IMG/VR virus record: IMGVR_UViG_3300047469_000109
Span: 1-50,134 of that record
DNA from: a virus
Reading direction: 5' to 3' (one strand)
DNA length: 50,134 nucleotides
Made by a program: the position numbers and the translations under genes. The stretch's first letter is position 1, and each line of letters starts with the position of its first letter. The notes under the pieces are model-generated. The model saw only the letters and a list, made by a program, of their open reading frames with translations. It did not search any database and was not told the DNA's origin. Shown one piece after another: positions 1 to 50,134 of the stretch.

Positions 1-127
1 TGTCGCGTGTAATTGGGCTTTCCGCCTGCGAATTCGGTCCAATGGCTATTGCCTTCTTCACCTGAGTAGTGCTGCCCATCGCGCCGCGACCGATGGCGAT
101 AACGCTTCCCGTCGATCCGACGTCGTA
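1..127. repeat. Exact 127-bp direct repeat, left copy
   Basis: Bases 1-127 are identical to 48715-48841; the match ends at base 128 (G against A). The length equals a common assembler k-mer, and the copy sits exactly at the sequence end, so it most likely marks where a circular genome closes. Confidence 0.9.
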
Positions 128-286
128 GGAATCCGGCAGTGTCGCCAGCGCATTCTCGCCGACAGCAATTTTGCCACCCACTGTCAGCGCGCGGCCTTGA
201 GCAAACGCCGCTGCATCAGCTTTTCCGCTGAACGCTGAGTTAAGCTGCGAGGCCGTTAAAATTTGGCCGCTTTGAAAATTCGACAT
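1..286 (-). CDS. Tail fibre, native N-terminal part (cut by the left edge)
   Basis: An open frame starts at ATG 286 (MSNFQSGQILTASQLNSAF) and runs off the left edge without a stop. It lies 25 nt behind the baseplate wedge gene, the usual place for a receptor-binding fibre. After about 40 unique residues it becomes homologous to the large fibre near 48.8 kb (GGKIAVGENALA motif). From residue 54 on it is identical to it at DNA level and in the same frame. Joining base 1 to base 48714 gives a continuous 568-residue fibre ending in a self-processing S74-type chaperone domain. I infer that this is the phage's own fibre and that the break comes from assembly at the repeat. Its role would be host attachment at the baseplate periphery. 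Confidence 0.85.
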   Translation of the reverse strand, partial: MSNFQSGQILTASQLNSAFSGKADAAAFAQGRALTVGGKIAVGENALATLPDSYDVGSTGSVIAIGRGAMGSTTQVKKAIAIGPNSQAESPITRD

Positions 287-311
287 TCATGTGTACCCAT
301 CGAAAAATCTA

Positions 312-1043
312 CTAGAACAGGCTAGAGCCGTCTAGTGAGAATGTGGAATCGAGATAAGCCGACGATGAGCCGGGACCGTTTGAAATGGCAACCCATGCAA
401 TCGTCGCGGCGGGCAGCACTGAGGCGATGGCGGCATAGATCGCCGCGTCGGTGACGCCGGTCGTCATGCTGCCGATACTTGCGTACTCAGCGCGCGATGG
501 CGTCGCGTAGCCGCCCGGCGATGTGCCATAACCCTGAACGAGCGGGAGGCCGGAACCGGCCGGGCGATAGGCTTTGACGAATGCTTGATAGGTCAGCAGC
601 AGCGAGCCGTATGCGCCCGCGACGCCATAACCAACGCCTCCCGAGCGGTATGCGCCCGTATCCTGCGGTCGAGTCGGCTCGATGATGACTGGCGCGCGCC
701 CGGTGAGGTCCGTCAGAATCTTTGTCACCGCCGCGCGCGTGCCGCGCTCTCGGATGATGTTGATTTTGATGCGCGTGCGATATGCCGCGTCCGTCTCGTT
801 TTGCAGCCGGAGCAGCCCGGAAGGGCCGAAGTAATCCGCCGCCGCGATGTCGAGCCAACCATCGGTCGATGTTTGCAGCCGGGTTTGCGCGAGAAGGTAT
901 TGATACGCCGCGTAGACGGTTACGAACGCCGATGCGATGCCACCGATCAGCGCGTCGAGAATGGGCGAATCGGAGCCGAACCAGCCGTTCGGCATACGCG
1001 CTTTGATGCGCGCGAAGAAATCAGCCTGATCACCTGTAGCCAT
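312..1043 (-). CDS. Baseplate wedge / tail protein (Mu gp48-like position)
   Basis: A 243-residue protein between the baseplate J-like protein and the fibre, the slot held by Mu gp48 or P2 gpI. It would join the baseplate wedge to the fibre. The N-terminal half (residues about 1-130, with GWLDIAAADYFG and RTRIKINIIRERGTR) looks like a wedge protein. The C-terminal half is rich in Gly, Ser and Tyr and ends STFSLDGSSLF, as in proteins touching fibres. ATG 1043 overlaps the previous stop as TGATG, which indicates translational coupling. A TTG one codon upstream is possible but less likely. The family is assigned mainly by position. Confidence 0.75.
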   Translation of the reverse strand: MATGDQADFFARIKARMPNGWFGSDSPILDALIGGIASAFVTVYAAYQYLLAQTRLQTSTDGWLDIAAADYFGPSGLLRLQNETDAAYRTRIKINIIRERGTRAAVTKILTDLTGRAPVIIEPTRPQDTGAYRSGGVGYGVAGAYGSLLLTYQAFVKAYRPAGSGLPLVQGYGTSPGGYATPSRAEYASIGSMTTGVTDAAIYAAIASVLPAATIAWVAISNGPGSSSAYLDSTFSLDGSSLF

Positions 1044-2194
1044 CAAGACACCGAGATTGACGAGGATTTGATGACCTGCTGACTCGTCGCCGCGAGGTCA
1101 ACCGTCGCGCCGTTGATCGTCAGGGTGAGCACGCTCAACACGTCGCTCGATGCGTCGATTGCGATCTGACCGAGTTTGAAGTACGGCAGCTTTGCGCCGA
1201 GCGGAAGCGTGTTGATGTAGGCCGAAATCGCAGACTGCACGAGCGCGCACGTCGTCGAGTGATTGACGCCTGTCGAGGTCGTTTGCAGCGTCATCACGAC
1301 CGTCGCATTGACTACCGTCGGCGCGAACACGCCGAACGTCGAGGTGAACGGCCGCACGGCATCGACAGCGTTATAAACGGTCGATAGCACAGGCGAACTC
1401 GGCGAGCCGGTTCCGTCATCGACGACAACAGCGAAATATCCCATCTGCGTTGCGCCGCCGAGCGTCTGGTTCTCGATGATCGTGTAGGTGTAGTTCGCGC
1501 CGAGCGCCGTAATCGCCGCGCCGATTGCCGCCTTCGTCGCCCGTGCGAGTGACGCGAGATAGCCGACGAAGCGCGTGCGTGCGGCGGCGTCCGTTTCCGC
1601 GTCGACGCCGTTCGTGAAGGGCAGAGCGTTCGTCACCGTGTCGACAAACGGAATCGACTGGTAAAGCGCGGTGATCGTGTTCGCGCTCACGTTGCCCGAC
1701 GAATCAGGCAGGCTCAGCGAGTTCGAGCCGGGCGTGATGCTGACGACCGCGCATGTCACCGAGGCTTGACCTGCCGCAATGACGAAGCCGCCGAGCGTCG
1801 CGCTATAGGCCGCATTCGTCGTGTCAGCGACGACTTGATATTGCTGCGTGCCGTCGCCAGTCTGAACGATGGAGCCGACCGGAACGACCGCCTGCTGCGT
1901 CGTCGTGAAGCGCGAGAACGTGACCGAGCCGCTTGCCGCTGTCGGGGCGAGGCGAGTGAAGCCGAACTGCGCGAGCCAGGTGTCGAGGTCCGCGCCGTTC
2001 GACGTCGCCGCGCGCGTCAGGGCGATAGCGGCGAGAATGAGACCTTGGAGCCAGAGCGCAACCCATGCCGTTCCCTCGCCGATGGCGCGAAGCACCGAGC
2101 CGATGACGAAGTTCACGAGAGAGGATGCCGCGCCCTGCACCGTCGTCGCAAACCCGGTTAGGAGTTGCGTGAAGGATTGGGTATTGACGCTCAT
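1043..2194 (-). CDS. Baseplate J-like protein (Mu gp47-like)
   Basis: A 383-residue wedge protein of the contractile-tail baseplate. The Mu gp47/P2 gpJ pattern is visible: a hydrophobic N-terminus (about residues 25-65, LQGLILAAIALTRAATSNGADLDTWLAQFG), a beta-rich centre, and the conserved GVDAETDAAARTRF block near residue 195, followed by a C-terminal region with ALVQSAISAYIN. The start overlaps the upstream stop (ATGA), so it is coupled to the gp46-like gene. Size and order (45, 46, 47, 48) match the Mu baseplate module. Confidence 0.88.
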   Translation of the reverse strand: MSVNTQSFTQLLTGFATTVQGAASSLVNFVIGSVLRAIGEGTAWVALWLQGLILAAIALTRAATSNGADLDTWLAQFGFTRLAPTAASGSVTFSRFTTTQQAVVPVGSIVQTGDGTQQYQVVADTTNAAYSATLGGFVIAAGQASVTCAVVSITPGSNSLSLPDSSGNVSANTITALYQSIPFVDTVTNALPFTNGVDAETDAAARTRFVGYLASLARATKAAIGAAITALGANYTYTIIENQTLGGATQMGYFAVVVDDGTGSPSSPVLSTVYNAVDAVRPFTSTFGVFAPTVVNATVVMTLQTTSTGVNHSTTCALVQSAISAYINTLPLGAKLPYFKLGQIAIDASSDVLSVLTLTINGATVDLAATSQQVIKSSSISVS

Positions 2195-2589
2195 CGGTTG
2201 ATGTCGAAAGAGAGGGTTTCAGTCGTGCCGGTGATGAGGTCGGCGTATTGGATGTCGATCGTTGCGCCGTCGTTGAACGGCGTGACGTCGATTTGCGGCG
2301 AGGGCGTGCGCGCGACGCTCGGGAACGACACGACAACGCTTCGAATCAGCGCGCGCAGCTCCGCGACATTGAGCGTCGAGCCGACGCGCCGAGGCAGGCC
2401 CGCACCGAAGTCGGGATGATCCGAATAGTCGGCGGTTGCGAGCGGATTGCCGGCGCGGTCGGAGAGTGCGGGATTGGTGAGCAGCGCGCGAAGAATCTGC
2501 TGTTGCGTCGTGTCGCTCTCGCCCGCGAGCAATAGATCGCCCGAGGCAGAAACGTTTAGGTCATTGCCCCAGAAGTGGTACGCGTCCAT
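2191..2589 (-). CDS. Baseplate wedge protein (Mu gp46 / gp25-like)
   Basis: A 132-residue protein with the gp46/gp25 layout: a short N-terminal segment, then QQQILRALLTNPALSDRAG and DHPDFGAGLPRRVG, where such proteins carry a conserved G-G-L-region, and a beta-strand end with ADLITGTTETLSF. These proteins form the wedge around the central hub and start sheath polymerisation. The gene is overlapped by the gp47-like start and follows the spike gene by 4 nt. Confidence 0.85.
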   Translation of the reverse strand: MDAYHFWGNDLNVSASGDLLLAGESDTTQQQILRALLTNPALSDRAGNPLATADYSDHPDFGAGLPRRVGSTLNVAELRALIRSVVVSFPSVARTPSPQIDVTPFNDGATIDIQYADLITGTTETLSFDINR

Positions 2590-2593
2590 GCGG

Positions 2594-3223
2594 TTACTCC
2601 TGCTGAGTTGGCGCGTTCGACGTGACCGTAGAACTGCCGCCTTGAACGTTCAGAATCTGGTGCGTGTGCGAGTTGTAGATCGAGCGCATTTGCGACATCG
2701 TGTGCGAGTTGGTCGCGGTGTTGTCCTGAATGTCGGCTTTGCTCGTGACGTTCTGATTGACGTTCAGCGTGTTATCCATCTGCACCGGGCCGACGAAATG
2801 GTGCTGCGTCGCCGTGTAAGTGATGCTCGACGTCGCTGCAACTGTGATCGTGCCGTCGCCGTTGAACTTCAGCGCACTGCCCGACTGGTGGACGATGTAC
2901 GTGTCGCCGCTCGGCACCGCGGGCGGCATGTTGACGTTCGAAAAGAAGCGCCCGACGATGCGCGGCGCGTTCGGCGAGCCGTTATCGAACGCGATTTGCA
3001 CCATGTCGCCGAGATTCGGCCCGCACACGATGCCGAAGCCGTTGCCGACGCCGGCCGCGCCGAGCGGAATCCAGCCGGCAACCTCGACGCCTTCCGGCTG
3101 AATCGCGACCTTGACGGCGTGCTTTTTCGGGTCATACGACGTGATGATGCCGGTGCGTGGCGTCGTCAGGTCGAGCATCGCGAGCGCCGCGCGCTGACTC
3201 ATTGCGTTAGCGAGACGGCTCAA
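2594..3223 (-). CDS. Baseplate central spike (Mu gp45 / gpV-like)
   Basis: A 209-residue spike protein that sits under the hub and pierces the outer membrane. An OB-like domain (PRTGIITSYDPKKHAVKVAI, then GVGNGFGIVCGPNLGDMVQIAFDNG) is followed by a beta-helix stretch and, near the end, YNSHTHQI. The HxH pair is the metal-binding motif at the tip of gpV/gp45 spikes. The start is TTG 3223, overlapping the hub stop (TTGA); ATG 3202 is an alternative. The 3220-4350 hub lies directly upstream. Confidence 0.88.
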   Translation of the reverse strand: MSRLANAMSQRAALAMLDLTTPRTGIITSYDPKKHAVKVAIQPEGVEVAGWIPLGAAGVGNGFGIVCGPNLGDMVQIAFDNGSPNAPRIVGRFFSNVNMPPAVPSGDTYIVHQSGSALKFNGDGTITVAATSSITYTATQHHFVGPVQMDNTLNVNQNVTSKADIQDNTATNSHTMSQMRSIYNSHTHQILNVQGGSSTVTSNAPTQQE

Positions 3224-4350
3224 TTCGCCTCCTGCGTGTCGGGTGAATGGTTCTTGGCGCTGACGTGCAGCGTGTAGCCGTTCTCGAAGTCGAGCGCGCG
3301 CCGCAGCGAGTCGGGGTAGTAGGTTTGATCGAACGCGGTACCGGTGCCGCTCAACGCGATCAGGCTCGATACCGTGAGCGCGTCATTATCCTGCGCGGGA
3401 ATCGTGAACTCGCATTTCATCTCGTGCTGGATGATCTGTGCGTACTTGGCTTGCGCGAACTGCAAGACTTTCTCTTGTGTGAGGTTCGGCACGCTGTAGT
3501 AATACGTCTGCGATCCGCTGCCGATCTGCGATCCACCCGGCGTGATCGTCGTTTTCTTCGTCGGCGGATAGGTCGACGTAAAAACCTGTTGCGCGGCGTC
3601 ATTCCACGACCGCACGACGACAACGATGCCTTTCGAGACGGTCAGCGCGCGATCGAGTTTCAGCCCCTCGACATTGCTCGTCGGGTAGCCAGTCTCGGCA
3701 TCGGGCGGCGTCCACTCGACCTTGAAGGGCGTCACCGTCGACGGGTCGGCTTTCGGTTGAAAATTGAGCGTCTTGCCATCGACCCACACGTTGAACTGCT
3801 CGTGCCGCGCAAGCTCACAGAGCAAATCCCACTCGGTACGCGCTGCGGTCATCTTGTCGTGATCGATTTCGTAGAACTTGCCGGCGAGTGTCTTTGTCGC
3901 CTTCACGTTGGCAGTCATGCCGTGCCGCTGCGCGAGGATTTGCGCAATCTGCGACGACGTTTTGTTCTGCCATTTCTCGGTCGTTTTCGCGTCGATGAGA
4001 ACTCGCGTGAGGTCGCGACCGGAGATGTGGACGGTAGCAGATACCGGGTCATATTCGAGCGTGTCGACCTGGCCGTAAATCAGCGAGGTCAATTCCTGCG
4101 CCGTCCAATTCGTCGGGTCATCCGGGATGCCCGCGAAAATCTCGACGTAAATCTCGGTTTGAGTCGTCAGCCACTTCAAATCGCGGTCGGGCGGCAGTTT
4201 GCTCGCGGCGAACGTGATCGAAAAGGTGTCGGCGCTCGCGAAGTTGTTGTTGTCGACTTCGAACGCCGTCCATCCTTTGATTGCCGTTAGGGGTTGCCCC
4301 TTGCCTGCGAGTGTCACCGCGCCGCGTACCGCCTGCGCGGTGTTACGCAT
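3220..4350 (-). CDS. Baseplate hub (Mu gp44 / gpP-like)
   Basis: A 376-residue hub protein. It shows the gp44/gp27 features: an N-terminal field with GWTAFEVDNNNFASADTFS, a YGQVDTLEYDP strand and SGRDLTRVLIDAKTTE (the 'GRDL' motif of tail hub proteins). Next come a middle HTH-like SSQIAQILAQRHGM and a C-terminal barrel. It forms the cap of the tube to which the spike attaches. ATG 4350 lies inside the end of the preceding gene (8-nt overlap), consistent with co-translation. Confidence 0.88.
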   Translation of the reverse strand: MRNTAQAVRGAVTLAGKGQPLTAIKGWTAFEVDNNNFASADTFSITFAASKLPPDRDLKWLTTQTEIYVEIFAGIPDDPTNWTAQELTSLIYGQVDTLEYDPVSATVHISGRDLTRVLIDAKTTEKWQNKTSSQIAQILAQRHGMTANVKATKTLAGKFYEIDHDKMTAARTEWDLLCELARHEQFNVWVDGKTLNFQPKADPSTVTPFKVEWTPPDAETGYPTSNVEGLKLDRALTVSKGIVVVVRSWNDAAQQVFTSTYPPTKKTTITPGGSQIGSGSQTYYYSVPNLTQEKVLQFAQAKYAQIIQHEMKCEFTIPAQDNDALTVSSLIALSGTGTAFDQTYYPDSLRRALDFENGYTLHVSAKNHSPDTQEAN

Positions 4351-5296
4351 CTAGCACGCCTCCTGAATCGTCTGTGTAGGGCGGAATCGTGATTGTTTGA
4401 TTGCCGCTGATGTTCGTGTCGCTCCCGAGTTGCGGATTCGCCTTCTGCAATGCCGTCCAACCGCTGACCTTGCCGTAGAACTTCGACGCCAGATCGAACA
4501 GATTGCCGCCGCCGACCTGAACCGACTTCGTGCCGCTGTTGATCTGGCCGAGGTTCGACCCCATGCGACCGAGCACGCTGTTCAAATGCACGAGCGCCGC
4601 CTGATTCTGCATGGCGTTGATTTGCGTGCTCAGTTTCGCGACCTGGGTCGAGAGCGGGTTATTTGGCAGGATGCCGCCGAGCGTCGTCACGCTCATCAGC
4701 GTGTTTTCGGTCGACGAGATGAGCACTTGCACCTGTGAGCGCACGGCATTTAGAGGCTGCAAAACGCCGTTGATCGTGCTCTTCGCCGCCTGCGCGAACG
4801 ATGAAACGGAGCTGATCGCAGAGTTGAGCGTAGCCATCGGCGCAGCGAGCGACGGGAAATTCGACGACAAGGAATTCGCGGTCGAGAGGTCAGTGCTCAT
4901 CAACTCATCGACGCCCGGCACTGCGCCGCCGCCATCATCGTTCAGATAGTCTTGAACAACCGTGCAAGAGATGTGGTAGGGAATCTGATATTCCCGCTGA
5001 AATTCCGCCTCGAACTCGGTGATGACGACTTTGTAGATGAACTCCGACCACGACAGCGTGAGCGGTAAGCCGTCGTCGTGCATCGACTTCAGCGTGAGCG
5101 CGCGATCGAGCGCCGTCGAGCCGACGAACCAGCCCGACCAGTGAATAGGCGCGTGATCGGCGCCGAGCATGTCAACGACGCGCGCCCCGCCGACGAGCCG
5201 GTGAATGACTGCGCGATGCTCTGTGCGAACGGCGATGTGTTCGGGAATTTCATTTTCCCGGAATGTCACGTCGCCGAGGGTGAGAATGGTCGCCAT
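4343..5296 (-). CDS. Tail hub adaptor with C-terminal LysM-like domain
   Basis: A 317-residue protein between tape measure and hub, the place of Mu gp43 or PBSX XkdP. The start is ATG 5296, which overlaps the tape-measure stop as TGATG; the much longer open frame upstream lies inside the tape-measure gene and is not used. The N-terminal 120 residues (MATILTLGDVTFRENEIPEH...) resemble tail-tube-like adaptor domains. The centre is helical and low in complexity. The last 55 residues (NLFDLASKFYGKVSGWTAL...NPQL...ITIP) have the LysM pattern. I infer that it links the tube to the hub. Confidence 0.75.
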   Translation of the reverse strand: MATILTLGDVTFRENEIPEHIAVRTEHRAVIHRLVGGARVVDMLGADHAPIHWSGWFVGSTALDRALTLKSMHDDGLPLTLSWSEFIYKVVITEFEAEFQREYQIPYHISCTVVQDYLNDDGGGAVPGVDELMSTDLSTANSLSSNFPSLAAPMATLNSAISSVSSFAQAAKSTINGVLQPLNAVRSQVQVLISSTENTLMSVTTLGGILPNNPLSTQVAKLSTQINAMQNQAALVHLNSVLGRMGSNLGQINSGTKSVQVGGGNLFDLASKFYGKVSGWTALQKANPQLGSDTNISGNQTITIPPYTDDSGGVLDA

Positions 5297-7041
5297 CAGT
5301 AAGCCATCCCTGCGGGCGCCTGACCCATTGAGAAATCGAACGTGTTCGAACTCGCCAGATTGCCAGCGCCCTTTGCGAGATGCTTGTCGAGCACCGAGCC
5401 GACCTTTTTTCCATCGAGATACACGTTGCCTGATTTGCCGGCCGCACCTGATTGCGCCGCGGTTTTCACGTTCGGCGATACACCATGCAATGCGGCGTAA
5501 TAGCTTTGGTCCGCCTGCGTTGCGCCATTTACTCCGGGCTTTGGCGGTTCGTTGACTGCGCCATCTCCGCCGAGCCAGGTCGGGCGATGCTTCCACATGT
5601 CTTTGATGCCATCCCAAAGCCCGACGAGTAGGCCGGTGACGATAGGGATTGCGGCAGTCAGGCCGCCTATGACCCAAGCCAGACCGCCGCTGATGCCGAG
5701 CGCGCCCGCGAGCGTCGTTACTACGCCGATAACCAGCGCGATAGCGCCGCCGATCACCAGGAACACAGCGAACAGTGCCATCGATACCGCAATGATTTTG
5801 ACGAGGCGGGGGTGCTCTTTCGCGAAGCCCGCAACCGACTCCATGATGTCCGTCAGCTTCGACAGCCCCTTGATCGCCATCGGCAGGACTGCGACGCCGA
5901 TGCGCAGCATCAGGTCATGCCACTTTGCACTGAGAACCGCGAACTGCTGATCGAGCGGACCTCCCTTGTCTTTCAGCGATTGATCGAGGCCATGCTGACC
6001 CGCGACAGACTTGCCGGAGGCGTCCATCTGCTCGCCCTGCGACAAGGTGCGCTGGATGAGCTGCATGCCCGTCGCACTACCCATCTTGTAGTTGACCGAT
6101 TGACGATCGGCGTCATTCTTCGCGCCAGCCGCCTTATAGAAGTCAGGCATGTGCTTCCGCAGCCACAAGTCGTAGTCTGTGATAAGCGTCTGCGAATCGA
6201 TGACCTTGCCTTGCTTGTCGAACACGCCCCATTGCTTCAGCGCGTCGAACGTCTTACTGCCAGCGCCGCCCATGCCGACGTGAGCGACAAGACGGTTCAT
6301 CAGCGTGCGGTGAGCCGTGCCGAACTTCGAACCCATTTCCTGCATGAGCGGTTCGCTTCGGGCGATGGCGTCTTGCGACATGTTCATCATGTGACTGCCA
6401 TCCGTACCGAGAATCGAGCGGATGGTCGACGGCTTGAGCGTATTGTTGCCCGAGGCCATCAGGCGGAAATAGAAATCCGCCATTTGCTGTGTATCGACGC
6501 CGTGATTGAAGCCGCCGCCGAGTTCGAGAATCTTCGCGAAGTCGGCTTTTTCTGCGTCCGACATTTCTTTGCCGCTGTTTTTCGCGATCGCTTCGATTTT
6601 GGCGAGGATCGGCGCGAGCTTCAGCGTGTGCTCAACATCATCGCGGCCGGCGTCGCGAGTCAGCGCGAACGCTTCGCCGGCGACGTGCAGCTTTTCATTG
6701 ACCGACAGATTGCGAATCGACTTGTCGTTATTCGCCCAATCGGTAATGCCTTTCAACTGCGCGAGTTTCGCGCCGTTGTTCAGAATATCGTTTTGAAGTT
6801 TGGCGAACTTGTTCGCCTCTTCGAGCGGGCTTTTGAATGCGAGCGCGAGACCCACGCCCAATCCGGTTGTTAGTGCGCCACCGAACATCATTCGCGTGCT
6901 CACGCTCATTCGCTGAATGGCTCGCCGCAAACGTTCGGCAGCATGCTCTGCGTGCCCGAACTGGTTTGCCATCTGCAATAGACCGTGCGATACTCCATTC
7001 AGCAGGGATACACGTACCCCAATGCGGAACGCTTCGAACAA
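5296..7041 (-). CDS. Tail tape measure protein
   Basis: A 581-residue tape measure, short for the class and implying a short tail. The N-terminal part is helical (ALQ-rich coils and the GGALTTGLGVGLALAFKSP hydrophobic turn). Near residues 390-470 there is a strongly hydrophobic stretch with several potential membrane helices (ALFAVFLVIGGAIALVIGVV and following). The start is TTG 7041, supported by a GGAGGG Shine-Dalgarno six bases before it on the minus strand. It sits between a gp10-like protein and the LysM adaptor, as expected for the tail module. Confidence 0.9.
   Translation of the reverse strand: MFEAFRIGVRVSLLNGVSHGLLQMANQFGHAEHAAERLRRAIQRMSVSTRMMFGGALTTGLGVGLALAFKSPLEEANKFAKLQNDILNNGAKLAQLKGITDWANNDKSIRNLSVNEKLHVAGEAFALTRDAGRDDVEHTLKLAPILAKIEAIAKNSGKEMSDAEKADFAKILELGGGFNHGVDTQQMADFYFRLMASGNNTLKPSTIRSILGTDGSHMMNMSQDAIARSEPLMQEMGSKFGTAHRTLMNRLVAHVGMGGAGSKTFDALKQWGVFDKQGKVIDSQTLITDYDLWLRKHMPDFYKAAGAKNDADRQSVNYKMGSATGMQLIQRTLSQGEQMDASGKSVAGQHGLDQSLKDKGGPLDQQFAVLSAKWHDLMLRIGVAVLPMAIKGLSKLTDIMESVAGFAKEHPRLVKIIAVSMALFAVFLVIGGAIALVIGVVTTLAGALGISGGLAWVIGGLTAAIPIVTGLLVGLWDGIKDMWKHRPTWLGGDGAVNEPPKPGVNGATQADQSYYAALHGVSPNVKTAAQSGAAGKSGNVYLDGKKVGSVLDKHLAKGAGNLASSNTFDFSMGQAPAGMAY
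6966..6994 (+). promoter_or_regulatory. Possible promoter for the rightward small membrane gene
   Basis: TTGCCA and GATACT, 17 bases apart on the plus strand, lie 74 bases before the ATG at 7068, inside the start of the tape-measure gene. The match is moderate and was found only because a lone plus-strand gene needs a promoter. Confidence 0.35.
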
Positions 7042-7067
7042 TTAACCCTCCATTCGGAGTTAAAACA

Positions 7068-7295
7068 ATGAAAAGTCGGCTAGGCTTTAGGCTCCACGAT
7101 TGGGCGGCGTCGAACTTCAGCGGCGTTCAGTACCCGCGCCAGCGCCGCGCGTTTGCAGTCGAGCGCGAAAGCGGATTTGACCGCTTCTTTCGCCTGTGGA
7201 TGCGCTCGCTTAAGGTGATCGTGCTGTCGATCGTCGGCGCCGTGTTCATCGGCTTCTTGTGCTGCGTCGTCGCGATGGTCTCCGCATCGGTTTAA
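7068..7295 (+). CDS. Small single-pass membrane protein on the opposite strand
   Basis: A 75-residue basic protein with a clear transmembrane helix near the C-terminus (VIVLSIVGAVFIGFLCCVVAM). A Shine-Dalgarno (CGGAGT) precedes ATG 7068. It is the only rightward gene among some 20 leftward late genes. Its ribosome-binding region is antisense to that of the tape measure, and its stop overlaps the converging gp10-like stop by 4 nt. The function is unknown; a cargo (moron) gene expressed from the prophage is an inference. It is too short and too basic at its N-terminus for a typical holin. Confidence 0.6.
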   Translation: MKSRLGFRLHDWAASNFSGVQYPRQRRAFAVERESGFDRFFRLWMRSLKVIVLSIVGAVFIGFLCCVVAMVSASV

Positions 7296-7795
7296 TCGCC
7301 GTCTCTAAGGCGCCTTCCTGTCATCTGCGTCGTCGACGCAGCGCCGCGCCCGAGAAATCCGCGCAGCAATACGTCATGCCAAAGCGCGCGCAACACTTCC
7401 TCGTTTTCCACAACCGCAGGCCCAAGGAAAGGGCGGGGCGGGATTTTGTTCGTTCCGAGTTCTTGATACACCGCAACATCGGACGTTGAGCCGATCACCG
7501 CCTCGAAACCGCGGACAGCATGCCCGATGGAGTCGCGCAGCTCGCCAGTGCGCATCAGCGGGTCGTTCTCTGTGAATCCCTTCGCTACGCGATCCTGCTT
7601 CGTGAAGTCGGCGAGTTCAGGCCACGCCGGAAAGTGCTCGACGCTCGGCTGATAGTGGCCGATTTTGGCGCGCGCGGTGTTTTGAATCAGCTCTGCGGCG
7701 GCTTCGAGTCCGCGCCCAAGATGCGAATGCACCGCGGGTATCATCGTCTGCGTAACGTGATTTTGAAACGCGCCGAGACTGGCAAACTCAAGCAT
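7292..7795 (-). CDS. HK97 gp10-like / virion morphogenesis tail protein
   Basis: A 167-residue protein with the gp10-like signature: MRTGELRDSIGHAV, a GSTSDVAVYQELGTNK block and PPRPFLGPAV. Proteins of this type complete the tail or connector. ATG 7795 overlaps the stop of the -1 frameshift product of the chaperone gene (TAATG). This shows that the frameshifted frame really is the upstream translated frame. Confidence 0.8.
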   Translation of the reverse strand: MLEFASLGAFQNHVTQTMIPAVHSHLGRGLEAAAELIQNTARAKIGHYQPSVEHFPAWPELADFTKQDRVAKGFTENDPLMRTGELRDSIGHAVRGFEAVIGSTSDVAVYQELGTNKIPPRPFLGPAVVENEEVLRALWHDVLLRGFLGRGAASTTQMTGRRLRDGD

Positions 7796-8354
7796 TATTT
7801 GCGCTCCTTGAATTCCATTCGGCTATAGTCGAATTCATTGCCCTCGAACTCCGAGAATATGATGCAAAATGCCGCTCGCGTCGCGTCGTCGAGTGAAAAC
7901 GCGACGTCGAACGGCACATTGTTTCGAACAAGCCAAAGCGACTCGCGAACCGCCACAGAGCGCGCTAGTTTTTTACTTCTTCCTTCTGCGCTTCCGGCGA
8001 CTCACCGCCGAAATGCTCCATGACGGCATTCATCACGGCGGTTACGCCTTCCTCGTCGAGACGTTGAATCGTTGCCTCGATTTCGCGTTCCGTGTTCGGG
8101 TAATTGACCGGCTTGCCGTCGATCGATGCGACGAAGGTGATCGGAATCACCATCGACACATAGACCTGATTTTTCGCCGCTTCGCCGAGAATCTTCACGA
8201 GCCGGAACTGAGACAGGACGCCCGGTTTCTTCAGCGTCACCGTCAGGCCGTTCGGCGTGTCGATCGTCACCGCTTCAGCGGCTTTCTTCACGAGTTCTTT
8301 CGAAGGCGTGTCGGCTACGGGCGCCGATTTCTTGCGGACGTTCACTGTCGTCAT
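7795..8354 (-). CDS. Tail assembly chaperone, long -1 frameshift product (G-GT type)
   Basis: The 129-residue chaperone ends with codons GTA AAA AAC then TAG, forming the slippery heptamer A-AAA-AAC (bases 7974-7968 read leftward). Slipping back one base continues an open frame of 57 codons, from LARSVAVRESLW to EFDYSRMEFKERK, with stop TAA at 7797-7795 exactly coupled to the next ATG. The extension contains WLVRNN, FDVAFSLDDATRAAF and EFDYSRMEF, typical of GT chaperones. The predicted fusion is 186 residues. The pair would load tail-tube subunits onto the tape measure. Confidence 0.85.
7965..8354 (-). CDS. Tail assembly chaperone, short product (Mu gp41 / G-like)
   Basis: A 129-residue protein starting MTTVNVRKKSAPV, with the compact core TIDTPNGLTVTLKKPGVLSQFRLVKILGE and a charged tail ending KEEVKN. 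It lies between tail tube and tape measure, where contractile and lambda-like phages keep the chaperone pair. The last codons form the frameshift site described for the long product. Confidence 0.88.
   Translation of the reverse strand: MTTVNVRKKSAPVADTPSKELVKKAAEAVTIDTPNGLTVTLKKPGVLSQFRLVKILGEAAKNQVYVSMVIPITFVASIDGKPVNYPNTEREIEATIQRLDEEGVTAVMNAVMEHFGGESPEAQKEEVKN
7968..7974 (-). promoter_or_regulatory. Programmed -1 frameshift slippery site
   Basis: Heptamer A-AAA-AAC in the correct phase, directly before the TAG stop of the short chaperone. A-AAA-AAC is a classical -1 slippery sequence. I did not identify a clear stimulatory hairpin downstream by eye. Confidence 0.85.
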
Positions 8355-8370
8355 TTATTGTTCCTTGTGC

Positions 8371-8799
8371 TTAGAGCTTGATGCGTTGTTCCGCGACGAA
8401 CGAGAGTTTTTGCTTCACGGTCGCGTCGCCGGCGAAGTCGCCCGCGTCGTCGAGTTTGAAAATCACGCCGACGAACTGGTATTGCGACACGACGCCGCTC
8501 GCTTCGGTGATCGTCTCGGTGATCGTCGAGCCGGTCAGGTCGAGGCCGGCGTAATAGTTCGCCTCCTGACCCGCAAAGAAGTCATCGAGCGTCGAATCCT
8601 GGCGCTCGACTTCGAACGAACCGGACCAGCCATCGGGGAAAATCAGGTGACGCGTGCGACCGTCCAAGCCCTTGACCTTGACATCGGTCGTATCCGGCTT
8701 GGCGGTAAATTTGGTGATGAGCGAGAGCGGCAGCGATCCATTCGGCGTCTGAATGTTGACCGAAAGATCGCGCCCTACGGTAAAGCCGTTGAGCGGCAT
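8371..8799 (-). CDS. Tail tube protein
   Basis: A 142-residue protein directly downstream of the sheath, the canonical tube position. It is beta-rich: SVNIQTPNGSLPLSLITKF at the start, DGWSGSFEVERQDSTLDDFF in the middle and QYQFVGVIFKLDDAG near the end. The size fits a contractile-phage tube monomer. An intergenic hairpin separates it from the sheath gene. Confidence 0.85.
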   Translation of the reverse strand: MPLNGFTVGRDLSVNIQTPNGSLPLSLITKFTAKPDTTDVKVKGLDGRTRHLIFPDGWSGSFEVERQDSTLDDFFAGQEANYYAGLDLTGSTITETITEASGVVSQYQFVGVIFKLDDAGDFAGDATVKQKLSFVAEQRIKL

Positions 8800-8810
8800 A
8801 TGTGAGCCTC

Positions 8811-8837
8811 AAAAGAAAAAGCCCGCGCGCGGCGGGC
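8811..8837 (-). terminator. Leftward intrinsic terminator after the sheath gene
   Basis: GCCCGC/GCGGGC stem with a five-base loop. On the minus strand it is followed by a U-rich tract. It is placed between sheath stop and tube start. Confidence 0.75.
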
Positions 8838-8861
8838 TTTGAGATTGCGGGGTGCTCAGAC

Positions 8862-10412
8862 TTACTGAACGCTCGACTGAATTTGAACCGCCTGCCCGCC
8901 TTGCAAATTGATCACGAAGTACAGCACGACCGACAGGTACTTGACCTTGACATCGGCTTGCATGTAGCCCGCTGCAACTGCGCTGTCGGGGTTGTTCGCC
9001 TTGTCGATCTGAACCGTGAACGGCGCGACGGTCGGATTGTTGACGTCGCCAATCATGTTCAGGCGCCAGAGATTCGACAGGAACGATTGCATCGCCGCGC
9101 GAACGTCGGTGCGCAGGTCGACCGTCTGGTTCTCGCCGATGACCTTTCCAAACGCCGCCGCGAGGGTCAGCGCGAGGTAGTTCGTCATGCGGCTATAGTT
9201 GTCGCCGTCCTGACCCGCCGTGCTCGATGCGTTGCCGCCCGTTTGCGCCGCGTAGTAATTGCCTCCCGGCGACGGGTTGCTGATCACGTCGAGGCGCGCC
9301 TGATTGATCGCGCTGATTTCCGAGCTCGTGTAGGGCAGGTTTTGCGCGACGCGCTGCGTGCTGACGATGCCGAAGAGCGGCTTGTTCAGGCTCGATTGCT
9401 CCGGCGAGAGCGCCGCTTGCTTTCCAGCCCAAAACGTCGCCGGCCCGAGCAGGCGGTTTTGCTGATTCGTGCCGTCGAAGTACGTGACCCAATCGCCGAC
9501 GAACACTTTTAGGCCATAGCCATCTGCGCCCGCCAAATTGAGCGCGGTCGAAACGGTCGCGTAATTCGCGCTCGGCGCGCCCTGCATGCCGAAATAGATG
9601 CCTTCGGACAAGCCAAACGCGAGCACCGTCGATGCGGCGGTGAGGTCCGAGTGATCGACCAGGCAACCGACTTGCGCGCCCGTTCCGCGCAGGCAGTACA
9701 TGCCCTTGCGCGTGCCGGCGTTGCCATCGACGCCGACGAGCAGCGAATCGGTGAGCGTCGCCGTGCCGTCCGTACCGGTCGCGAAGGTCGCGGGCGTCGT
9801 GATGTTCGGCGCAGCGGTTGCGGGGCCAGTGGTCGCGACGACGAGCTGCGAGGGGCCGCGCACGTTGCTTTGGCCGTTGTTGATCGCGTTGACGATGTTC
9901 GTCCACAGCGTCGCGCCCGTGCCGCCGATGTTGTCGAACACTTCGGCTTGCGTGCCAGGCAGCGAAATCGTGACCTTGAACGTGCTCGCCTTGGTGCCTG
10001 CGGTGACGGCTGCGGTGATCGAGTTGCCGCGCGTGCCGGTGTAGATCGCAGTCAGGTTCGCGCCGATTGCGGGCGTGCCTGCGGTGTCCATCAGCTTGCC
10101 GGTCGCAGCGGTGTCGGTGCCGTCGGTGACGCGCACGTACTGGATCGCGGTCGCGCCTTGCAGGAAGAACACCGCCATCGCGGTCGCGAGGTCGTACTTG
10201 CGAACCTGCGGAGCGCCGAGCCATTGCGTGACATCATTCGGCGAGCCGACGAGAACCGGCGCGTTCACCGGACCCCACGAGCCGATGCCGACCGCGCCGA
10301 GCACGTTCGACGGCACGCCGTTGATGATGAGGGGAGGCGGTTGAATCTGGAGATAGACGCCGGGCGCGGAGAGCGCGCTGACATTCAGGGAGCCAATTTG
10401 ATAGATCGGCAT
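8862..10412 (-). CDS. Tail sheath protein
   Basis: A 516-residue sheath. The N-terminal MPIYQIGSLNVSALSAPGVYLQIQ and PSNVLGAVGIGSWGPVNAPV show the 'PGVY...G..G.a..GP' pattern of contractile sheaths. The C-terminal RLNMIGDVNNPTVAPFTVQ and YLSVVLYFVINLQGG complete the handshake domain. It polymerises around the tube and contracts during infection. The length is typical of Mu-like or P2-like sheaths. It defines the window as a myovirus. Confidence 0.93.
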   Translation of the reverse strand: MPIYQIGSLNVSALSAPGVYLQIQPPPLIINGVPSNVLGAVGIGSWGPVNAPVLVGSPNDVTQWLGAPQVRKYDLATAMAVFFLQGATAIQYVRVTDGTDTAATGKLMDTAGTPAIGANLTAIYTGTRGNSITAAVTAGTKASTFKVTISLPGTQAEVFDNIGGTGATLWTNIVNAINNGQSNVRGPSQLVVATTGPATAAPNITTPATFATGTDGTATLTDSLLVGVDGNAGTRKGMYCLRGTGAQVGCLVDHSDLTAASTVLAFGLSEGIYFGMQGAPSANYATVSTALNLAGADGYGLKVFVGDWVTYFDGTNQQNRLLGPATFWAGKQAALSPEQSSLNKPLFGIVSTQRVAQNLPYTSSEISAINQARLDVISNPSPGGNYYAAQTGGNASSTAGQDGDNYSRMTNYLALTLAAAFGKVIGENQTVDLRTDVRAAMQSFLSNLWRLNMIGDVNNPTVAPFTVQIDKANNPDSAVAAGYMQADVKVKYLSVVLYFVINLQGGQAVQIQSSVQ

Positions 10413-10415
10413 GGG

Positions 10416-10580
10416 TTAGGCTCCTTTCGCGACTTTCACGCACTTGTCGGCGTGACCTTCGTCGATCACGGCTTGAATTGCGGCCGGGTCACTGATGCGC
10501 GTGCCGCGCTCGGTGAAGCCGAATTGATGCAGCACGACGAGTTCATAATCGAACGTCGCCGCGTCGTCTTGCTTTGCCAT
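10416..10580 (-). CDS. Small conserved late protein
   Basis: A 54-residue protein (MAKQDDAATFDYELVVLHQF...) whose stop lies 3 nt before the sheath start. Minus-strand AGGAACC precedes ATG 10580. The position matches Mu gp38, but I see no clear sequence link. The 'GTRISDPAAIQAVIDEGHAD' stretch looks like a small alpha/beta fold. Function unknown. Confidence 0.6.
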   Translation of the reverse strand: MAKQDDAATFDYELVVLHQFGFTERGTRISDPAAIQAVIDEGHADKCVKVAKGA

Positions 10581-10587
10581 AGGGTTC

Positions 10588-11424
10588 CTAGACGGGTTTG
10601 AGAACGGCGCCGGCATCGGTCACGATGTTCAGGTCGCCGACAATGACTTGCGGAGCGTCCGAGACCTTCGTCGTCGCGTAATCGACGCGATAACGGAAGT
10701 CGCGACGAAACAGCCGCGCTTTCTCGCCGATGTCCTGCTGCGGGCTATCCATGTAGACGATTCGCGCGTTGAAGCCATCAGGCATCGCGAGAAACACAAG
10801 GTCGGCGAGATTCGGATCGATCACGTTGGCGAGCGCCGTGCGTTGCGCCGGCGTGCTGCACCAAAGCGTGATTTGGAATGCGCGGTCCTGGTTTTTGATG
10901 ACCTTGATCGCGGTTCCGGTGCCGCCCGTTCGAAGCGCGCCAATAGCGGCGTTCGCGGGCAGGGTGATATTTGCGCCTGCGCTTGTCGTGCCGGGATAGT
11001 CCTGCGCGATGATTGCGGCGAGCGCCGCGGCGATGCTCGCGAGCGTGTCGGTCGGCTGCACCGAGTAGGAGTAGGGCGAATTGCCGACGAACACCGCGAG
11101 GTTTTGCGCGGAGAATGGCGAGGGCAGTGCGCCGCCGACCGTGACGACGCTGCCCGCCTTCGCGAGCGTGATCGTCGGCGCGAACGAGTCGCGCGGTTGC
11201 CAGCCCTGCATATAGCGCGTCGTCTTGCGTTCGATCGCCGTCGCATAGACCGAAACCTGCGCGACGCCTTGCGCGAGGTCCGCATCGAGGCTCGCTTGCG
11301 TCGGCCAGCCCGCGCCCACGCGGACATTGAAGCCGACCGCTGAAGGTTGATTCGTGCCGTTCGGATAGAGCCAGCCGGCGATTAGGCCGACGAGCACGTT
11401 TTGCACATCGGAAACGTCGCTCAT
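10588..11424 (-). CDS. Tail terminator / neck-like protein
   Basis: A 278-residue protein between connector and sheath genes. Visible blocks are MSDVSDVQNVLVGLIAGWLY, YATAIERKTTRYMQGWQPRD, a Gly/Ala-rich central domain, and a C-terminal WCSTPAQRTALANVIDPNLADL with RDFRYRVDYATT. Similar proteins with a split 'joining' fold cap the tail tube in Mu-like phages; here the role is inferred from position. The start overlaps the upstream stop (ATGA). Confidence 0.65.
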   Translation of the reverse strand: MSDVSDVQNVLVGLIAGWLYPNGTNQPSAVGFNVRVGAGWPTQASLDADLAQGVAQVSVYATAIERKTTRYMQGWQPRDSFAPTITLAKAGSVVTVGGALPSPFSAQNLAVFVGNSPYSYSVQPTDTLASIAAALAAIIAQDYPGTTSAGANITLPANAAIGALRTGGTGTAIKVIKNQDRAFQITLWCSTPAQRTALANVIDPNLADLVFLAMPDGFNARIVYMDSPQQDIGEKARLFRRDFRYRVDYATTKVSDAPQVIVGDLNIVTDAGAVLKPV

Positions 11425-12065
11425 GTCTGCCCCTGTTGCGCAGTAAGCCGCCAGCCCAAATCGCTAAGCTCAGCGCTCGAAATGATGTAACGCCGCCCGA
11501 GTTCGTCAGCGATGAGGTCGCCCGATCGCAGCACGACGCCCGGCACGAACGGCAGCAGGATCGCCCACCACGCGTCACGCACATCGCCAGGCAGCGCGAC
11601 ACCGCCTTTTTCGCCCTTCGTGCCTTGCAGCACGCTCGCCGGCCATCCGGTCATCAGCGGCGTCTCATTCGCCGCCGTCGTGCCTTCGTAGTCGGTCACC
11701 GCGCCGAATTGCGTCTGCACTTGCGGGCGCGTGATGTTGATCGTGCGATTGCACTCGACGACGAGAATCGGGAGAAGCGGTTGTTGAGCCGCGACGAAGA
11801 ACTTGCCGGTCGCGCCGATAAGGTAGTCGCCGACCTGCGTCAAGCGCCCGTCCATGACAGAGAACCACGTCGGCTTGCCGTACTTGTTCGGGCGCCGATA
11901 GGTCATGTCCTCCGCGTTGAGACTGGCGAGGAAGTTCGTTGCGACGATCTGCGCGACCGTCATATCCGCCGACGTCGGCCGGTAGAGGGTGAATGCATTG
12001 CCGATGCGCTTCGCTACCTGCGCATAGCCCTTGTAGACCTGCGCTTGTGCTGTCGCGCCGTTCAT
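11421..12065 (-). CDS. Head-tail connector protein
   Basis: A 214-residue protein in the connector block. It is beta-rich, with RIGNAFTLYRPTSADM, FSVMDGRLTQVGDYLIG and LRSGDLIADELGRRYIISSAE. The 'gD.i...g..y.v' style is seen in head-closure or stopper proteins. Its start overlaps the stop of the preceding gene. The assignment rests on order (capsid, small protein, adaptor, this gene, tail terminator). Confidence 0.65.
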   Translation of the reverse strand: MNGATAQAQVYKGYAQVAKRIGNAFTLYRPTSADMTVAQIVATNFLASLNAEDMTYRRPNKYGKPTWFSVMDGRLTQVGDYLIGATGKFFVAAQQPLLPILVVECNRTINITRPQVQTQFGAVTDYEGTTAANETPLMTGWPASVLQGTKGEKGGVALPGDVRDAWWAILLPFVPGVVLRSGDLIADELGRRYIISSAELSDLGWRLTAQQGQT

Positions 12066-12451
12066 CAGACCACCAGCGCGATAGAGCCGCCGCTACCCGA
12101 TACGTCAAACGCCGGGCCGGGCGGGATGCCGAAGAATCCGCACAAGCGGCGCCGCGTCGAGTCGAACAGCGCTTCGCGGTCGCGCTGCTCGTTCTTGTTG
12201 TGCGTCCACACGGCAGCGACGTCCGTATCGAGGTTGTCGCTCGTTCCGTAGATCGCCGTTTCGAGCGCGGTCAGTTGCGTGAGGTAGTTCACGACAGTCG
12301 CCTCTTCCGCGTCCTGCATGTTCGACATGCGGAATTCGAGCGTGCCGTATTGCTGAAAGAATCGATACCCGAACGCCTGAACGGGTTGCCCGCCGTAGAG
12401 CGGATAGCCGCAGAAGCGCCGAACGTCGACCCGTTGTGCGTCGGTGAGCAT
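12065..12451 (-). CDS. Head completion / adaptor protein
   Basis: A 128-residue protein beginning MLTDAQRVDVRRFCGYPLYG, with two helical segments (ATVVNYLTQLTALETAIYG and RREALFDSTRRRLC-like region). This is the helix-bundle style of gp6-type adaptors on the portal. The start overlaps the upstream stop as TAATG. Confidence 0.65.
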   Translation of the reverse strand: MLTDAQRVDVRRFCGYPLYGGQPVQAFGYRFFQQYGTLEFRMSNMQDAEEATVVNYLTQLTALETAIYGTSDNLDTDVAAVWTHNKNEQRDREALFDSTRRRLCGFFGIPPGPAFDVSGSGGSIALVV

Positions 12452-12723
12452 TAGCCTTGCTCTCCATTGATGCCGAGCAAGCGCGCGCCGCGCTCGATCA
12501 ACAGTTTGATTTCAGCCTTCGCCGTCACAACCTCGCCCGCGAGCCATGCCTGAAGGTCGCCGGCTTCGTCATAGAAGCCATGCGGCGCGGCAAGCGTCAC
12601 AGAGTCGGGGAGCGGAGCGGTTTTTGCGGCCTTGGCGGGCTTCGTGACCTTCGGTGCGTCTGTCGGTGCATCCGAGGTCACGAGAGCCGCTTGCGCGCCT
12701 TCTGGCGCAGTTGCGTCACTCAT
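12451..12723 (-). CDS. Small Ala/Pro-rich protein behind the capsid gene
   Basis: A 90-residue protein with a flexible Ala/Pro/Lys N-terminal half and a short helical C-terminal half (FYDEAGDLQAWLAGEVV, IKLLIERGARLLG). Minus-strand GAGGAAA supports ATG 12723. It is the first gene after the capsid terminator. It could be a head decoration or head-completion protein; the evidence is positional only. Confidence 0.65.
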   Translation of the reverse strand: MSDATAPEGAQAALVTSDAPTDAPKVTKPAKAAKTAPLPDSVTLAAPHGFYDEAGDLQAWLAGEVVTAKAEIKLLIERGARLLGINGEQG

Positions 12724-12735
12724 GATTTCCTCGTG

Positions 12736-12774
12736 AAAAGGGGCGCGCGCCGGATTTGCCGGAACACGCGCCCC
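12736..12774 (-). terminator. Leftward terminator after the major capsid gene
   Basis: Outer stem GGGGCGCG/CGCGCCCC with an inner CCGG/CCGG pairing, followed on the minus strand by TTTT. It sits 8 nt past the capsid stop. Confidence 0.7.
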
Positions 12775-12782
12775 ATGCCCGA

Positions 12783-14093
12783 TTAGACGGACTCGATCAC
12801 AACAGCGCGCTTGTAGTAGCTGTTCGTCGCGGTCGGGATGATGGTCGCGTTCGCCGTGATGTCGGTCGGCACAGCGAAGCCGCCGATCCAATACCACGAT
12901 TGCGCGATGATCTGTTGCAGGCGGTCGAGCGGTTCACGCGTGACCATTGCGATGCCGTCGATCATCTCGATCAGACCGCTATCCGCGCCGATGTCGTTGT
13001 GACCGATCGACTCGTAATCGCCTTCGATGAGCGCGCCCTGACCGCACACGATCGCGCGGTGAACAGCGCCGGCGCCAAGCGAAGCCTGTTGCGGTGCTTC
13101 GTTCGTCGGGATGATGCGAACGCCCATGATTTCGATGACCTGGCCGCTCTTGTATGCTTCCGAGCCATACGCGCCGCGATACAGCAGCTTGAAGTCGCCG
13201 TCTTGGAACAGGCCGGTCAACTGAATGTCGTCGGCGTAGCAGTTGTACAGCCCGCCGATCGTCGGCACGTTGTTCGCGCGCAGCTTGGCGACAGCGTTCA
13301 GGATGACTTGCATCGTCAGGGTGTCGGTCGATGCGAGCGCGGCGGTCGTGGCCTTCGCGTTCGGACGCAGAACCGCGGCGCCAACCGATGCGGTGACAGC
13401 GTTGAGCGCCGTGCCGTCGGACACCGAGACGTTCGCCGAGAACGTCAGCGTGCCGGAAACGCCGTTGGGAGCGGTCGAGACGTTCGAGCCGTCAGCAGCA
13501 GCGCCGGTCAGCGTGTAGACGCCCGCGCCAACCGTGACGGTGAGCGGGTTTCCGGCCGATACCGGCACGAGCACGCCATTCGAAAACGCGTACTGGAAAC
13601 CGCGAATGTCGTCGACCGAGATCGTTGCAGCCGGTGCGCCGAGGGTCGTGCGAACGCGGGTGTTACCCGACAGATACGCGCCGAAGAGCTTGTTGCGCGC
13701 GATGCGGTCGAGCGATTGACGCGCTTGCACGCCGTTGACATAGGCGTTTTGCAGGAATTGCGACGCGATGCCGACGCGAGTCGTCACCATGTTCAGGTCC
13801 ATCGTGTCGCCGTACATGTCGATGCCGAGCGTGTACTGCTCGATCGTCCAGCCCGACGGCGTGAGGCCGTTGTCGAGATTGGTGTTCGTCGACGGGGTGA
13901 GCGGCGCCGTCACCGGAGCCTTGAGGCCGCGGCGGGTTTTCGTGATCGTCTCACCGACGGCGTTCGCGAAGTTCTCGCGATCTGCGACGGCGCGGAAGGT
14001 CAGTTGCGATTCCAAACCGCTCTGGAATTCGCGCGCGAGGAAACCTTGCTGAATTGCGGGTTGCAGCGCGGTCGGGAAATTGCTGATCGGCAT
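12783..14093 (-). CDS. Major capsid protein
   Basis: A 436-residue HK97-fold-type capsid subunit, deduced from position after scaffold and from its sequence. The N-arm is MPISNFPTALQPAIQQGFLA. The spine region has LGIDMYGDTMDLNMVTTRVG and QARQSLDRIARNKLFGAYLSG. The C-terminal part has GALIEGDYESIGHN and REPLDRLQQIIAQSWYWIGG. Residues about 165-255 (beta/Gly/Ser-rich) look like an inserted domain, as in I-domain or N4 gp56-type coats. Hairpin terminators lie on both sides of the gene, which suits a protein needed in high copy. Confidence 0.88.
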   Translation of the reverse strand: MPISNFPTALQPAIQQGFLAREFQSGLESQLTFRAVADRENFANAVGETITKTRRGLKAPVTAPLTPSTNTNLDNGLTPSGWTIEQYTLGIDMYGDTMDLNMVTTRVGIASQFLQNAYVNGVQARQSLDRIARNKLFGAYLSGNTRVRTTLGAPAATISVDDIRGFQYAFSNGVLVPVSAGNPLTVTVGAGVYTLTGAAADGSNVSTAPNGVSGTLTFSANVSVSDGTALNAVTASVGAAVLRPNAKATTAALASTDTLTMQVILNAVAKLRANNVPTIGGLYNCYADDIQLTGLFQDGDFKLLYRGAYGSEAYKSGQVIEIMGVRIIPTNEAPQQASLGAGAVHRAIVCGQGALIEGDYESIGHNDIGADSGLIEMIDGIAMVTREPLDRLQQIIAQSWYWIGGFAVPTDITANATIIPTATNSYYKRAVVIESV

Positions 14094-14112
14094 GTGATGC
14101 GTTCCTTAAAAG

Positions 14113-14136
14113 CAAAAAGCCCGCGCAATGGCGGGC
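14113..14136 (-). terminator. Leftward terminator between scaffold and capsid genes
   Basis: GCCCGC/GCGGGC stem, six-base loop, followed by a U5 tract on the minus strand. Confidence 0.75.
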
Positions 14137-14171
14137 TTCGGTTTAGTGGGTGCTGCTCTGTGTCGGGCGGG

Positions 14172-14759
14172 TTAGCGCGACGCTTTGAGAAGTGCGGCTT
14201 TCTGTGCCGCGTATTCCTTCGCGTCGATCGCGCGAACGTCCTTCGGCTTCGGGTCGCCTGCGGGCGGCACTTTCTGCGTGCTCGATGTGCTCGTAGTGCC
14301 GAAGAGATAGGGCTTTGCCTTCTTCGCGGCTTCGAACAGTTCATCAGCGCCGATCACGTCGCCGTTCTCGTCGAGCTTCACGCCGGAGAGGTCGAGCACC
14401 TTGAGCGCGTCGTTCACGTCGACAACGCCGTGCTTTGCTGCGACGGCTTTGAGTTCGGCGCGCAGCACGCGATCATTCGCGGCTTTTTCCGCGGCGGTGA
14501 GCGCGTCTTTCGTGCCGGCTTCGAGTTCGGCGATCTTGGCTTGCGCGGCAGCAAGCGCGGTGTCTTTCTCGCTTGCCTTGAGGCGATACGTTTTCGCTTC
14601 CTCGCGCAGTTCGCTCACGTACTCGCGGGAAAATTGCTCGCGCGTCGGCGCGGGCGGAGCGGGCGGGGTGGAGTTGCCGCCTGTATCGTCACCGTCCGCA
14701 CCGAGGTGGAACGTTGCGGAGAAGCCGAGCAGGAAGGAAAGGAGAGACGAGATTCGCAT
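14172..14759 (-). CDS. Capsid scaffolding protein
   Basis: A 195-residue protein just upstream of the capsid gene. It has a Pro-rich linker near residue 30 (TPPAPPAPT), a long coiled coil (residues about 42-95, KASEKDTALAAAQAKIAELE) and a basic, Pro-containing C-terminus ending AALLKASR. This is the usual scaffold design (DUF4355-like in style). The first 20 residues are hydrophobic (ISSLLSFLLGFSATFHLG), which is unusual for a scaffold; ATG 14759 could be too early, but I see no better start. Confidence 0.75.
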   Translation of the reverse strand: MRISSLLSFLLGFSATFHLGADGDDTGGNSTPPAPPAPTREQFSREYVSELREEAKTYRLKASEKDTALAAAQAKIAELEAGTKDALTAAEKAANDRVLRAELKAVAAKHGVVDVNDALKVLDLSGVKLDENGDVIGADELFEAAKKAKPYLFGTTSTSSTQKVPPAGDPKPKDVRAIDAKEYAAQKAALLKASR

Positions 14760-14793
14760 GTGTCAGATTCGGGCATCAGCCCGCCCTAGAAAT

Positions 14794-14817
14794 GAAAAAA
14801 GCCCGCATCGAGCGGGC
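14794..14817 (-). terminator. Leftward terminator before the scaffold gene
   Basis: GCCCGC/GCGGGC stem, five-base loop and six U residues on the minus strand. It is the clearest of the late-region hairpins. Confidence 0.8.
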
Positions 14818-14848
14818 CGGTTCGGTTTTGCGCATCAGCGCGGGTGCT

Positions 14849-16006
14849 TCAAGAAAGCATGTTGCTGTTGATCGTGACGCGGCTAACTTCGCCGTATTCG
14901 CGGTGATAGGTGATCACCTTCGCGTCTCTACCGGAAATCCAGCCGCCGCGCGCCGCGTATGCGTCGGGAGCGGCAAGCGTCCGGTGCTGCTCAACAACCA
15001 TCAGGTTGTTTTCCTTCACGTCGATGCTGTGAAGGTGGCCCGTATGCGCGTATGCGTACTTGGTGCGACCGAACATTTCGCGGAACTGAGCCGCAAACAC
15101 TTCGGATACGTTCGTCACCTTGCGCTTGTGTCCGTGATGAACGAACAGCGCGACCTTGCCAAACTCGTAGGCGTTGTATGGAGACGGGCTGCGGTCGATC
15201 GTCACGCGCGGCTCGTTCTCGTAGATCACAGAGAACCACTCGCGAAGCCAGATTTGCGACACTGGATCGTGATTCGCATCGGCCATGATGATATGCAGGC
15301 GCTTGTGCTTCGCCAGCAGCATGTCGATAACCGTGCGCAGAATGCGAATTGCGGCGCGCACGACCTTCGCGAACCGCGAATCGACATCGAGAAGATGCTT
15401 TGACGCAGGCGTAAGCGCTTCGATGCCGTCTGCGTGCAGGAAGTCCGAGATTTGCGCGAATACCGCCGTTTCAGCGTTCGGAGACTGAGCGATCGCCTGC
15501 TCGAACCACCGAATGATCATCTTTTCGGCGATTTCCAAGTCCCATGATGCGCCAGTCTCTTCCTTCCACGACAAAGCACCCAAATGGAAGTCGGTAATGA
15601 CATAGCAGTTCAGCAGGTCCGAGTTTCCATGAGCCGGGCCGGGCGTCGGCGCAATGCGCGGCAACGTCTCGGCCATTGCTGCCGCAGCCTCGCGGAAGAT
15701 CGCCTCCTGACGGTCGCGGTCAATATCTGTCTTGATCCATTGCCCGGCCTTGTCGCCGTTCTTGTTGTAGTAGGTGCTCGCCCCCTTCAACAAGTATCCG
15801 TCCGGGACGGCATGCGTTAGGTCATGCTCCGGCGAGTATCCCGACCGCGCCGCGCGCTTCTTCAGCGCGAGCATTGAATTGCTGATGGTGCCGCGGCTGA
15901 TGCCGAGCGCCGAAGCCGCTTTGCGCTCGGAGCCGTATTTTTCGACGGCTTCGATAAACTCGATTTGCCGCGGCGTCGCCCACTCGTTCAGACGTTTATC
16001 GCTCAA
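14849..16006 (-). CDS. HTH-metallophosphoesterase fusion in the packaging region
   Basis: A 385-residue protein. Residues 1-60 (EWATPRQIEFIEAVEKYG, ASALGISRGTISNSML) form a homeodomain-like HTH. From about residue 145 a calcineurin-like phosphoesterase follows: VITDFHLGALSW (D-x-H), QISDFLHADGIEAL, IMADANHDPV (the GNH block appears as ANHD), ALFVHHGH and YAYAHTGHLHS (GHxH). The start is TTG 16006, overlapping the methyltransferase stop (TTGA), with GGAGG at the right distance. The enzymatic class is clear. Its role in the phage (nucleic-acid processing during packaging, or host takeover) is unknown. Confidence 0.82.
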   Translation of the reverse strand: MSDKRLNEWATPRQIEFIEAVEKYGSERKAASALGISRGTISNSMLALKKRAARSGYSPEHDLTHAVPDGYLLKGASTYYNKNGDKAGQWIKTDIDRDRQEAIFREAAAAMAETLPRIAPTPGPAHGNSDLLNCYVITDFHLGALSWKEETGASWDLEIAEKMIIRWFEQAIAQSPNAETAVFAQISDFLHADGIEALTPASKHLLDVDSRFAKVVRAAIRILRTVIDMLLAKHKRLHIIMADANHDPVSQIWLREWFSVIYENEPRVTIDRSPSPYNAYEFGKVALFVHHGHKRKVTNVSEVFAAQFREMFGRTKYAYAHTGHLHSIDVKENNLMVVEQHRTLAAPDAYAARGGWISGRDAKVITYHREYGEVSRVTINSNMLS

Positions 16007-16767
16007 GCAGCCTCCAATGTGGACGCCTGCGCGCCGGATATGCGGTTGGTGGCGATGGCGAAATAGCCGGGATCGCGCTCGATTCCGACGAAGCGCCGGC
16101 CGGTGTTGACGCACGCGACGCCGGTTGTGCCGGAACCCATGCAGTTATCGAGCACCGTGTCGCCTTCGTTCGTGTACGTGCGGATCAGGTATTCCATCAG
16201 CGCTACGGGCTTTTGCGTTGGGTGAAAGCCGCTCCGGTCTGCTGTCAGGTTATTCATCACAGGGATGTCAAGTAGCAAGCTTCTCGGATAGCCGAATTCG
16301 TTTTCATACGAGCGAGTCGTAACCCCGCGCTCTACGTCCCACACGTCAGCGCGACTCGTCGTCGCCTTACCCATCCGGCCGACAGTTGATTTCCTGTACG
16401 GCTGCGGGTTATATGTCGGCTGCCGCAAATAGAAAACGACTACGTTTTCGTGCTGCCGCAAAAACTGCTTCTTCGCGAGCATTGGGTTCGTTACGCGCTT
16501 TTTGTCCCAAATTAGTTCGTATCGGAACATGCGAGCGTTACTCATAATCAGCGCCGACGTAAAAGGCTGCGCAGCAGTAAGCACAATCGCCGCATTCGGC
16601 TTTGCAATGCGCCGGTATTGCGACCAAAGCGCATCGAACGGAATCACCGAATCCCACTTGCAAGCCGTCGTGCCGTAGGGCAAATCGCACAGGATCAAAT
16701 CAACGCTGTTATCGGCGAGCGCAGCCATCACGTCTAGGCAGTCGCCTAAGCGCAAATCAACTTCCAT
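16003..16767 (-). CDS. DNA methyltransferase (beta-class, copy 1)
   Basis: A 254-residue AdoMet-dependent amino-methyltransferase. Motif IV is LCDLPYGTT near residue 26. The AdoMet motif I (DNCMGSGTTGVA) is C-terminal, which makes it beta-class like many N6-adenine or N4-cytosine enzymes. FHPTQKPVALMEYLIRTY precedes motif I, as is typical. The product would protect phage DNA from restriction or alter regulation. It is paralogous to the gene at 18387-19142. Both ends overlap neighbours (TGATG with the portal stop; TTGA with the next start). Confidence 0.88.
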   Translation of the reverse strand: MEVDLRLGDCLDVMAALADNSVDLILCDLPYGTTACKWDSVIPFDALWSQYRRIAKPNAAIVLTAAQPFTSALIMSNARMFRYELIWDKKRVTNPMLAKKQFLRQHENVVVFYLRQPTYNPQPYRKSTVGRMGKATTSRADVWDVERGVTTRSYENEFGYPRSLLLDIPVMNNLTADRSGFHPTQKPVALMEYLIRTYTNEGDTVLDNCMGSGTTGVACVNTGRRFVGIERDPGYFAIATNRISGAQASTLEAA

Positions 16768-18245
16768 CAGTCACCTGTATTGTCCGGAACGGGTTTGATC
16801 GCCGTCGCCTTCGCGATTTCGGCGGCGTCCGCTGCTGCGGATTCGTTCGCGATGCGGGCGAGTTCAGCGGGAACGTCCTCGACGTCGTATTGCGCGGCGA
16901 GTGATCCGGTTGCGGTTTCCTTCGAGAGCAAGCCGCCTTGCGTGAGCGCGGTCAGCGTGTTCGCCTCGTTCAGCTTGTCGGTCCACGTCGGCGCGTACCA
17001 TTCCGGCCACTTCAGCGTGAACGGCTTGTCGGTCGCGATCTTCGGAATCTTTTGGCCTTCGGAGTCGACGAGCGATGCTTTCTGCGACGCCTTCGCGATC
17101 ATGCGATAGAGTTGCAGCAAGCCCTTCTCGCCGTAGGAGATGCGCAGCTTGTCGGCGAGCCAGATAAGCGCCTGGTTCATCAACTCCATTGCGCGCCCTG
17201 ACTGAGCCGCCGCGATCTTGTCGGCGTCGGCCTTGTTGCCGTGGATCGATTCGAGCGCCACTTGCCGCGCGAGCCGCACGTATTCGAGCAGCGCGTTCGT
17301 GCCGTCGCCGCTCATTTCGAGCAACTTGGCGTCACCATCAGCGGAGACGACGAGCGCATTGCCGCCGCCCTTCACGAGCGAGCCGCCCGCGCCGGTTGCA
17401 GGCTCTTTGATCATCAGCGTCGGATCGCTCGCGTACTTAAGCGCGCGCCCGCCTTGCGAGAGCAGGTAGTCGATTTCGATGTTCGTGTCGATCGCCTTGG
17501 CGAACGTGCATTTACCGTCGATTTCGTCGCCGCCCGGCAGGTTCTTCATCCAGACGACCGGGACAAAGCCGAGCTTGTGCGACACGCTGCGCTTATCGTC
17601 GCGCGTCATCGCTTCCGGGTCGTTGTCTTTCGTGACCGGCATCGGGTCGAACCATGATTCGGCGCTCGCATCCCACTCGCGGCGGAACCAGTGATCCTGC
17701 GCGAGCATGTCGTCGGCGATCGGATAGCCGAGCGCTTTGAGCGCGCGACCCTTCGTTTTGTACAGTTCGACGACCTTTTCGAGCGTGTCGGGCGCGTCAG
17801 CCTGCCAAACCGGAGTAAGGAACTGCGTGTTCATCACCGAGAAGAACAGCCGGTTCTTCAGCACGCGCAGCAGCACCGCGACCGAGCCGACCGAGCCGCG
17901 CGTTGCGGCGTCGATCATTACCTCGTTCAAATAGCTGTCTTTCGCGATGCGTTCGAGCGTTTCGGCCGCGTCCGCGTTCTCGCTCGCGACGGTCGGAAAG
18001 TGTTCTTCGGAGAACAGCAGGCCGACCGAATCATCGACGACTTCGGAGCACAGTGCGAAACGCACCGACGGCCGGCGCGCGCGCAGCGGAATGTATTCGT
18101 CGGCCTCCGATTTCTCGGTGTGGAACGAGTGGGGCAGCACGTCGTATTGACTGCCGTCGAGAACAGCCGTTAAGCAGCCGATTGTATGCGCCCGGTCGGG
18201 AAGGTCTTTATCCTTCGGGTGCTGCTCGCGTAATGTCTGCCACAT
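16767..18245 (-). CDS. Portal protein
   Basis: A 492-residue protein between terminase and capsid genes, the portal slot. It has VRFALCSEVVDDSVGLLFSE, VWMKNLPGGDEIDGKC, a long helical region with ARQVALESIHGNKADADKIA and GRAMELMNQALIWLADKLR (stem/wing helices), and WPEWYAPTWTDKLNEANTLT near the end. It forms the dodecameric ring for DNA entry. ATG 18245 overlaps the small upstream gene's stop (TAATG). Confidence 0.82.
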   Translation of the reverse strand: MWQTLREQHPKDKDLPDRAHTIGCLTAVLDGSQYDVLPHSFHTEKSEADEYIPLRARRPSVRFALCSEVVDDSVGLLFSEEHFPTVASENADAAETLERIAKDSYLNEVMIDAATRGSVGSVAVLLRVLKNRLFFSVMNTQFLTPVWQADAPDTLEKVVELYKTKGRALKALGYPIADDMLAQDHWFRREWDASAESWFDPMPVTKDNDPEAMTRDDKRSVSHKLGFVPVVWMKNLPGGDEIDGKCTFAKAIDTNIEIDYLLSQGGRALKYASDPTLMIKEPATGAGGSLVKGGGNALVVSADGDAKLLEMSGDGTNALLEYVRLARQVALESIHGNKADADKIAAAQSGRAMELMNQALIWLADKLRISYGEKGLLQLYRMIAKASQKASLVDSEGQKIPKIATDKPFTLKWPEWYAPTWTDKLNEANTLTALTQGGLLSKETATGSLAAQYDVEDVPAELARIANESAAADAAEIAKATAIKPVPDNTGD

Positions 18246-18427
18246 TAGTGAATCCTGTATTTTTCGAGGTGCGTCGAGCCGATCAGCCCGCCGTCGGGCT
18301 TGCGAGTGAGAACCGCGGAAACCGTGTCGACGTCCGTTTCTTCGAACATGGCTTCGATGTTTGCCTGCGCATCCTTCGGGTCGATGTCATGCAACGCATG
18401 CAGCGTCGAATAGGGTTTGATTTTCAT
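18245..18427 (-). CDS. Small late protein before the portal
   Basis: A 60-residue protein (MKIKPYSTLHALHDIDPKDA...). It starts inside the end of the second methyltransferase (41-nt overlap) and stops on the portal start. Its tail reads VLTRKPDGGLIGSTHLEKY. Translational coupling to the portal is the best evidence that it is real. Function unknown. Confidence 0.6.
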   Translation of the reverse strand: MKIKPYSTLHALHDIDPKDAQANIEAMFEETDVDTVSAVLTRKPDGGLIGSTHLEKYRIH

Positions 18428-19142
18428 GTGCCGCCTCGATGCGCTTGCGCGCGATGTCGAAATAGCCGGGGTCGCGCTCGATGCCGACGAAGCGCCGGCC
18501 GGTGTTGGCGCATGCGACGCCGGTTGTGCCGGAACCCATGCACGAATCGAGCACCGTGTCGCCTTCGTTCGTGTAGGTCTTGACGAGGTATTCCATCAGC
18601 GCGACGGGCTTTTGCGTGGGGTGAACCGTCTTTCCCTCGCGGCCGAACTCCAAAACTTGACGCGGGTAGTTGGTGAATCGCTGCGTGTATTCGCCGTCTT
18701 TCAGCCCCATGTCGCTATAGATGGTTGTCTCTTTGTCGCGCCTGCGAACTTTCTGCTCGTTGATTTCTACGACGCCCTGCGGGTTATAGGTCGGCAGAGA
18801 CTTATAGAAAACGCAAACATCCTCGACGTTTCGAAGCGGCATCTTGTTCGCGTTCATAAATCCGGTCGTGTACGGCTTAACCCATGTCCACGCATAGCGG
18901 AACGTCTTAATGCGCGAGGCGATAAGCGTCGTCGTGAAAGGCTGCGCCGCAGTTAAGACGATTGCGCCGCTCTCTTTAATCACGCGCTCGTATTGCGCCC
19001 ACAATTCATCCAGCGGGATCAGCGAATCCCATTTGCAAGCGGTGGTTGCGTAGGGCAAATCGCACAGAATCAAATCGACCGACGCCGGGGCGAGTTCGGC
19101 CATCACGTCGAGGCAATCGCCTTGGCGCAAGTCGTGTTGCAT
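18387..19142 (-). CDS. DNA methyltransferase (beta-class, copy 2)
   Basis: A 251-residue paralogue of the gene at 16003-16767, with LCDLPYATT (motif IV), HPTQKPVALMEYLVKTY and DSCMGSGTTGVA (motif I). The N-terminus MQHDLRQGDCLDVM aligns with that of copy 1, so ATG 19142, 8 nt behind the terminase stop, is preferred over an upstream in-frame start. The central variable region (MGLKDGEYTQRFTNY) differs from copy 1, which suggests a different recognition site. The 3' 175 bases are about nine-tenths identical between the two copies. Confidence 0.88.
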   Translation of the reverse strand: MQHDLRQGDCLDVMAELAPASVDLILCDLPYATTACKWDSLIPLDELWAQYERVIKESGAIVLTAAQPFTTTLIASRIKTFRYAWTWVKPYTTGFMNANKMPLRNVEDVCVFYKSLPTYNPQGVVEINEQKVRRRDKETTIYSDMGLKDGEYTQRFTNYPRQVLEFGREGKTVHPTQKPVALMEYLVKTYTNEGDTVLDSCMGSGTTGVACANTGRRFVGIERDPGYFDIARKRIEAAHENQTLFDAACVA

Positions 19143-19150
19143 GGGTTCTC

Positions 19151-20464
19151 TTATCGGTGAAGGTGATCGGATTGCGTGCGTTGCGCGGGAATCCAGCGGT
19201 GTTTCGTCCACAGGTAATAGCCGACCGAATCGGGCATGTGATCCGCGCCGGATTTCTTATCCGGTTGCCCTGTGTTCGGGTCGTAAATCAACTGCTCGAA
19301 GCACTGGATGACGTTCTCGCACGACGGGTCGACGAAATAGCGCCGCACTCGGTCGCCGTTGAGCAGCCATCCGTTGACGTAGTTGATGCGGTCGCGGATC
19401 GTCGGGTGCGCGTTCATGTGAATGACGCGAAAACCCTTCTCGCGGAGAATGCTCACGTCCGTCTTGCCCTGCGCGCTCGTCTTCTGCTGCGTGCCGGCCG
19501 GGTCGGGATAGATCGTGATGTGCGACAGGTCTTTCTTCGTCGGGTCGAACGACTCGCGCCCGTATCGCTCGATGATTCGATCGGCGAGATCGTGCGTGTT
19601 GCTCGACATCACCGCGAATTCGCCGACGCACCAGATTTCGCCGTTCGGCTGCTCCTGATGAACGCTCGCGCTCATCGGGTTCACGTTGAAGTCCATGCCG
19701 ATGTGCAGCGGCAGCGCCGGGTTATACGGGCAGGGCTTAACGCTCTCTTTGCGGTCGAAGCACAGATACACCGTGCCTTGCGTCAGGTTGACGAAATGAC
19801 CGTTAAGATAGGCGTCGATCAGTTGCGGCGGATACGAGGCGCGCAGTGTGTCGACGTAATCGGCCGGCAGAAACGGGTTTGATGCCGTCGGCGCCTGGAT
19901 CATCACGTAACCGCGCTTTTCCGCATCCTCTCGCTTCTTCGCCCACATCTCATAGGCGAATTTGAAGCCTTCCGGCGTCGTGTACGCATTGACGCGATTG
20001 AACGGATTTTCGATTCCATCCGGCTTTTGCCGGTTACGAGCGATGATCTTTTGCCACGCAAGCCGCGCCTTATCGGTCGGCAGGGTGTCGATTTCGTCGA
20101 CGTGTGCTCGGTAGCTCTGATAGCCGACGATGCGCGCCGGGTTCTCGAGCGTGCGCAGCACGAAGTCGCCGCAACGCCCGGAACTGACGTAAATGATGTT
20201 TTCTTGCTTGTTGTAGCGGTAGCGCAGCCCAAGTTCGGACAGCTTTTCCTCCATTCGCGGCGCCAGGATCAGGCGCACGAGGTCGAATGTCGGTTCGTAC
20301 ATGGCGATCATCGAGTCGCCGGATTGCAGCGCGTCGCGAATGGCGCAATTCGCCATCGTTTCGGTTTTGCCGACGCCGTAACCGCCGCAGAAGAGATTGA
20401 ACTTTGACTCGAGACTGAAGAACTCAGCCTGCGGCTCCGTCATTGTGAAGCGTATTGAGCGCAT
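19151..20464 (-). CDS. terL: Terminase large subunit
   Basis: A 437-residue packaging ATPase/nuclease. Walker A is GGYGVGKTET near residue 27. The Walker B area is RAHVDEIDTL near residue 120. The RNase-H-like nuclease begins LHIGMDFNVNPMSA near residue 235, with a second acidic site ITIYPDPAGTQQ and a late GADHMPDSVGYYLW. It cuts and pumps DNA into the prohead with the small subunit. The gene starts inside the end of the GIY-YIG gene (41-nt overlap); ATG 20443 is an alternative start. Confidence 0.93.
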   Translation of the reverse strand: MRSIRFTMTEPQAEFFSLESKFNLFCGGYGVGKTETMANCAIRDALQSGDSMIAMYEPTFDLVRLILAPRMEEKLSELGLRYRYNKQENIIYVSSGRCGDFVLRTLENPARIVGYQSYRAHVDEIDTLPTDKARLAWQKIIARNRQKPDGIENPFNRVNAYTTPEGFKFAYEMWAKKREDAEKRGYVMIQAPTASNPFLPADYVDTLRASYPPQLIDAYLNGHFVNLTQGTVYLCFDRKESVKPCPYNPALPLHIGMDFNVNPMSASVHQEQPNGEIWCVGEFAVMSSNTHDLADRIIERYGRESFDPTKKDLSHITIYPDPAGTQQKTSAQGKTDVSILREKGFRVIHMNAHPTIRDRINYVNGWLLNGDRVRRYFVDPSCENVIQCFEQLIYDPNTGQPDKKSGADHMPDSVGYYLWTKHRWIPAQRTQSDHLHR

Positions 20465-21191
20465 GGGATTCCTTCATCCATCCCGGAAAGCCCGGCGATT
20501 TGAGGCGATAGCGGATCAGCGACGCCTCCATCTCGAGCACGCGCGCAGCTTCGGCGATGCTGTCGTATCGCACGCCATCAATAAAAATAGGGTGAGACTT
20601 GACGCGGCGCGCAGATTCAGCGCCGAGCCGCGACGCCGCTTTGATTTGCGCGTTGCCTTCTGCGGATAGGGCATATGCGCGTCGTGATTCTGAGAGCTTT
20701 GCGCTGGCCGCTCGAGCGCGCTCGATCATCAGCGCGTGATGCGCCTTGCCTTCGTCAGACCTCATTCGCTCGAGTTGCCGCGCGCTGTTTGCGGCGATCC
20801 AGTCGGGGCGATTACGCGATTTGGCGAGGCTCTTTCTTCCCGCCGCGCTGATTGTTCGCGTGAACGCGCTTTCGCCGCCACTCGAGAGGTTGTAGCCGCG
20901 CCCCGCTGATGCGTGCGATTGTTCCTGCTCGATCAGAAGCGCCTCGAGGTAGCCAAGGTCCGCGCCGTCGATCGGAGATGCGATCCACTCCATAGCGAAG
21001 GCATCGCGCCCGTATTTGCGAATCGCGCTCGAGATTGCAGCCGTTGCGCCGCGCTCCGCAGCCTGGACGTGCCCCGCCCACCGCTCGCAAAGCCTGATTT
21101 CTCGAGTCAGGCCGATGTAGATTTTCCCGTTGACCGTGTTCGTGATGCGATAGATGACGCCTCGAGCGTCGAGTTTCTTCGATCCGCGCAT
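20424..21191 (-). CDS. GIY-YIG homing endonuclease between terminase genes
   Basis: A 255-residue protein. The N-terminal GVIYRITNTVNGKIYIGLT has the GIY and YIG elements; R near residue 34 and E in YLEALLIEQE fit catalytic roles. The middle is helical, with Ser/Arg-rich NUMOD3-like repeats (TISAAGRKSLAKS). The C-terminal DGVRYDSIAEAARVLEMEAS resembles a NUMOD1-type DNA-binding helix. It separates terS from terL, which are usually adjacent, so it is probably a mobile intruder that cuts terminase-coding DNA of competing phages. Confidence 0.85.
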   Translation of the reverse strand: MRGSKKLDARGVIYRITNTVNGKIYIGLTREIRLCERWAGHVQAAERGATAAISSAIRKYGRDAFAMEWIASPIDGADLGYLEALLIEQEQSHASAGRGYNLSSGGESAFTRTISAAGRKSLAKSRNRPDWIAANSARQLERMRSDEGKAHHALMIERARAASAKLSESRRAYALSAEGNAQIKAASRLGAESARRVKSHPIFIDGVRYDSIAEAARVLEMEASLIRYRLKSPGFPGWMKESHALNTLHNDGAAG

Positions 21192-21221
21192 GTCCGCTCA
21201 GGTTATTGTTCTGATGCTCAA

Positions 21222-21761
21222 TTATACCTTCGGGAGAGTTTTCGGAGATACGATTTCGATCTCGATCTTCGTCACCGGCTCGTCGCCGCCGCCGCTTTCC
21301 CGCTCGAGCTTGATCAGTTCCGCGCGCGTCTTTTCAAGCGATTCGAGGCGCCGCAGCAGCCGTTCGATGTGCGCGCCGTAGTCGACGCGCTCATGCACGC
21401 GTTCCGGGCCGGCGCTGAACTCTGTTTCCTGCTTGTCGATGAACTTGACGATTTCAAGCCCGTTCGGGTCGAGCTTCCACGCTTCATTCTCAGCCGCGAG
21501 CGCGCGATTGATGCGCACCCGGCAAAGCGTGATTTCTTCGGTCAGCGTGCCGATGCGCGATTCGAGGTCGGGCAGGGCGTCGCGCTCTTCGTCGGTGAAG
21601 TGCTTGCCGTAGATGCCGTGCTTCGTCGCGTGCTGGTTACCCTTTGGCGCTCCCTCCGACAGCCCGCCGTGCTTTCGGCAGACCGTTTTACCCGGAACCG
21701 CCTTAGCCTGGCACTGAGCGCCGGTTGAGCGCGCGAACGCTTTGCATTGCACGCGCGTCAT
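21222..21761 (-). CDS. terS: Terminase small subunit
   Basis: A 179-residue protein starting MTRVQCKAFARSTGAQCQAK, with Cys/His positions C-x(10)-C...CRKHGG followed by GAPKGNQHATKHGIYGKHF. This is the N-terminal signature of many small terminases that recognise pac/cos sites. The C-terminal half is a helical oligomerisation region with an acidic/Gly linker. CAGGAGAT precedes ATG 21761. It is the first gene of the leftward late operon. Confidence 0.82.
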   Translation of the reverse strand: MTRVQCKAFARSTGAQCQAKAVPGKTVCRKHGGLSEGAPKGNQHATKHGIYGKHFTDEERDALPDLESRIGTLTEEITLCRVRINRALAAENEAWKLDPNGLEIVKFIDKQETEFSAGPERVHERVDYGAHIERLLRRLESLEKTRAELIKLERESGGGDEPVTKIEIEIVSPKTLPKV

Positions 21762-21773
21762 TGAAATCTCCTG

Positions 21774-21801
21774 TTGACATACGCTCTCTTTAGGGTAGTA
21801 T
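21774..21801 (+). promoter_or_regulatory. Rightward promoter at the late/early boundary
   Basis: TTGACA and TAGTAT, 16 bases apart, 35 bases before ATG 21836. It overlaps the 5' side of the terminase gene, so rightward and leftward transcription diverge here. Confidence 0.7.
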
Positions 21802-21835
21802 TTGATGCCAGCACAACCGGAAAGAGAGAGCACGA

Positions 21836-22003
21836 ATGGATAATGAATCGAAGCCGGCCGCAATCGAACGCCCGACGCGCACCGTGTTTGTGAACCTGTT
21901 CCCCGATGGCGTCGCGTACTGGTTCGACACCGAAGCCGAAGCCCGCGCGGGTTTGAACGCTCGCGCGCTGAAAATTGCCGTGCCGGTTACTTTTGAGGTG
22001 TGA
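21836..22003 (+). CDS. Small hypothetical protein
   Basis: A 55-residue protein (MDNESKPAAIERPTRTVFVN...) with TVFVNLFPDGVAYWFDTEAEA, a beta-hairpin-like pattern. AAAGAGAG precedes the ATG and a good promoter lies upstream. It is the first gene of a three-gene rightward run. Function unknown. Confidence 0.7.
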   Translation: MDNESKPAAIERPTRTVFVNLFPDGVAYWFDTEAEARAGLNARALKIAVPVTFEV

Positions 22004-22005
22004 CG

Positions 22006-22452
22006 ATGACTGACGAACAGATCAAAGCTGCGCTGACAGCATGGTTCGCCTGCGAGATGCCGGACGGATCGAAGGTTGATCAGAATAATTTCGTGGAGAG
22101 AATGCGCCGCGCGCTTCTCGCCGCATCCGCGCCCAATCCGAGCGACAAGCAAGAGGCGGTCGGTGACTGGCTTTGGCGTGAACTGATGGATTACTGCAAA
22201 GAGCGTGGCGTTGCGCCCGCGAACAACAATCGCCTGTTCGATCTCGTCAAACGGGCTAGCGCACAGTTCAACGCCGCCCCTCTCGCCCAGTCCGCAGAGC
22301 AAGACAGGATTGATGCGGAGCGCATGAAGAAAATTATCTTGGGGCACATCAATGAGTGGGCCATTGAGAACAAAGTGTTTCTCATCGGCGAATCATGGGA
22401 AAAACTCTGGAGCGCGATAAGCGCCGCCATCGCCAAGGGAGCGAGCAAATGA
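22006..22452 (+). CDS. Hypothetical phage protein
   Basis: A 148-residue mostly helical protein (MTDEQIKAALTAWFACEMPDG...). Its modular look (helical start, 'ASAPNPSDKQEA' linker, 'WRELMDYCKERGVAPANNNRLF' segment) is common for accessory phage proteins. The next gene starts inside its stop (ATGA). No function recognised. Confidence 0.75.
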   Translation: MTDEQIKAALTAWFACEMPDGSKVDQNNFVERMRRALLAASAPNPSDKQEAVGDWLWRELMDYCKERGVAPANNNRLFDLVKRASAQFNAAPLAQSAEQDRIDAERMKKIILGHINEWAIENKVFLIGESWEKLWSAISAAIAKGASK

Positions 22453-22823
22453 CTTTCGATGAATGGCTTGACCAAGGGCATCGCTGCGGCTGCAACGAAA
22501 ACATGCGGAAAGCTTGGAACGCCGCCCTCGAATCCCGCGTATTGGCGGAGCGGAAGCAAGAGCCGGTTATGTGGGTCATCTTGGATAAAGATGGCGATTT
22601 GGTCGGTCAATCGATGACCCCGATGAAGGGATTGGATTGGCAGCCATTATTCACCCACCCCACGCCGGATGATGCAAGCGCCACGTATCGAGAAGTTGGC
22701 GTATGGGATACGGACGGTCGCAAGTTCCGCACGTATGACGCTGAAAACTTGAACGGCAAGGCGATGTATGTCCGCGACGCCGCTATGCAATCCGATAAGG
22801 ATGCGAAAGGCGCGCAGAGCTAA
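22449..22823 (+). CDS. Hypothetical phage protein
   Basis: A 124-residue protein with MTFDEWLDQGHRCGCNENMRKAWNAA at its start, MWVILDKDGDLV in the middle and LFTHPTPDDAS before a variable tail. These short modules recur in temperate-phage accessory genes. It is coupled to the previous gene and converges with the leftward gene behind it (4-nt overlap). Confidence 0.75.
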   Translation: MTFDEWLDQGHRCGCNENMRKAWNAALESRVLAERKQEPVMWVILDKDGDLVGQSMTPMKGLDWQPLFTHPTPDDASATYREVGVWDTDGRKFRTYDAENLNGKAMYVRDAAMQSDKDAKGAQS

Positions 22824-23077
22824 ACCAGCCGATCGGCAACGAGGCGCGCATACCCTTGTATGTCGTGCCAGTTGTCGTGATAGTCCGGGTCGCCGTTCAA
22901 TATCCGCGCGATCTTGTCGCCGATGACCTCTAGCGCCTGCTTCTGATCCGGTTGCAGGCGCACCCATCCTGGCGCCTGCCACATCACATCTTTCAGCCCT
23001 TGCGCGATCACCGCGTGATCTGCGAACACGCCATATCGAGCGCCGCGCTCGGCGAGTGTGTGCGCGATGTCGGTCAT
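22820..23077 (-). CDS. DUF6378-like phage protein
   Basis: An 85-residue protein. RYGVFADHAVIAQGLKDVM and KIARILNGDPDYHDNWHDIQGYA match the pattern of the DUF6378 family as I recall it (conserved D-H...DNWHDI, possibly nucleotide- or metal-binding). It lies leftward, immediately beside the first promoter/operator block, with a GGGAGAA Shine-Dalgarno. Confidence 0.8.
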   Translation of the reverse strand: MTDIAHTLAERGARYGVFADHAVIAQGLKDVMWQAPGWVRLQPDQKQALEVIGDKIARILNGDPDYHDNWHDIQGYARLVADRLV

Positions 23078-23098
23078 CCGGGTTTCTCCCTAGCAAAT

Positions 23099-23124
23099 AA
23101 CAGCGAAAATAGTTGTTGACTGTT
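23099..23124 (+). repeat. Operator-like 26-bp block, copy 1
   Basis: Begins AACAGCGAAAATAG and ends TTGACTGTT, with AACAG/CTGTT as its outer dyad. It is identical to copy 2 at 24754 and differs at two positions from copy 3 at 26561. It contains the -35 hexamer of the rightward promoter. Confidence 0.8.
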
Positions 23125-23145
23125 CGAATCTCTCGACGGTATGAT
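23116..23145 (+). promoter_or_regulatory. Rightward promoter overlapping the operator block
   Basis: TTGACT and TATGAT with an 18-base spacer, 45 bases before ATG 23191. Confidence 0.7.
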
Positions 23146-23190
23146 TCATCCCATGCGCTGAACGACGCGCACCAACCGGAGAGAAGAAAA

Positions 23191-23316
23191 ATGTTCCAAG
23201 CTCAAAACAAGATTTTCGGCGGCATCATCGCAACGGGCTCGAAGGAGTACGTGCTGGCAGTCGCGAAGAAGCTCGGCATCAAGCGCAGCGAGTTCAAGGT
23301 GACGAAGATCGCCTAA
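23191..23316 (+). CDS. Small basic protein
   Basis: A 41-residue protein, MFQAQNKIFGGIIATGSKEY onward, ending FKVTKIA. GGAGAGAAG precedes ATG 23191, and this start follows the promoter at the expected distance. Too short to classify; it may be a small DNA- or protein-binding factor. Confidence 0.6.
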   Translation: MFQAQNKIFGGIIATGSKEYVLAVAKKLGIKRSEFKVTKIA

Positions 23317-23341
23317 CCCCACAACAAGCGCGAGGCAGACC

Positions 23342-23515
23342 ATGAACCAATACGAACTGAACACGATCGAGCAAGCCGCCGCGATGATCGAGCGCCTTAA
23401 CGCTTTCATCCTCGCGAACGGCCTGACGATGGAAAACGCAGCGCTGACCGGAGAGGCCGAAGCCCATGCCAAGACGCTCAGCATCATCGCCAAAGTGCAC
23501 CGCGAGATGGCCTGA
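23342..23515 (+). CDS. Small helical protein
   Basis: A 57-residue helical protein (MNQYELNTIEQAAAMIERL...), 25 nt behind the previous gene. It is amphipathic along its length, as expected for a coiled-coil dimer. Function unknown. Confidence 0.55.
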   Translation: MNQYELNTIEQAAAMIERLNAFILANGLTMENAALTGEAEAHAKTLSIIAKVHREMA

Positions 23516-23549
23516 TGCGCTACCTGAACAACCCGGAGCCGCCGATAAT

Positions 23550-23636
23550 ATGAGCCGACTCGCGTACTATCGACACCTGAGAGCGCAGGGCTTCGCGGCC
23601 CTTGACGCGTATCGATACATCAAGCATTGGCGCTAG
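23550..23636 (+). CDS. Very small protein
   Basis: 28 residues, MSRLAYYRHLRAQGFAALDA then YRYIKHWR. Peptides with this 'YYRHLRAQGF..LDAYRYIKHW' design occur in other Burkholderia phages (recollection). It follows a 12-codon frame at 23515-23553 that overlaps its start and could act as a leader. Confidence 0.4.
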   Translation: MSRLAYYRHLRAQGFAALDAYRYIKHWR

Positions 23637-23647
23637 AATGACGCATC

Positions 23648-23668
23648 GCCCGCACAGCTCGGGCTTTT
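23648..23668 (+). terminator. Short rightward terminator
   Basis: GCCCG/CGGGC stem, seven-base loop, then TTTT. Only five GC pairs, so it may be partial. Confidence 0.5.
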
Positions 23669-23681
23669 CCACGTCGACGCC

Positions 23682-23969
23682 ATGAAAAAGACCATCGCCG
23701 CAGTGCTCGCAGTCGCCTCGCTCAGCGCTCACGCCTACACCATCGGCCCGCCCGACGAGAAATGTCCTGATGGCGTCATTTGGTCCGATGGCATGCGCAC
23801 ATGTCGCGACCTCAAGGAAGAGAAGCAACGCGCGGCAATCTCAGCCGGCAATGAGCGCTACGCCTCAAAGCGCATCCAGAGCATTCCTGGAATCTGCGTC
23901 GGCGACGATTGCAACCGCATCTACAAGATTCAGCACTGGGACGCGCGAACCGGGCAAATGCTGAACTAG
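23682..23969 (+). CDS. Small exported protein
   Basis: A 95-residue protein with a signal peptide (MKKTIAAVLAVASLSAHA, cleavage after AHA). The mature part has four cysteines (KCPDG, RTCRDL, GICVGDDC) that could form two disulphides in the periplasm. It converges with the leftward four-gene run (4-nt overlap). It is a possible lysogenic-conversion protein; the role is unproven. Confidence 0.7.
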   Translation: MKKTIAAVLAVASLSAHAYTIGPPDEKCPDGVIWSDGMRTCRDLKEEKQRAAISAGNERYASKRIQSIPGICVGDDCNRIYKIQHWDARTGQMLN

Positions 23970-24133
23970 AGCTGCGCCATCGTCACCGGATCGCAGCACA
24001 CAGCATCCCGCTCTTTCCAGTGATCGCACCAGAAGCAACGAACCAACTCGCGCGCGTCTCGGGGCTGATTCGCGGGCGCGCGCGGGTAGGTAGTGACTCG
24101 GTAGCGAATCGCGTCACGCAGCGCGTCATTCAT
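23966..24133 (-). CDS. Small cysteine-containing protein
   Basis: A 55-residue protein (MNDALRDAIRYRVTTY...) with CFWCDHWKERDAVCC, a possible metal-binding knuckle. Its ATG overlaps the previous stop. It is the last gene of a four-gene leftward operon of overlapping small genes. Confidence 0.6.
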   Translation of the reverse strand: MNDALRDAIRYRVTTYPRAPANQPRDARELVRCFWCDHWKERDAVCCDPVTMAQL

Positions 24134-24333
24134 CCTCGAATCCCCGCCTGCTGAAGTGCGCTCCATGCGTTGTCGATCGCCGCCTGTGCATACTCGCTGC
24201 GAATCGCGATCGGCTCAATCTCCGGCTCGATCGCCTCCTGATACTTCCGCACCTCATCCCTCAGCGCCTTTACCTCGCGCATCACGTCTTCGAGCGTTAC
24301 AGCCTCGCGTAGCAGAATGTCGTCGTCACTCAT
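24130..24333 (-). CDS. Small acidic coiled-coil protein
   Basis: A 67-residue protein, MSDDDILLREAVTLEDVMRE onward, with a heptad-like VKALRDEVRKYQEAIE. It starts on the stop of the membrane-like gene before it (ATGA). Function unknown. Confidence 0.65.
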   Translation of the reverse strand: MSDDDILLREAVTLEDVMREVKALRDEVRKYQEAIEPEIEPIAIRSEYAQAAIDNAWSALQQAGIRG

Positions 24334-24506
24334 GCGCGCGCCTTCCGCCGACGAACAACCCACCGCACAGCCTGGCGAGCCACGATCCAGCCGATTAGCC
24401 CACCCTGAAACGCACACACCCACGTCGGGCCGGTATGCAGCGAATCGGACAGCGCATAAACGTTGATGCCGAGAAAGCACCAATCCAACGCATCAGAGAA
24501 ATCCAT
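24330..24506 (-). CDS. Small membrane-associated protein
   Basis: A 58-residue protein (MDFSDALDWCFLGINVYALS...), with a hydrophobic middle (TWVCAFQGGLIGWIVARQAV) and a very basic end (RRRKARA), as expected of an inner-membrane protein with its C-terminus in the cytoplasm. It is coupled on both sides (TAATG and ATGA). Confidence 0.6.
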   Translation of the reverse strand: MDFSDALDWCFLGINVYALSDSLHTGPTWVCAFQGGLIGWIVARQAVRWVVRRRKARA

Positions 24507-24742
24507 TATCCAAACCTCGCAACACGCATAAACAGAATGTGCGCGTAGTCGCGCATGTGGCTGAGCTGCCGGTCGAGCAGGAAACGATCGGTGTCGGGCA
24601 GCGCGCGGTATGCGTCGCTCTTCAGGAACGCGCAGAGCTTGCCGATCCGCGTTTCGATTTCGGCTTTCTCGTCGATGACGCGCTGCTTCCAGTCATGGCG
24701 CACAGGCTCGACCAGGAGCATCATTCCGGCTTCGTCCATCAT
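24506..24742 (-). CDS. crAss001_48-related small phage protein
   Basis: A 78-residue protein with WKQRVIDEKAEIETRIGKL and the 'LPDTDRFLLDRQLSHMRDYAHIL' segment, the general pattern of the crAss001_48-related family (helix, L..FL..., L..Q...M..Y...L). It is the first gene of the leftward run. CGGAGA precedes the ATG, and the second operator block lies immediately upstream. Confidence 0.7.
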   Translation of the reverse strand: MMDEAGMMLLVEPVRHDWKQRVIDEKAEIETRIGKLCAFLKSDAYRALPDTDRFLLDRQLSHMRDYAHILFMRVARFG

Positions 24743-24753
24743 ATTTTTCTCCG

Positions 24754-24799
24754 AACAGCGAAAATAGTTGTTGACTGTTAAATCTCTGGTGGGTAGTAT
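24754..24799 (+). promoter_or_regulatory. Operator-like block copy 2 with rightward promoter
   Basis: The 26-bp block (24754-24779) is identical to copy 1. TTGACT (24771) and TAGTAT (24794) are 17 bases apart. Confidence 0.75.
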
Positions 24800-24841
24800 T
24801 CACACATCGCAGCAAACAACACAACCCGAACGGAGAGCAAA

Positions 24842-25084
24842 ATGATCAACTTCCAAATCAAGCAAAACGGCTTCAACGCACGCGTTAAGAAGGGTGAGTT
24901 CTACGCAGAAACGCCGGAAGGAAAGTTGATCGCGACCATCAGCCCGCGCTTGATGCTGAATGGCAAGTGCAGCGACCGCTTCGTGAATGTCTGCTTCATG
25001 GACGGCACGATCGAGATTGCCGACGAACTAGAGGACGGCGAGCACGCAGCATCAGAACTGATCGCGAAACGCCTCTACGCCTAA
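24842..25084 (+). CDS. Hypothetical small protein
   Basis: An 80-residue protein, starting MINFQIKQNGFNARVKKGEF. It is beta-rich at first (FYAETPEGKLIATISPRL) and acidic near the end (TIEIADELEDGEHAASEL). CGGAGAG precedes the ATG, and a strong terminator follows its stop, so it is probably a one-gene transcript. Function unknown. Confidence 0.75.
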   Translation: MINFQIKQNGFNARVKKGEFYAETPEGKLIATISPRLMLNGKCSDRFVNVCFMDGTIEIADELEDGEHAASELIAKRLYA

Positions 25085-25090
25085 GCAGAC

Positions 25091-25110
25091 AGCCCCGAAA
25101 GGGGCTTTTT
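25091..25110 (+). terminator. Strong intrinsic terminator
   Basis: AGCCCC-GAAA-GGGGCT followed by TTTTT, 6 nt behind the stop at 25084. Confidence 0.92.
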
Positions 25111-25568
25111 CATTTCCCGAACAATCTCACCCTGACGACTGGCGGCTGTCTCACACGACGAGGATGAGCCGCCTAGTTTTCCTCGGTGTCCCGCTAGGCC
25201 GCAACCGCCATGCGTCAGGGCGCGCGCTACCGGCCCGTATGTGTTGCCGGGTGCCATTCCCTGACCGGCAGCGCGCGTAAAGTGGGCGGGGCATCCTCCC
25301 GCGGCCGGATAAAGGGCTTTCGCGCTATCCGTCTGCCTTGCTTACTCCGCAAGGACTTGCGAGGCTCCTGCATGGCGACACTGTTGAGAGCGGCGGGGAT
25401 TCGCTCAATGGCAGTCTTACGCGCGATAGTCCGTCGCGCTGCCCGCTGTCGGCGTTGACATGCCCTAGCTCTCATTTCTGCCGACCGCCAGGCTTGACTC
25501 GTCCCGGCAACTTTTCACGAGAACGATCGGCAGAAATGAGAGAGCCGGATTCTCACCGGCTGATTGCC
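25111..25568. other. About 460 bp without a convincing gene
   Basis: The only open frames are arginine-rich and lack good ribosome-binding sites; examples are 25210-25458 on the plus strand and 25227-25475 on the minus strand. The stretch is GC-rich and has many short complementary segments: a 16-bp inverted repeat, and AGCCGG/CCGGCT at 25543-25561, which could end the leftward gene run. It may encode a structured RNA or be a degenerate gene. Confidence 0.5.
25469..25542. repeat. Perfect 16-bp inverted repeat
   Basis: CTCTCATTTCTGCCGA at 25469-25484 and its exact reverse complement at 25527-25542, with 42 bases between them. No transposase or recombinase gene is near it. Confidence 0.9.
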
Positions 25569-25796
25569 TTACTTGGCGGGAGCAGTGAGGCCGCGCCAGT
25601 CGTCGCACTGATGCGCAGAACGCACGTCGCGCCATTCAAAAGCGCGCTGAACGTTGTTGGCTGCGTAACCCCACCAGCTACCATTCCAGAACTTAAACCA
25701 CTTGTGGCCGTGCTGCGGTGCCGTCTCATACACGCCCACATGCGCCGGCCTCACGTTGCCCGGATACCAGGCGGTCATTTTTAATTTCTTCATCAT
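25569..25796 (-). CDS. Small WYPG-type phage protein
   Basis: A 75-residue protein (MMKKLKMTAWYPGNVRPAHV...) with TAWYPGNVRPAHVGVYE and WFKFWNGSWWGYAAN. This tryptophan-rich module is seen in small phage proteins from several proteobacterial phages. GGGAGAG precedes the ATG. The last confident gene of the leftward run from 26539. Confidence 0.75.
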   Translation of the reverse strand: MMKKLKMTAWYPGNVRPAHVGVYETAPQHGHKWFKFWNGSWWGYAANNVQRAFEWRDVRSAHQCDDWRGLTAPAK

Positions 25797-25914
25797 CTCT
25801 CCCTAGGTAGGGGCAAAGCGCCGAGCGGTGCGCGACCTTATCGCCACTTTCGGCCGAAAGCCCTTCGGCATATCGGCGGTAGGCGGAACGCTTGCACGTC
25901 ACCCGCGCTTTCAC
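25726..25914 (-). CDS. Possible small Cys-containing protein (GTG start)
   Basis: A 62-residue frame starting GTG (MKARVTCKRSAYRRYAEGL). The N-terminal half looks real (KRSAYRRYAEGLSAESGDK). The second half overlaps the next gene by 71 nt and has little character. A frameshifted or shortened ancestral gene is possible. Confidence 0.35.
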   Translation of the reverse strand: MKARVTCKRSAYRRYAEGLSAESGDKVAHRSALCPYLGRDDEEIKNDRLVSGQREAGACGRV

Positions 25915-25935
25915 GCTCGACGCCTCGCCCCATGA

Positions 25936-26037
25936 TCAATGCAGAAACATCGCGATCGGCGTTACCAGACCTACCGCAAGGCAAATCCAGCCGGCTCCGA
26001 TCGCCATGCCGATGACGAACTCTTTGACGGCGCTCAT
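25936..26037 (-). CDS. Very small membrane peptide
   Basis: 33 residues, almost entirely one hydrophobic helix (FVIGMAIGAGWICLAVGLVT). The ATG overlaps the stop of the gene before it (ATGA), which supports translation. It may affect the membrane or the neighbouring protein. Confidence 0.5.
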   Translation of the reverse strand: MSAVKEFVIGMAIGAGWICLAVGLVTPIAMFLH

Positions 26038-26402
26038 TCGGTCACCGTCACGACTTCGCCAGGCTTCTTCGCCTCGCGCTTATGCGGCGCCTCGCGCCTC
26101 AAATCCTTCTCGGAATATCCCGGCTTGCGGTCGGGGTCGTCGACTTCAGGCTCTTCAAAAGCCCCGCCCGGACAGATGCCGACAAGGATCGGAAGGGCGA
26201 TTCGACCTGCGGAGCCGAGCGAATCGGCCACATCTTCAGGGTCGATCGTGCCCGCGATGACCTGGCGTATCAGACCTTCCAGCGCCTCGCGGTAGTTCGG
26301 ACTCTCTGCTGCCCATGCCGGCGCGACCTGGCGCCCTGTATCTGCCTGCCATTGGCGCACTACCTCGTGGGTGATTTGCGCGTAGATGCGTTCTTGTTTC
26401 AC
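26034..26402 (-). CDS. Hypothetical protein in a leftward accessory operon
   Basis: A 122-residue protein from GTG 26402, coupled to the previous stop (GTGA). The N-terminal half is helical (YAQITHEVVRQWQADTGRQV). The C-terminal half is Pro/Lys/Glu-rich and likely disordered (EVDDPDRKPGYSEKDLRREA). Function unknown. Confidence 0.65.
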   Translation of the reverse strand: MKQERIYAQITHEVVRQWQADTGRQVAPAWAAESPNYREALEGLIRQVIAGTIDPEDVADSLGSAGRIALPILVGICPGGAFEEPEVDDPDRKPGYSEKDLRREAPHKREAKKPGEVVTVTE

Positions 26403-26539
26403 CGTAATCCCCGAATCGTCGTTAGGTGCAGTGCGTGGCCAAACGGGACCGGCCCCGTCGTTTCATATCCCGCGTACTGTAGGACAAATCTTACCATACC
26501 TTCAGGGGATTGAAACGCCGAAAAGAGAGCAGAAAGCAT
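26399..26539 (-). CDS. Small protein, first gene of the leftward run
   Basis: A 46-residue protein (MLSALFSAFQSPEGMVRFVL...), with TAGGGGTAA before ATG 26539. It contains VRFVLQYAGYETTGPVPFG. It is adjacent to the third operator block. A longer in-frame start would run through the block and is unlikely. Confidence 0.55.
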   Translation of the reverse strand: MLSALFSAFQSPEGMVRFVLQYAGYETTGPVPFGHALHLTTIRGLR

Positions 26540-26560
26540 CGGTTTTACCCCTATAGGATA

Positions 26561-26607
26561 AACAGCGAAGATATTTGTTGACTGTTCTGCTACCTCGCGG
26601 GTATGCT
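26561..26607 (+). promoter_or_regulatory. Operator-like block copy 3 with rightward promoter
   Basis: 26-bp block at 26561-26586, differing from copies 1 and 2 at two positions. TTGACT (26578) and TATGCT (26602) are 18 bases apart. Confidence 0.72.
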
Positions 26608-26640
26608 TCACACATACAACAACACACCGCGAGGCCCGAA

Positions 26641-26766
26641 ATGCTCCACTACTACGACGATTTCGAGTGCGACAATTACGATGAGGAAGAGATGACAGAC
26701 GAAGAACGCCGCGCGGCTCGTGACGAGCGCGAAGCTGATCGACACTTTGCCCGGATGGACGAATGA
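26641..26766 (+). CDS. Very acidic small protein
   Basis: 41 residues, about 40 percent Asp/Glu (DDFECDNYDEEEMTDEE). ATG 26641 follows a promoter and an AC-rich leader. The next gene starts in its stop (ATGA). Such charge could mimic DNA and block a nucleic-acid-binding host protein, but nothing proves this. Confidence 0.6.
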   Translation: MLHYYDDFECDNYDEEEMTDEERRAARDEREADRHFARMDE

Positions 26767-27101
26767 ATAGACCGCAACTCGCAGCACTACCGAAGCACCT
26801 GCTCGTCGAGCTTTATCGGCGAGCGATCGGAGCGCCGGGAGACTACGCCCGAAACCCGAAGTCGTTCTACCTAAAGGCGCTTGACGCTAGGGAGGGAGCC
26901 GAACTTGCAACCATACTTGCCGGTATCGAGCGTAAGCCGCGGAAGATTCAGCAGCGAACGATCGAGAAGCGGAACGCTCTAGAGAATGCAAAAGAGTATC
27001 GCGCAATCTGTAAAGCGCTCGTCGATTGGGGCGATGTCCTTGCCGACAATCGAGAAGCACTGCGCAAACTTCAGGCGCGCGCGCGTGTAGCACTAAAATG
27101 A
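26763..27101 (+). CDS. Hypothetical basic protein
   Basis: A 112-residue basic helical protein (MNRPQLAALPKHLLVELYRR...) with GIERKPRKIQQRTIEKRNAL and a C-terminal helix. Coupled to the acidic small gene, it may act with it (opposite charge). Function unknown. Confidence 0.7.
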   Translation: MNRPQLAALPKHLLVELYRRAIGAPGDYARNPKSFYLKALDAREGAELATILAGIERKPRKIQQRTIEKRNALENAKEYRAICKALVDWGDVLADNREALRKLQARARVALK

Positions 27102-27441
27102 GATTCGGTGTGCCCGACCGCCAAATCGGGCTTCCGACTTCTTGGCATTGGATCATGGGCGGCAACCCGATCCGCCGCGCCGTTCAACCGAGCGGCTTTC
27201 GTTTTTACGTCAGAGTTCGCGCGGTCGCGCATGTATCGCACCGGCCATCGGGGAATGGTTGCGGCACTTGCCTGGCTTGGAAGCCTTCGGGTTTCGCGCC
27301 TCACCGCCCGTAGCGGCGGGGAAGTGCGCTGGATAAGCGGCTTCGATGCGTTGCGCATCAGACAAGGCACGAAACCCGAAGGAGCCAGTTACGCCGGCTA
27401 GTCGGCCCGATTTGAACTCGGGACTTGTGTTTTCGAGCAGC
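27102..27441. other. Weakly coding stretch with a hairpin
   Basis: It starts with a GCCCGA/TCGGGC hairpin (27112-27131) that could end the rightward genes. Open frames (e.g. 27108-27401 plus, 97 residues) have no clear ribosome-binding site and unusual composition. I see no definite gene. Confidence 0.4.
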
Positions 27442-27482
27442 AAAAAAGAAAGGGCGCCGAGGTTTTACCCTTGGCGCCCTTT
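27442..27482 (-). terminator. Strong leftward terminator
   Basis: Fourteen-base stem AAAGGGCGCC(G/A)AGG with one mismatch and a seven-base loop; followed on the minus strand by CTTTTTT. It ends the leftward gene at 27588. Confidence 0.88.
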
Positions 27483-27587
27483 GAAGCACTGCTACGGAGA
27501 GTTCTTGCGGATTACTTCAACATGACAGAATTGTATTTCCTTGGAACGCCCCTGTCAATACCCTAAAGAGATGAAACATCTCGAAAT

Positions 27588-27749
27588 TTAGTGTGTTGCG
27601 TTCATACAACGCAAAAACTCCATCCGCTCGCTGTGGCTCAACATCGAAACGGCTATCAAAAATTCATCTTCGCTCATCACCGATGGCGCGACTACCGGCA
27701 CGACATCGTTTGCCAGACTAGGGACTGCAATGCTTTGTTCGCTCAACAT
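27588..27749 (-). CDS. Small protein downstream of the repressor
   Basis: A 53-residue protein from ATG 27749 (MLSEQSIAVPSLANDVVPV...), or 72 residues from TTG 27806. It contains VMSEDEFLIAVSMLSHSERM, a possible helix pair. It lies leftward between the repressor and a strong terminator. A role in immunity control is possible from position only. Confidence 0.55.
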   Translation of the reverse strand: MLSEQSIAVPSLANDVVPVVAPSVMSEDEFLIAVSMLSHSERMEFLRCMNATH

Positions 27750-27902
27750 TTTCTTTTTGATCCAAGGGGAGGTCAGATCGGCAGTCACAGCACCGACAGG
27801 AACCAATCGTACCCCTAGCCCAAAGGTAGTACAAGCAGATGATTGAAGATTTTATTACATTAGATTAGCGGATACGGCAACAAATACCTGTCGATTTGTG
27901 AT

Positions 27903-27942
27903 AGGCGTAACTGGTTACAAATGTCTGACTTTTGTTACGCCT
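27903..27942. repeat. Inverted repeat at the end of the repressor gene
   Basis: AGGCGTAAC (27903-27911) and GTTACGCCT (27934-27942), with a further GTAAC-TG-GTTAC inside. No U tract follows, so it resembles an operator more than a terminator. Confidence 0.6.
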
Positions 27943-28360
27943 TGAATTTGTTGGACATGGCTTTGAGCAGGGCAGTCTGAGCGCGGATCGGGTCTCTGCG
28001 GTATAGCTCGATCGCCGTCTCTAGAAATACCAGCTCGTCGGCGTCGGTCGGCTCGGGCGCTGGCTCCGCGGCGACGTGCGCCGGCTGAGCCTGTTCAGCG
28101 CGCTCCCTCTTTTCGTGCTCTCGATCCATCCAGCCTTCAGATAACTTGAACGCCTGTTCGATCTTGCGCGCGGTGGTTCGTCCGATGCCCTTGTACTTGG
28201 TGTTGATGTGCGACATGTAAGCCTCTCGCACTCCGACTCTCTCCCCAAAGAGCTTCAACATACCTTTCTCTGGCGCACCTGGATCGTCTCTCCGGACTAC
28301 CTCTTTGAATTGCTCAAAAAGGTGTTTGAAGTTGCGGTAGCGAATCTCTGTGATGTCCAT
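27935..28360 (-). CDS. Phage repressor-like HTH protein
   Basis: A 141-residue protein from ATG 28360, preceded by GGACGG. A HTH lies near residues 40-75 (KLFGERVGVREAYMSHINTK, then GIGRTTARKIEQAFKL), followed by an Ala/Pro/Glu-rich linker and a C-terminal helix (LVFLETAIELYRRDPIRAQT). This is the design of short CI-type repressors without a LexA-like peptidase. It faces a rightward regulator across a 200-bp control region. It probably maintains lysogeny; absence of a self-cleavage domain suggests induction by another route. Confidence 0.82.
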   Translation of the reverse strand: MDITEIRYRNFKHLFEQFKEVVRRDDPGAPEKGMLKLFGERVGVREAYMSHINTKYKGIGRTTARKIEQAFKLSEGWMDREHEKRERAEQAQPAHVAAEPAPEPTDADELVFLETAIELYRRDPIRAQTALLKAMSNKFKA

Positions 28361-28412
28361 TTTCCGTCCAGTAGGCAGTGTAATTTTGGTTTCTGTGCCG
28401 CTTTGATACGGA

Positions 28413-28442
28413 ACCATACCACGGCGATACGAAGCGCCGCAA
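28413..28442 (-). promoter_or_regulatory. Possible repressor promoter (leftward)
   Basis: On the minus strand TTGCGG and TATGGT are 18 bases apart, about 50 bases before ATG 28360. Confidence 0.5.
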
Positions 28443-28507
28443 TAGAAAGCGCACACTAAGTAGACGCGTTTTGTCTGAATCTTATGATATGACCTCTCTT
28501 TTTGTGC

Positions 28508-28536
28508 TTGCATACTCTCTCGCAGATAGCTATACT
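28508..28536 (+). promoter_or_regulatory. Main rightward early promoter
   Basis: TTGCAT and TATACT with a 17-base spacer. The octamer ATACTCTC occurs twice, exactly 20 bases apart (28512 and 28532), on the same face of the helix, and is a candidate repressor half-site. Confidence 0.8.
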
Positions 28537-28568
28537 CTCCACATCGAATCTCGGAGAGGGGTGAAAAC

Positions 28569-28907
28569 ATGCAAGGCAACGTGAACATGTACGGCGTCGC
28601 GCCGGAGATTGATGAGCAGATGCGAGCGTTGCCAATGCTCACCGCTCACCGCGTCTGGAAGCAGGCAGGAACGCCAGTGATGCGCGCGATCTGCGAGACG
28701 GCCGGCGTCCGATACGAGAGCTTCGCGCTCGTGCGCATCGGCAAGAAGAATTTCACCTACACGAACGGGCGCCTCTTGCAGTACGCGATTTTTCTGTCGC
28801 TCGGCGTCGTCGTGAACCTCGACACGCTCTGCAATGCGATCGGATACCGCGAGCACGAAGAGAGCGCCGAGCGCCGCGCGTTCGAGGCCGCGAAGGTGTC
28901 GGCGTGA
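28569..28907 (+). CDS. Cro/CII-like regulator
   Basis: A 112-residue protein (MQGNVNMYGVAPEIDEQMRA...), first gene after the main early promoter, with GGAGAGGGG before ATG. MRAICETAGVRYESFALVRI then NFTYTNGRLLQYAIFL reads as an XRE-like HTH. It diverges from the repressor, the position of cro or cII. The next gene's GTG overlaps its stop. Confidence 0.75.
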   Translation: MQGNVNMYGVAPEIDEQMRALPMLTAHRVWKQAGTPVMRAICETAGVRYESFALVRIGKKNFTYTNGRLLQYAIFLSLGVVVNLDTLCNAIGYREHEESAERRAFEAAKVSA

Positions 28908-29773
28908 ACTACTACAAACATCACATCGGCGACTACAAAGCCGCGACAGCGCACCTGACTCTGATAGAGCACGGCGCCTATCGTCAGCTTCTTGACATGT
29001 ACTACCTCGATGAAAAGCCTATCCCACTCGAAACCCAAGTGGTTTTTCGTCGGTTATGCGCAAGAACCCAAGAAGAGCAAACTGCGGTCGAAACTGTGCT
29101 CAAAGAGTTCTTCGAAGAGACGAAAAACGGGTGGATGCACAAGCGATGCGAGTCGGAATTGGCGCAGTACAGCGCGAAGGCAGACGCCAACAGGGAGAAC
29201 GGGAAGCGAGGCGGGAGGCCGAAGAAAACCCAGATGGTTTCTGACGAGAACCCAACTCAAAGCGAAGTCGAACCGAAAATAACCTTAACCACTACCCATA
29301 AACCACTAACCACTAACCAAGAACCAGAGGATTCTCCTTCGGAGAATAAGCGCGTGCCGCGCTTCAATGCCCGCAAGTACCTCGCAAGCAGAGGCGTCGA
29401 AGAGCAGAACATCAACGACTGGCTCGAAGTGCGCAAGAAAAAGGGTCAGGCGAACACCCTGAGCGCGATGGAGTTGACGGAGAGCGAGGCGGTGAAGGCG
29501 GGCATTTCGCTCAACGAGGCGATCCGGTTCAGCGCGCAGCGAAGCTATGCCGGTTTCAAGGCGGCATGGCTGCAAAACGAGCAGTCTGGCGAGCGCCAAA
29601 GCGCGCTCGACCTAGCGCAGCAGGTTCAACGCCAAGCAGGGCCGCGCAATCCGGGCGGGTACGTGAGCAAGCAAGAACAGCTCGAACGCAACAATCGCGC
29701 GGTTGCCGAGCGTTACATCGCGCGCCTACAAGCCGAAGAAGCCGCAAAGGGGAATGACGATGAAAGCCAATGA
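28904..29773 (+). CDS. DUF1376 replication protein
   Basis: A 289-residue protein with GTG start. The N-terminal 90 residues (MNYYKHHIGDYKAATAHLTL, then EHGAYRQLLDMYYLDEKPIP) are the DUF1376/YdaU domain of phage replication genes. The middle is linker-like (TTHKPLTTNQEPEDS). The C-terminal 130 residues are helical and basic. It is likely the origin-binding or initiation protein of lytic replication, partner of the next gene. Confidence 0.85.
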   Translation: MNYYKHHIGDYKAATAHLTLIEHGAYRQLLDMYYLDEKPIPLETQVVFRRLCARTQEEQTAVETVLKEFFEETKNGWMHKRCESELAQYSAKADANRENGKRGGRPKKTQMVSDENPTQSEVEPKITLTTTHKPLTTNQEPEDSPSENKRVPRFNARKYLASRGVEEQNINDWLEVRKKKGQANTLSAMELTESEAVKAGISLNEAIRFSAQRSYAGFKAAWLQNEQSGERQSALDLAQQVQRQAGPRNPGGYVSKQEQLERNNRAVAERYIARLQAEEAAKGNDDESQ

Positions 29774-30434
29774 AAAAGCCCGTCTCGCCGCAGTGCTGGC
29801 CGATGTTCACGCCTTCTACCGCCAGGATTTCTCCGACTTCGCGCTGAACGTCTGGACGATGGCGATGGAACCGTTCGACATTGCCGCGGTCGAGCGCGCG
29901 CTCGGACAGCACGCCATGAACCCCGATTCCGGCCAATGGTGCCCGAAGCCGGCCGACATCGTGAAGATGCTGCAAGGTTCGACGAAGGATTCCGCGAATC
30001 TCGCATGGTCGGCGGTCGATTACGCGATCCGCACGCGCGGCGACCAGTACACGGTCGTTTTCGACGATCCGCTGATTCACCGCGTCGTCGAGGATATGGG
30101 CGGCTGGATCAAGCTGTGCCGGGTCGATGCCGAGCAATACCCGTTCACGCAGAACGAGTTCGTGAACCGGTATCGCGGCTACAAGATGCGCGGCGAGGTT
30201 CCCCCGTATCCATCGAAACTCATCGGCTCGCCCGAGGATTACAACGCGCGCCAGGGCTACCCGATCGCACCCCCTTTGCTGATCGGCGACCCAAAGAAAG
30301 CGCAGCTCGTGCTGCAAAACGGCTCGAACACGCCGCGCATCGCATTCACCGAGGCGACGAAATTTTTGCCCGAAAATGCTACCTCGCGGAGATTGAATGC
30401 GTTAAAATCACCTGAGGATATTCAAACCGCATAG
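29760..30434 (+). CDS. DUF6475-like replication accessory protein
   Basis: A 224-residue protein. RQDFSDFALNVWTMAMEPFD, HAMNPDSGQWCPKPADIVKM and SAVDYAIRTRGDQYTVVFDD match proteins that follow DUF1376 genes in many phages and are thought to load the helicase. ATG 29760 is preferred, since AAGGGGA is then eight bases away (ATG 29754 would be too near). It overlaps the previous gene by 14 nt. Confidence 0.8.
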   Translation: MKANEKARLAAVLADVHAFYRQDFSDFALNVWTMAMEPFDIAAVERALGQHAMNPDSGQWCPKPADIVKMLQGSTKDSANLAWSAVDYAIRTRGDQYTVVFDDPLIHRVVEDMGGWIKLCRVDAEQYPFTQNEFVNRYRGYKMRGEVPPYPSKLIGSPEDYNARQGYPIAPPLLIGDPKKAQLVLQNGSNTPRIAFTEATKFLPENATSRRLNALKSPEDIQTA

Positions 30435-30441
30435 GCCAGAA

Positions 30442-30726
30442 ATGACCGCATCGACCAGCATAGAGGCGCTCGACGAGCATCGGGCAGAAGGAAAAGCCGA
30501 CCGCCAGCGCATCGCCGTCGAGCGCTTCTTGCGGACGATCTACCCGGCCGGCGTCACGCGCAATGCTATATCCCGCGCGCTGCGACTGCCGATCCAGTCG
30601 GTGACGGGGCGCGTGAACGAACTGCTCGCGACTGGCGCGGTGATCGAGCCGGGCGTGCGGATCAAAGACCCGATCACGCGGCGCACGTGCAAGCTCGTTG
30701 CGAGCGCGCCGGATTTGTTCGCATGA
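30442..30726 (+). CDS. Small winged-helix DNA-binding protein
   Basis: A 94-residue protein. RQRIAVERFLRTIYPAGVTR and NAISRALRLPIQSVTGRVNE form a winged HTH, followed by TGAVIEPGVRIKDPITRRTC as the wing. It is coupled to the next gene (ATGA). A regulator or replication helper. Confidence 0.75.
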   Translation: MTASTSIEALDEHRAEGKADRQRIAVERFLRTIYPAGVTRNAISRALRLPIQSVTGRVNELLATGAVIEPGVRIKDPITRRTCKLVASAPDLFA

Positions 30727-30950
30727 CGTGGGCGCGACGCGGCGGGACACGAAATCCGCTCGACATCCTCATCGAGCGAGAGGAACGAAACCCGGAGTGC
30801 AGGCATTGCACTTGGTCACTAGGCAAAACGGAACTGTTGGGAGACTGGATATGCGCGAAGGATCGGGTAATGCGGGCGCGGTGCGTGGAATTCACCCCTT
30901 TGCAACGGTACATCGAGCGCTCGAAAGCGTATTCGAAACGATCGCACTAG
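30723..30950 (+). CDS. Small zinc-ribbon-like protein
   Basis: A 75-residue protein (MTWARRGGTRNPLDILIERE...) with four cysteines spaced C-x2-C...C...C (PECRHCTWSL, WICAKDRV, RARCVEF), suggesting one zinc ion. Its last 100 nt overlap the following HTH gene in another frame; both frames look coding. Confidence 0.65.
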   Translation: MTWARRGGTRNPLDILIEREERNPECRHCTWSLGKTELLGDWICAKDRVMRARCVEFTPLQRYIERSKAYSKRSH

Positions 30951-31456
30951 CTTCCGCGGTTAAGGTGCCGGGCTACTCCGAATCCGTCGCGCGCAGCACC
31001 GTCACCGAAAAGCAGGATTGGACAGACCGCGTGACCAATGCGGCATGGGCGATGCAGGCCATCGACTCGACGCTCACCGCCATCGAGCGCGCCGCAGTCA
31101 TCGCGCGCTATCACCGCGATCCCGGCACGCTGCGCAAATACGAGGGGCGCCGCTGGAGCGCTCAAAAGGCCGATGACGCCGATCAGAAGCACGCGCAAGC
31201 CCTCGCGCTGCTGAAGTTCCACATGACCCACATGCACGCGAATACGGCGCTCCTAGAGGCCGTTATAGACCGCGAATTCACGTTCGGGGAGGCGTACATG
31301 CCGACAACGCGCGACGTGGGTCAGGCGCATGGCGTGTCACACATGGCCGTGTCGCGCCTCGCGCAGAAAGTCGCGCGCGCCGTCCATGCGCTCGAAGTCG
31401 CCGCGCACCAGGCGTTGAAGGCGCGTTTCGCCGAGCTAGGGTTTGTGCCGAGCTAA
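30851..31456 (+). CDS. HTH protein, candidate late regulator
   Basis: A 201-residue protein from ATG 30851, supported by GGGAG seven bases upstream. The N-terminal part has AVRGIHPFATVHRALESVFE and later SALTAIERAAVIARYH-like helices; the C-terminal TTRDVGQAHGVSHMAVSRLA is a clear HTH. The size and site resemble Q-like antiterminators or sigma-like late activators, but I see no definite family match. A strong promoter follows its stop. Confidence 0.7.
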   Translation: MREGSGNAGAVRGIHPFATVHRALESVFETIALASAVKVPGYSESVARSTVTEKQDWTDRVTNAAWAMQAIDSTLTAIERAAVIARYHRDPGTLRKYEGRRWSAQKADDADQKHAQALALLKFHMTHMHANTALLEAVIDREFTFGEAYMPTTRDVGQAHGVSHMAVSRLAQKVARAVHALEVAAHQALKARFAELGFVPS

Positions 31457-31482
31457 TTTCATCTCTTTTTGAGAGAAGACGC

Positions 31483-31510
31483 TTGACACTACCCACCGTT
31501 GAGATATGAT
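31483..31510 (+). promoter_or_regulatory. Strong rightward promoter
   Basis: TTGACA and TATGAT, 16 bases apart, 46 bases before ATG 31556; an AC-rich leader follows. Confidence 0.82.
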
Positions 31511-31555
31511 TCACACCAACGCAGCACACAACCACCAGCGAAAGGAAGCACGATA

Positions 31556-31783
31556 ATGAGCCAGCAAATAATACCTCCGCAGTTCAAAGAACTCATCGAA
31601 GCAGCTCGATTCAGCGCCCAAAGCGGCGTCGAAGTCGCGGAAATGCTGATCCAACAGGACGGCGGCGACGCACGATCGAACCGCGTCTACCTCAAGCAGC
31701 AGCAGGCACGCGCCGCTGAAATCGAGCGACAAATCATGCTTCTCTCGCGTATGACGGGCCTTTTTACGAAGGTGCTGTCATGA
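31556..31783 (+). CDS. Small helical protein
   Basis: A 75-residue protein (MSQQIIPPQFKELIEAARFS...), with AAAGGAAG before the ATG; helical with QQQARAAEIERQIMLLSRM. First gene of the recombination transcript. Function unknown. Confidence 0.7.
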   Translation: MSQQIIPPQFKELIEAARFSAQSGVEVAEMLIQQDGGDARSNRVYLKQQQARAAEIERQIMLLSRMTGLFTKVLS

Positions 31784-31869
31784 GCACGCGCGCCTTTGAT
31801 TGGACCCTCGCAATCGCCTTCGGACTGTTTCTTGGCTATTGCGCAGCGATGGGAGTTTCGCCGGCATGA
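31780..31869 (+). CDS. Very small membrane peptide
   Basis: 29 residues, one transmembrane helix (WTLAIAFGLFLGYCAAMGV). Start and stop overlap both neighbours (ATGA), which supports translation. Confidence 0.5.
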   Translation: MSTRAFDWTLAIAFGLFLGYCAAMGVSPA

Positions 31870-31961
31870 ACGACGACGACCGCGAAGCTCAGCAATACCT
31901 CGAAGAGCAGGAACAGCAATACCTCGAAACCTACGGAGAAAACGAAAATGAAAACGTCTGA
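31866..31961 (+). CDS. Very small acidic peptide
   Basis: 31 residues with a duplicated QQYLE element (AQQYLEEQE, QQYLETYGE). It ends 14 nt inside the ERF gene. Coupling is the main evidence. Confidence 0.45.
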   Translation: MNDDDREAQQYLEEQEQQYLETYGENENENV

Positions 31962-32571
31962 AAGCATCGGCAAGATTGCGCCGGCCCTGCTCGCAGCACA
32001 GCGCGAAATCCGGTTCGCAGTCAAAGACGCGACGAACGGGCACCTGAAGAACAAGTACGCCGACCTCTCATCGGTCATCGACGCGGTGAAAGGCCCGCTG
32101 AATGACGCCGGCATAATCTTCATTCAGTCGCCGGCGCCGTCGGATGACGGCAAGCTGCACCTCACGACGCGACTGATTCACGAGTCGGGCGAATGGATCG
32201 AATCGACGGCGGTGACGCCGCTTCAGAAGGCCGATCCGCAGGGCGTAGGCTCCGCCATCACTTACATGCGCCGTTACTCGCTCGCAGCGATTACGGGGCT
32301 GTATCAGGACGATGACGACGGCAATGCGGCGTCAGGTGTCGGCCAGCAGCGCACGCAGCAGCCGCAATTCATGAAGCCCGCCGACGTCAAGCGCCACGTC
32401 GCCGCGATCAAGGGCGCAAAGACTGGCGAAGCGCTCAAAGCTGCGTTCGATGCCGCGCGCAAGCATGCGAGCGAACTGAACGACGCCGACGCTTACGAGC
32501 AATTCAAGCTCGCAAAGCAGGAAGTCATCGACGCGCACACGAAGCAAGAGCCGGCCGAAGCCGCAGCGTAA
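31948..32571 (+). CDS. erf: ERF-family single-strand annealing protein
   Basis: A 207-residue recombinase. ALLAAQREIRFAVKDATNGH, KYADLSSVIDAVKGPLNDAG, and the GSAITYMRRYSLAAITGLYQ block are diagnostic of ERF (as in P22 Erf or Sak-like proteins). The C-terminal 70 residues are a helical, charged tail. It anneals complementary single strands in phage recombination, with SSB encoded just downstream. GGAG sits nine bases before ATG. Confidence 0.92.
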   Translation: MKTSESIGKIAPALLAAQREIRFAVKDATNGHLKNKYADLSSVIDAVKGPLNDAGIIFIQSPAPSDDGKLHLTTRLIHESGEWIESTAVTPLQKADPQGVGSAITYMRRYSLAAITGLYQDDDDGNAASGVGQQRTQQPQFMKPADVKRHVAAIKGAKTGEALKAAFDAARKHASELNDADAYEQFKLAKQEVIDAHTKQEPAEAAA

Positions 32572-32579
32572 ATCACACA

Positions 32580-32600
32580 CCCGGCGCCACGCGCGCCGGG
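32580..32600. other. GC hairpin between genes
   Basis: CCCGGCGC/GCGCCGGG stem, five-base loop, no U tract. It could protect the upstream mRNA end. Confidence 0.5.
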
Positions 32601-32620
32601 ATAGCGAAGAGAGGGATGAT

Positions 32621-32872
32621 ATGGAAACGAAAAACAATGGCGGCTCGGCGTTCCCGGAAGTGACGGAGCTAGTCAAAAGCACTGACCAATACCCGCATTA
32701 CAAGGTATGGGGTTCAGAAGGGATGACGCTGCGCGACTACTTCGCGGCGAAGGCGATGGGCGGCATTCTCGCCGATCCGAACGTGACGATCGGAACTGAC
32801 GAGCGCGCTAATCTCCTGGCGCGATCGGCCTACGGCATCGCCGACGCCATGCTCCGTGCCCGCGATGCTTAA
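32621..32872 (+). CDS. Conserved small phage protein
   Basis: An 83-residue protein with NGGSAFPEVTEL, GMTLRDYFAAKAMGGILAD and LLARSAYGIADAMLRARDA. This 'GGSAFP ... GMTLRDYFAAKAM ... AY..AD.ML' design is widespread in temperate phages, without known role. GAGAGGGATGAT precedes the ATG. Confidence 0.8.
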   Translation: METKNNGGSAFPEVTELVKSTDQYPHYKVWGSEGMTLRDYFAAKAMGGILADPNVTIGTDERANLLARSAYGIADAMLRARDA

Positions 32873-33062
32873 TCACCCCATCCGCCAAGCCGCGCGCCGC
32901 GACCTCGACGCGCTGGCTTTGGCCCGAGAATCAACGCCCGCACTTGTGCAAAACGCCTGTTCATCATTCGCGGCAATGCTCGCGCAGATGACCGGGCAGA
33001 AAGTGACGGTCTGGATCGACAATGTGCCGATCGCACGTAACCCGCGCCAAGCGCGCGCCTAA
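32865..33062 (+). CDS. Small hypothetical protein
   Basis: A 65-residue protein (MLNHPIRQAARRDLDALALA...), overlapping the previous gene by 8 nt; GTG 32856 is an alternative start. SFAAMLAQMTGQKVTVWIDN looks like a helix-strand unit. Function unknown. Confidence 0.6.
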   Translation: MLNHPIRQAARRDLDALALARESTPALVQNACSSFAAMLAQMTGQKVTVWIDNVPIARNPRQARA

Positions 33063-33080
33063 GCAGAAGAGAGGAATGAT

Positions 33081-33539
33081 ATGGCTTCGTACCAAAAGGT
33101 AATTATTGCGGGAAACCTAGGGCAAGACCCGGAGATGCGCTACTTGAGTAACGGCGATGCGGTCGCGAACTTCAGTGTCGCCGTCACCGAGTCGTGGAAG
33201 GATTCGGGCGGGCAGAAGCAAGAGCGCACAGAATGGTTCCGCGCGGTCTGCTTCAAGCGCCAAGCCGAAATCGCCGGTGAATATCTGAAGAAGGGCGCGC
33301 AAGTGCTCGTCGAAGGCAAGTTGCAAACGCGCTCGTATGAGTCGAAAGACGGCCAGCAAAAGTACGTGACCGAGCTGCGCGTCGATACGTTCAAGATGCT
33401 CGGCGCGCGCCAGGACAACGAGAACGCGCCGCGCAATCCGAGCACCGGAGCGCCGCGACAGCAGCGCGCGAGCACTCAGCGCCAGCAGCCGCAGCAGTCG
33501 AGCGGGTTCGATGATGACGACTCGGACATTCCCTTCTAA
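33081..33539 (+). CDS. ssb: Single-stranded DNA-binding protein
   Basis: A 152-residue SSB: the OB fold ([60 protein letters not shown]) is followed by a Gln/Arg/Ser linker and the acidic tip DDDDSDIPF that binds partner proteins. It works with ERF and replication proteins. Confidence 0.96.
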
Positions 33540-33549
33540 TAGGCCAATC

Positions 33550-33568
33550 GCCCGGCCCCGCGCCGGGC
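33550..33568. other. GC hairpin after ssb
   Basis: GCCCGGC/GCCGGGC with a five-base loop and no U tract. Similar to the one at 32580. Confidence 0.5.
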
Positions 33569-33584
33569 ATCATCGAGCGAGAAC

Positions 33585-33920
33585 ATGAAACAGACGATCA
33601 CGGTTGACTTGAAGTGGTTCCAGTTCAGCCAGAACAACAGCGGCGGCAGATTCGTCGAAGACGACAATGTGTGCGAATACGTCTATATCCAGGCGCGCAA
33701 CGCATCCGAAGCGATCGCGAAGGCTGAAACTTTTTGCGACAACAGCGATTCGTGCGACTGCTGCGGCGATCGATGGTCGTTTTGGGTCAACGACAGCGAC
33801 GGGACCGATGAGCCGACGCTCTACGGCGAGCCGATCCGTGAGGTAAAGAAAGACTGGTATCGCGAGGAGAAGGCGAGGCTGCATCACTTCGACGGTCGCA
33901 TTGAAACTGTGCTCTTGTAA
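33585..33920 (+). CDS. Hypothetical protein with Cys cluster
   Basis: A 111-residue protein (MKQTITVDLKWFQFSQNNSG...) with SEAIAKAETFCDNSDSCDCC and CGDRWSFWVNDSDGTDEPTL. The Cys cluster may bind metal. Small phage proteins with this layout exist, but their role is unknown. Confidence 0.75.
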   Translation: MKQTITVDLKWFQFSQNNSGGRFVEDDNVCEYVYIQARNASEAIAKAETFCDNSDSCDCCGDRWSFWVNDSDGTDEPTLYGEPIREVKKDWYREEKARLHHFDGRIETVLL

Positions 33921-33932
33921 TCAGGGGATGAA

Positions 33933-34157
33933 ATGACCGAACAAACGAAGAACAGCGCCGAAGCAACGCTCGAACTGCGCGCGGCGCTGCACAAGCTGGA
34001 GCAAACGATGACGAGCGGCGTCACGAACCTGGCTGTGATGCTCGCGGGGGAAGTGATCGATCTGGCGAACGACCTCAGGCTGATCATTCTCCACGAGCAC
34101 AACGTCGATACCATGCGCCGCACGAAAATCGAAGAAAGTCGCGCCCAAACCGCTTGA
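33933..34157 (+). CDS. Small helical protein
   Basis: A 74-residue helical protein (MTEQTKNSAEATLELRAALH...), CAGGGGATGA upstream. The leucine spacing suggests coiled-coil dimers. Function unknown. Confidence 0.65.
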   Translation: MTEQTKNSAEATLELRAALHKLEQTMTSGVTNLAVMLAGEVIDLANDLRLIILHEHNVDTMRRTKIEESRAQTA

Positions 34158-34182
34158 CGGTTCCGCACCTCGCGGGTATTCT
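34154..34182 (+). promoter_or_regulatory. Promoter followed closely by a terminator
   Basis: TTGACG and TATTCT, 17 bases apart, starting in the last codons of the preceding gene. The hairpin terminator 21 bases downstream would leave an RNA of about 40 nt unless it is read through. Confidence 0.6.
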
Positions 34183-34202
34183 ATCAACGTGCTCAGAACG
34201 AA

Positions 34203-34227
34203 GGCGTCTTTAGAGGCGCCGTTTTTT
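34203..34227 (+). terminator. Intrinsic terminator / attenuator before the HNH gene
   Basis: GGCGTCT/AGGCGCC stem of seven pairs (one G-U), loop TTAG, then GTTTTTT. Confidence 0.82.
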
Positions 34228-34252
34228 GGCTCTCTAATACTCTCTTCACGAT

Positions 34253-34783
34253 ATGATTTGCGCTATTTCCGGGTGTGATAACACATCGCGTGGTGGACGA
34301 GGATGGTGCGGCGCCCACTACAGAAAGTGGCGGTTGCACGGCGACCCTCTGCACGGCAGAAGTTACGCGCGGAAACATGGCGAAGGGACCGTCACATACG
34401 CCGGATACATCGCGATCATGGTCGGCGGAAAGAAGCGTCAGCAGCACATTGTCGTAGCAGAGAAGGCTTTAGGGAAGAGTTTGCCGGCCGGCGCCATCGT
34501 TCATCACGTCGATCATAACGGCCAGAACAACGCGCCGACGAACCTGGTTATCTGCCCAGATCAGACGTATCACAAACTGATCCACCTCCGCGAGCGCGCG
34601 CTCGACGAGTCAGGCGACCCGGACAAGAGGAAGTGCATTCACTGCCAGCAATACGACGCACAACGGAATTTGTCGAGCACGGGCGCCGGCAAAAGAAGCG
34701 GTCAACGGTTCTATCACAAGGCATGCCGCGCGGCTGCGGTAGCGAATCAAAAAAAACGGAGAAGAGAAAATGAGTCAGCTTGA
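34253..34783 (+). CDS. HNH homing endonuclease
   Basis: A 176-residue protein. MICAISGCDNTSRGGRGWCG and AHYRKWRLHGDPL form a Cys-x-His zinc segment; GAIVHHVDHNGQNNAPTNLV is the HNH core; a C-terminal Cys pair (KCIHCQQY) may bind a second zinc. No Shine-Dalgarno precedes the ATG, so it may be weakly or differently translated. It sits between early genes and is probably mobile. Confidence 0.85.
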   Translation: MICAISGCDNTSRGGRGWCGAHYRKWRLHGDPLHGRSYARKHGEGTVTYAGYIAIMVGGKKRQQHIVVAEKALGKSLPAGAIVHHVDHNGQNNAPTNLVICPDQTYHKLIHLRERALDESGDPDKRKCIHCQQYDAQRNLSSTGAGKRSGQRFYHKACRAAAVANQKKRRRENESA

Positions 34784-35585
34784 AATCGTGATCGATATTG
34801 AGTCGATCCCTTCACAGAACCCGGAACTGATCGAAGAAATCCGCTCCGACCTGCGCGAGAACTTCAAAGCGCCATCCGACATGACGAAGGAAAAGGCGTG
34901 CGCAGAACTCGGCATGAAAGACGCCGAGCAGATCAAATTCACCTCGAAGGCGCGCGCGCTGGAAATGTGGGTCGAGCGCTTCCGAGATGAAAAGCTCGAA
35001 GAGACGGCGCAATCCATGCTCGCGAAAACGTCGTTCGACGGCGCGCAGGGTCAGGTCGCGGTGATCGGCTTCGCGATTGACGACGCGCCGGCGCGCACCA
35101 TGACGGTTTGGGATTTGTCGCGCAAGAGCGAAATTGCGATGCTCGAAAACTTCTTCGACGCACTCAGTGAACTCTACGCGCCCGCGCTCATGCGCAATCC
35201 GGTGTTCATCGGTCACAACCTCGCTGGCTTCGATCTGCCTTTCCTGTACAAGCGCGCGGTGATTCTCGGCATCAAGCCGCCCGCGTTCATCCCGTTCGGC
35301 GCGCCGGCATGGTCGGATCACATTTTCGACACGATGGTTCGATGGGATGCGCGCAATAACGTCTCGCTCGACAAGCTGTGCAAGGCGCTCGGCATTCAGG
35401 GTAAGACCGAAGGCTTGTGCGGCGCTGACGTTTGGCCGCTGATCCAGCAAGGGCAGATTCAAGCGGTCGCGAACTACTGTATCGACGACGTTAATGCCAC
35501 GCGCAACGCATACCGCCGCATGACGTTCAAGCCGATCGTCGAGCCGCAAGAATTCGCGCTCGAACTCGACACGATGCCGTTCTAA
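34770..35585 (+). CDS. PolB-type 3'-5' exonuclease
   Basis: A 271-residue DEDDy exonuclease. Exo I is VIDIESIPS near residue 8; Exo II is FIGHNLAGFDLPFL near residue 148; Exo III is NYCIDDVNATRNAY near residue 232 (Y-x3-D). The family is predicted exonucleases related to DNA polymerase B. It may process ends for ERF-driven recombination. It overlaps the HNH gene by 14 nt, with GGAGAAG upstream. Confidence 0.88.
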   Translation: MSQLEIVIDIESIPSQNPELIEEIRSDLRENFKAPSDMTKEKACAELGMKDAEQIKFTSKARALEMWVERFRDEKLEETAQSMLAKTSFDGAQGQVAVIGFAIDDAPARTMTVWDLSRKSEIAMLENFFDALSELYAPALMRNPVFIGHNLAGFDLPFLYKRAVILGIKPPAFIPFGAPAWSDHIFDTMVRWDARNNVSLDKLCKALGIQGKTEGLCGADVWPLIQQGQIQAVANYCIDDVNATRNAYRRMTFKPIVEPQEFALELDTMPF

Positions 35586-35597
35586 CCGAGAGCCACC

Positions 35598-35711
35598 ATG
35601 CACACCGTCATCCTTCCGCACCTGTCGGCCTACTCGGAATACTCGCGCGTTGATGGCGGGGCATGGTTCTTTCGGCGAAGCGTATCGCTGTCAGACATAA
35701 CCTGGTGTTGA
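35598..35711 (+). CDS. Very small hypothetical protein
   Basis: 37 residues (MHTVILPHLSAYSEYSRVDG...), with ACCGAGAG before the ATG. It fills the short gap before the lipoprotein gene. No function seen. Confidence 0.45.
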   Translation: MHTVILPHLSAYSEYSRVDGGAWFFRRSVSLSDITWC

Positions 35712-35724
35712 GCAAAGGAACCCC

Positions 35725-35973
35725 ATGAAACGCTACTTGCTTGCCGCGCTCGCGGCAGTGTCACTCGCCGGATGCACCGATGACAATGTTGCACGGCACG
35801 CGCTCGAATCGTCGGGATTCACCGACGTCAGAATCACCGGCTACGCGTACTTCGGCTGCGACAAAAACGATACATTCCACACCGCATTCGAGGCGCGCGG
35901 GCCGAGGGGTCAATTCACGCAGGGCGTCGTCTGTTCCGGCCTGATGAAAGGCGCGACGATCCGCTTTGAATGA
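35725..35973 (+). CDS. Small lipoprotein
   Basis: An 82-residue protein with a lipoprotein signal (MKRYLLAALAAVSLAGC, lipobox LAGC) and a compact globular rest (SGFTDVRITGYAYFGCDKND). It is likely anchored in a cell membrane; possibly superinfection exclusion or host conversion, from type alone. AAAGGAA precedes the ATG. Confidence 0.72.
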   Translation: MKRYLLAALAAVSLAGCTDDNVARHALESSGFTDVRITGYAYFGCDKNDTFHTAFEARGPRGQFTQGVVCSGLMKGATIRFE

Positions 35974-36151
35974 GCAACACCGCGCGGAGGCATGGCAACG
36001 CTTCCGCGACGCCGCAAAAGACGGGCGCCAAGGCTATTACGCAAAGGCCGGCGCGCTCGTCGAGAAGGTGAGGCAAGAGCACGGCGAGAAGGCCGCGCAG
36101 ATAGCCCGAAAGGAACTGAACGCGTATATCAGGAGCGACAGGAAACTGTGA
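35966..36151 (+). CDS. Small basic helical protein
   Basis: A 61-residue protein from TTG 35966, overlapping the lipoprotein stop by 8 nt and coupled to the VRR-NUC gene (GTGA). AWQRFRDAAKDGRQGYYAKA and KAAQIARKELNAYIRSDRKL are helical and basic, suiting nucleic-acid binding. Confidence 0.6.
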   Translation: MNEQHRAEAWQRFRDAAKDGRQGYYAKAGALVEKVRQEHGEKAAQIARKELNAYIRSDRKL

Positions 36152-36543
36152 AGGAACCGAAAAACGGCGTCGAGCACGTTCCGAGCGAATCGACGGAACA
36201 GATGATGTTCTTCAAGTGGGTTCGCGCCGCATTCCCGAAGTTGATCGCCTTCCATGTGCCGAATGGCGGGAAGCGATCGTTGCGCACGGCGGTTCGGCTG
36301 AAAAAAGAAGGCGTCGCCGCTGGCGTTCCCGACATCATCATCGGCAAGGCGTGCGGCATCTACTGCGGCATGTATATCGAACTGAAGCGCACGAAGGGCG
36401 GCGCACTGAGCGAGTCGCAAAAAGACATGATCCGCGAGCTGCGCGCCGAAGGGTATTACGTCGCCGTATGCAGCGGCTTTGACGAGGCGCGCGAGGAATT
36501 GATCGGCTACCTGAACCTCGGGGAGCACCGCGCGTATGGATGA
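36148..36543 (+). CDS. VRR-NUC domain nuclease
   Basis: A 131-residue protein from GTG 36148. The VRR-NUC fold is visible: TEQMMFFKWVRAAFP, HVPNGGKRSLRTAVRLKKEG, GVPDIIIG (catalytic D), MYIELKRTKGGALS (E-x-K) and Q-KDMIRELRAEGYYVAV. It is a stand-alone nuclease of phage recombination, thought to act on branched DNA. It overlaps the NinB gene. Confidence 0.9.
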   Translation: MKEPKNGVEHVPSESTEQMMFFKWVRAAFPKLIAFHVPNGGKRSLRTAVRLKKEGVAAGVPDIIIGKACGIYCGMYIELKRTKGGALSESQKDMIRELRAEGYYVAVCSGFDEAREELIGYLNLGEHRAYG

Positions 36544-36949
36544 ATGCGCCGTCATCATCAACGATCGCACGCGCGCACAAGCCGCCCGCGCCGTCGTCAC
36601 CGCGCCCGATGGTTGGAGCGCCGTTATCAAGCCCGCGACGCGCTCATTGCAGCAAAACGCGCTTCTTCACGCGCTGTTCTCCGACCTGGCGAAGCAAGCC
36701 AAGTTTCACGGCCGCACGTTGAGCGCGGCGCAATGGAAGGTGCTCATGATCAGCGGGCACACGGTCGCAACGGGCGGCGGCGCTGACATCGTGCCGGGCA
36801 TCGAGGGCGAGTTCATCAACCTTCGCGAGTCGTCGGCCGGCATGTCGATCCGGCGCATGACGAGCTTGCTGGAATACGTCGTCGCGTATTGCGCCACAAA
36901 CAACATTCGCCTGCCCGCAGGCAAGGGATACGAGGAATATCAATCATGA
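36536..36949 (+). CDS. ninB: NinB-family recombination protein
   Basis: A 137-residue protein with ATRSLQQNALLHALFSDLAK, HGRTLSAAQWKVLMISGHTV and GEFINLRESSAGMSIRRMTS; the end has NNIRLPAGKGYEEYQS. This is the NinB (lambda Orf) pattern. It binds ssDNA or SSB and aids RecF-like recombination. Confidence 0.9.
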   Translation: MDECAVIINDRTRAQAARAVVTAPDGWSAVIKPATRSLQQNALLHALFSDLAKQAKFHGRTLSAAQWKVLMISGHTVATGGGADIVPGIEGEFINLRESSAGMSIRRMTSLLEYVVAYCATNNIRLPAGKGYEEYQS

Positions 36950-37353
36950 CCGTCGCAATCGAAAACCGCAGCACAACCTACCGTCGAATCCTCGCTCTGC
37001 TCGTCGAGCACGGCCCGAAAACGAAGGCGCAGATTGCCGAAGCGCTCGGCATCGGAGAAACGACGGCGCGCACGGCCATGAACCTCGCGGCGCGCGACGG
37101 GCGAATCTACGCCTCCGACTGGATCGTGCCGATGCGCGGGCATCCGGCGAAGGTGTATTCGTTCGGCCAGGGCGAGACGCCGCCAATGCCGAAATGGAAC
37201 GCGCACGGCCCGCTCCCGAAGCGCGACGAGCGCCACGAGGAAGAGACGGAAATCGCGCGCGCCAAAGCGCTAGCCGAAGAGACGTTGCAGCGCGCTCGAT
37301 CGCTCGTCGGCCGCGAGTTCAATCCGTTCGCTTCGCTGATGATGCAGGTCTAA
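36946..37353 (+). CDS. Winged-helix DNA-binding protein
   Basis: A 135-residue protein from ATG 36946, coupled to NinB (ATGA). KTKAQIAEALGIGETTARTA and MNLAARDGRIYASDWIV form a winged HTH. The rest is charged and helical. Likely a regulator or DNA-binding helper. Confidence 0.75.
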   Translation: MTVAIENRSTTYRRILALLVEHGPKTKAQIAEALGIGETTARTAMNLAARDGRIYASDWIVPMRGHPAKVYSFGQGETPPMPKWNAHGPLPKRDERHEEETEIARAKALAEETLQRARSLVGREFNPFASLMMQV

Positions 37354-37421
37354 AAATTTGTCCACAAATACTACCTTTTAGCGATGAAACACGGTAAGAT
37401 GGCTCACATGGAGGTAGCAGT

Positions 37422-37757
37422 TTGAGCAAGTATGTTCCGGCAGCAGAGCGCGATTACATGGCCCGCGTCGCGCGCCGCGGCTGCGCAGTATGCAGGCGAC
37501 TCGGGTTCGATGTCGACGACATGCAGGCGATAGTTCACCACCAGGCATACGGGCGCGGCGGCTGGAAACGCTCATCGAACTACCGAACGATAGGCGTGTG
37601 CCTGATTCATCACGTCGACCCGGACCAAGGGATTCACGGCATCAACAACGCCGAAGCATACGAAGCGCATTTCGGCTTCAGCGAGCAGGACTTAATAGAA
37701 GAAACGCAGCGCGCGCTAGAACAGCACGTGCCGGCCAACGAGAGGATTTATCAGTGA
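37422..37757 (+). CDS. Ref-like RecA-dependent nuclease
   Basis: A 111-residue protein. ARVARRGCAVCRRLGFD carries the CxxC, AIVHHQAYGRGGWKRSSNYR and TIGVCLIHHVDP provide the HNH-like core, and IHGINNAEAYEAHFGFSEQD ends the domain, as in phage P1 Ref, an HNH nuclease that cuts at RecA-bound displacement loops. TTG 37422 is supported by GGAGGT six bases upstream. Confidence 0.82.
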   Translation: MSKYVPAAERDYMARVARRGCAVCRRLGFDVDDMQAIVHHQAYGRGGWKRSSNYRTIGVCLIHHVDPDQGIHGINNAEAYEAHFGFSEQDLIEETQRALEQHVPANERIYQ

Positions 37758-38185
37758 AATCGATCAGCACCACAGAGATATTGGATTTCATGCAAGAGGG
37801 CAAGGGCTACTCCCGCGCCTCTTTCTACAACGCCTTTCCCGAGGTCGAGCCGCGCCTCATCAACGACGCGCTCCTGCTGCTCACAACGCGCGGCGATGTG
37901 TGGAACGGCAACATGACGACATACGTTAAGTTCGCTCCGAAGGCCGAGCGCAAGGGCGCAGAGCCGATTATCTGCCCGTCGCATAACTGGGGCAACCTGA
38001 GCGGCTACGACGCCGGCCTGCGCGGGTTCCGTCGCACGGCAGAGGCAACGCGCGGCGAGGGCTACAAGGCGCCGGAATTCGGCGGCAAATGCGATGACAG
38101 GGCGCGCGGGCAGCGAAGGGTTTGCCGGGCGCGCGATGGGCTTCCGGGTGATGAAATGACGCCAAGTTTGCGCCAGTTTACATAA
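37754..38185 (+). CDS. Hypothetical protein at the end of the early operon
   Basis: A 143-residue protein from GTG 37754 (GTGA coupling). The first 60 residues look like a winged HTH (ISTTEILDFMQEGKGYSRAS, then INDALLLLTTRGDVW). The rest is less typical. A second short frame at 38094-38159 inside it is a possible tiny gene. Function unknown. Confidence 0.65.
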   Translation: MKSISTTEILDFMQEGKGYSRASFYNAFPEVEPRLINDALLLLTTRGDVWNGNMTTYVKFAPKAERKGAEPIICPSHNWGNLSGYDAGLRGFRRTAEATRGEGYKAPEFGGKCDDRARGQRRVCRARDGLPGDEMTPSLRQFT

Positions 38186-38214
38186 CGGACATTAACAATC
38201 ATTCAGACAAAAGA

Positions 38215-38238
38215 AAAGGCCCGCCGAAGCGGGCTTTT
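38215..38238. terminator. Bidirectional terminator closing the early operon
   Basis: GCCCGC-CGAA-GCGGGC with AAAA before and TTTT behind, so it can act on both strands. It lies between the converging early operon and rep gene. Confidence 0.85.
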
Positions 38239-38325
38239 CCATTTTCGTTCGCTCACTGGCCCTAGGAAGCTACAAGCGAACATTACATGCCACCTTTCGA
38301 GAAGGTGATTCATTGTACCTTACTC

Positions 38326-39081
38326 TTAGAACGCGAGCGTGCCTTGCGGATCGGGTTCGAACTCGAAACGCAAGGCGGTCACTTTTCGACCTGATTTGAT
38401 CGGCGACCATTTTACAATCATGCCGTTCTTTTCCCGTAACTCCTTCACGGCCGGCTCGATCACGCGCTCGCGAAGCGCCTTGAAGTTCGCCCGGTACGTC
38501 GGGCTTGCGTCCATTGCGTCTTGAAATTCCTCGATGGTCGGCGAGTACCGGCCGGCACCTTGCCAGGACTTGAGGCATTCGAACAGGCGCCACGAGTAGA
38601 CCGACCGCAGCGCCGCCGCGTGCCGCAGTTTGTACGTCGTGAACTCTTTGCGCAAGCCGAACAGAAACGGCACGATGTCGGGATGCCAGCGCACCTCTAC
38701 GGTGCCTTCGCCCTTGGCGTACTTTCCCGTTATGACCCAACTGCGGACCTCGCGCACGGTGCCGCGGCGCCCTGGCCGCTCGACGACGAGTTTCGGCTTC
38801 TGAAGCTCTTCCGCGCCCGCCTGCAATTGTTGATACGCCGCATCGAGCGTGATACCGAACGTCTCTGCGTACTCCATCGCCGACAGCTTGACCGTCTGCA
38901 TCTGCTGATCCATCAGCCCGCGCGCGTCGGTGCTGTCGGTCTTTGCGAGTGCCGCAGCGATGAATCGCTTTTCTGGCAGCGTCAGACCGTGAGCGGATCG
39001 TGTGACGGCGTTCGCCATCGTCACGTTTCGGTCGGCGATCGCGGTTTGGCTGTTGGGCTTTGCTGAAAGCGTCGGAGTCAT
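38326..39081 (-). CDS. rep: Rep_3-family plasmid replication initiator
   Basis: A 251-residue initiator. TRSAHGLTLPEKRFIAAALA, VKLSAMEYAETFGI, VEVRWHPDIVPFLFGLRKE, FTTYKLRHAAALRSVYSWRL and ERVIEPAVKELREKNG follow the Rep_3 double winged-helix plan. It binds iterons and opens the origin. ATG 39081 coincides with the edge of the first iteron, so Rep likely represses its own gene; a later ATG (MANAVTRSAHG) is possible. It is a plasmid, not a typical phage, initiator. Confidence 0.9.
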   Translation of the reverse strand: MTPTLSAKPNSQTAIADRNVTMANAVTRSAHGLTLPEKRFIAAALAKTDSTDARGLMDQQMQTVKLSAMEYAETFGITLDAAYQQLQAGAEELQKPKLVVERPGRRGTVREVRSWVITGKYAKGEGTVEVRWHPDIVPFLFGLRKEFTTYKLRHAAALRSVYSWRLFECLKSWQGAGRYSPTIEEFQDAMDASPTYRANFKALRERVIEPAVKELREKNGMIVKWSPIKSGRKVTALRFEFEPDPQGTLAF

Positions 39082-39340
39082 TGGAACAGTCGCTCGGTTA
39101 TTGGAACGACTCTACCATTCTGTGCCAATTGGTGGCAATGGCGACGCGCCCACCAATAGCGCGCGCCCGTTTTATATACGTTTTACCGTTTTACATCGTT
39201 TTAGACACCCTTCGAGCCTTACTGGACAAGGCTTTGCGGGGCGCTATTGGAACAGCCGCTCGGTTCTATTGGAACAGCGGCTCGGTCAATTGGAACAGCG
39301 GCTCGGTTTGTGGAACAGCGGCTCGGTCCTATCCACAGCC
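39081..39340. other. oriV: Iteron origin of replication (oriV)
   Basis: Components in order: one iteron TTGGAACAGTCGCTCGGT at 39081-39098; a partial copy TTGGAACG at 39101; inverted repeat TTGGTGG/CCACCAA near 39129-39156; an AT-rich stretch at 39169-39208 with four CGTTTTA repeats; a four-iteron array at 39247-39327; a DnaA-box-like CTATCCACA at 39329. It lies between rep and the RHH gene. It would be the origin in the plasmid state. Confidence 0.88.
39247..39327. repeat. Four-copy iteron array
   Basis: Units start at 39247, 39269, 39290 and 39310, so spacing is 22, 21 and 20 bases, about two helical turns. Core GGAACAGC(C/G)GCTCGGT. A fifth complete copy lies at 39081 beside the rep start. 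Confidence 0.92.
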
Positions 39341-39616
39341 CTATTCGCCGCCCCGCTTCCGCCGCGCCAGCTCGCGCCGAGCGCCTTCAACGATGACTTC
39401 GGACATCGGAATGTCGGTCAGCTTCATGTATGCCCGCAGCGCTTCGTACAGGTCTTTCGGCATGTTGACTGACATTTTCTCGCTCGGCGGCTTCTCGCGA
39501 AACATCGGGCGCGCTTCGGCGGCGTCGGGTGCATTTTCTGCGGGGTTCGGCGCGGCGATCGAGGTTCCGCTCGCGAAGGCGTCGACCATGCTGCGATTGA
39601 GCGGCGGATTAGCCAT
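39341..39616 (-). CDS. Ribbon-helix-helix protein, partner of ParA
   Basis: A 91-residue protein, disordered for 45 residues, then EKMSVNMPKDLYEALRAYMK and DIPMSEVIVEGARRELARRK, an Arc-like ribbon-helix-helix. Small RHH proteins act as ParB-type centromere binders with short ParAs. The start overlaps the parA stop by 8 nt. It ends beside the origin. Confidence 0.78.
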   Translation of the reverse strand: MANPPLNRSMVDAFASGTSIAAPNPAENAPDAAEARPMFREKPPSEKMSVNMPKDLYEALRAYMKLTDIPMSEVIVEGARRELARRKRGGE

Positions 39617-40262
39617 TGAGCACCCCCGCGAGCAGCGTGCCGAATTCATCCGTCGCCTTCCCGTCTCGGTATTCCGCGGGCAACTCAAGGACCGACAGCC
39701 CGAGTTTTGACCCCTTCCGGTACGCGGCGCGGTCGATGATCGTCGGACCCAATTCGAAATCGTCGCTCATCTCTTTGATGACGTCGATCGACTCGTCAAG
39801 TTCCGCTTTGATGTAGTGCGGAACGGCATTCACGAAAGCGATCGCGCGAACCTGCGTCGGCAGCGTCGCCCGCCTCTCGCGGACGATCTGCGCGGTTTGC
39901 GCGAGGCTCCACGTATCGAACTGGCCGATGCGAAGCGGGATCAGGATGATGTCGGCGACGGCCATCGCGACGCGCGTCTCGACGCCAAGGTTCGGCGGGC
40001 AGTCGATGACGATGTGATCGAAATTCGGCTCATCGGCGGCGACAGCATGCCCGTAATTCTGATCGACCCGAACGACGCTCAGGCTGTGCGGCACGCCTGA
40101 ACTCACGCGCACCTGCCCCCATTGATACGCGCTGCTCTGATACGGGTTCGCATCATACAGGCGCACGCTCGCGCCCTGCGATGCGAGCGCACCGGCGACA
40201 TTGGTAGCGGTCATGGTCTTACCCACCCCGCCTTTCTGCATCACGACCGCAATTATGCTCAT
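39609..40262 (-). CDS. parA: ParA-family partition ATPase
   Basis: A 217-residue ATPase of the short (type Ib) ParA class. Deviant Walker A is MQKGGVGKTMTATNVAG; VIDCPPNLGVETR is Walker A'/B region; IPLRIGQFDTWSL follows. No N-terminal HTH, so autoregulation would come from the RHH partner. GGGAGGG precedes ATG 40262. It moves plasmid copies along the nucleoid. Confidence 0.92.
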   Translation of the reverse strand: MSIIAVVMQKGGVGKTMTATNVAGALASQGASVRLYDANPYQSSAYQWGQVRVSSGVPHSLSVVRVDQNYGHAVAADEPNFDHIVIDCPPNLGVETRVAMAVADIILIPLRIGQFDTWSLAQTAQIVRERRATLPTQVRAIAFVNAVPHYIKAELDESIDVIKEMSDDFELGPTIIDRAAYRKGSKLGLSVLELPAEYRDGKATDEFGTLLAGVLNG

Positions 40263-40320
40263 ACACCCTCCCAGGTTGTTGTGCCGGTAGGGTAGCGGAC
40301 GGGCGCGCATACTTCAAGTG

Positions 40321-40398
40321 ATACGTTAAGCCGTATGGACGGCTATACACCCATACGTCAATATGTGCGCATGGCCATCCATACGTATGGCTATATGG
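40321..40398. repeat. Repeat cluster upstream of parA, likely centromere/operator
   Basis: The palindrome CCATACGTATGG (40379-40390), half-sites ATACGT at 40321, CGTATGG at 40332 and CCATACGT at 40351, and GGCTATA at 40341 and 40389. It ends in the last codons of the DUF1353 gene. RHH-type ParBs bind such short repeats. Confidence 0.72.
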
Positions 40399-40783
40399 TC
40401 GTCGGTGCGCCCTTCCAGTGGGAGCCACCCCCGCCCACGCGCACACCCGCCCACAGCAGCGCAGCCCTCCACGCCGGTACGCCCGACGCTACAGCCGCCT
40501 CCCTGAGCACCGCGTCGGCTACATCGCGGGTTACGGGGTGAGCCGTGTACAGGTAATCGTGCACCGCACTCGCGGCGTGCGCACTGTCGCCGCACAGCGC
40601 AAACGCCAGCGCCACGCGCGGCACGCTGGCAAAGTCAGTCTCGAACCCGACCGGCACGACAAACACCCGCCCGGCAACGTCGGAGTCATAGACCAGCGGC
40701 GCGGTCAGGCGCCAGGTGCCGCGCCCGCTGTTCGTCGCGTCGCTGATCAACTCGACTTCGAGCGACGTCAGGAATGCGCTCAT
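40391..40783 (-). CDS. DUF1353 family protein
   Basis: A 130-residue protein. GRVFVVPVGFETDFASVPRV and SAVHDYLYTAHPVTRDVADA and RAALLWAGVRVGGGGSHW are the DUF1353 blocks. It is common near phage lysis or tail genes, without known function. ATG 40783 overlaps the lipoprotein stop. Confidence 0.88.
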   Translation of the reverse strand: MSAFLTSLEVELISDATNSGRGTWRLTAPLVYDSDVAGRVFVVPVGFETDFASVPRVALAFALCGDSAHAASAVHDYLYTAHPVTRDVADAVLREAAVASGVPAWRAALLWAGVRVGGGGSHWKGAPTTI

Positions 40784-41217
40784 TGCGACGCCTTCGCCGC
40801 GGCGACAGCGTTCGTCACAACCTCCTGAACGATCGGCTGCGCAAGTTGCAGCGCGAGCAGCACGGCCGACTGATTCGGAATCGCCGGAACCGCCGACACG
40901 AGCGCGATCAGCGCGGGGAATGCGTCGGCATTGAACGACTGAAGCGCGGTCAGGTCGACGGTTGCAGCGGCGGCGCACGCGGCGCTCACCTTCGGCTTGA
41001 TCGAATCGGCGACGACGCTTTGCTGCGCGGCGGTGAGCAACGCGAGGCCGGAAGCGCTCGACAGAATATCGAGGTCCGCTTGCACGATCGGGCAAACCTG
41101 CTGCGCGAGCTGCGCGGGCGGAATGACGGGAATCGAAACCGGCTTCAGTTGGACGGCGCATGCGGAGAGAACGAGCGCGACGAAGCCCGCCGCGAGCAGC
41201 GTGAGAGTGCGTTTCAT
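40780..41217 (-). CDS. Phage lipoprotein
   Basis: A 145-residue protein with a lipoprotein signal MKRTLTLLAAGFVALVLSAC (lipobox LSAC), a Pro-containing linker and Ala-rich helices. It may be an outer-membrane lysis factor, given nearby endolysin genes, although typical spanin features are not clear. ATG 41217 is used rather than an upstream open frame that lacks a signal. Confidence 0.72.
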   Translation of the reverse strand: MKRTLTLLAAGFVALVLSACAVQLKPVSIPVIPPAQLAQQVCPIVQADLDILSSASGLALLTAAQQSVVADSIKPKVSAACAAAATVDLTALQSFNADAFPALIALVSAVPAIPNQSAVLLALQLAQPIVQEVVTNAVAAAKASQ

Positions 41218-41234
41218 TGGGAATTCCTGAGAGG

Positions 41235-41546
41235 TTAAGCGGAGACGCCGAGCAGCAGACGCGGCCCGACAGAGACTTGAATCGTTCGGCCATCCACGCG
41301 CGCGGTCGTCGTGACGGTTACGGTGACGTTGTATGTCGTGCCAGATGCGCCGCCGCCAAGCCAGAACGTGACGACGCCGCCCGATACGCTCGTCGTCTTT
41401 CCGGTCGGATTGACCGTAATTCCGGCATCGGCCGATACGTCGGCGCTTGAGATGGTTTCGCCGGCTGCGAGCCAGTTCGACCAATCCATTTGATAATCAA
41501 GAACAGCGGCCGACGCCTTCGGCGGCAGCGGAGCAAGCAAAGCCAT
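41235..41546 (-). CDS. Small beta-rich structural protein
   Basis: A 103-residue protein. WSNWLAAGETISSADVSADA and GITVNPTGKTTSVSGGVVTF then TYNVTVTVTTTARVDGRTIQ look like a small Ig-like beta sandwich, common in phage surface proteins. It lies between minor structural genes. Confidence 0.72.
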   Translation of the reverse strand: MALLAPLPPKASAAVLDYQMDWSNWLAAGETISSADVSADAGITVNPTGKTTSVSGGVVTFWLGGGASGTTYNVTVTVTTTARVDGRTIQVSVGPRLLLGVSA

Positions 41547-41561
41547 GCGACACCCCTATAT

Positions 41562-43103
41562 TTAGACTTCAATGCGACGGGTTTCAGCAGGAACGACAAA
41601 GCGCCGGGATTCCGGCGTGACAAGTGCGGCGCGTGAATCGCAAGAAACAGACGGCCGGCGAGAGTCAAAATTGACCGCGGCAATGCGGCGCTCCATCGGA
41701 ACGGCGAAGCGGATCGGATTCGGCGTGCTCGTGTCGATGACGACACCAAGAAAGCGCGCGGTGACGCCCGCAAGCGCGACGGAGAGTTGCGCGGACGGAT
41801 TAGCGAAGGTTGGCGCCGAGAGCGCGCCGGAGACGCCCGCCAGCGCGCCCGAAAGAACGCCTGATGGGTTGGCATAGGTAATGCCAGAGAACCCGCCAGA
41901 AACGCCCGCGAGAGCGGCGGAAATAGCGCCACCGATGCCGAGCGAGCCGGATAGTTGACCGGAGACGCCCGCGAGCGCACCGGATAGCGCGCCGGCCGGC
42001 AGAATCGTCACTACGCCAGCGAGAGAACCGCTTACGCCCGTGAGCGTTGCCGCCATTGCGCCGCCGATGCCGGTGTATGAGCCAGCCGCGAAAGCGCCAG
42101 AGACGCCCGCGAGAGCGCCGGCAACAGAGCCGGAAATCGATTCGCCGCCCGACATCGCGCCAGAAACGCCGACGAACTGCGCGCTGAATGCGCCGGGTAT
42201 CGACTGCGCCGCAGAAAGTGCGCCGCTGACGCCCGCCAACGCACCGCCGAGCGCCGCGCCGACCTGCTCTTGCGCAGAGAACGATCCGGTGACGCCAAGC
42301 AATGCGCCGCCGAGCGAAGCGGAAAGCGATTCAGACGCCGAGACAGCGCCGGCAACACCCGCGAGCGCGCCAGATAGTGAGCCGGAAATCGACTCCGCGC
42401 CGGCGAATGCGCCGGTCACGCCCGCCATCGATCCAGAGAGCGAACCCGAGAGTGACAGCTTGCCGGATAGCGAACCGGTAACGCCCGACATGGTGCCCGT
42501 GAGCGTGCCGGATGCGCCAGAGGAAGCCGACGACAGATACTTGATCGCGTGCAGCATGACGTTATACGACGTGCCTTGCAGCGTCGTCAGCGTCATCTTC
42601 ACAGTGAGCGTCTGCCCCGCCGAGTTAGCGGCCCACGTAATGGTCGTGGCGTAGAACTTCTGGTTTCCGGAGCCGGTCGTGCCGGGAGAGACGGTGTACG
42701 CAGTCGCGCTACCGTCCGACAATGTCGCGGTGAGCGTACATCCGCTCGAATAGGCCGCCCAGTAAAACGTCGCGGTGCGAGAAGTCGTGTCAGCCGGCAG
42801 TACCTCCTGATAGCCCTGCCCGGTCGCTGTCGTGTTGTCGACGTAGATGCCGCCAGCAAGTGCCGTCGCCGATGCCGTCGGCGTGCCGTCCGTCCAGGTG
42901 AACGTCGGGCCGTCTGTGTAGCCCGTCCACGTCACGCCCGATCCGATCAGCGTCGGCAATCCGATCGTCGATCCGCCGCCCGACTTCCGATTGACGGAAG
43001 TCGCAGACTGCGGAAATTGAATCCAGTCGGTTTGCGCCGGCGAAGAGAGGTTGAATGTCTCGGTGCCGGCTAGGACTGTACTTGAGCCGGTGAGAGTACC
43101 CAC
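41562..43103 (-). CDS. Repeat-rich minor structural protein
   Basis: A 513-residue protein from GTG 43103, with AAGGGCGA upstream. Residues 1-200 are a beta-rich domain (TDWIQFPQSATSVNRKSGGG). Residues about 205-450 consist of about eleven units of some 20 residues around G-x-LSGALAGVSGALS. The last 50 residues carry arginine pairs (ERRIAAV, SRRPSV, SRRFVVP, TRRIEV). The unit suggests a repeated beta-turn stack. It is probably a surface or tail-associated fibre. Confidence 0.75.
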   Translation of the reverse strand: MGTLTGSSTVLAGTETFNLSSPAQTDWIQFPQSATSVNRKSGGGSTIGLPTLIGSGVTWTGYTDGPTFTWTDGTPTASATALAGGIYVDNTTATGQGYQEVLPADTTSRTATFYWAAYSSGCTLTATLSDGSATAYTVSPGTTGSGNQKFYATTITWAANSAGQTLTVKMTLTTLQGTSYNVMLHAIKYLSSASSGASGTLTGTMSGVTGSLSGKLSLSGSLSGSMAGVTGAFAGAESISGSLSGALAGVAGAVSASESLSASLGGALLGVTGSFSAQEQVGAALGGALAGVSGALSAAQSIPGAFSAQFVGVSGAMSGGESISGSVAGALAGVSGAFAAGSYTGIGGAMAATLTGVSGSLAGVVTILPAGALSGALAGVSGQLSGSLGIGGAISAALAGVSGGFSGITYANPSGVLSGALAGVSGALSAPTFANPSAQLSVALAGVTARFLGVVIDTSTPNPIRFAVPMERRIAAVNFDSRRPSVSCDSRAALVTPESRRFVVPAETRRIEV

Positions 43104-43112
43104 GCTTCGCCC

Positions 43113-43505
43113 TTATGCGTTGCCTTCGGTGAGTGTTCCCGACGTGATGCTGACCTGCGCACCGCTGACAATCGATACCGTCGACATGACGATTTCAGCG
43201 GGCGCCGATGTGCCAACGTCCATATCGGCGACGAACGTGCCGCCCGAGGTCGTGAGCCGCGCCCATGTCGCCGTTCCGGTTGCGACCGCTGTGCCGGGCG
43301 TCGTCGCGCTGAATGTGAGCGTGCCATTGCTCGATGCGGGCGCGAGCGTCGCGCCGCACGTCACGGTGGCGAGCAGCGTTGTCGCCGTGCCGCCCGTCGC
43401 CGGTCGCGTGCCGCTATAGAACTTGATGAGCGCGTTCGCGCCGGCTTGCGAAGTGATTGCATCGAGGCGAGCATTGCGCGCGGTCGCGGACAAACCAATC
43501 GTCAT
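43113..43505 (-). CDS. Minor structural protein
   Basis: A 130-residue beta-rich protein (MTIGLSATARNARLDAITSQ, later IKFYSGTRPATGGTATTLLA). ATG 43505 has GGAG eight bases upstream. Similar small proteins occur next to head or tail decoration genes. Role inferred. Confidence 0.7.
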   Translation of the reverse strand: MTIGLSATARNARLDAITSQAGANALIKFYSGTRPATGGTATTLLATVTCGATLAPASSNGTLTFSATTPGTAVATGTATWARLTTSGGTFVADMDVGTSAPAEIVMSTVSIVSGAQVSITSGTLTEGNA

Positions 43506-43519
43506 GCGTGACTCCAATG

Positions 43520-43542
43520 AAAAAAGCCCGCGCGCGGCGGGC
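43520..43542 (-). terminator. Leftward terminator after the holin gene
   Basis: GCCCGC/GCGGGC stem, five-base loop, six U on the minus strand. Confidence 0.8.
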
Positions 43543-43565
43543 TATTGATGCGAGAGGGGAGGGGA

Positions 43566-43772
43566 TTACTGCGCGGCGGCTTTCGACTCGGCGCGCGAGA
43601 TGACGTAGTTGTATGCGGCGTGAGCTGCGGAGCCGAGCAAGCCCGTCACAAGAACGGCGACGCTTTCGGGAACCGGCGCATGAAAGAGCGCGGAGAGCGC
43701 CCAACTCACGGCAGGCTCAAGCGTCGCGGCAGAAACGGCGATGCCACCGGTCGGAATGCTGGATTTGTTCAT
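43566..43772 (-). CDS. Holin-like membrane protein
   Basis: A 68-residue protein with two hydrophobic stretches (AATLEPAVSWALSALFHA; ESVAVLVTGLLGSAAHAAYN) and a charged tail (SRAESKAAAQ). Size and site (before endolysin in the leftward lysis block) suggest a holin. The hydrophobicity of the first segment is modest. Confidence 0.65.
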   Translation of the reverse strand: MNKSSIPTGGIAVSAATLEPAVSWALSALFHAPVPESVAVLVTGLLGSAAHAAYNYVISRAESKAAAQ

Positions 43773-44189
43773 TTAGTGCATCTCATCGGGAGAGAAAACG
43801 AAGTCTTTCAGCGCGACGGCCTGCATGATCCACATCGGATACGGGACCATATGGATGCCGTGATTGATGCCGCGGTGGTGCTTGGCGCAGAGGATGCGCA
43901 TGTTGTATTCGGAGTCGACGAAATCGGCCGGCTCTTTGAACGTCGACCAGTCGAAGCCGGGATGCAGCGCGCGCATCTTGTCCCAATCGACGCCCTCGCT
44001 ATCCGCCCATTCGATGTGCCAGTGATGCACCTCGCGCTTTTCCTTCGTGCCGCAGACCCAACAGGGCGTGTCGAGCACATGAACGAGGTGATGCTTGGTT
44101 TTGCGGAACAGTGCCGATTCAGTGCGCGGCGGATGGTCGGGATAGTTGATCGAGAAGTGAATCGTCTCGTTTTGCGTGTGTTCGAGCAT
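43773..44189 (-). CDS. HNH-type nuclease in the lysis cassette
   Basis: A 138-residue protein. TPCWVCGTKEKREVHHWHIE (CxxC and HH) and YNMRILCAKHHRGINHGIHM supply an HNH zinc-finger-like core. Its stop abuts the holin start. It may be another homing endonuclease or a DNA-processing factor of the phage. Confidence 0.75.
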   Translation of the reverse strand: MLEHTQNETIHFSINYPDHPPRTESALFRKTKHHLVHVLDTPCWVCGTKEKREVHHWHIEWADSEGVDWDKMRALHPGFDWSTFKEPADFVDSEYNMRILCAKHHRGINHGIHMVPYPMWIMQAVALKDFVFSPDEMH

Positions 44190-44212
44190 AAAAAAGCCCG
44201 CGCGAGGCGGGC
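44190..44212 (-). terminator. Leftward terminator after the endolysin gene
   Basis: GCCCGC/GCGGGC stem, five-base loop, six U on the minus strand. Confidence 0.8.
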
Positions 44213-44219
44213 GTTTGCG

Positions 44220-44867
44220 TTAGATGCCGAGCGCGGCTTTCGCCTTCGCCCACCTTGCGCGTCGCTGATCGGCGCCGAGCATCGCGGGATTGATGCGCCG
44301 GGTGATGGCGTCGAATTCGCCCGCGTCCGCGAGCGCGTTCAGTCCGTGATTGATCCAGTAAAAGCCCGCGACAAGCGCAGCGGTGTTCGCGTCGCTGCGC
44401 ACAAGGTCGGGATTCGCAACGATGTCGATGCCGATGTCTTTCGCAGCGTCGGCGAAGTTCGCTTTGAACGTCGTTTGCACGAGGCCGGAGCCGCGATAAT
44501 TCCACCCGTCGAAGCTCGCCGCGTTGCCGTTGCCGTACTTGTTCGCGTAGACCATGCTCGCGATCTGCTGCTGCCGCGCGAGCGGAACCGCCTTCTCGTT
44601 CGGTTGCCGGCCGTACTTCACCGCGACCGAATACGTCATCACGCGCGGGAAATTCGCCATGAGCGCGGGAATCTTGTAGTCGAACGATTCGGAAAGTCGA
44701 TCAAGCGAGCCGGATTCATGGCCGATCTGCGCGAGAAAAGCCGCGAGACGTTGCGGCGTGTTGATCGAGTAGAGCGCGCATGCGGCAGTCAGCGGGGCGG
44801 CGAATTTCGCGGCGTTGACCGTCATCGACTGGCAGGCGTTTTCGAGTAGGGCGGGCGTGATGATCAT
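44220..44867 (-). CDS. GH19-type endolysin
   Basis: A 215-residue glycoside hydrolase family 19 endolysin. RLAAFLAQIGHESGSLDRLS has the catalytic E in HES, and YANKYGNGNAASFDGWNYRG then GSGLVQTTFKANF form the active cleft. It cuts peptidoglycan at the end of infection. ATG 44867 overlaps the previous stop. Confidence 0.93.
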   Translation of the reverse strand: MIITPALLENACQSMTVNAAKFAAPLTAACALYSINTPQRLAAFLAQIGHESGSLDRLSESFDYKIPALMANFPRVMTYSVAVKYGRQPNEKAVPLARQQQIASMVYANKYGNGNAASFDGWNYRGSGLVQTTFKANFADAAKDIGIDIVANPDLVRSDANTAALVAGFYWINHGLNALADAGEFDAITRRINPAMLGADQRRARWAKAKAALGI

Positions 44868-45160
44868 TTGTCGGCCTTGCCGTCTAGCTTGTCCTCGATT
44901 CGATCCAACTTCGCAAAGACCGCCTTGAATGTTTCGGTGAGACCTTGCAACGCGCGCTCGAAATTGTTCGCCGTCACGTAGGTTTCGGCGCAATGGAGCT
45001 TGAATTCGGCTAGCGCTTTCTCCGATTTTTCAGCGCGATCCGTCAACGCGGTCGCATTCGACTCGACCTTGGCGTGAAGCGAGCGATACAGCCACCAGAT
45101 GACGACGCCGCAGCCTGTCGCAAAGAGAATCAGCCAGCCATTGATAATGTTGAAATCCAT
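44864..45160 (-). CDS. Membrane-anchored coiled-coil protein of the lysis cassette
   Basis: A 98-residue protein with an N-terminal membrane helix (GWLILFATGCGVVIWWLY) and a long coiled coil (DRAEKSEKALAEFKLHCAET). It could be an i-spanin-like or holin-regulating protein. It is coupled to the endolysin gene (ATGA). Confidence 0.72.
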   Translation of the reverse strand: MDFNIINGWLILFATGCGVVIWWLYRSLHAKVESNATALTDRAEKSEKALAEFKLHCAETYVTANNFERALQGLTETFKAVFAKLDRIEDKLDGKADK

Positions 45161-45172
45161 CGATCGCCCAAA

Positions 45173-45194
45173 GAAAAAGCCGCCCGGAGGCGGC
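45173..45194 (-). terminator. Leftward terminator after the tail-fibre accessory gene
   Basis: GCCGCC/GGCGGC stem, followed on the minus strand by UUUUUC. Confidence 0.75.
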
Positions 45195-45236
45195 TTAGTG
45201 ATTCATCGCACGAATGTGCTAGGATGCGCTCGCGAA

Positions 45237-45803
45237 TCAGTGCCATGAAACGGCATGCACGTCGGCGATCGTTGCAGCAGAACGGGTTTCAGCCTTCAGC
45301 ACTTGAAGCTGATTGAACGCGACATTGCCTTGCGCGAGCATCACGCCATACAAGCCCTTTAAGTCATCTAGCGCGAACGGAACCTGCGTGTTATCGAGTG
45401 CGACCCAATAGAAGCCGGCCGGCGTCGCGCCAGCAAAACCGTACCCGGTTACTGCAATGAGCAGCGTGTTTTGACTCGCGGTATCGGCTTGGAACGTCTG
45501 CGAGATGCCCGCGACCGTCTTGTATGCGACTGCGACCTGAGACGCGGCTTGATACTCGCCGTAAAGCTCGGCAATCTTGGCGGCTTGAGTTGCAGCAAGC
45601 AGATCAGATGCAGACGGATCGCCCGACGAAAACGCGTTGCCGTCGTACAGCATGCCAGGCTGAACGCTCGCGTCGCAGGCGACAAGCTCCGCCACGAAAT
45701 AAGCGGTGAATCGAGATTCGATCGGAATCTCGACGCCCTCATCATCGAGAATCGGCGTGATGACTTCCACCACGCGCCCGTTCGCTACATAGGCATAGTT
45801 CAT
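45237..45803 (-). CDS. Tail fibre accessory / assembly-like protein (DUF4376 style)
   Basis: A 188-residue protein from ATG 45803 (MNYAYVANGRVVEVITPILD). The N-terminal 'YA.V.NG.VVE' and later LLAATQAAKIAELYGEYQAA are typical of proteins that follow phage fibres and are thought to help assembly. The start overlaps the adhesin stop (TAATG). Confidence 0.75.
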   Translation of the reverse strand: MNYAYVANGRVVEVITPILDDEGVEIPIESRFTAYFVAELVACDASVQPGMLYDGNAFSSGDPSASDLLAATQAAKIAELYGEYQAASQVAVAYKTVAGISQTFQADTASQNTLLIAVTGYGFAGATPAGFYWVALDNTQVPFALDDLKGLYGVMLAQGNVAFNQLQVLKAETRSAATIADVHAVSWH

Positions 45804-47179
45804 TACGCGTACTCCTCGATAATCACGCAACCGGCTCCGCCGATTCCACCAGTGGTTCCAGCTTGCGTTGCGTTCACGGCCCCGCCGCCACCACCCGCAC
45901 CCACCGAAGCCGCAGGTTTGCCAATCGTATTTGCCAGGACCGCCGCGCCACCGCCGCCGCCAGTGAGCGGCGAATGGCCGCCTGCGCCTGACAGCGCACC
46001 GTTAGCAAGCGAGGTACAAGCGCCCAAGATGCCCGCATTGCCGCCGGTAGAGACGATTGCCGTAACGCTCCCGCCGAACGTGGGAGCGCCGGACGGGACG
46101 CCGCCCACTTGCAAGTACGGAGGTGCGCTAGCCAAACCGACCGGCCCGCCACCTCCCCCAGACGCCGTAATGAGCGAGCCAAGTGACGATGCGCCGCCGT
46201 TCCCGCCATTTCCGCCAACGCCACCGAATGCACCGGCCGCGCCGACAGTGACCGCTTGCGACGCGCCGATTATTGCAGCGGTGATCTTGCTAACGCCAAG
46301 CGAACCTGAGGCACCTCCTGAACCGGTTGCTGCTTGCCCTGTCGACGTAGTAGCAGCTCCGCCGCCGCCACCACCACCACCCAGAACTTTAGCGATTACG
46401 AAGCTCGCCGAACTCGACGGTACATAAGTCGAGGCGCCGGTCGTCGTCGGCGTGCCGCCGTCGATCGACACGTTTTGCGTGCCGCTAACATTCGTGTACA
46501 CCAGCGTGCGAATCAAGCGCCCGGCCGTCGGCACAGCGGCGATCGCCGTCGCGTTCGCCTGAATTTGCGCGAGCATGCTTGCGGTCAGAAACGGCGCGCC
46601 CGCTACCTTGGCGATGTTGCCCGCTACAACAGTCGAAGCGCCGAACGCGACCGTGATCGTGTAGAGCGCGATTTGTCCAACAGGCGTTGCGGGCGTCAAT
46701 TGCGAGCCGGTCGTCGCGGGCACGCCAGCGGTCAGCGTCAATTGCACCGTGTCTTGACGGAGCGTGTTCTGCGATGCGCCGGTTCCGTTCGGCCCGCTGA
46801 AAGCTTGAGAGGGGTTCGATGCGTTGTAATACGGCAGCACGACCGCGTTCGTATCGGCTTCAAGGAACGCGCCGGAGATCAGATATACGATCGATTGTCC
46901 GGACGTGACCGGCGCGGGCGTCGCGAAGGTCTGCGCCGTCTTGAGAATGCCTTGCTTCTGCGTCACGGTCGAATCAGCCGCGAGCGACGAGTAAGCCGTC
47001 GCGTCGAGCGCCGCTTGCGCATACACCGCGCCCGGCTGCACGATGACGTTCATCGCGGCGGGCGTATTCGGAACGCAGGCGAGGCCGGTGAAAACGGTCG
47101 AAGTGCCGAGCACGTCTTGCGCGAACTGACCGAGCGCGAACATCGCGTTTTTGTTGGTGTTGAGCAGGTCGCTTTCCAA
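45803..47179 (-). CDS. Glycine-rich tail adhesin
   Basis: At least 458 residues from TTG 47179. The N-terminal 270 residues bear fibre-attachment features (SDLLNTNKNAMFALGQFAQD, GAVYAQAALDATAY). The C-terminal 170 residues are built of glycine runs (GGGGGGGG, GGVGGNGGNGG, TGGGGGAAV, GAGGGGGA), the architecture of polyglycine-sandwich receptor-binding tips. An in-frame extension (IIDRVTVYPGAIP) from ATC 47218 matches the usual N-terminus of such proteins, so the true start is probably upstream. Confidence 0.8.
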   Translation of the reverse strand: MESDLLNTNKNAMFALGQFAQDVLGTSTVFTGLACVPNTPAAMNVIVQPGAVYAQAALDATAYSSLAADSTVTQKQGILKTAQTFATPAPVTSGQSIVYLISGAFLEADTNAVVLPYYNASNPSQAFSGPNGTGASQNTLRQDTVQLTLTAGVPATTGSQLTPATPVGQIALYTITVAFGASTVVAGNIAKVAGAPFLTASMLAQIQANATAIAAVPTAGRLIRTLVYTNVSGTQNVSIDGGTPTTTGASTYVPSSSASFVIAKVLGGGGGGGGAATTSTGQAATGSGGASGSLGVSKITAAIIGASQAVTVGAAGAFGGVGGNGGNGGASSLGSLITASGGGGGPVGLASAPPYLQVGGVPSGAPTFGGSVTAIVSTGGNAGILGACTSLANGALSGAGGHSPLTGGGGGAAVLANTIGKPAASVGAGGGGGAVNATQAGTTGGIGGAGCVIIEEYA

Positions 47180-47230
47180 AGGAATTGCGCCTGGATAGAC
47201 TGTTACGCGGTCGATGATGGTTCTCCAATA

Positions 47231-47253
47231 GAAAAAGCCCGCGCGCGGCGGGC
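47231..47253 (-). terminator. Leftward terminator after the large fibre
   Basis: GCCCGC/GCGGGC stem, five-base loop, UUUUU on the minus strand, 40 nt beyond the fibre stop. Confidence 0.8.
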
Positions 47254-47293
47254 TTGGTGATGCGGATGCTATGAAGGCGTGAGCTATTCGAGG

Positions 47294-50134
47294 TCAGGCG
47301 TTCTTCGCCTCAAGTTCCACGACGCGCGCTGAAAGCTCGTGAACCGCCTTGATTAGCGGTGCAATCAGTTCGTCGTACCCGATCGAAAGAACGTCGCAGC
47401 CACCGGCTTTCGCGTGGTCTTGAAAACCGCCAAAATCAATACCCGTTTTTTCAATCAGCGCCTGCACGTCTTGCGCGATCAAGCCATGATGGAAGCGAGC
47501 GCGCGTCTTGCTACCATCCTTCGGAAGCTTCGTGACGGTTCCATCGTCATTTGCGATGATGTAGTCGTCGCGCATGTCCCATTTGTAATCGACGGGGCGC
47601 AACGCATTGATGAAATCGAGGCCAAGGACCGTATCGCGCACGTCCGCTTTGTCGCGCGCATCAGAGCGGTTCTGCACCGTGCCATAGACATAGGTCGTCG
47701 ACGATGAATCGCCAAGCTGAACTTGGTTGTCGCCTGAAACACGCGAACCCGCTCCGATCCCTATGCGGCTCGTTCCAGTTCCAGACGGATTGGAGCCGTC
47801 CGTCATCAAGCGCAAGGCGTCCGATCCAATGGCGACGCAGTTCGTCGCCCCGGTCAACTGCGTCAGCGCGCGATACCCGATCGCCACCGAAGCTGAGGCG
47901 GTCGTGAGTTCGTTTCCGGCGCGGTATCCGATGATCGAACTGTTGTTGATTGTCGTCGCTGCGTTGGCAGCGAGTGCGCCGAGTACCGTATTGTTCTGCG
48001 ACGTTGCTGCTGCCGTCGTGTTGATGTACCAGTAAAGCTGCGCGTTTCCGCTTGCCGTCCGACTGATCGGGTGCGTGACAGTGAACGTATTCGCGTCGAT
48101 GACCGATGCGACGAGAGCCGGCGCAACGTCCGTTTGGAATGTCTGAGATGCGCCGTCGAGCAAGCGAAAGCCCGCCGTGAATCCCACCGACAACCCATGC
48201 GCCGGAATGGTTAGCGTCAGTGTCGTCCCTACTTGCGAGTAGGTGCCAGCAATACTGATGTTCGTGACACTGTTGCCATTGAATCCGCTATTAACTTCAG
48301 CTTGAGATAACGCGCTGTGCCCGACAGCGGTGTTGCCCCGGCCCGCAACAAGCGACGAAGCTGCCGACGTGCCAACGGCGACGTTGTATCCAGTCGTCAC
48401 GCGCGCAAGCGCATATGATCCGACCGCCACGAACCCATCAGAATTGTCGTTGACCGCCCAATTCTCGATAACACCAGATAAACCGATCGGCGCATAACCA
48501 CCAGCGGCGTTCGCGCCGACGACGGTCGATTGGATATTGTCTCTAATACCCTGTCCCGCATTGCGGCCGATAATTACTTGGTTGTATCCGCTTCGAACGA
48601 ACCGACCAGCATTCCCGCCGATGGCGATATTGCGCGTGCCTTGCAACTGCGATTGATCATAGTCCGGCGTCAGCGCGGTGACAAAACGAAGCGTATCCTC
48701 GCCGATGCCGATGTTGTCGCGTGTAATTGGGCTTTCCGCCTGCGAATTCGGTCCAATGGCTATTGCCTTCTTCACCTGAGTAGTGCTGCCCATCGCGCCG
48801 CGACCGATGGCGATAACGCTTCCCGTCGATCCGACGTCGTAAGCATCGGCCAATGCAGCCAGCGCGTTCTCACCGACAGCGATTTTTCCGCCAACCGTCA
48901 GTGCGCGATAAGACTGCATGACCCATTGCGCGATCTTCGTGAGCGTTACGCGAGCAAAGCTGCCTGCCTGCTTGATTACAGCCTGCTCCGTTCCGTCGAA
49001 TGCTGCTGCATCACTTTGATTCGCGGGATCAATTACTTGCGCGATCGTTTTCGCGCCGTGCGCGACGAGATTCGAGCCCTTGCCGGGCGCGCTCAATGCG
49101 AGCGCACTGACCGTCGTCGCAACGCCATTCGCGCCTACGAATCCGACCATATCCGCGCCCTTGCCTGCCACAGCAGTTGCAAGGTCGGTCGCAGATGCGC
49201 CTGTCACAGGAAAGACCACTGTATTGATCAGTACGACAGTGACCGAATAACCAATCGTCAAGCCATTGACGAAGGTGACCTTAGCCCCCGTCGAGTCATC
49301 AAAAGATTCTGTGCGGTTCCAGCGAATACCGTTAACAAAGACTTGCGCCGAGCCAGGGATAAAAGTCACTCCTGCCGGGGGCGTCCACTCGGTCTGTCCT
49401 GCTGCTGCCGTGAAGGTATATTGCGCCTGCGAGGTCAGCAAGGGTGCGATTGTGTTGCGCAGATCATCAAGCGACTGTCCCGCCTGCGTAGCGCTCGATA
49501 CCGCATTGCTTGCGCTTTGTGAGGCTGCCGCTTTCGAATCCGATGCCGCCGCTGCCGACGCAGAAGCATTGGATTCGCTAAGCGCGGCTGCATCCCGAGC
49601 GGCTTCCGCTGCCACCTTGGCCGTGCCTGCTGCCCCCGCACTTTGCGAGGCAGCATCTGCCGAGTGGCCGGCATTCACCTCACTGGTTCCGGCATTCGAC
49701 TCGCTCAGCGCTGCGGCCTGCTTGGAGGCGAGTGCTGCTGTTTCACTGGCAGCCGATGCCACTTGCGAATCATGCGAAGCATTCTGACTGACCAGGGCTG
49801 CAGCTTCCGATGCAGCTGCCGCTCCCATGTGAGCCAAGGAGGAAGACTCAGACGCCGAGGCATTGCTCTCACTCTGGGCGGAAGCCAGCTCCGAAGCGTG
49901 TGCTGCATCCTGACTCAGCTTCGCTGCCGTCTCGCTGTCCTTGGCCAGATCCGCACTGGTGTCTGCGGCCTGTGCTGCAGCGACCGAGGTGTCCAGTGCG
50001 TTGTGGATGTCGGTGACAAAGCCATCGACGTTCTGTTCCAGGTACGTGATGATCGGCAGCTTTTCTGCGACCGAGGCCACCACATCGTAGGCCGTGCCGA
50101 GCGCCTTATCGATGGGGGGTGTCGCATTGACCTT
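47294..50134 (-). CDS. Large tail fibre with S74 chaperone domain (cut by the right edge)
   Basis: At least 946 residues, entering from the right edge (KVNATPPIDKALGTAYDVV). Residues up to about 230 are Ala/Ser-rich lambda-fibre-type repeats. A short domain with TAAAGQTEWTPPAGVTF follows, then a hexapeptide-like stretch (AIGRGAMGS, NIAIGGNAG, NVAVGTSAAS), and at the end RSDARDKADVRDTVLG with FHHGLIAQDVQALIEKTG, a peptidase S74 self-cleaving chaperone. The part left of 48842 is shared with the native fibre at base 1. The part right of it may be another allele. Confidence 0.88.
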   Translation of the reverse strand, partial: KVNATPPIDKALGTAYDVVASVAEKLPIITYLEQNVDGFVTDIHNALDTSVAAAQAADTSADLAKDSETAAKLSQDAAHASELASAQSESNASASESSSLAHMGAAAASEAAALVSQNASHDSQVASAASETAALASKQAAALSESNAGTSEVNAGHSADAASQSAGAAGTAKVAAEAARDAAALSESNASASAAAASDSKAAASQSASNAVSSATQAGQSLDDLRNTIAPLLTSQAQYTFTAAAGQTEWTPPAGVTFIPGSAQVFVNGIRWNRTESFDDSTGAKVTFVNGLTIGYSVTVVLINTVVFPVTGASATDLATAVAGKGADMVGFVGANGVATTVSALALSAPGKGSNLVAHGAKTIAQVIDPANQSDAAAFDGTEQAVIKQAGSFARVTLTKIAQWVMQSYRALTVGGKIAVGENALAALADAYDVGSTGSVIAIGRGAMGSTTQVKKAIAIGPNSQAESPITRDNIGIGEDTLRFVTALTPDYDQSQLQGTRNIAIGGNAGRFVRSGYNQVIIGRNAGQGIRDNIQSTVVGANAAGGYAPIGLSGVIENWAVNDNSDGFVAVGSYALARVTTGYNVAVGTSAASSLVAGRGNTAVGHSALSQAEVNSGFNGNSVTNISIAGTYSQVGTTLTLTIPAHGLSVGFTAGFRLLDGASQTFQTDVAPALVASVIDANTFTVTHPISRTASGNAQLYWYINTTAAATSQNNTVLGALAANAATTINNSSIIGYRAGNELTTASASVAIGYRALTQLTGATNCVAIGSDALRLMTDGSNPSGTGTSRIGIGAGSRVSGDNQVQLGDSSSTTYVYGTVQNRSDARDKADVRDTVLGLDFINALRPVDYKWDMRDDYIIANDDGTVTKLPKDGSKTRARFHHGLIAQDVQALIEKTGIDFGGFQDHAKAGGCDVLSIGYDELIAPLIKAVHELSARVVELEAKNA
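48715..48841. repeat. Exact 127-bp direct repeat, right copy
   Basis: Identical to bases 1-127. Beyond 48841 the two sequences remain homologous for roughly 80 bases, then become unrelated. Confidence 0.9.

Follow-up and report, generated by a model that had tools for sequence, protein, structure and literature searches.

The question raised by this locus is why a contig whose first 127 nt recur exactly near its right end continues for a further 1,293 nt, and to which virus these nucleotides belong. The window analysed is an entire IMG/VR virus record of 50,134 nt. Self-comparison showed that positions 1-127 are identical to 48715-48841 (R, Table 1) and that the two sequences part at base 128/48842, whereas the longest repeat expected by chance in the window is about 16 nt. 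Past R a weaker homology persists between 128-193 and 48842-48907, with 51 of 66 nt identical, and then stops. A minus-strand reading frame stays open through both possible junctions: on the circular path it encodes a 568-aa fibre (286..1 joined to 48714..47294) starting with MSNFQSGQILTASQLNSAFSGKADA, and on the linear path a 946-aa fibre frame that is still open at the window end, 50134. The final 127 nt have no second occurrence anywhere in the window. An earlier note on this DNA had reported that the two 127-nt stretches are equal and that their frames agree, and the exact match and the open frames at both junctions bear this out.

Table 1. Features of the 50,134-nt window relevant to the closure at R and to the surplus sequence.
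Feature	Coordinates	Strand	Remarks
Overlap R, first copy	1..127	.	Contig start, inside the fibre gene; 127-nt overlaps also in G001, G002, G003, G005
Native 5' part of fibre gene	1..286	-	N-terminal anchor MSNFQSGQILTASQLNSAFSGKADA; continues over the circle junction into 48714-47294, 568 aa in total
Diverged homologous flank of R	128..193	.	51/66 nt versus 48842-48907; ends at the codons for RALTVGGKIAVGENALA
Baseplate gene I-like	312..1046	-	Left border of the fibre slot; phrog_26379 (E 4.4e-84) plus baseplate families; synteny
Baseplate J-like protein	1043..2194	-	Pfam PF04865, E 3e-27
Tail sheath	8862..10412	-	phrog_23, E 2.6e-35; marks a contractile tail
Terminase large subunit (TerL), window phage	19151..20464	-	phrog_2, E 5.5e-41; other family than that of the podophage
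Second fibre/tail gene, glycine-rich domain	45803..47179	-	Right border of the slot; phrog_863, E 2.2e-35; synteny
Shared C-terminal fibre module	47294..48841	-	YadA-head-like repeats; Peptidase_S74 intramolecular chaperone at the C-terminus
Overlap R, second copy	48715..48841	.	Point of circle closure and of the contig's exit
Foreign 1,293 nt	48842..50134	-	Predicted to be most of the N-terminal half of a Schitoviridae (N4-like) tail-spike gene; first codons beyond the window

A scan with the window's baseplate J protein gathered 45 related loci, most of them from one metagenome series, and the ends of the near-complete relatives were compared for terminal repeats. Three of these records (G001, 47,532 nt; G002, 48,423 nt; G003, 48,727 nt) repeat exactly 127 nt at both ends, the repeats falling at differing genome positions, and in a fourth (G005, 49,904 nt) the first 127 nt recur at 47,256, followed by 2,522 nt of other sequence. 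An exact repeat of k-mer length thus joins the circle ends in the window and in four relatives. Because R has the same length as the overlaps in the relatives, its length is set by the assembler, as suspected in the earlier note, which had called 127 a common assembly k-mer; the value k = 127 is taken from the relatives' overlaps and from the CheckV text, according to which repeats as long as assembler k-mers come from circular templates (PMC8116208). Our case is like that one in that the repeat equals the word length and marks a closed circle, and unlike it in that the contig runs past the repeat into a second phage. As the contig continues beyond the repeat, a check for end-to-end repeats would miss its closure. 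The record G005 is a second IMG/VR example of this closed-circle-plus-tail type, with a foreign-looking tail (L140) that has no match to its own start (L139) and lies near early genes, away from any fibre gene.

These comparisons leave next to no room for a linear 50-kb genome of which the 127-nt repeat would be a genuine terminal redundancy or an integration repeat. Such a reading would account for an exact direct repeat close to both ends, but R sits inside a fibre gene, the same 127-nt length is found at other positions in the relatives, the second copy falls short of the contig's right end, and the sequence past it belongs to another virus.

Closure at R leaves the genes uninterrupted and restores the gene order of the family. 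In more than 30 relatives this order is baseplate J, baseplate gene I, a slot, and the genes corresponding to 45803, 45237, 44864 and 44220; once the window is closed, the 568-aa fibre occupies the slot between gene I and the next fibre gene, in agreement with the proposal in the earlier note that closing restores a fibre beside its baseplate genes. The slot (312 to 47179 across the circle) then measures 1,846 nt, compared to 1,842 nt in L106 and 1,848 nt in L088-L092. Together, the 127-nt closures in relatives, the synteny and the slot length make it well supported that positions 1-48714 represent one complete circular phage genome closed at R, the 48,714-bp circle of the earlier note. A near-DNA search with window positions 1-25000 against phage records found no match.

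The phage of positions 1-48714 (hereafter the window phage) encodes a tail sheath, baseplate proteins V and J, its own TerL, a portal and a major head protein, and belongs to a contractile-tailed (myovirus-type), Burkholderiaceae-associated family, its relatives lying in Burkholderiaceae genomes. Several other features of this genome were noted. A ParA-like partition ATPase (39609-40310, minus strand; phrog_164, E 2e-38) suggests plasmid-like maintenance as a lysogen. Three near-identical 26-nt repeats (AACAGCGAAAATAGTTGTTGACTGTT; 23099-23124, 24754-24779 and 26561-26586) lie in a non-structural region and contain a -35-like TTGACT, which would be compatible with operator or promoter copies. 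Two stretches are duplicated at an offset of about 2.4 kb (16040-16226/18439-18625, 89% identical; 16547-16704/18922-19079, 75% identical), one copy lying near an exonuclease gene and its counterpart at a gene for a DNA methyltransferase. The product of the minus-strand gene at 41562-43103 matches no family and contains a 21-aa SGALAGVSG-type repeat in many copies.

The fibre in the slot combines a conserved anchor with a distal module. The anchor (MSNFQSGQILTASQLNSAFSGKADA) is 80% identical in L101-L104, 79% in L106 and 41% in L119, and in all of these it directly follows baseplate gene I, with a distal part behind it that differs each time (pectate-lyase-like, GDSL hydrolase). The distal module of the window fibre has a C-terminal Peptidase_S74 chaperone domain, as found in S74-type tail spikes (Pfam PF13884, E 6.6e-11, above the curated cut-off; phrog_4636 tail spike, 1e-133), and is present at 70% amino acid identity in another phage, L008. 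The slot is empty in most relatives, where about 100 nt with a terminator are found, and otherwise contains an HNH endonuclease ORF (L098, L114), an unassigned ORF (L130) or a fibre gene. Across L088-L132, its fibres have a fixed anchor of about 30 aa and a swappable distal part (S74, pectate-lyase-like, GDSL hydrolase or beta-propeller-like). Baseplate gene I itself is enlarged at codons 133-138, by an insertion of about 0.8 kb or, in L126, of 1.4 kb, in five loci (L093, 11541-12328; L095, 2266-3134; L096, 4284-5152; L116, 7875-8719; L126, 5607-7050); the inserted stretch is in frame in L093 and L095, resembles an extra binding domain, and occurs in loci whose fibre slot is in every case empty.

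The surplus 1,293 nt were traced through other contigs. Relatives of the encoded protein were found in L003, L004 and L007, beside podovirus-like genes. Two contigs, L176 and L175, were picked up by scanning with the window's terminal 66 nt, and positions 50024-50134 are identical (111 nt) to L176 7668-7558. Beyond this overlap L176 encodes a 238-aa structural protein (phrog_2125), a TerL (phrog_38) and a 229-aa gp69-like protein (phrog_2109), so that, read via the overlap, the surplus lies directly downstream of gp69-like, TerL and 30 kDa genes. The 238-aa protein has a counterpart with 51% identity in Burkholderia phage vB_BpP_HN02, the "30 kDa protein" of that phage, and the TerL is about 75% identical to Schitoviridae TerL and matches phrog_38 (E 1.8e-96), as opposed to phrog_2 (E 5.5e-41) for the window phage. 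The annotations of two Erwinia phages, Gutmeister and Frozen, place a gp69-like gene first, followed by TerL, a 30 kDa or virion structural protein, and the tail spike. The gene content of L176 and this order identify the surplus as the 5' part of a predicted N4-like (Schitoviridae) tail-spike gene from a virus unrelated to the window phage, the podophage assignment being read from the genes of a 7.7-kb contig outside the window itself. Compared to the gp69-TerL-30 kDa-spike locus of Gutmeister, Frozen and vB_BpP_HN02, the order and families upstream, as read from L176, are the same, but of this second virus the window contains no more than the 5' part of the spike gene.

The second contig, L175, has the same upstream genes as L176 and a spike with a related N-terminus and a different C-terminus, which is the nearest complete spike of this lineage. 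The first codons of the spike are nearly identical between the two contigs, and because the 5' end is so strongly conserved, L176 may come from a close relative rather than from the source podophage itself. None of 11 larger records from the family of the window phage contains the surplus, and a scan of genome contigs with it found only Caballeronia temeraria contig 46, which is the same sequence as L007. Exact IMG/VR scans, one with an 80-nt part of R and one with 63 nt of surplus just outside R, yielded no other contig, and a tblastn search of the surplus against phage records gave no match, probably due to its alanine-rich, fast-evolving middle. The earlier note had described an extra fibre allele explained by mixed alleles, recombination or a second phage; the podophage genes in L176 and their different TerL favor the second phage and speak against an allele or strain mixture of the window phage. 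The note took the surplus for another fibre N-terminus sharing the same middle region; the part common to the two fibres is the C-terminal receptor-binding module and not a genome position.

With a probability of about 0.9, we interpret the record as a chimera in which a closed 48,714-nt circle and an N4-like podophage spike are joined via a shared identical receptor-binding stretch of at least 127 nt. A de Bruijn assembler with k = 127 would have closed the circle of the contractile-tailed phage, and in its graph the R k-mer would have at least one way in (the circle end) and two ways out (the circle start and the podophage branch). The contig would start on the circle's own start, go round, re-enter R and exit by the podophage branch. 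This branch would arise from at least 127 identical nt of one module (YadA-head repeats plus S74 chaperone) carried by both phages, fused in the window phage to a short baseplate-side anchor (MSNFQSGQILTASQLNSAF...) and, in a podophage of the same community, to a long alanine-rich virion-attachment region. As 127 is the assembler's word length, the shared stretch is at least this long and may extend left of 48715; from there to 47294 the contig displays one of the two phages only, or a merged path. At homologous codons flanking R, 23% of sites differ, a rate at which the probability of no difference in 127 nt is 6e-15, and the identical stretch likely reflects a recent horizontal transfer of the receptor-binding module. 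Two observations count against this interpretation: pattern scans of IMG/VR found no N4-like contig with an S74 module, and the C-terminus of the L175 spike is a different one.

A true fibre polymorphism, with a sub-population of the window phage carrying the long N-terminus in its own slot through exchange or switching, would also bring both N-termini in frame with the same C-terminal module, and the slot is clearly variable among relatives. It is nevertheless very improbable, as the long allele is continued upstream by a podophage 30 kDa-type protein and TerL instead of baseplate gene I, the long N-terminus is found in no family member, and the 48.7-kb genome has no copy of the 1,293 nt, hence there is no silent cassette. 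An invertase- or cassette-switched fibre was likewise discarded, the surplus being single-copy and free of flanking inverted repeats.

The junction could also have been made in the library, by PCR template switching between similar, non-identical modules that yielded chimeric reads followed by the assembler. The short diverged homologous flank (51/66) offers a possible switch site, and no natural N4-like contig carrying the S74 module was found in IMG/VR by scans that used exact peptide or DNA patterns on an incomplete sampling. We regard this origin as unlikely: chimeric molecules are rare and usually pruned as low-coverage tips, and the comparable circle-plus-tail record G005 has its junction away from any fibre gene. 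Moreover, sharing of a module between a slot fibre and a podovirus-like spike is seen independently in the window phage's family, where the L088 slot fibre shows, over its last 540 aa at the C-terminus, 70% identity to the spike of L007, a protein related to the surplus in its N-terminal part. This parallel supports module transfer, relative to which a PCR chimera is possible but less likely.

Under the preferred reading of a chimeric contig built on a shared module, the module was probably exchanged very recently between two members of one community, a contractile-tailed phage with relatives in Burkholderiaceae genomes and a lytic N4-like podophage. If this is true, the two phages would either be competitors for one surface receptor or track it together. 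The analysis yields a complete 48.7-kb genome from a record without a simple end repeat, and warns that contigs of the "closed circle plus tail" type can combine two viruses. The fibre slot of the family, with its anchor kept and its distal part swapped or the slot empty, can be compared over dozens of relatives, and therefore the rate and breakpoints of the swaps are testable. As an assembly artefact the contig is ordinary, and as biology it is a modest record of module exchange of a known type, one more case, at the DNA level, in which phages with different tail machines have a receptor-binding module in common.

S74-chaperone tail spikes are known from SPO1 (gp2.52) and Bacillus phage Pascal, with 36-43% identity over 72-97% of the shared module, and both differ from the window fibre in their hosts and N-termini. 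The exchange of receptor-binding modules between unrelated phages is a process already known: the Alteromonas schitovirus A5, the myovirus V22 and the siphovirus-type P24 have a common host-recognition module (PMC10579305). As in A5 and V22, a schitovirus podophage and a contractile-tailed phage would here have a common distal fibre. The fibre of A5, V22 and P24 is served by a separate chaperone gene, whereas the part shared here ends in an S74 intramolecular chaperone domain; the hosts of the two systems are unrelated, and in our case at least 127 nt are identical at the DNA level.
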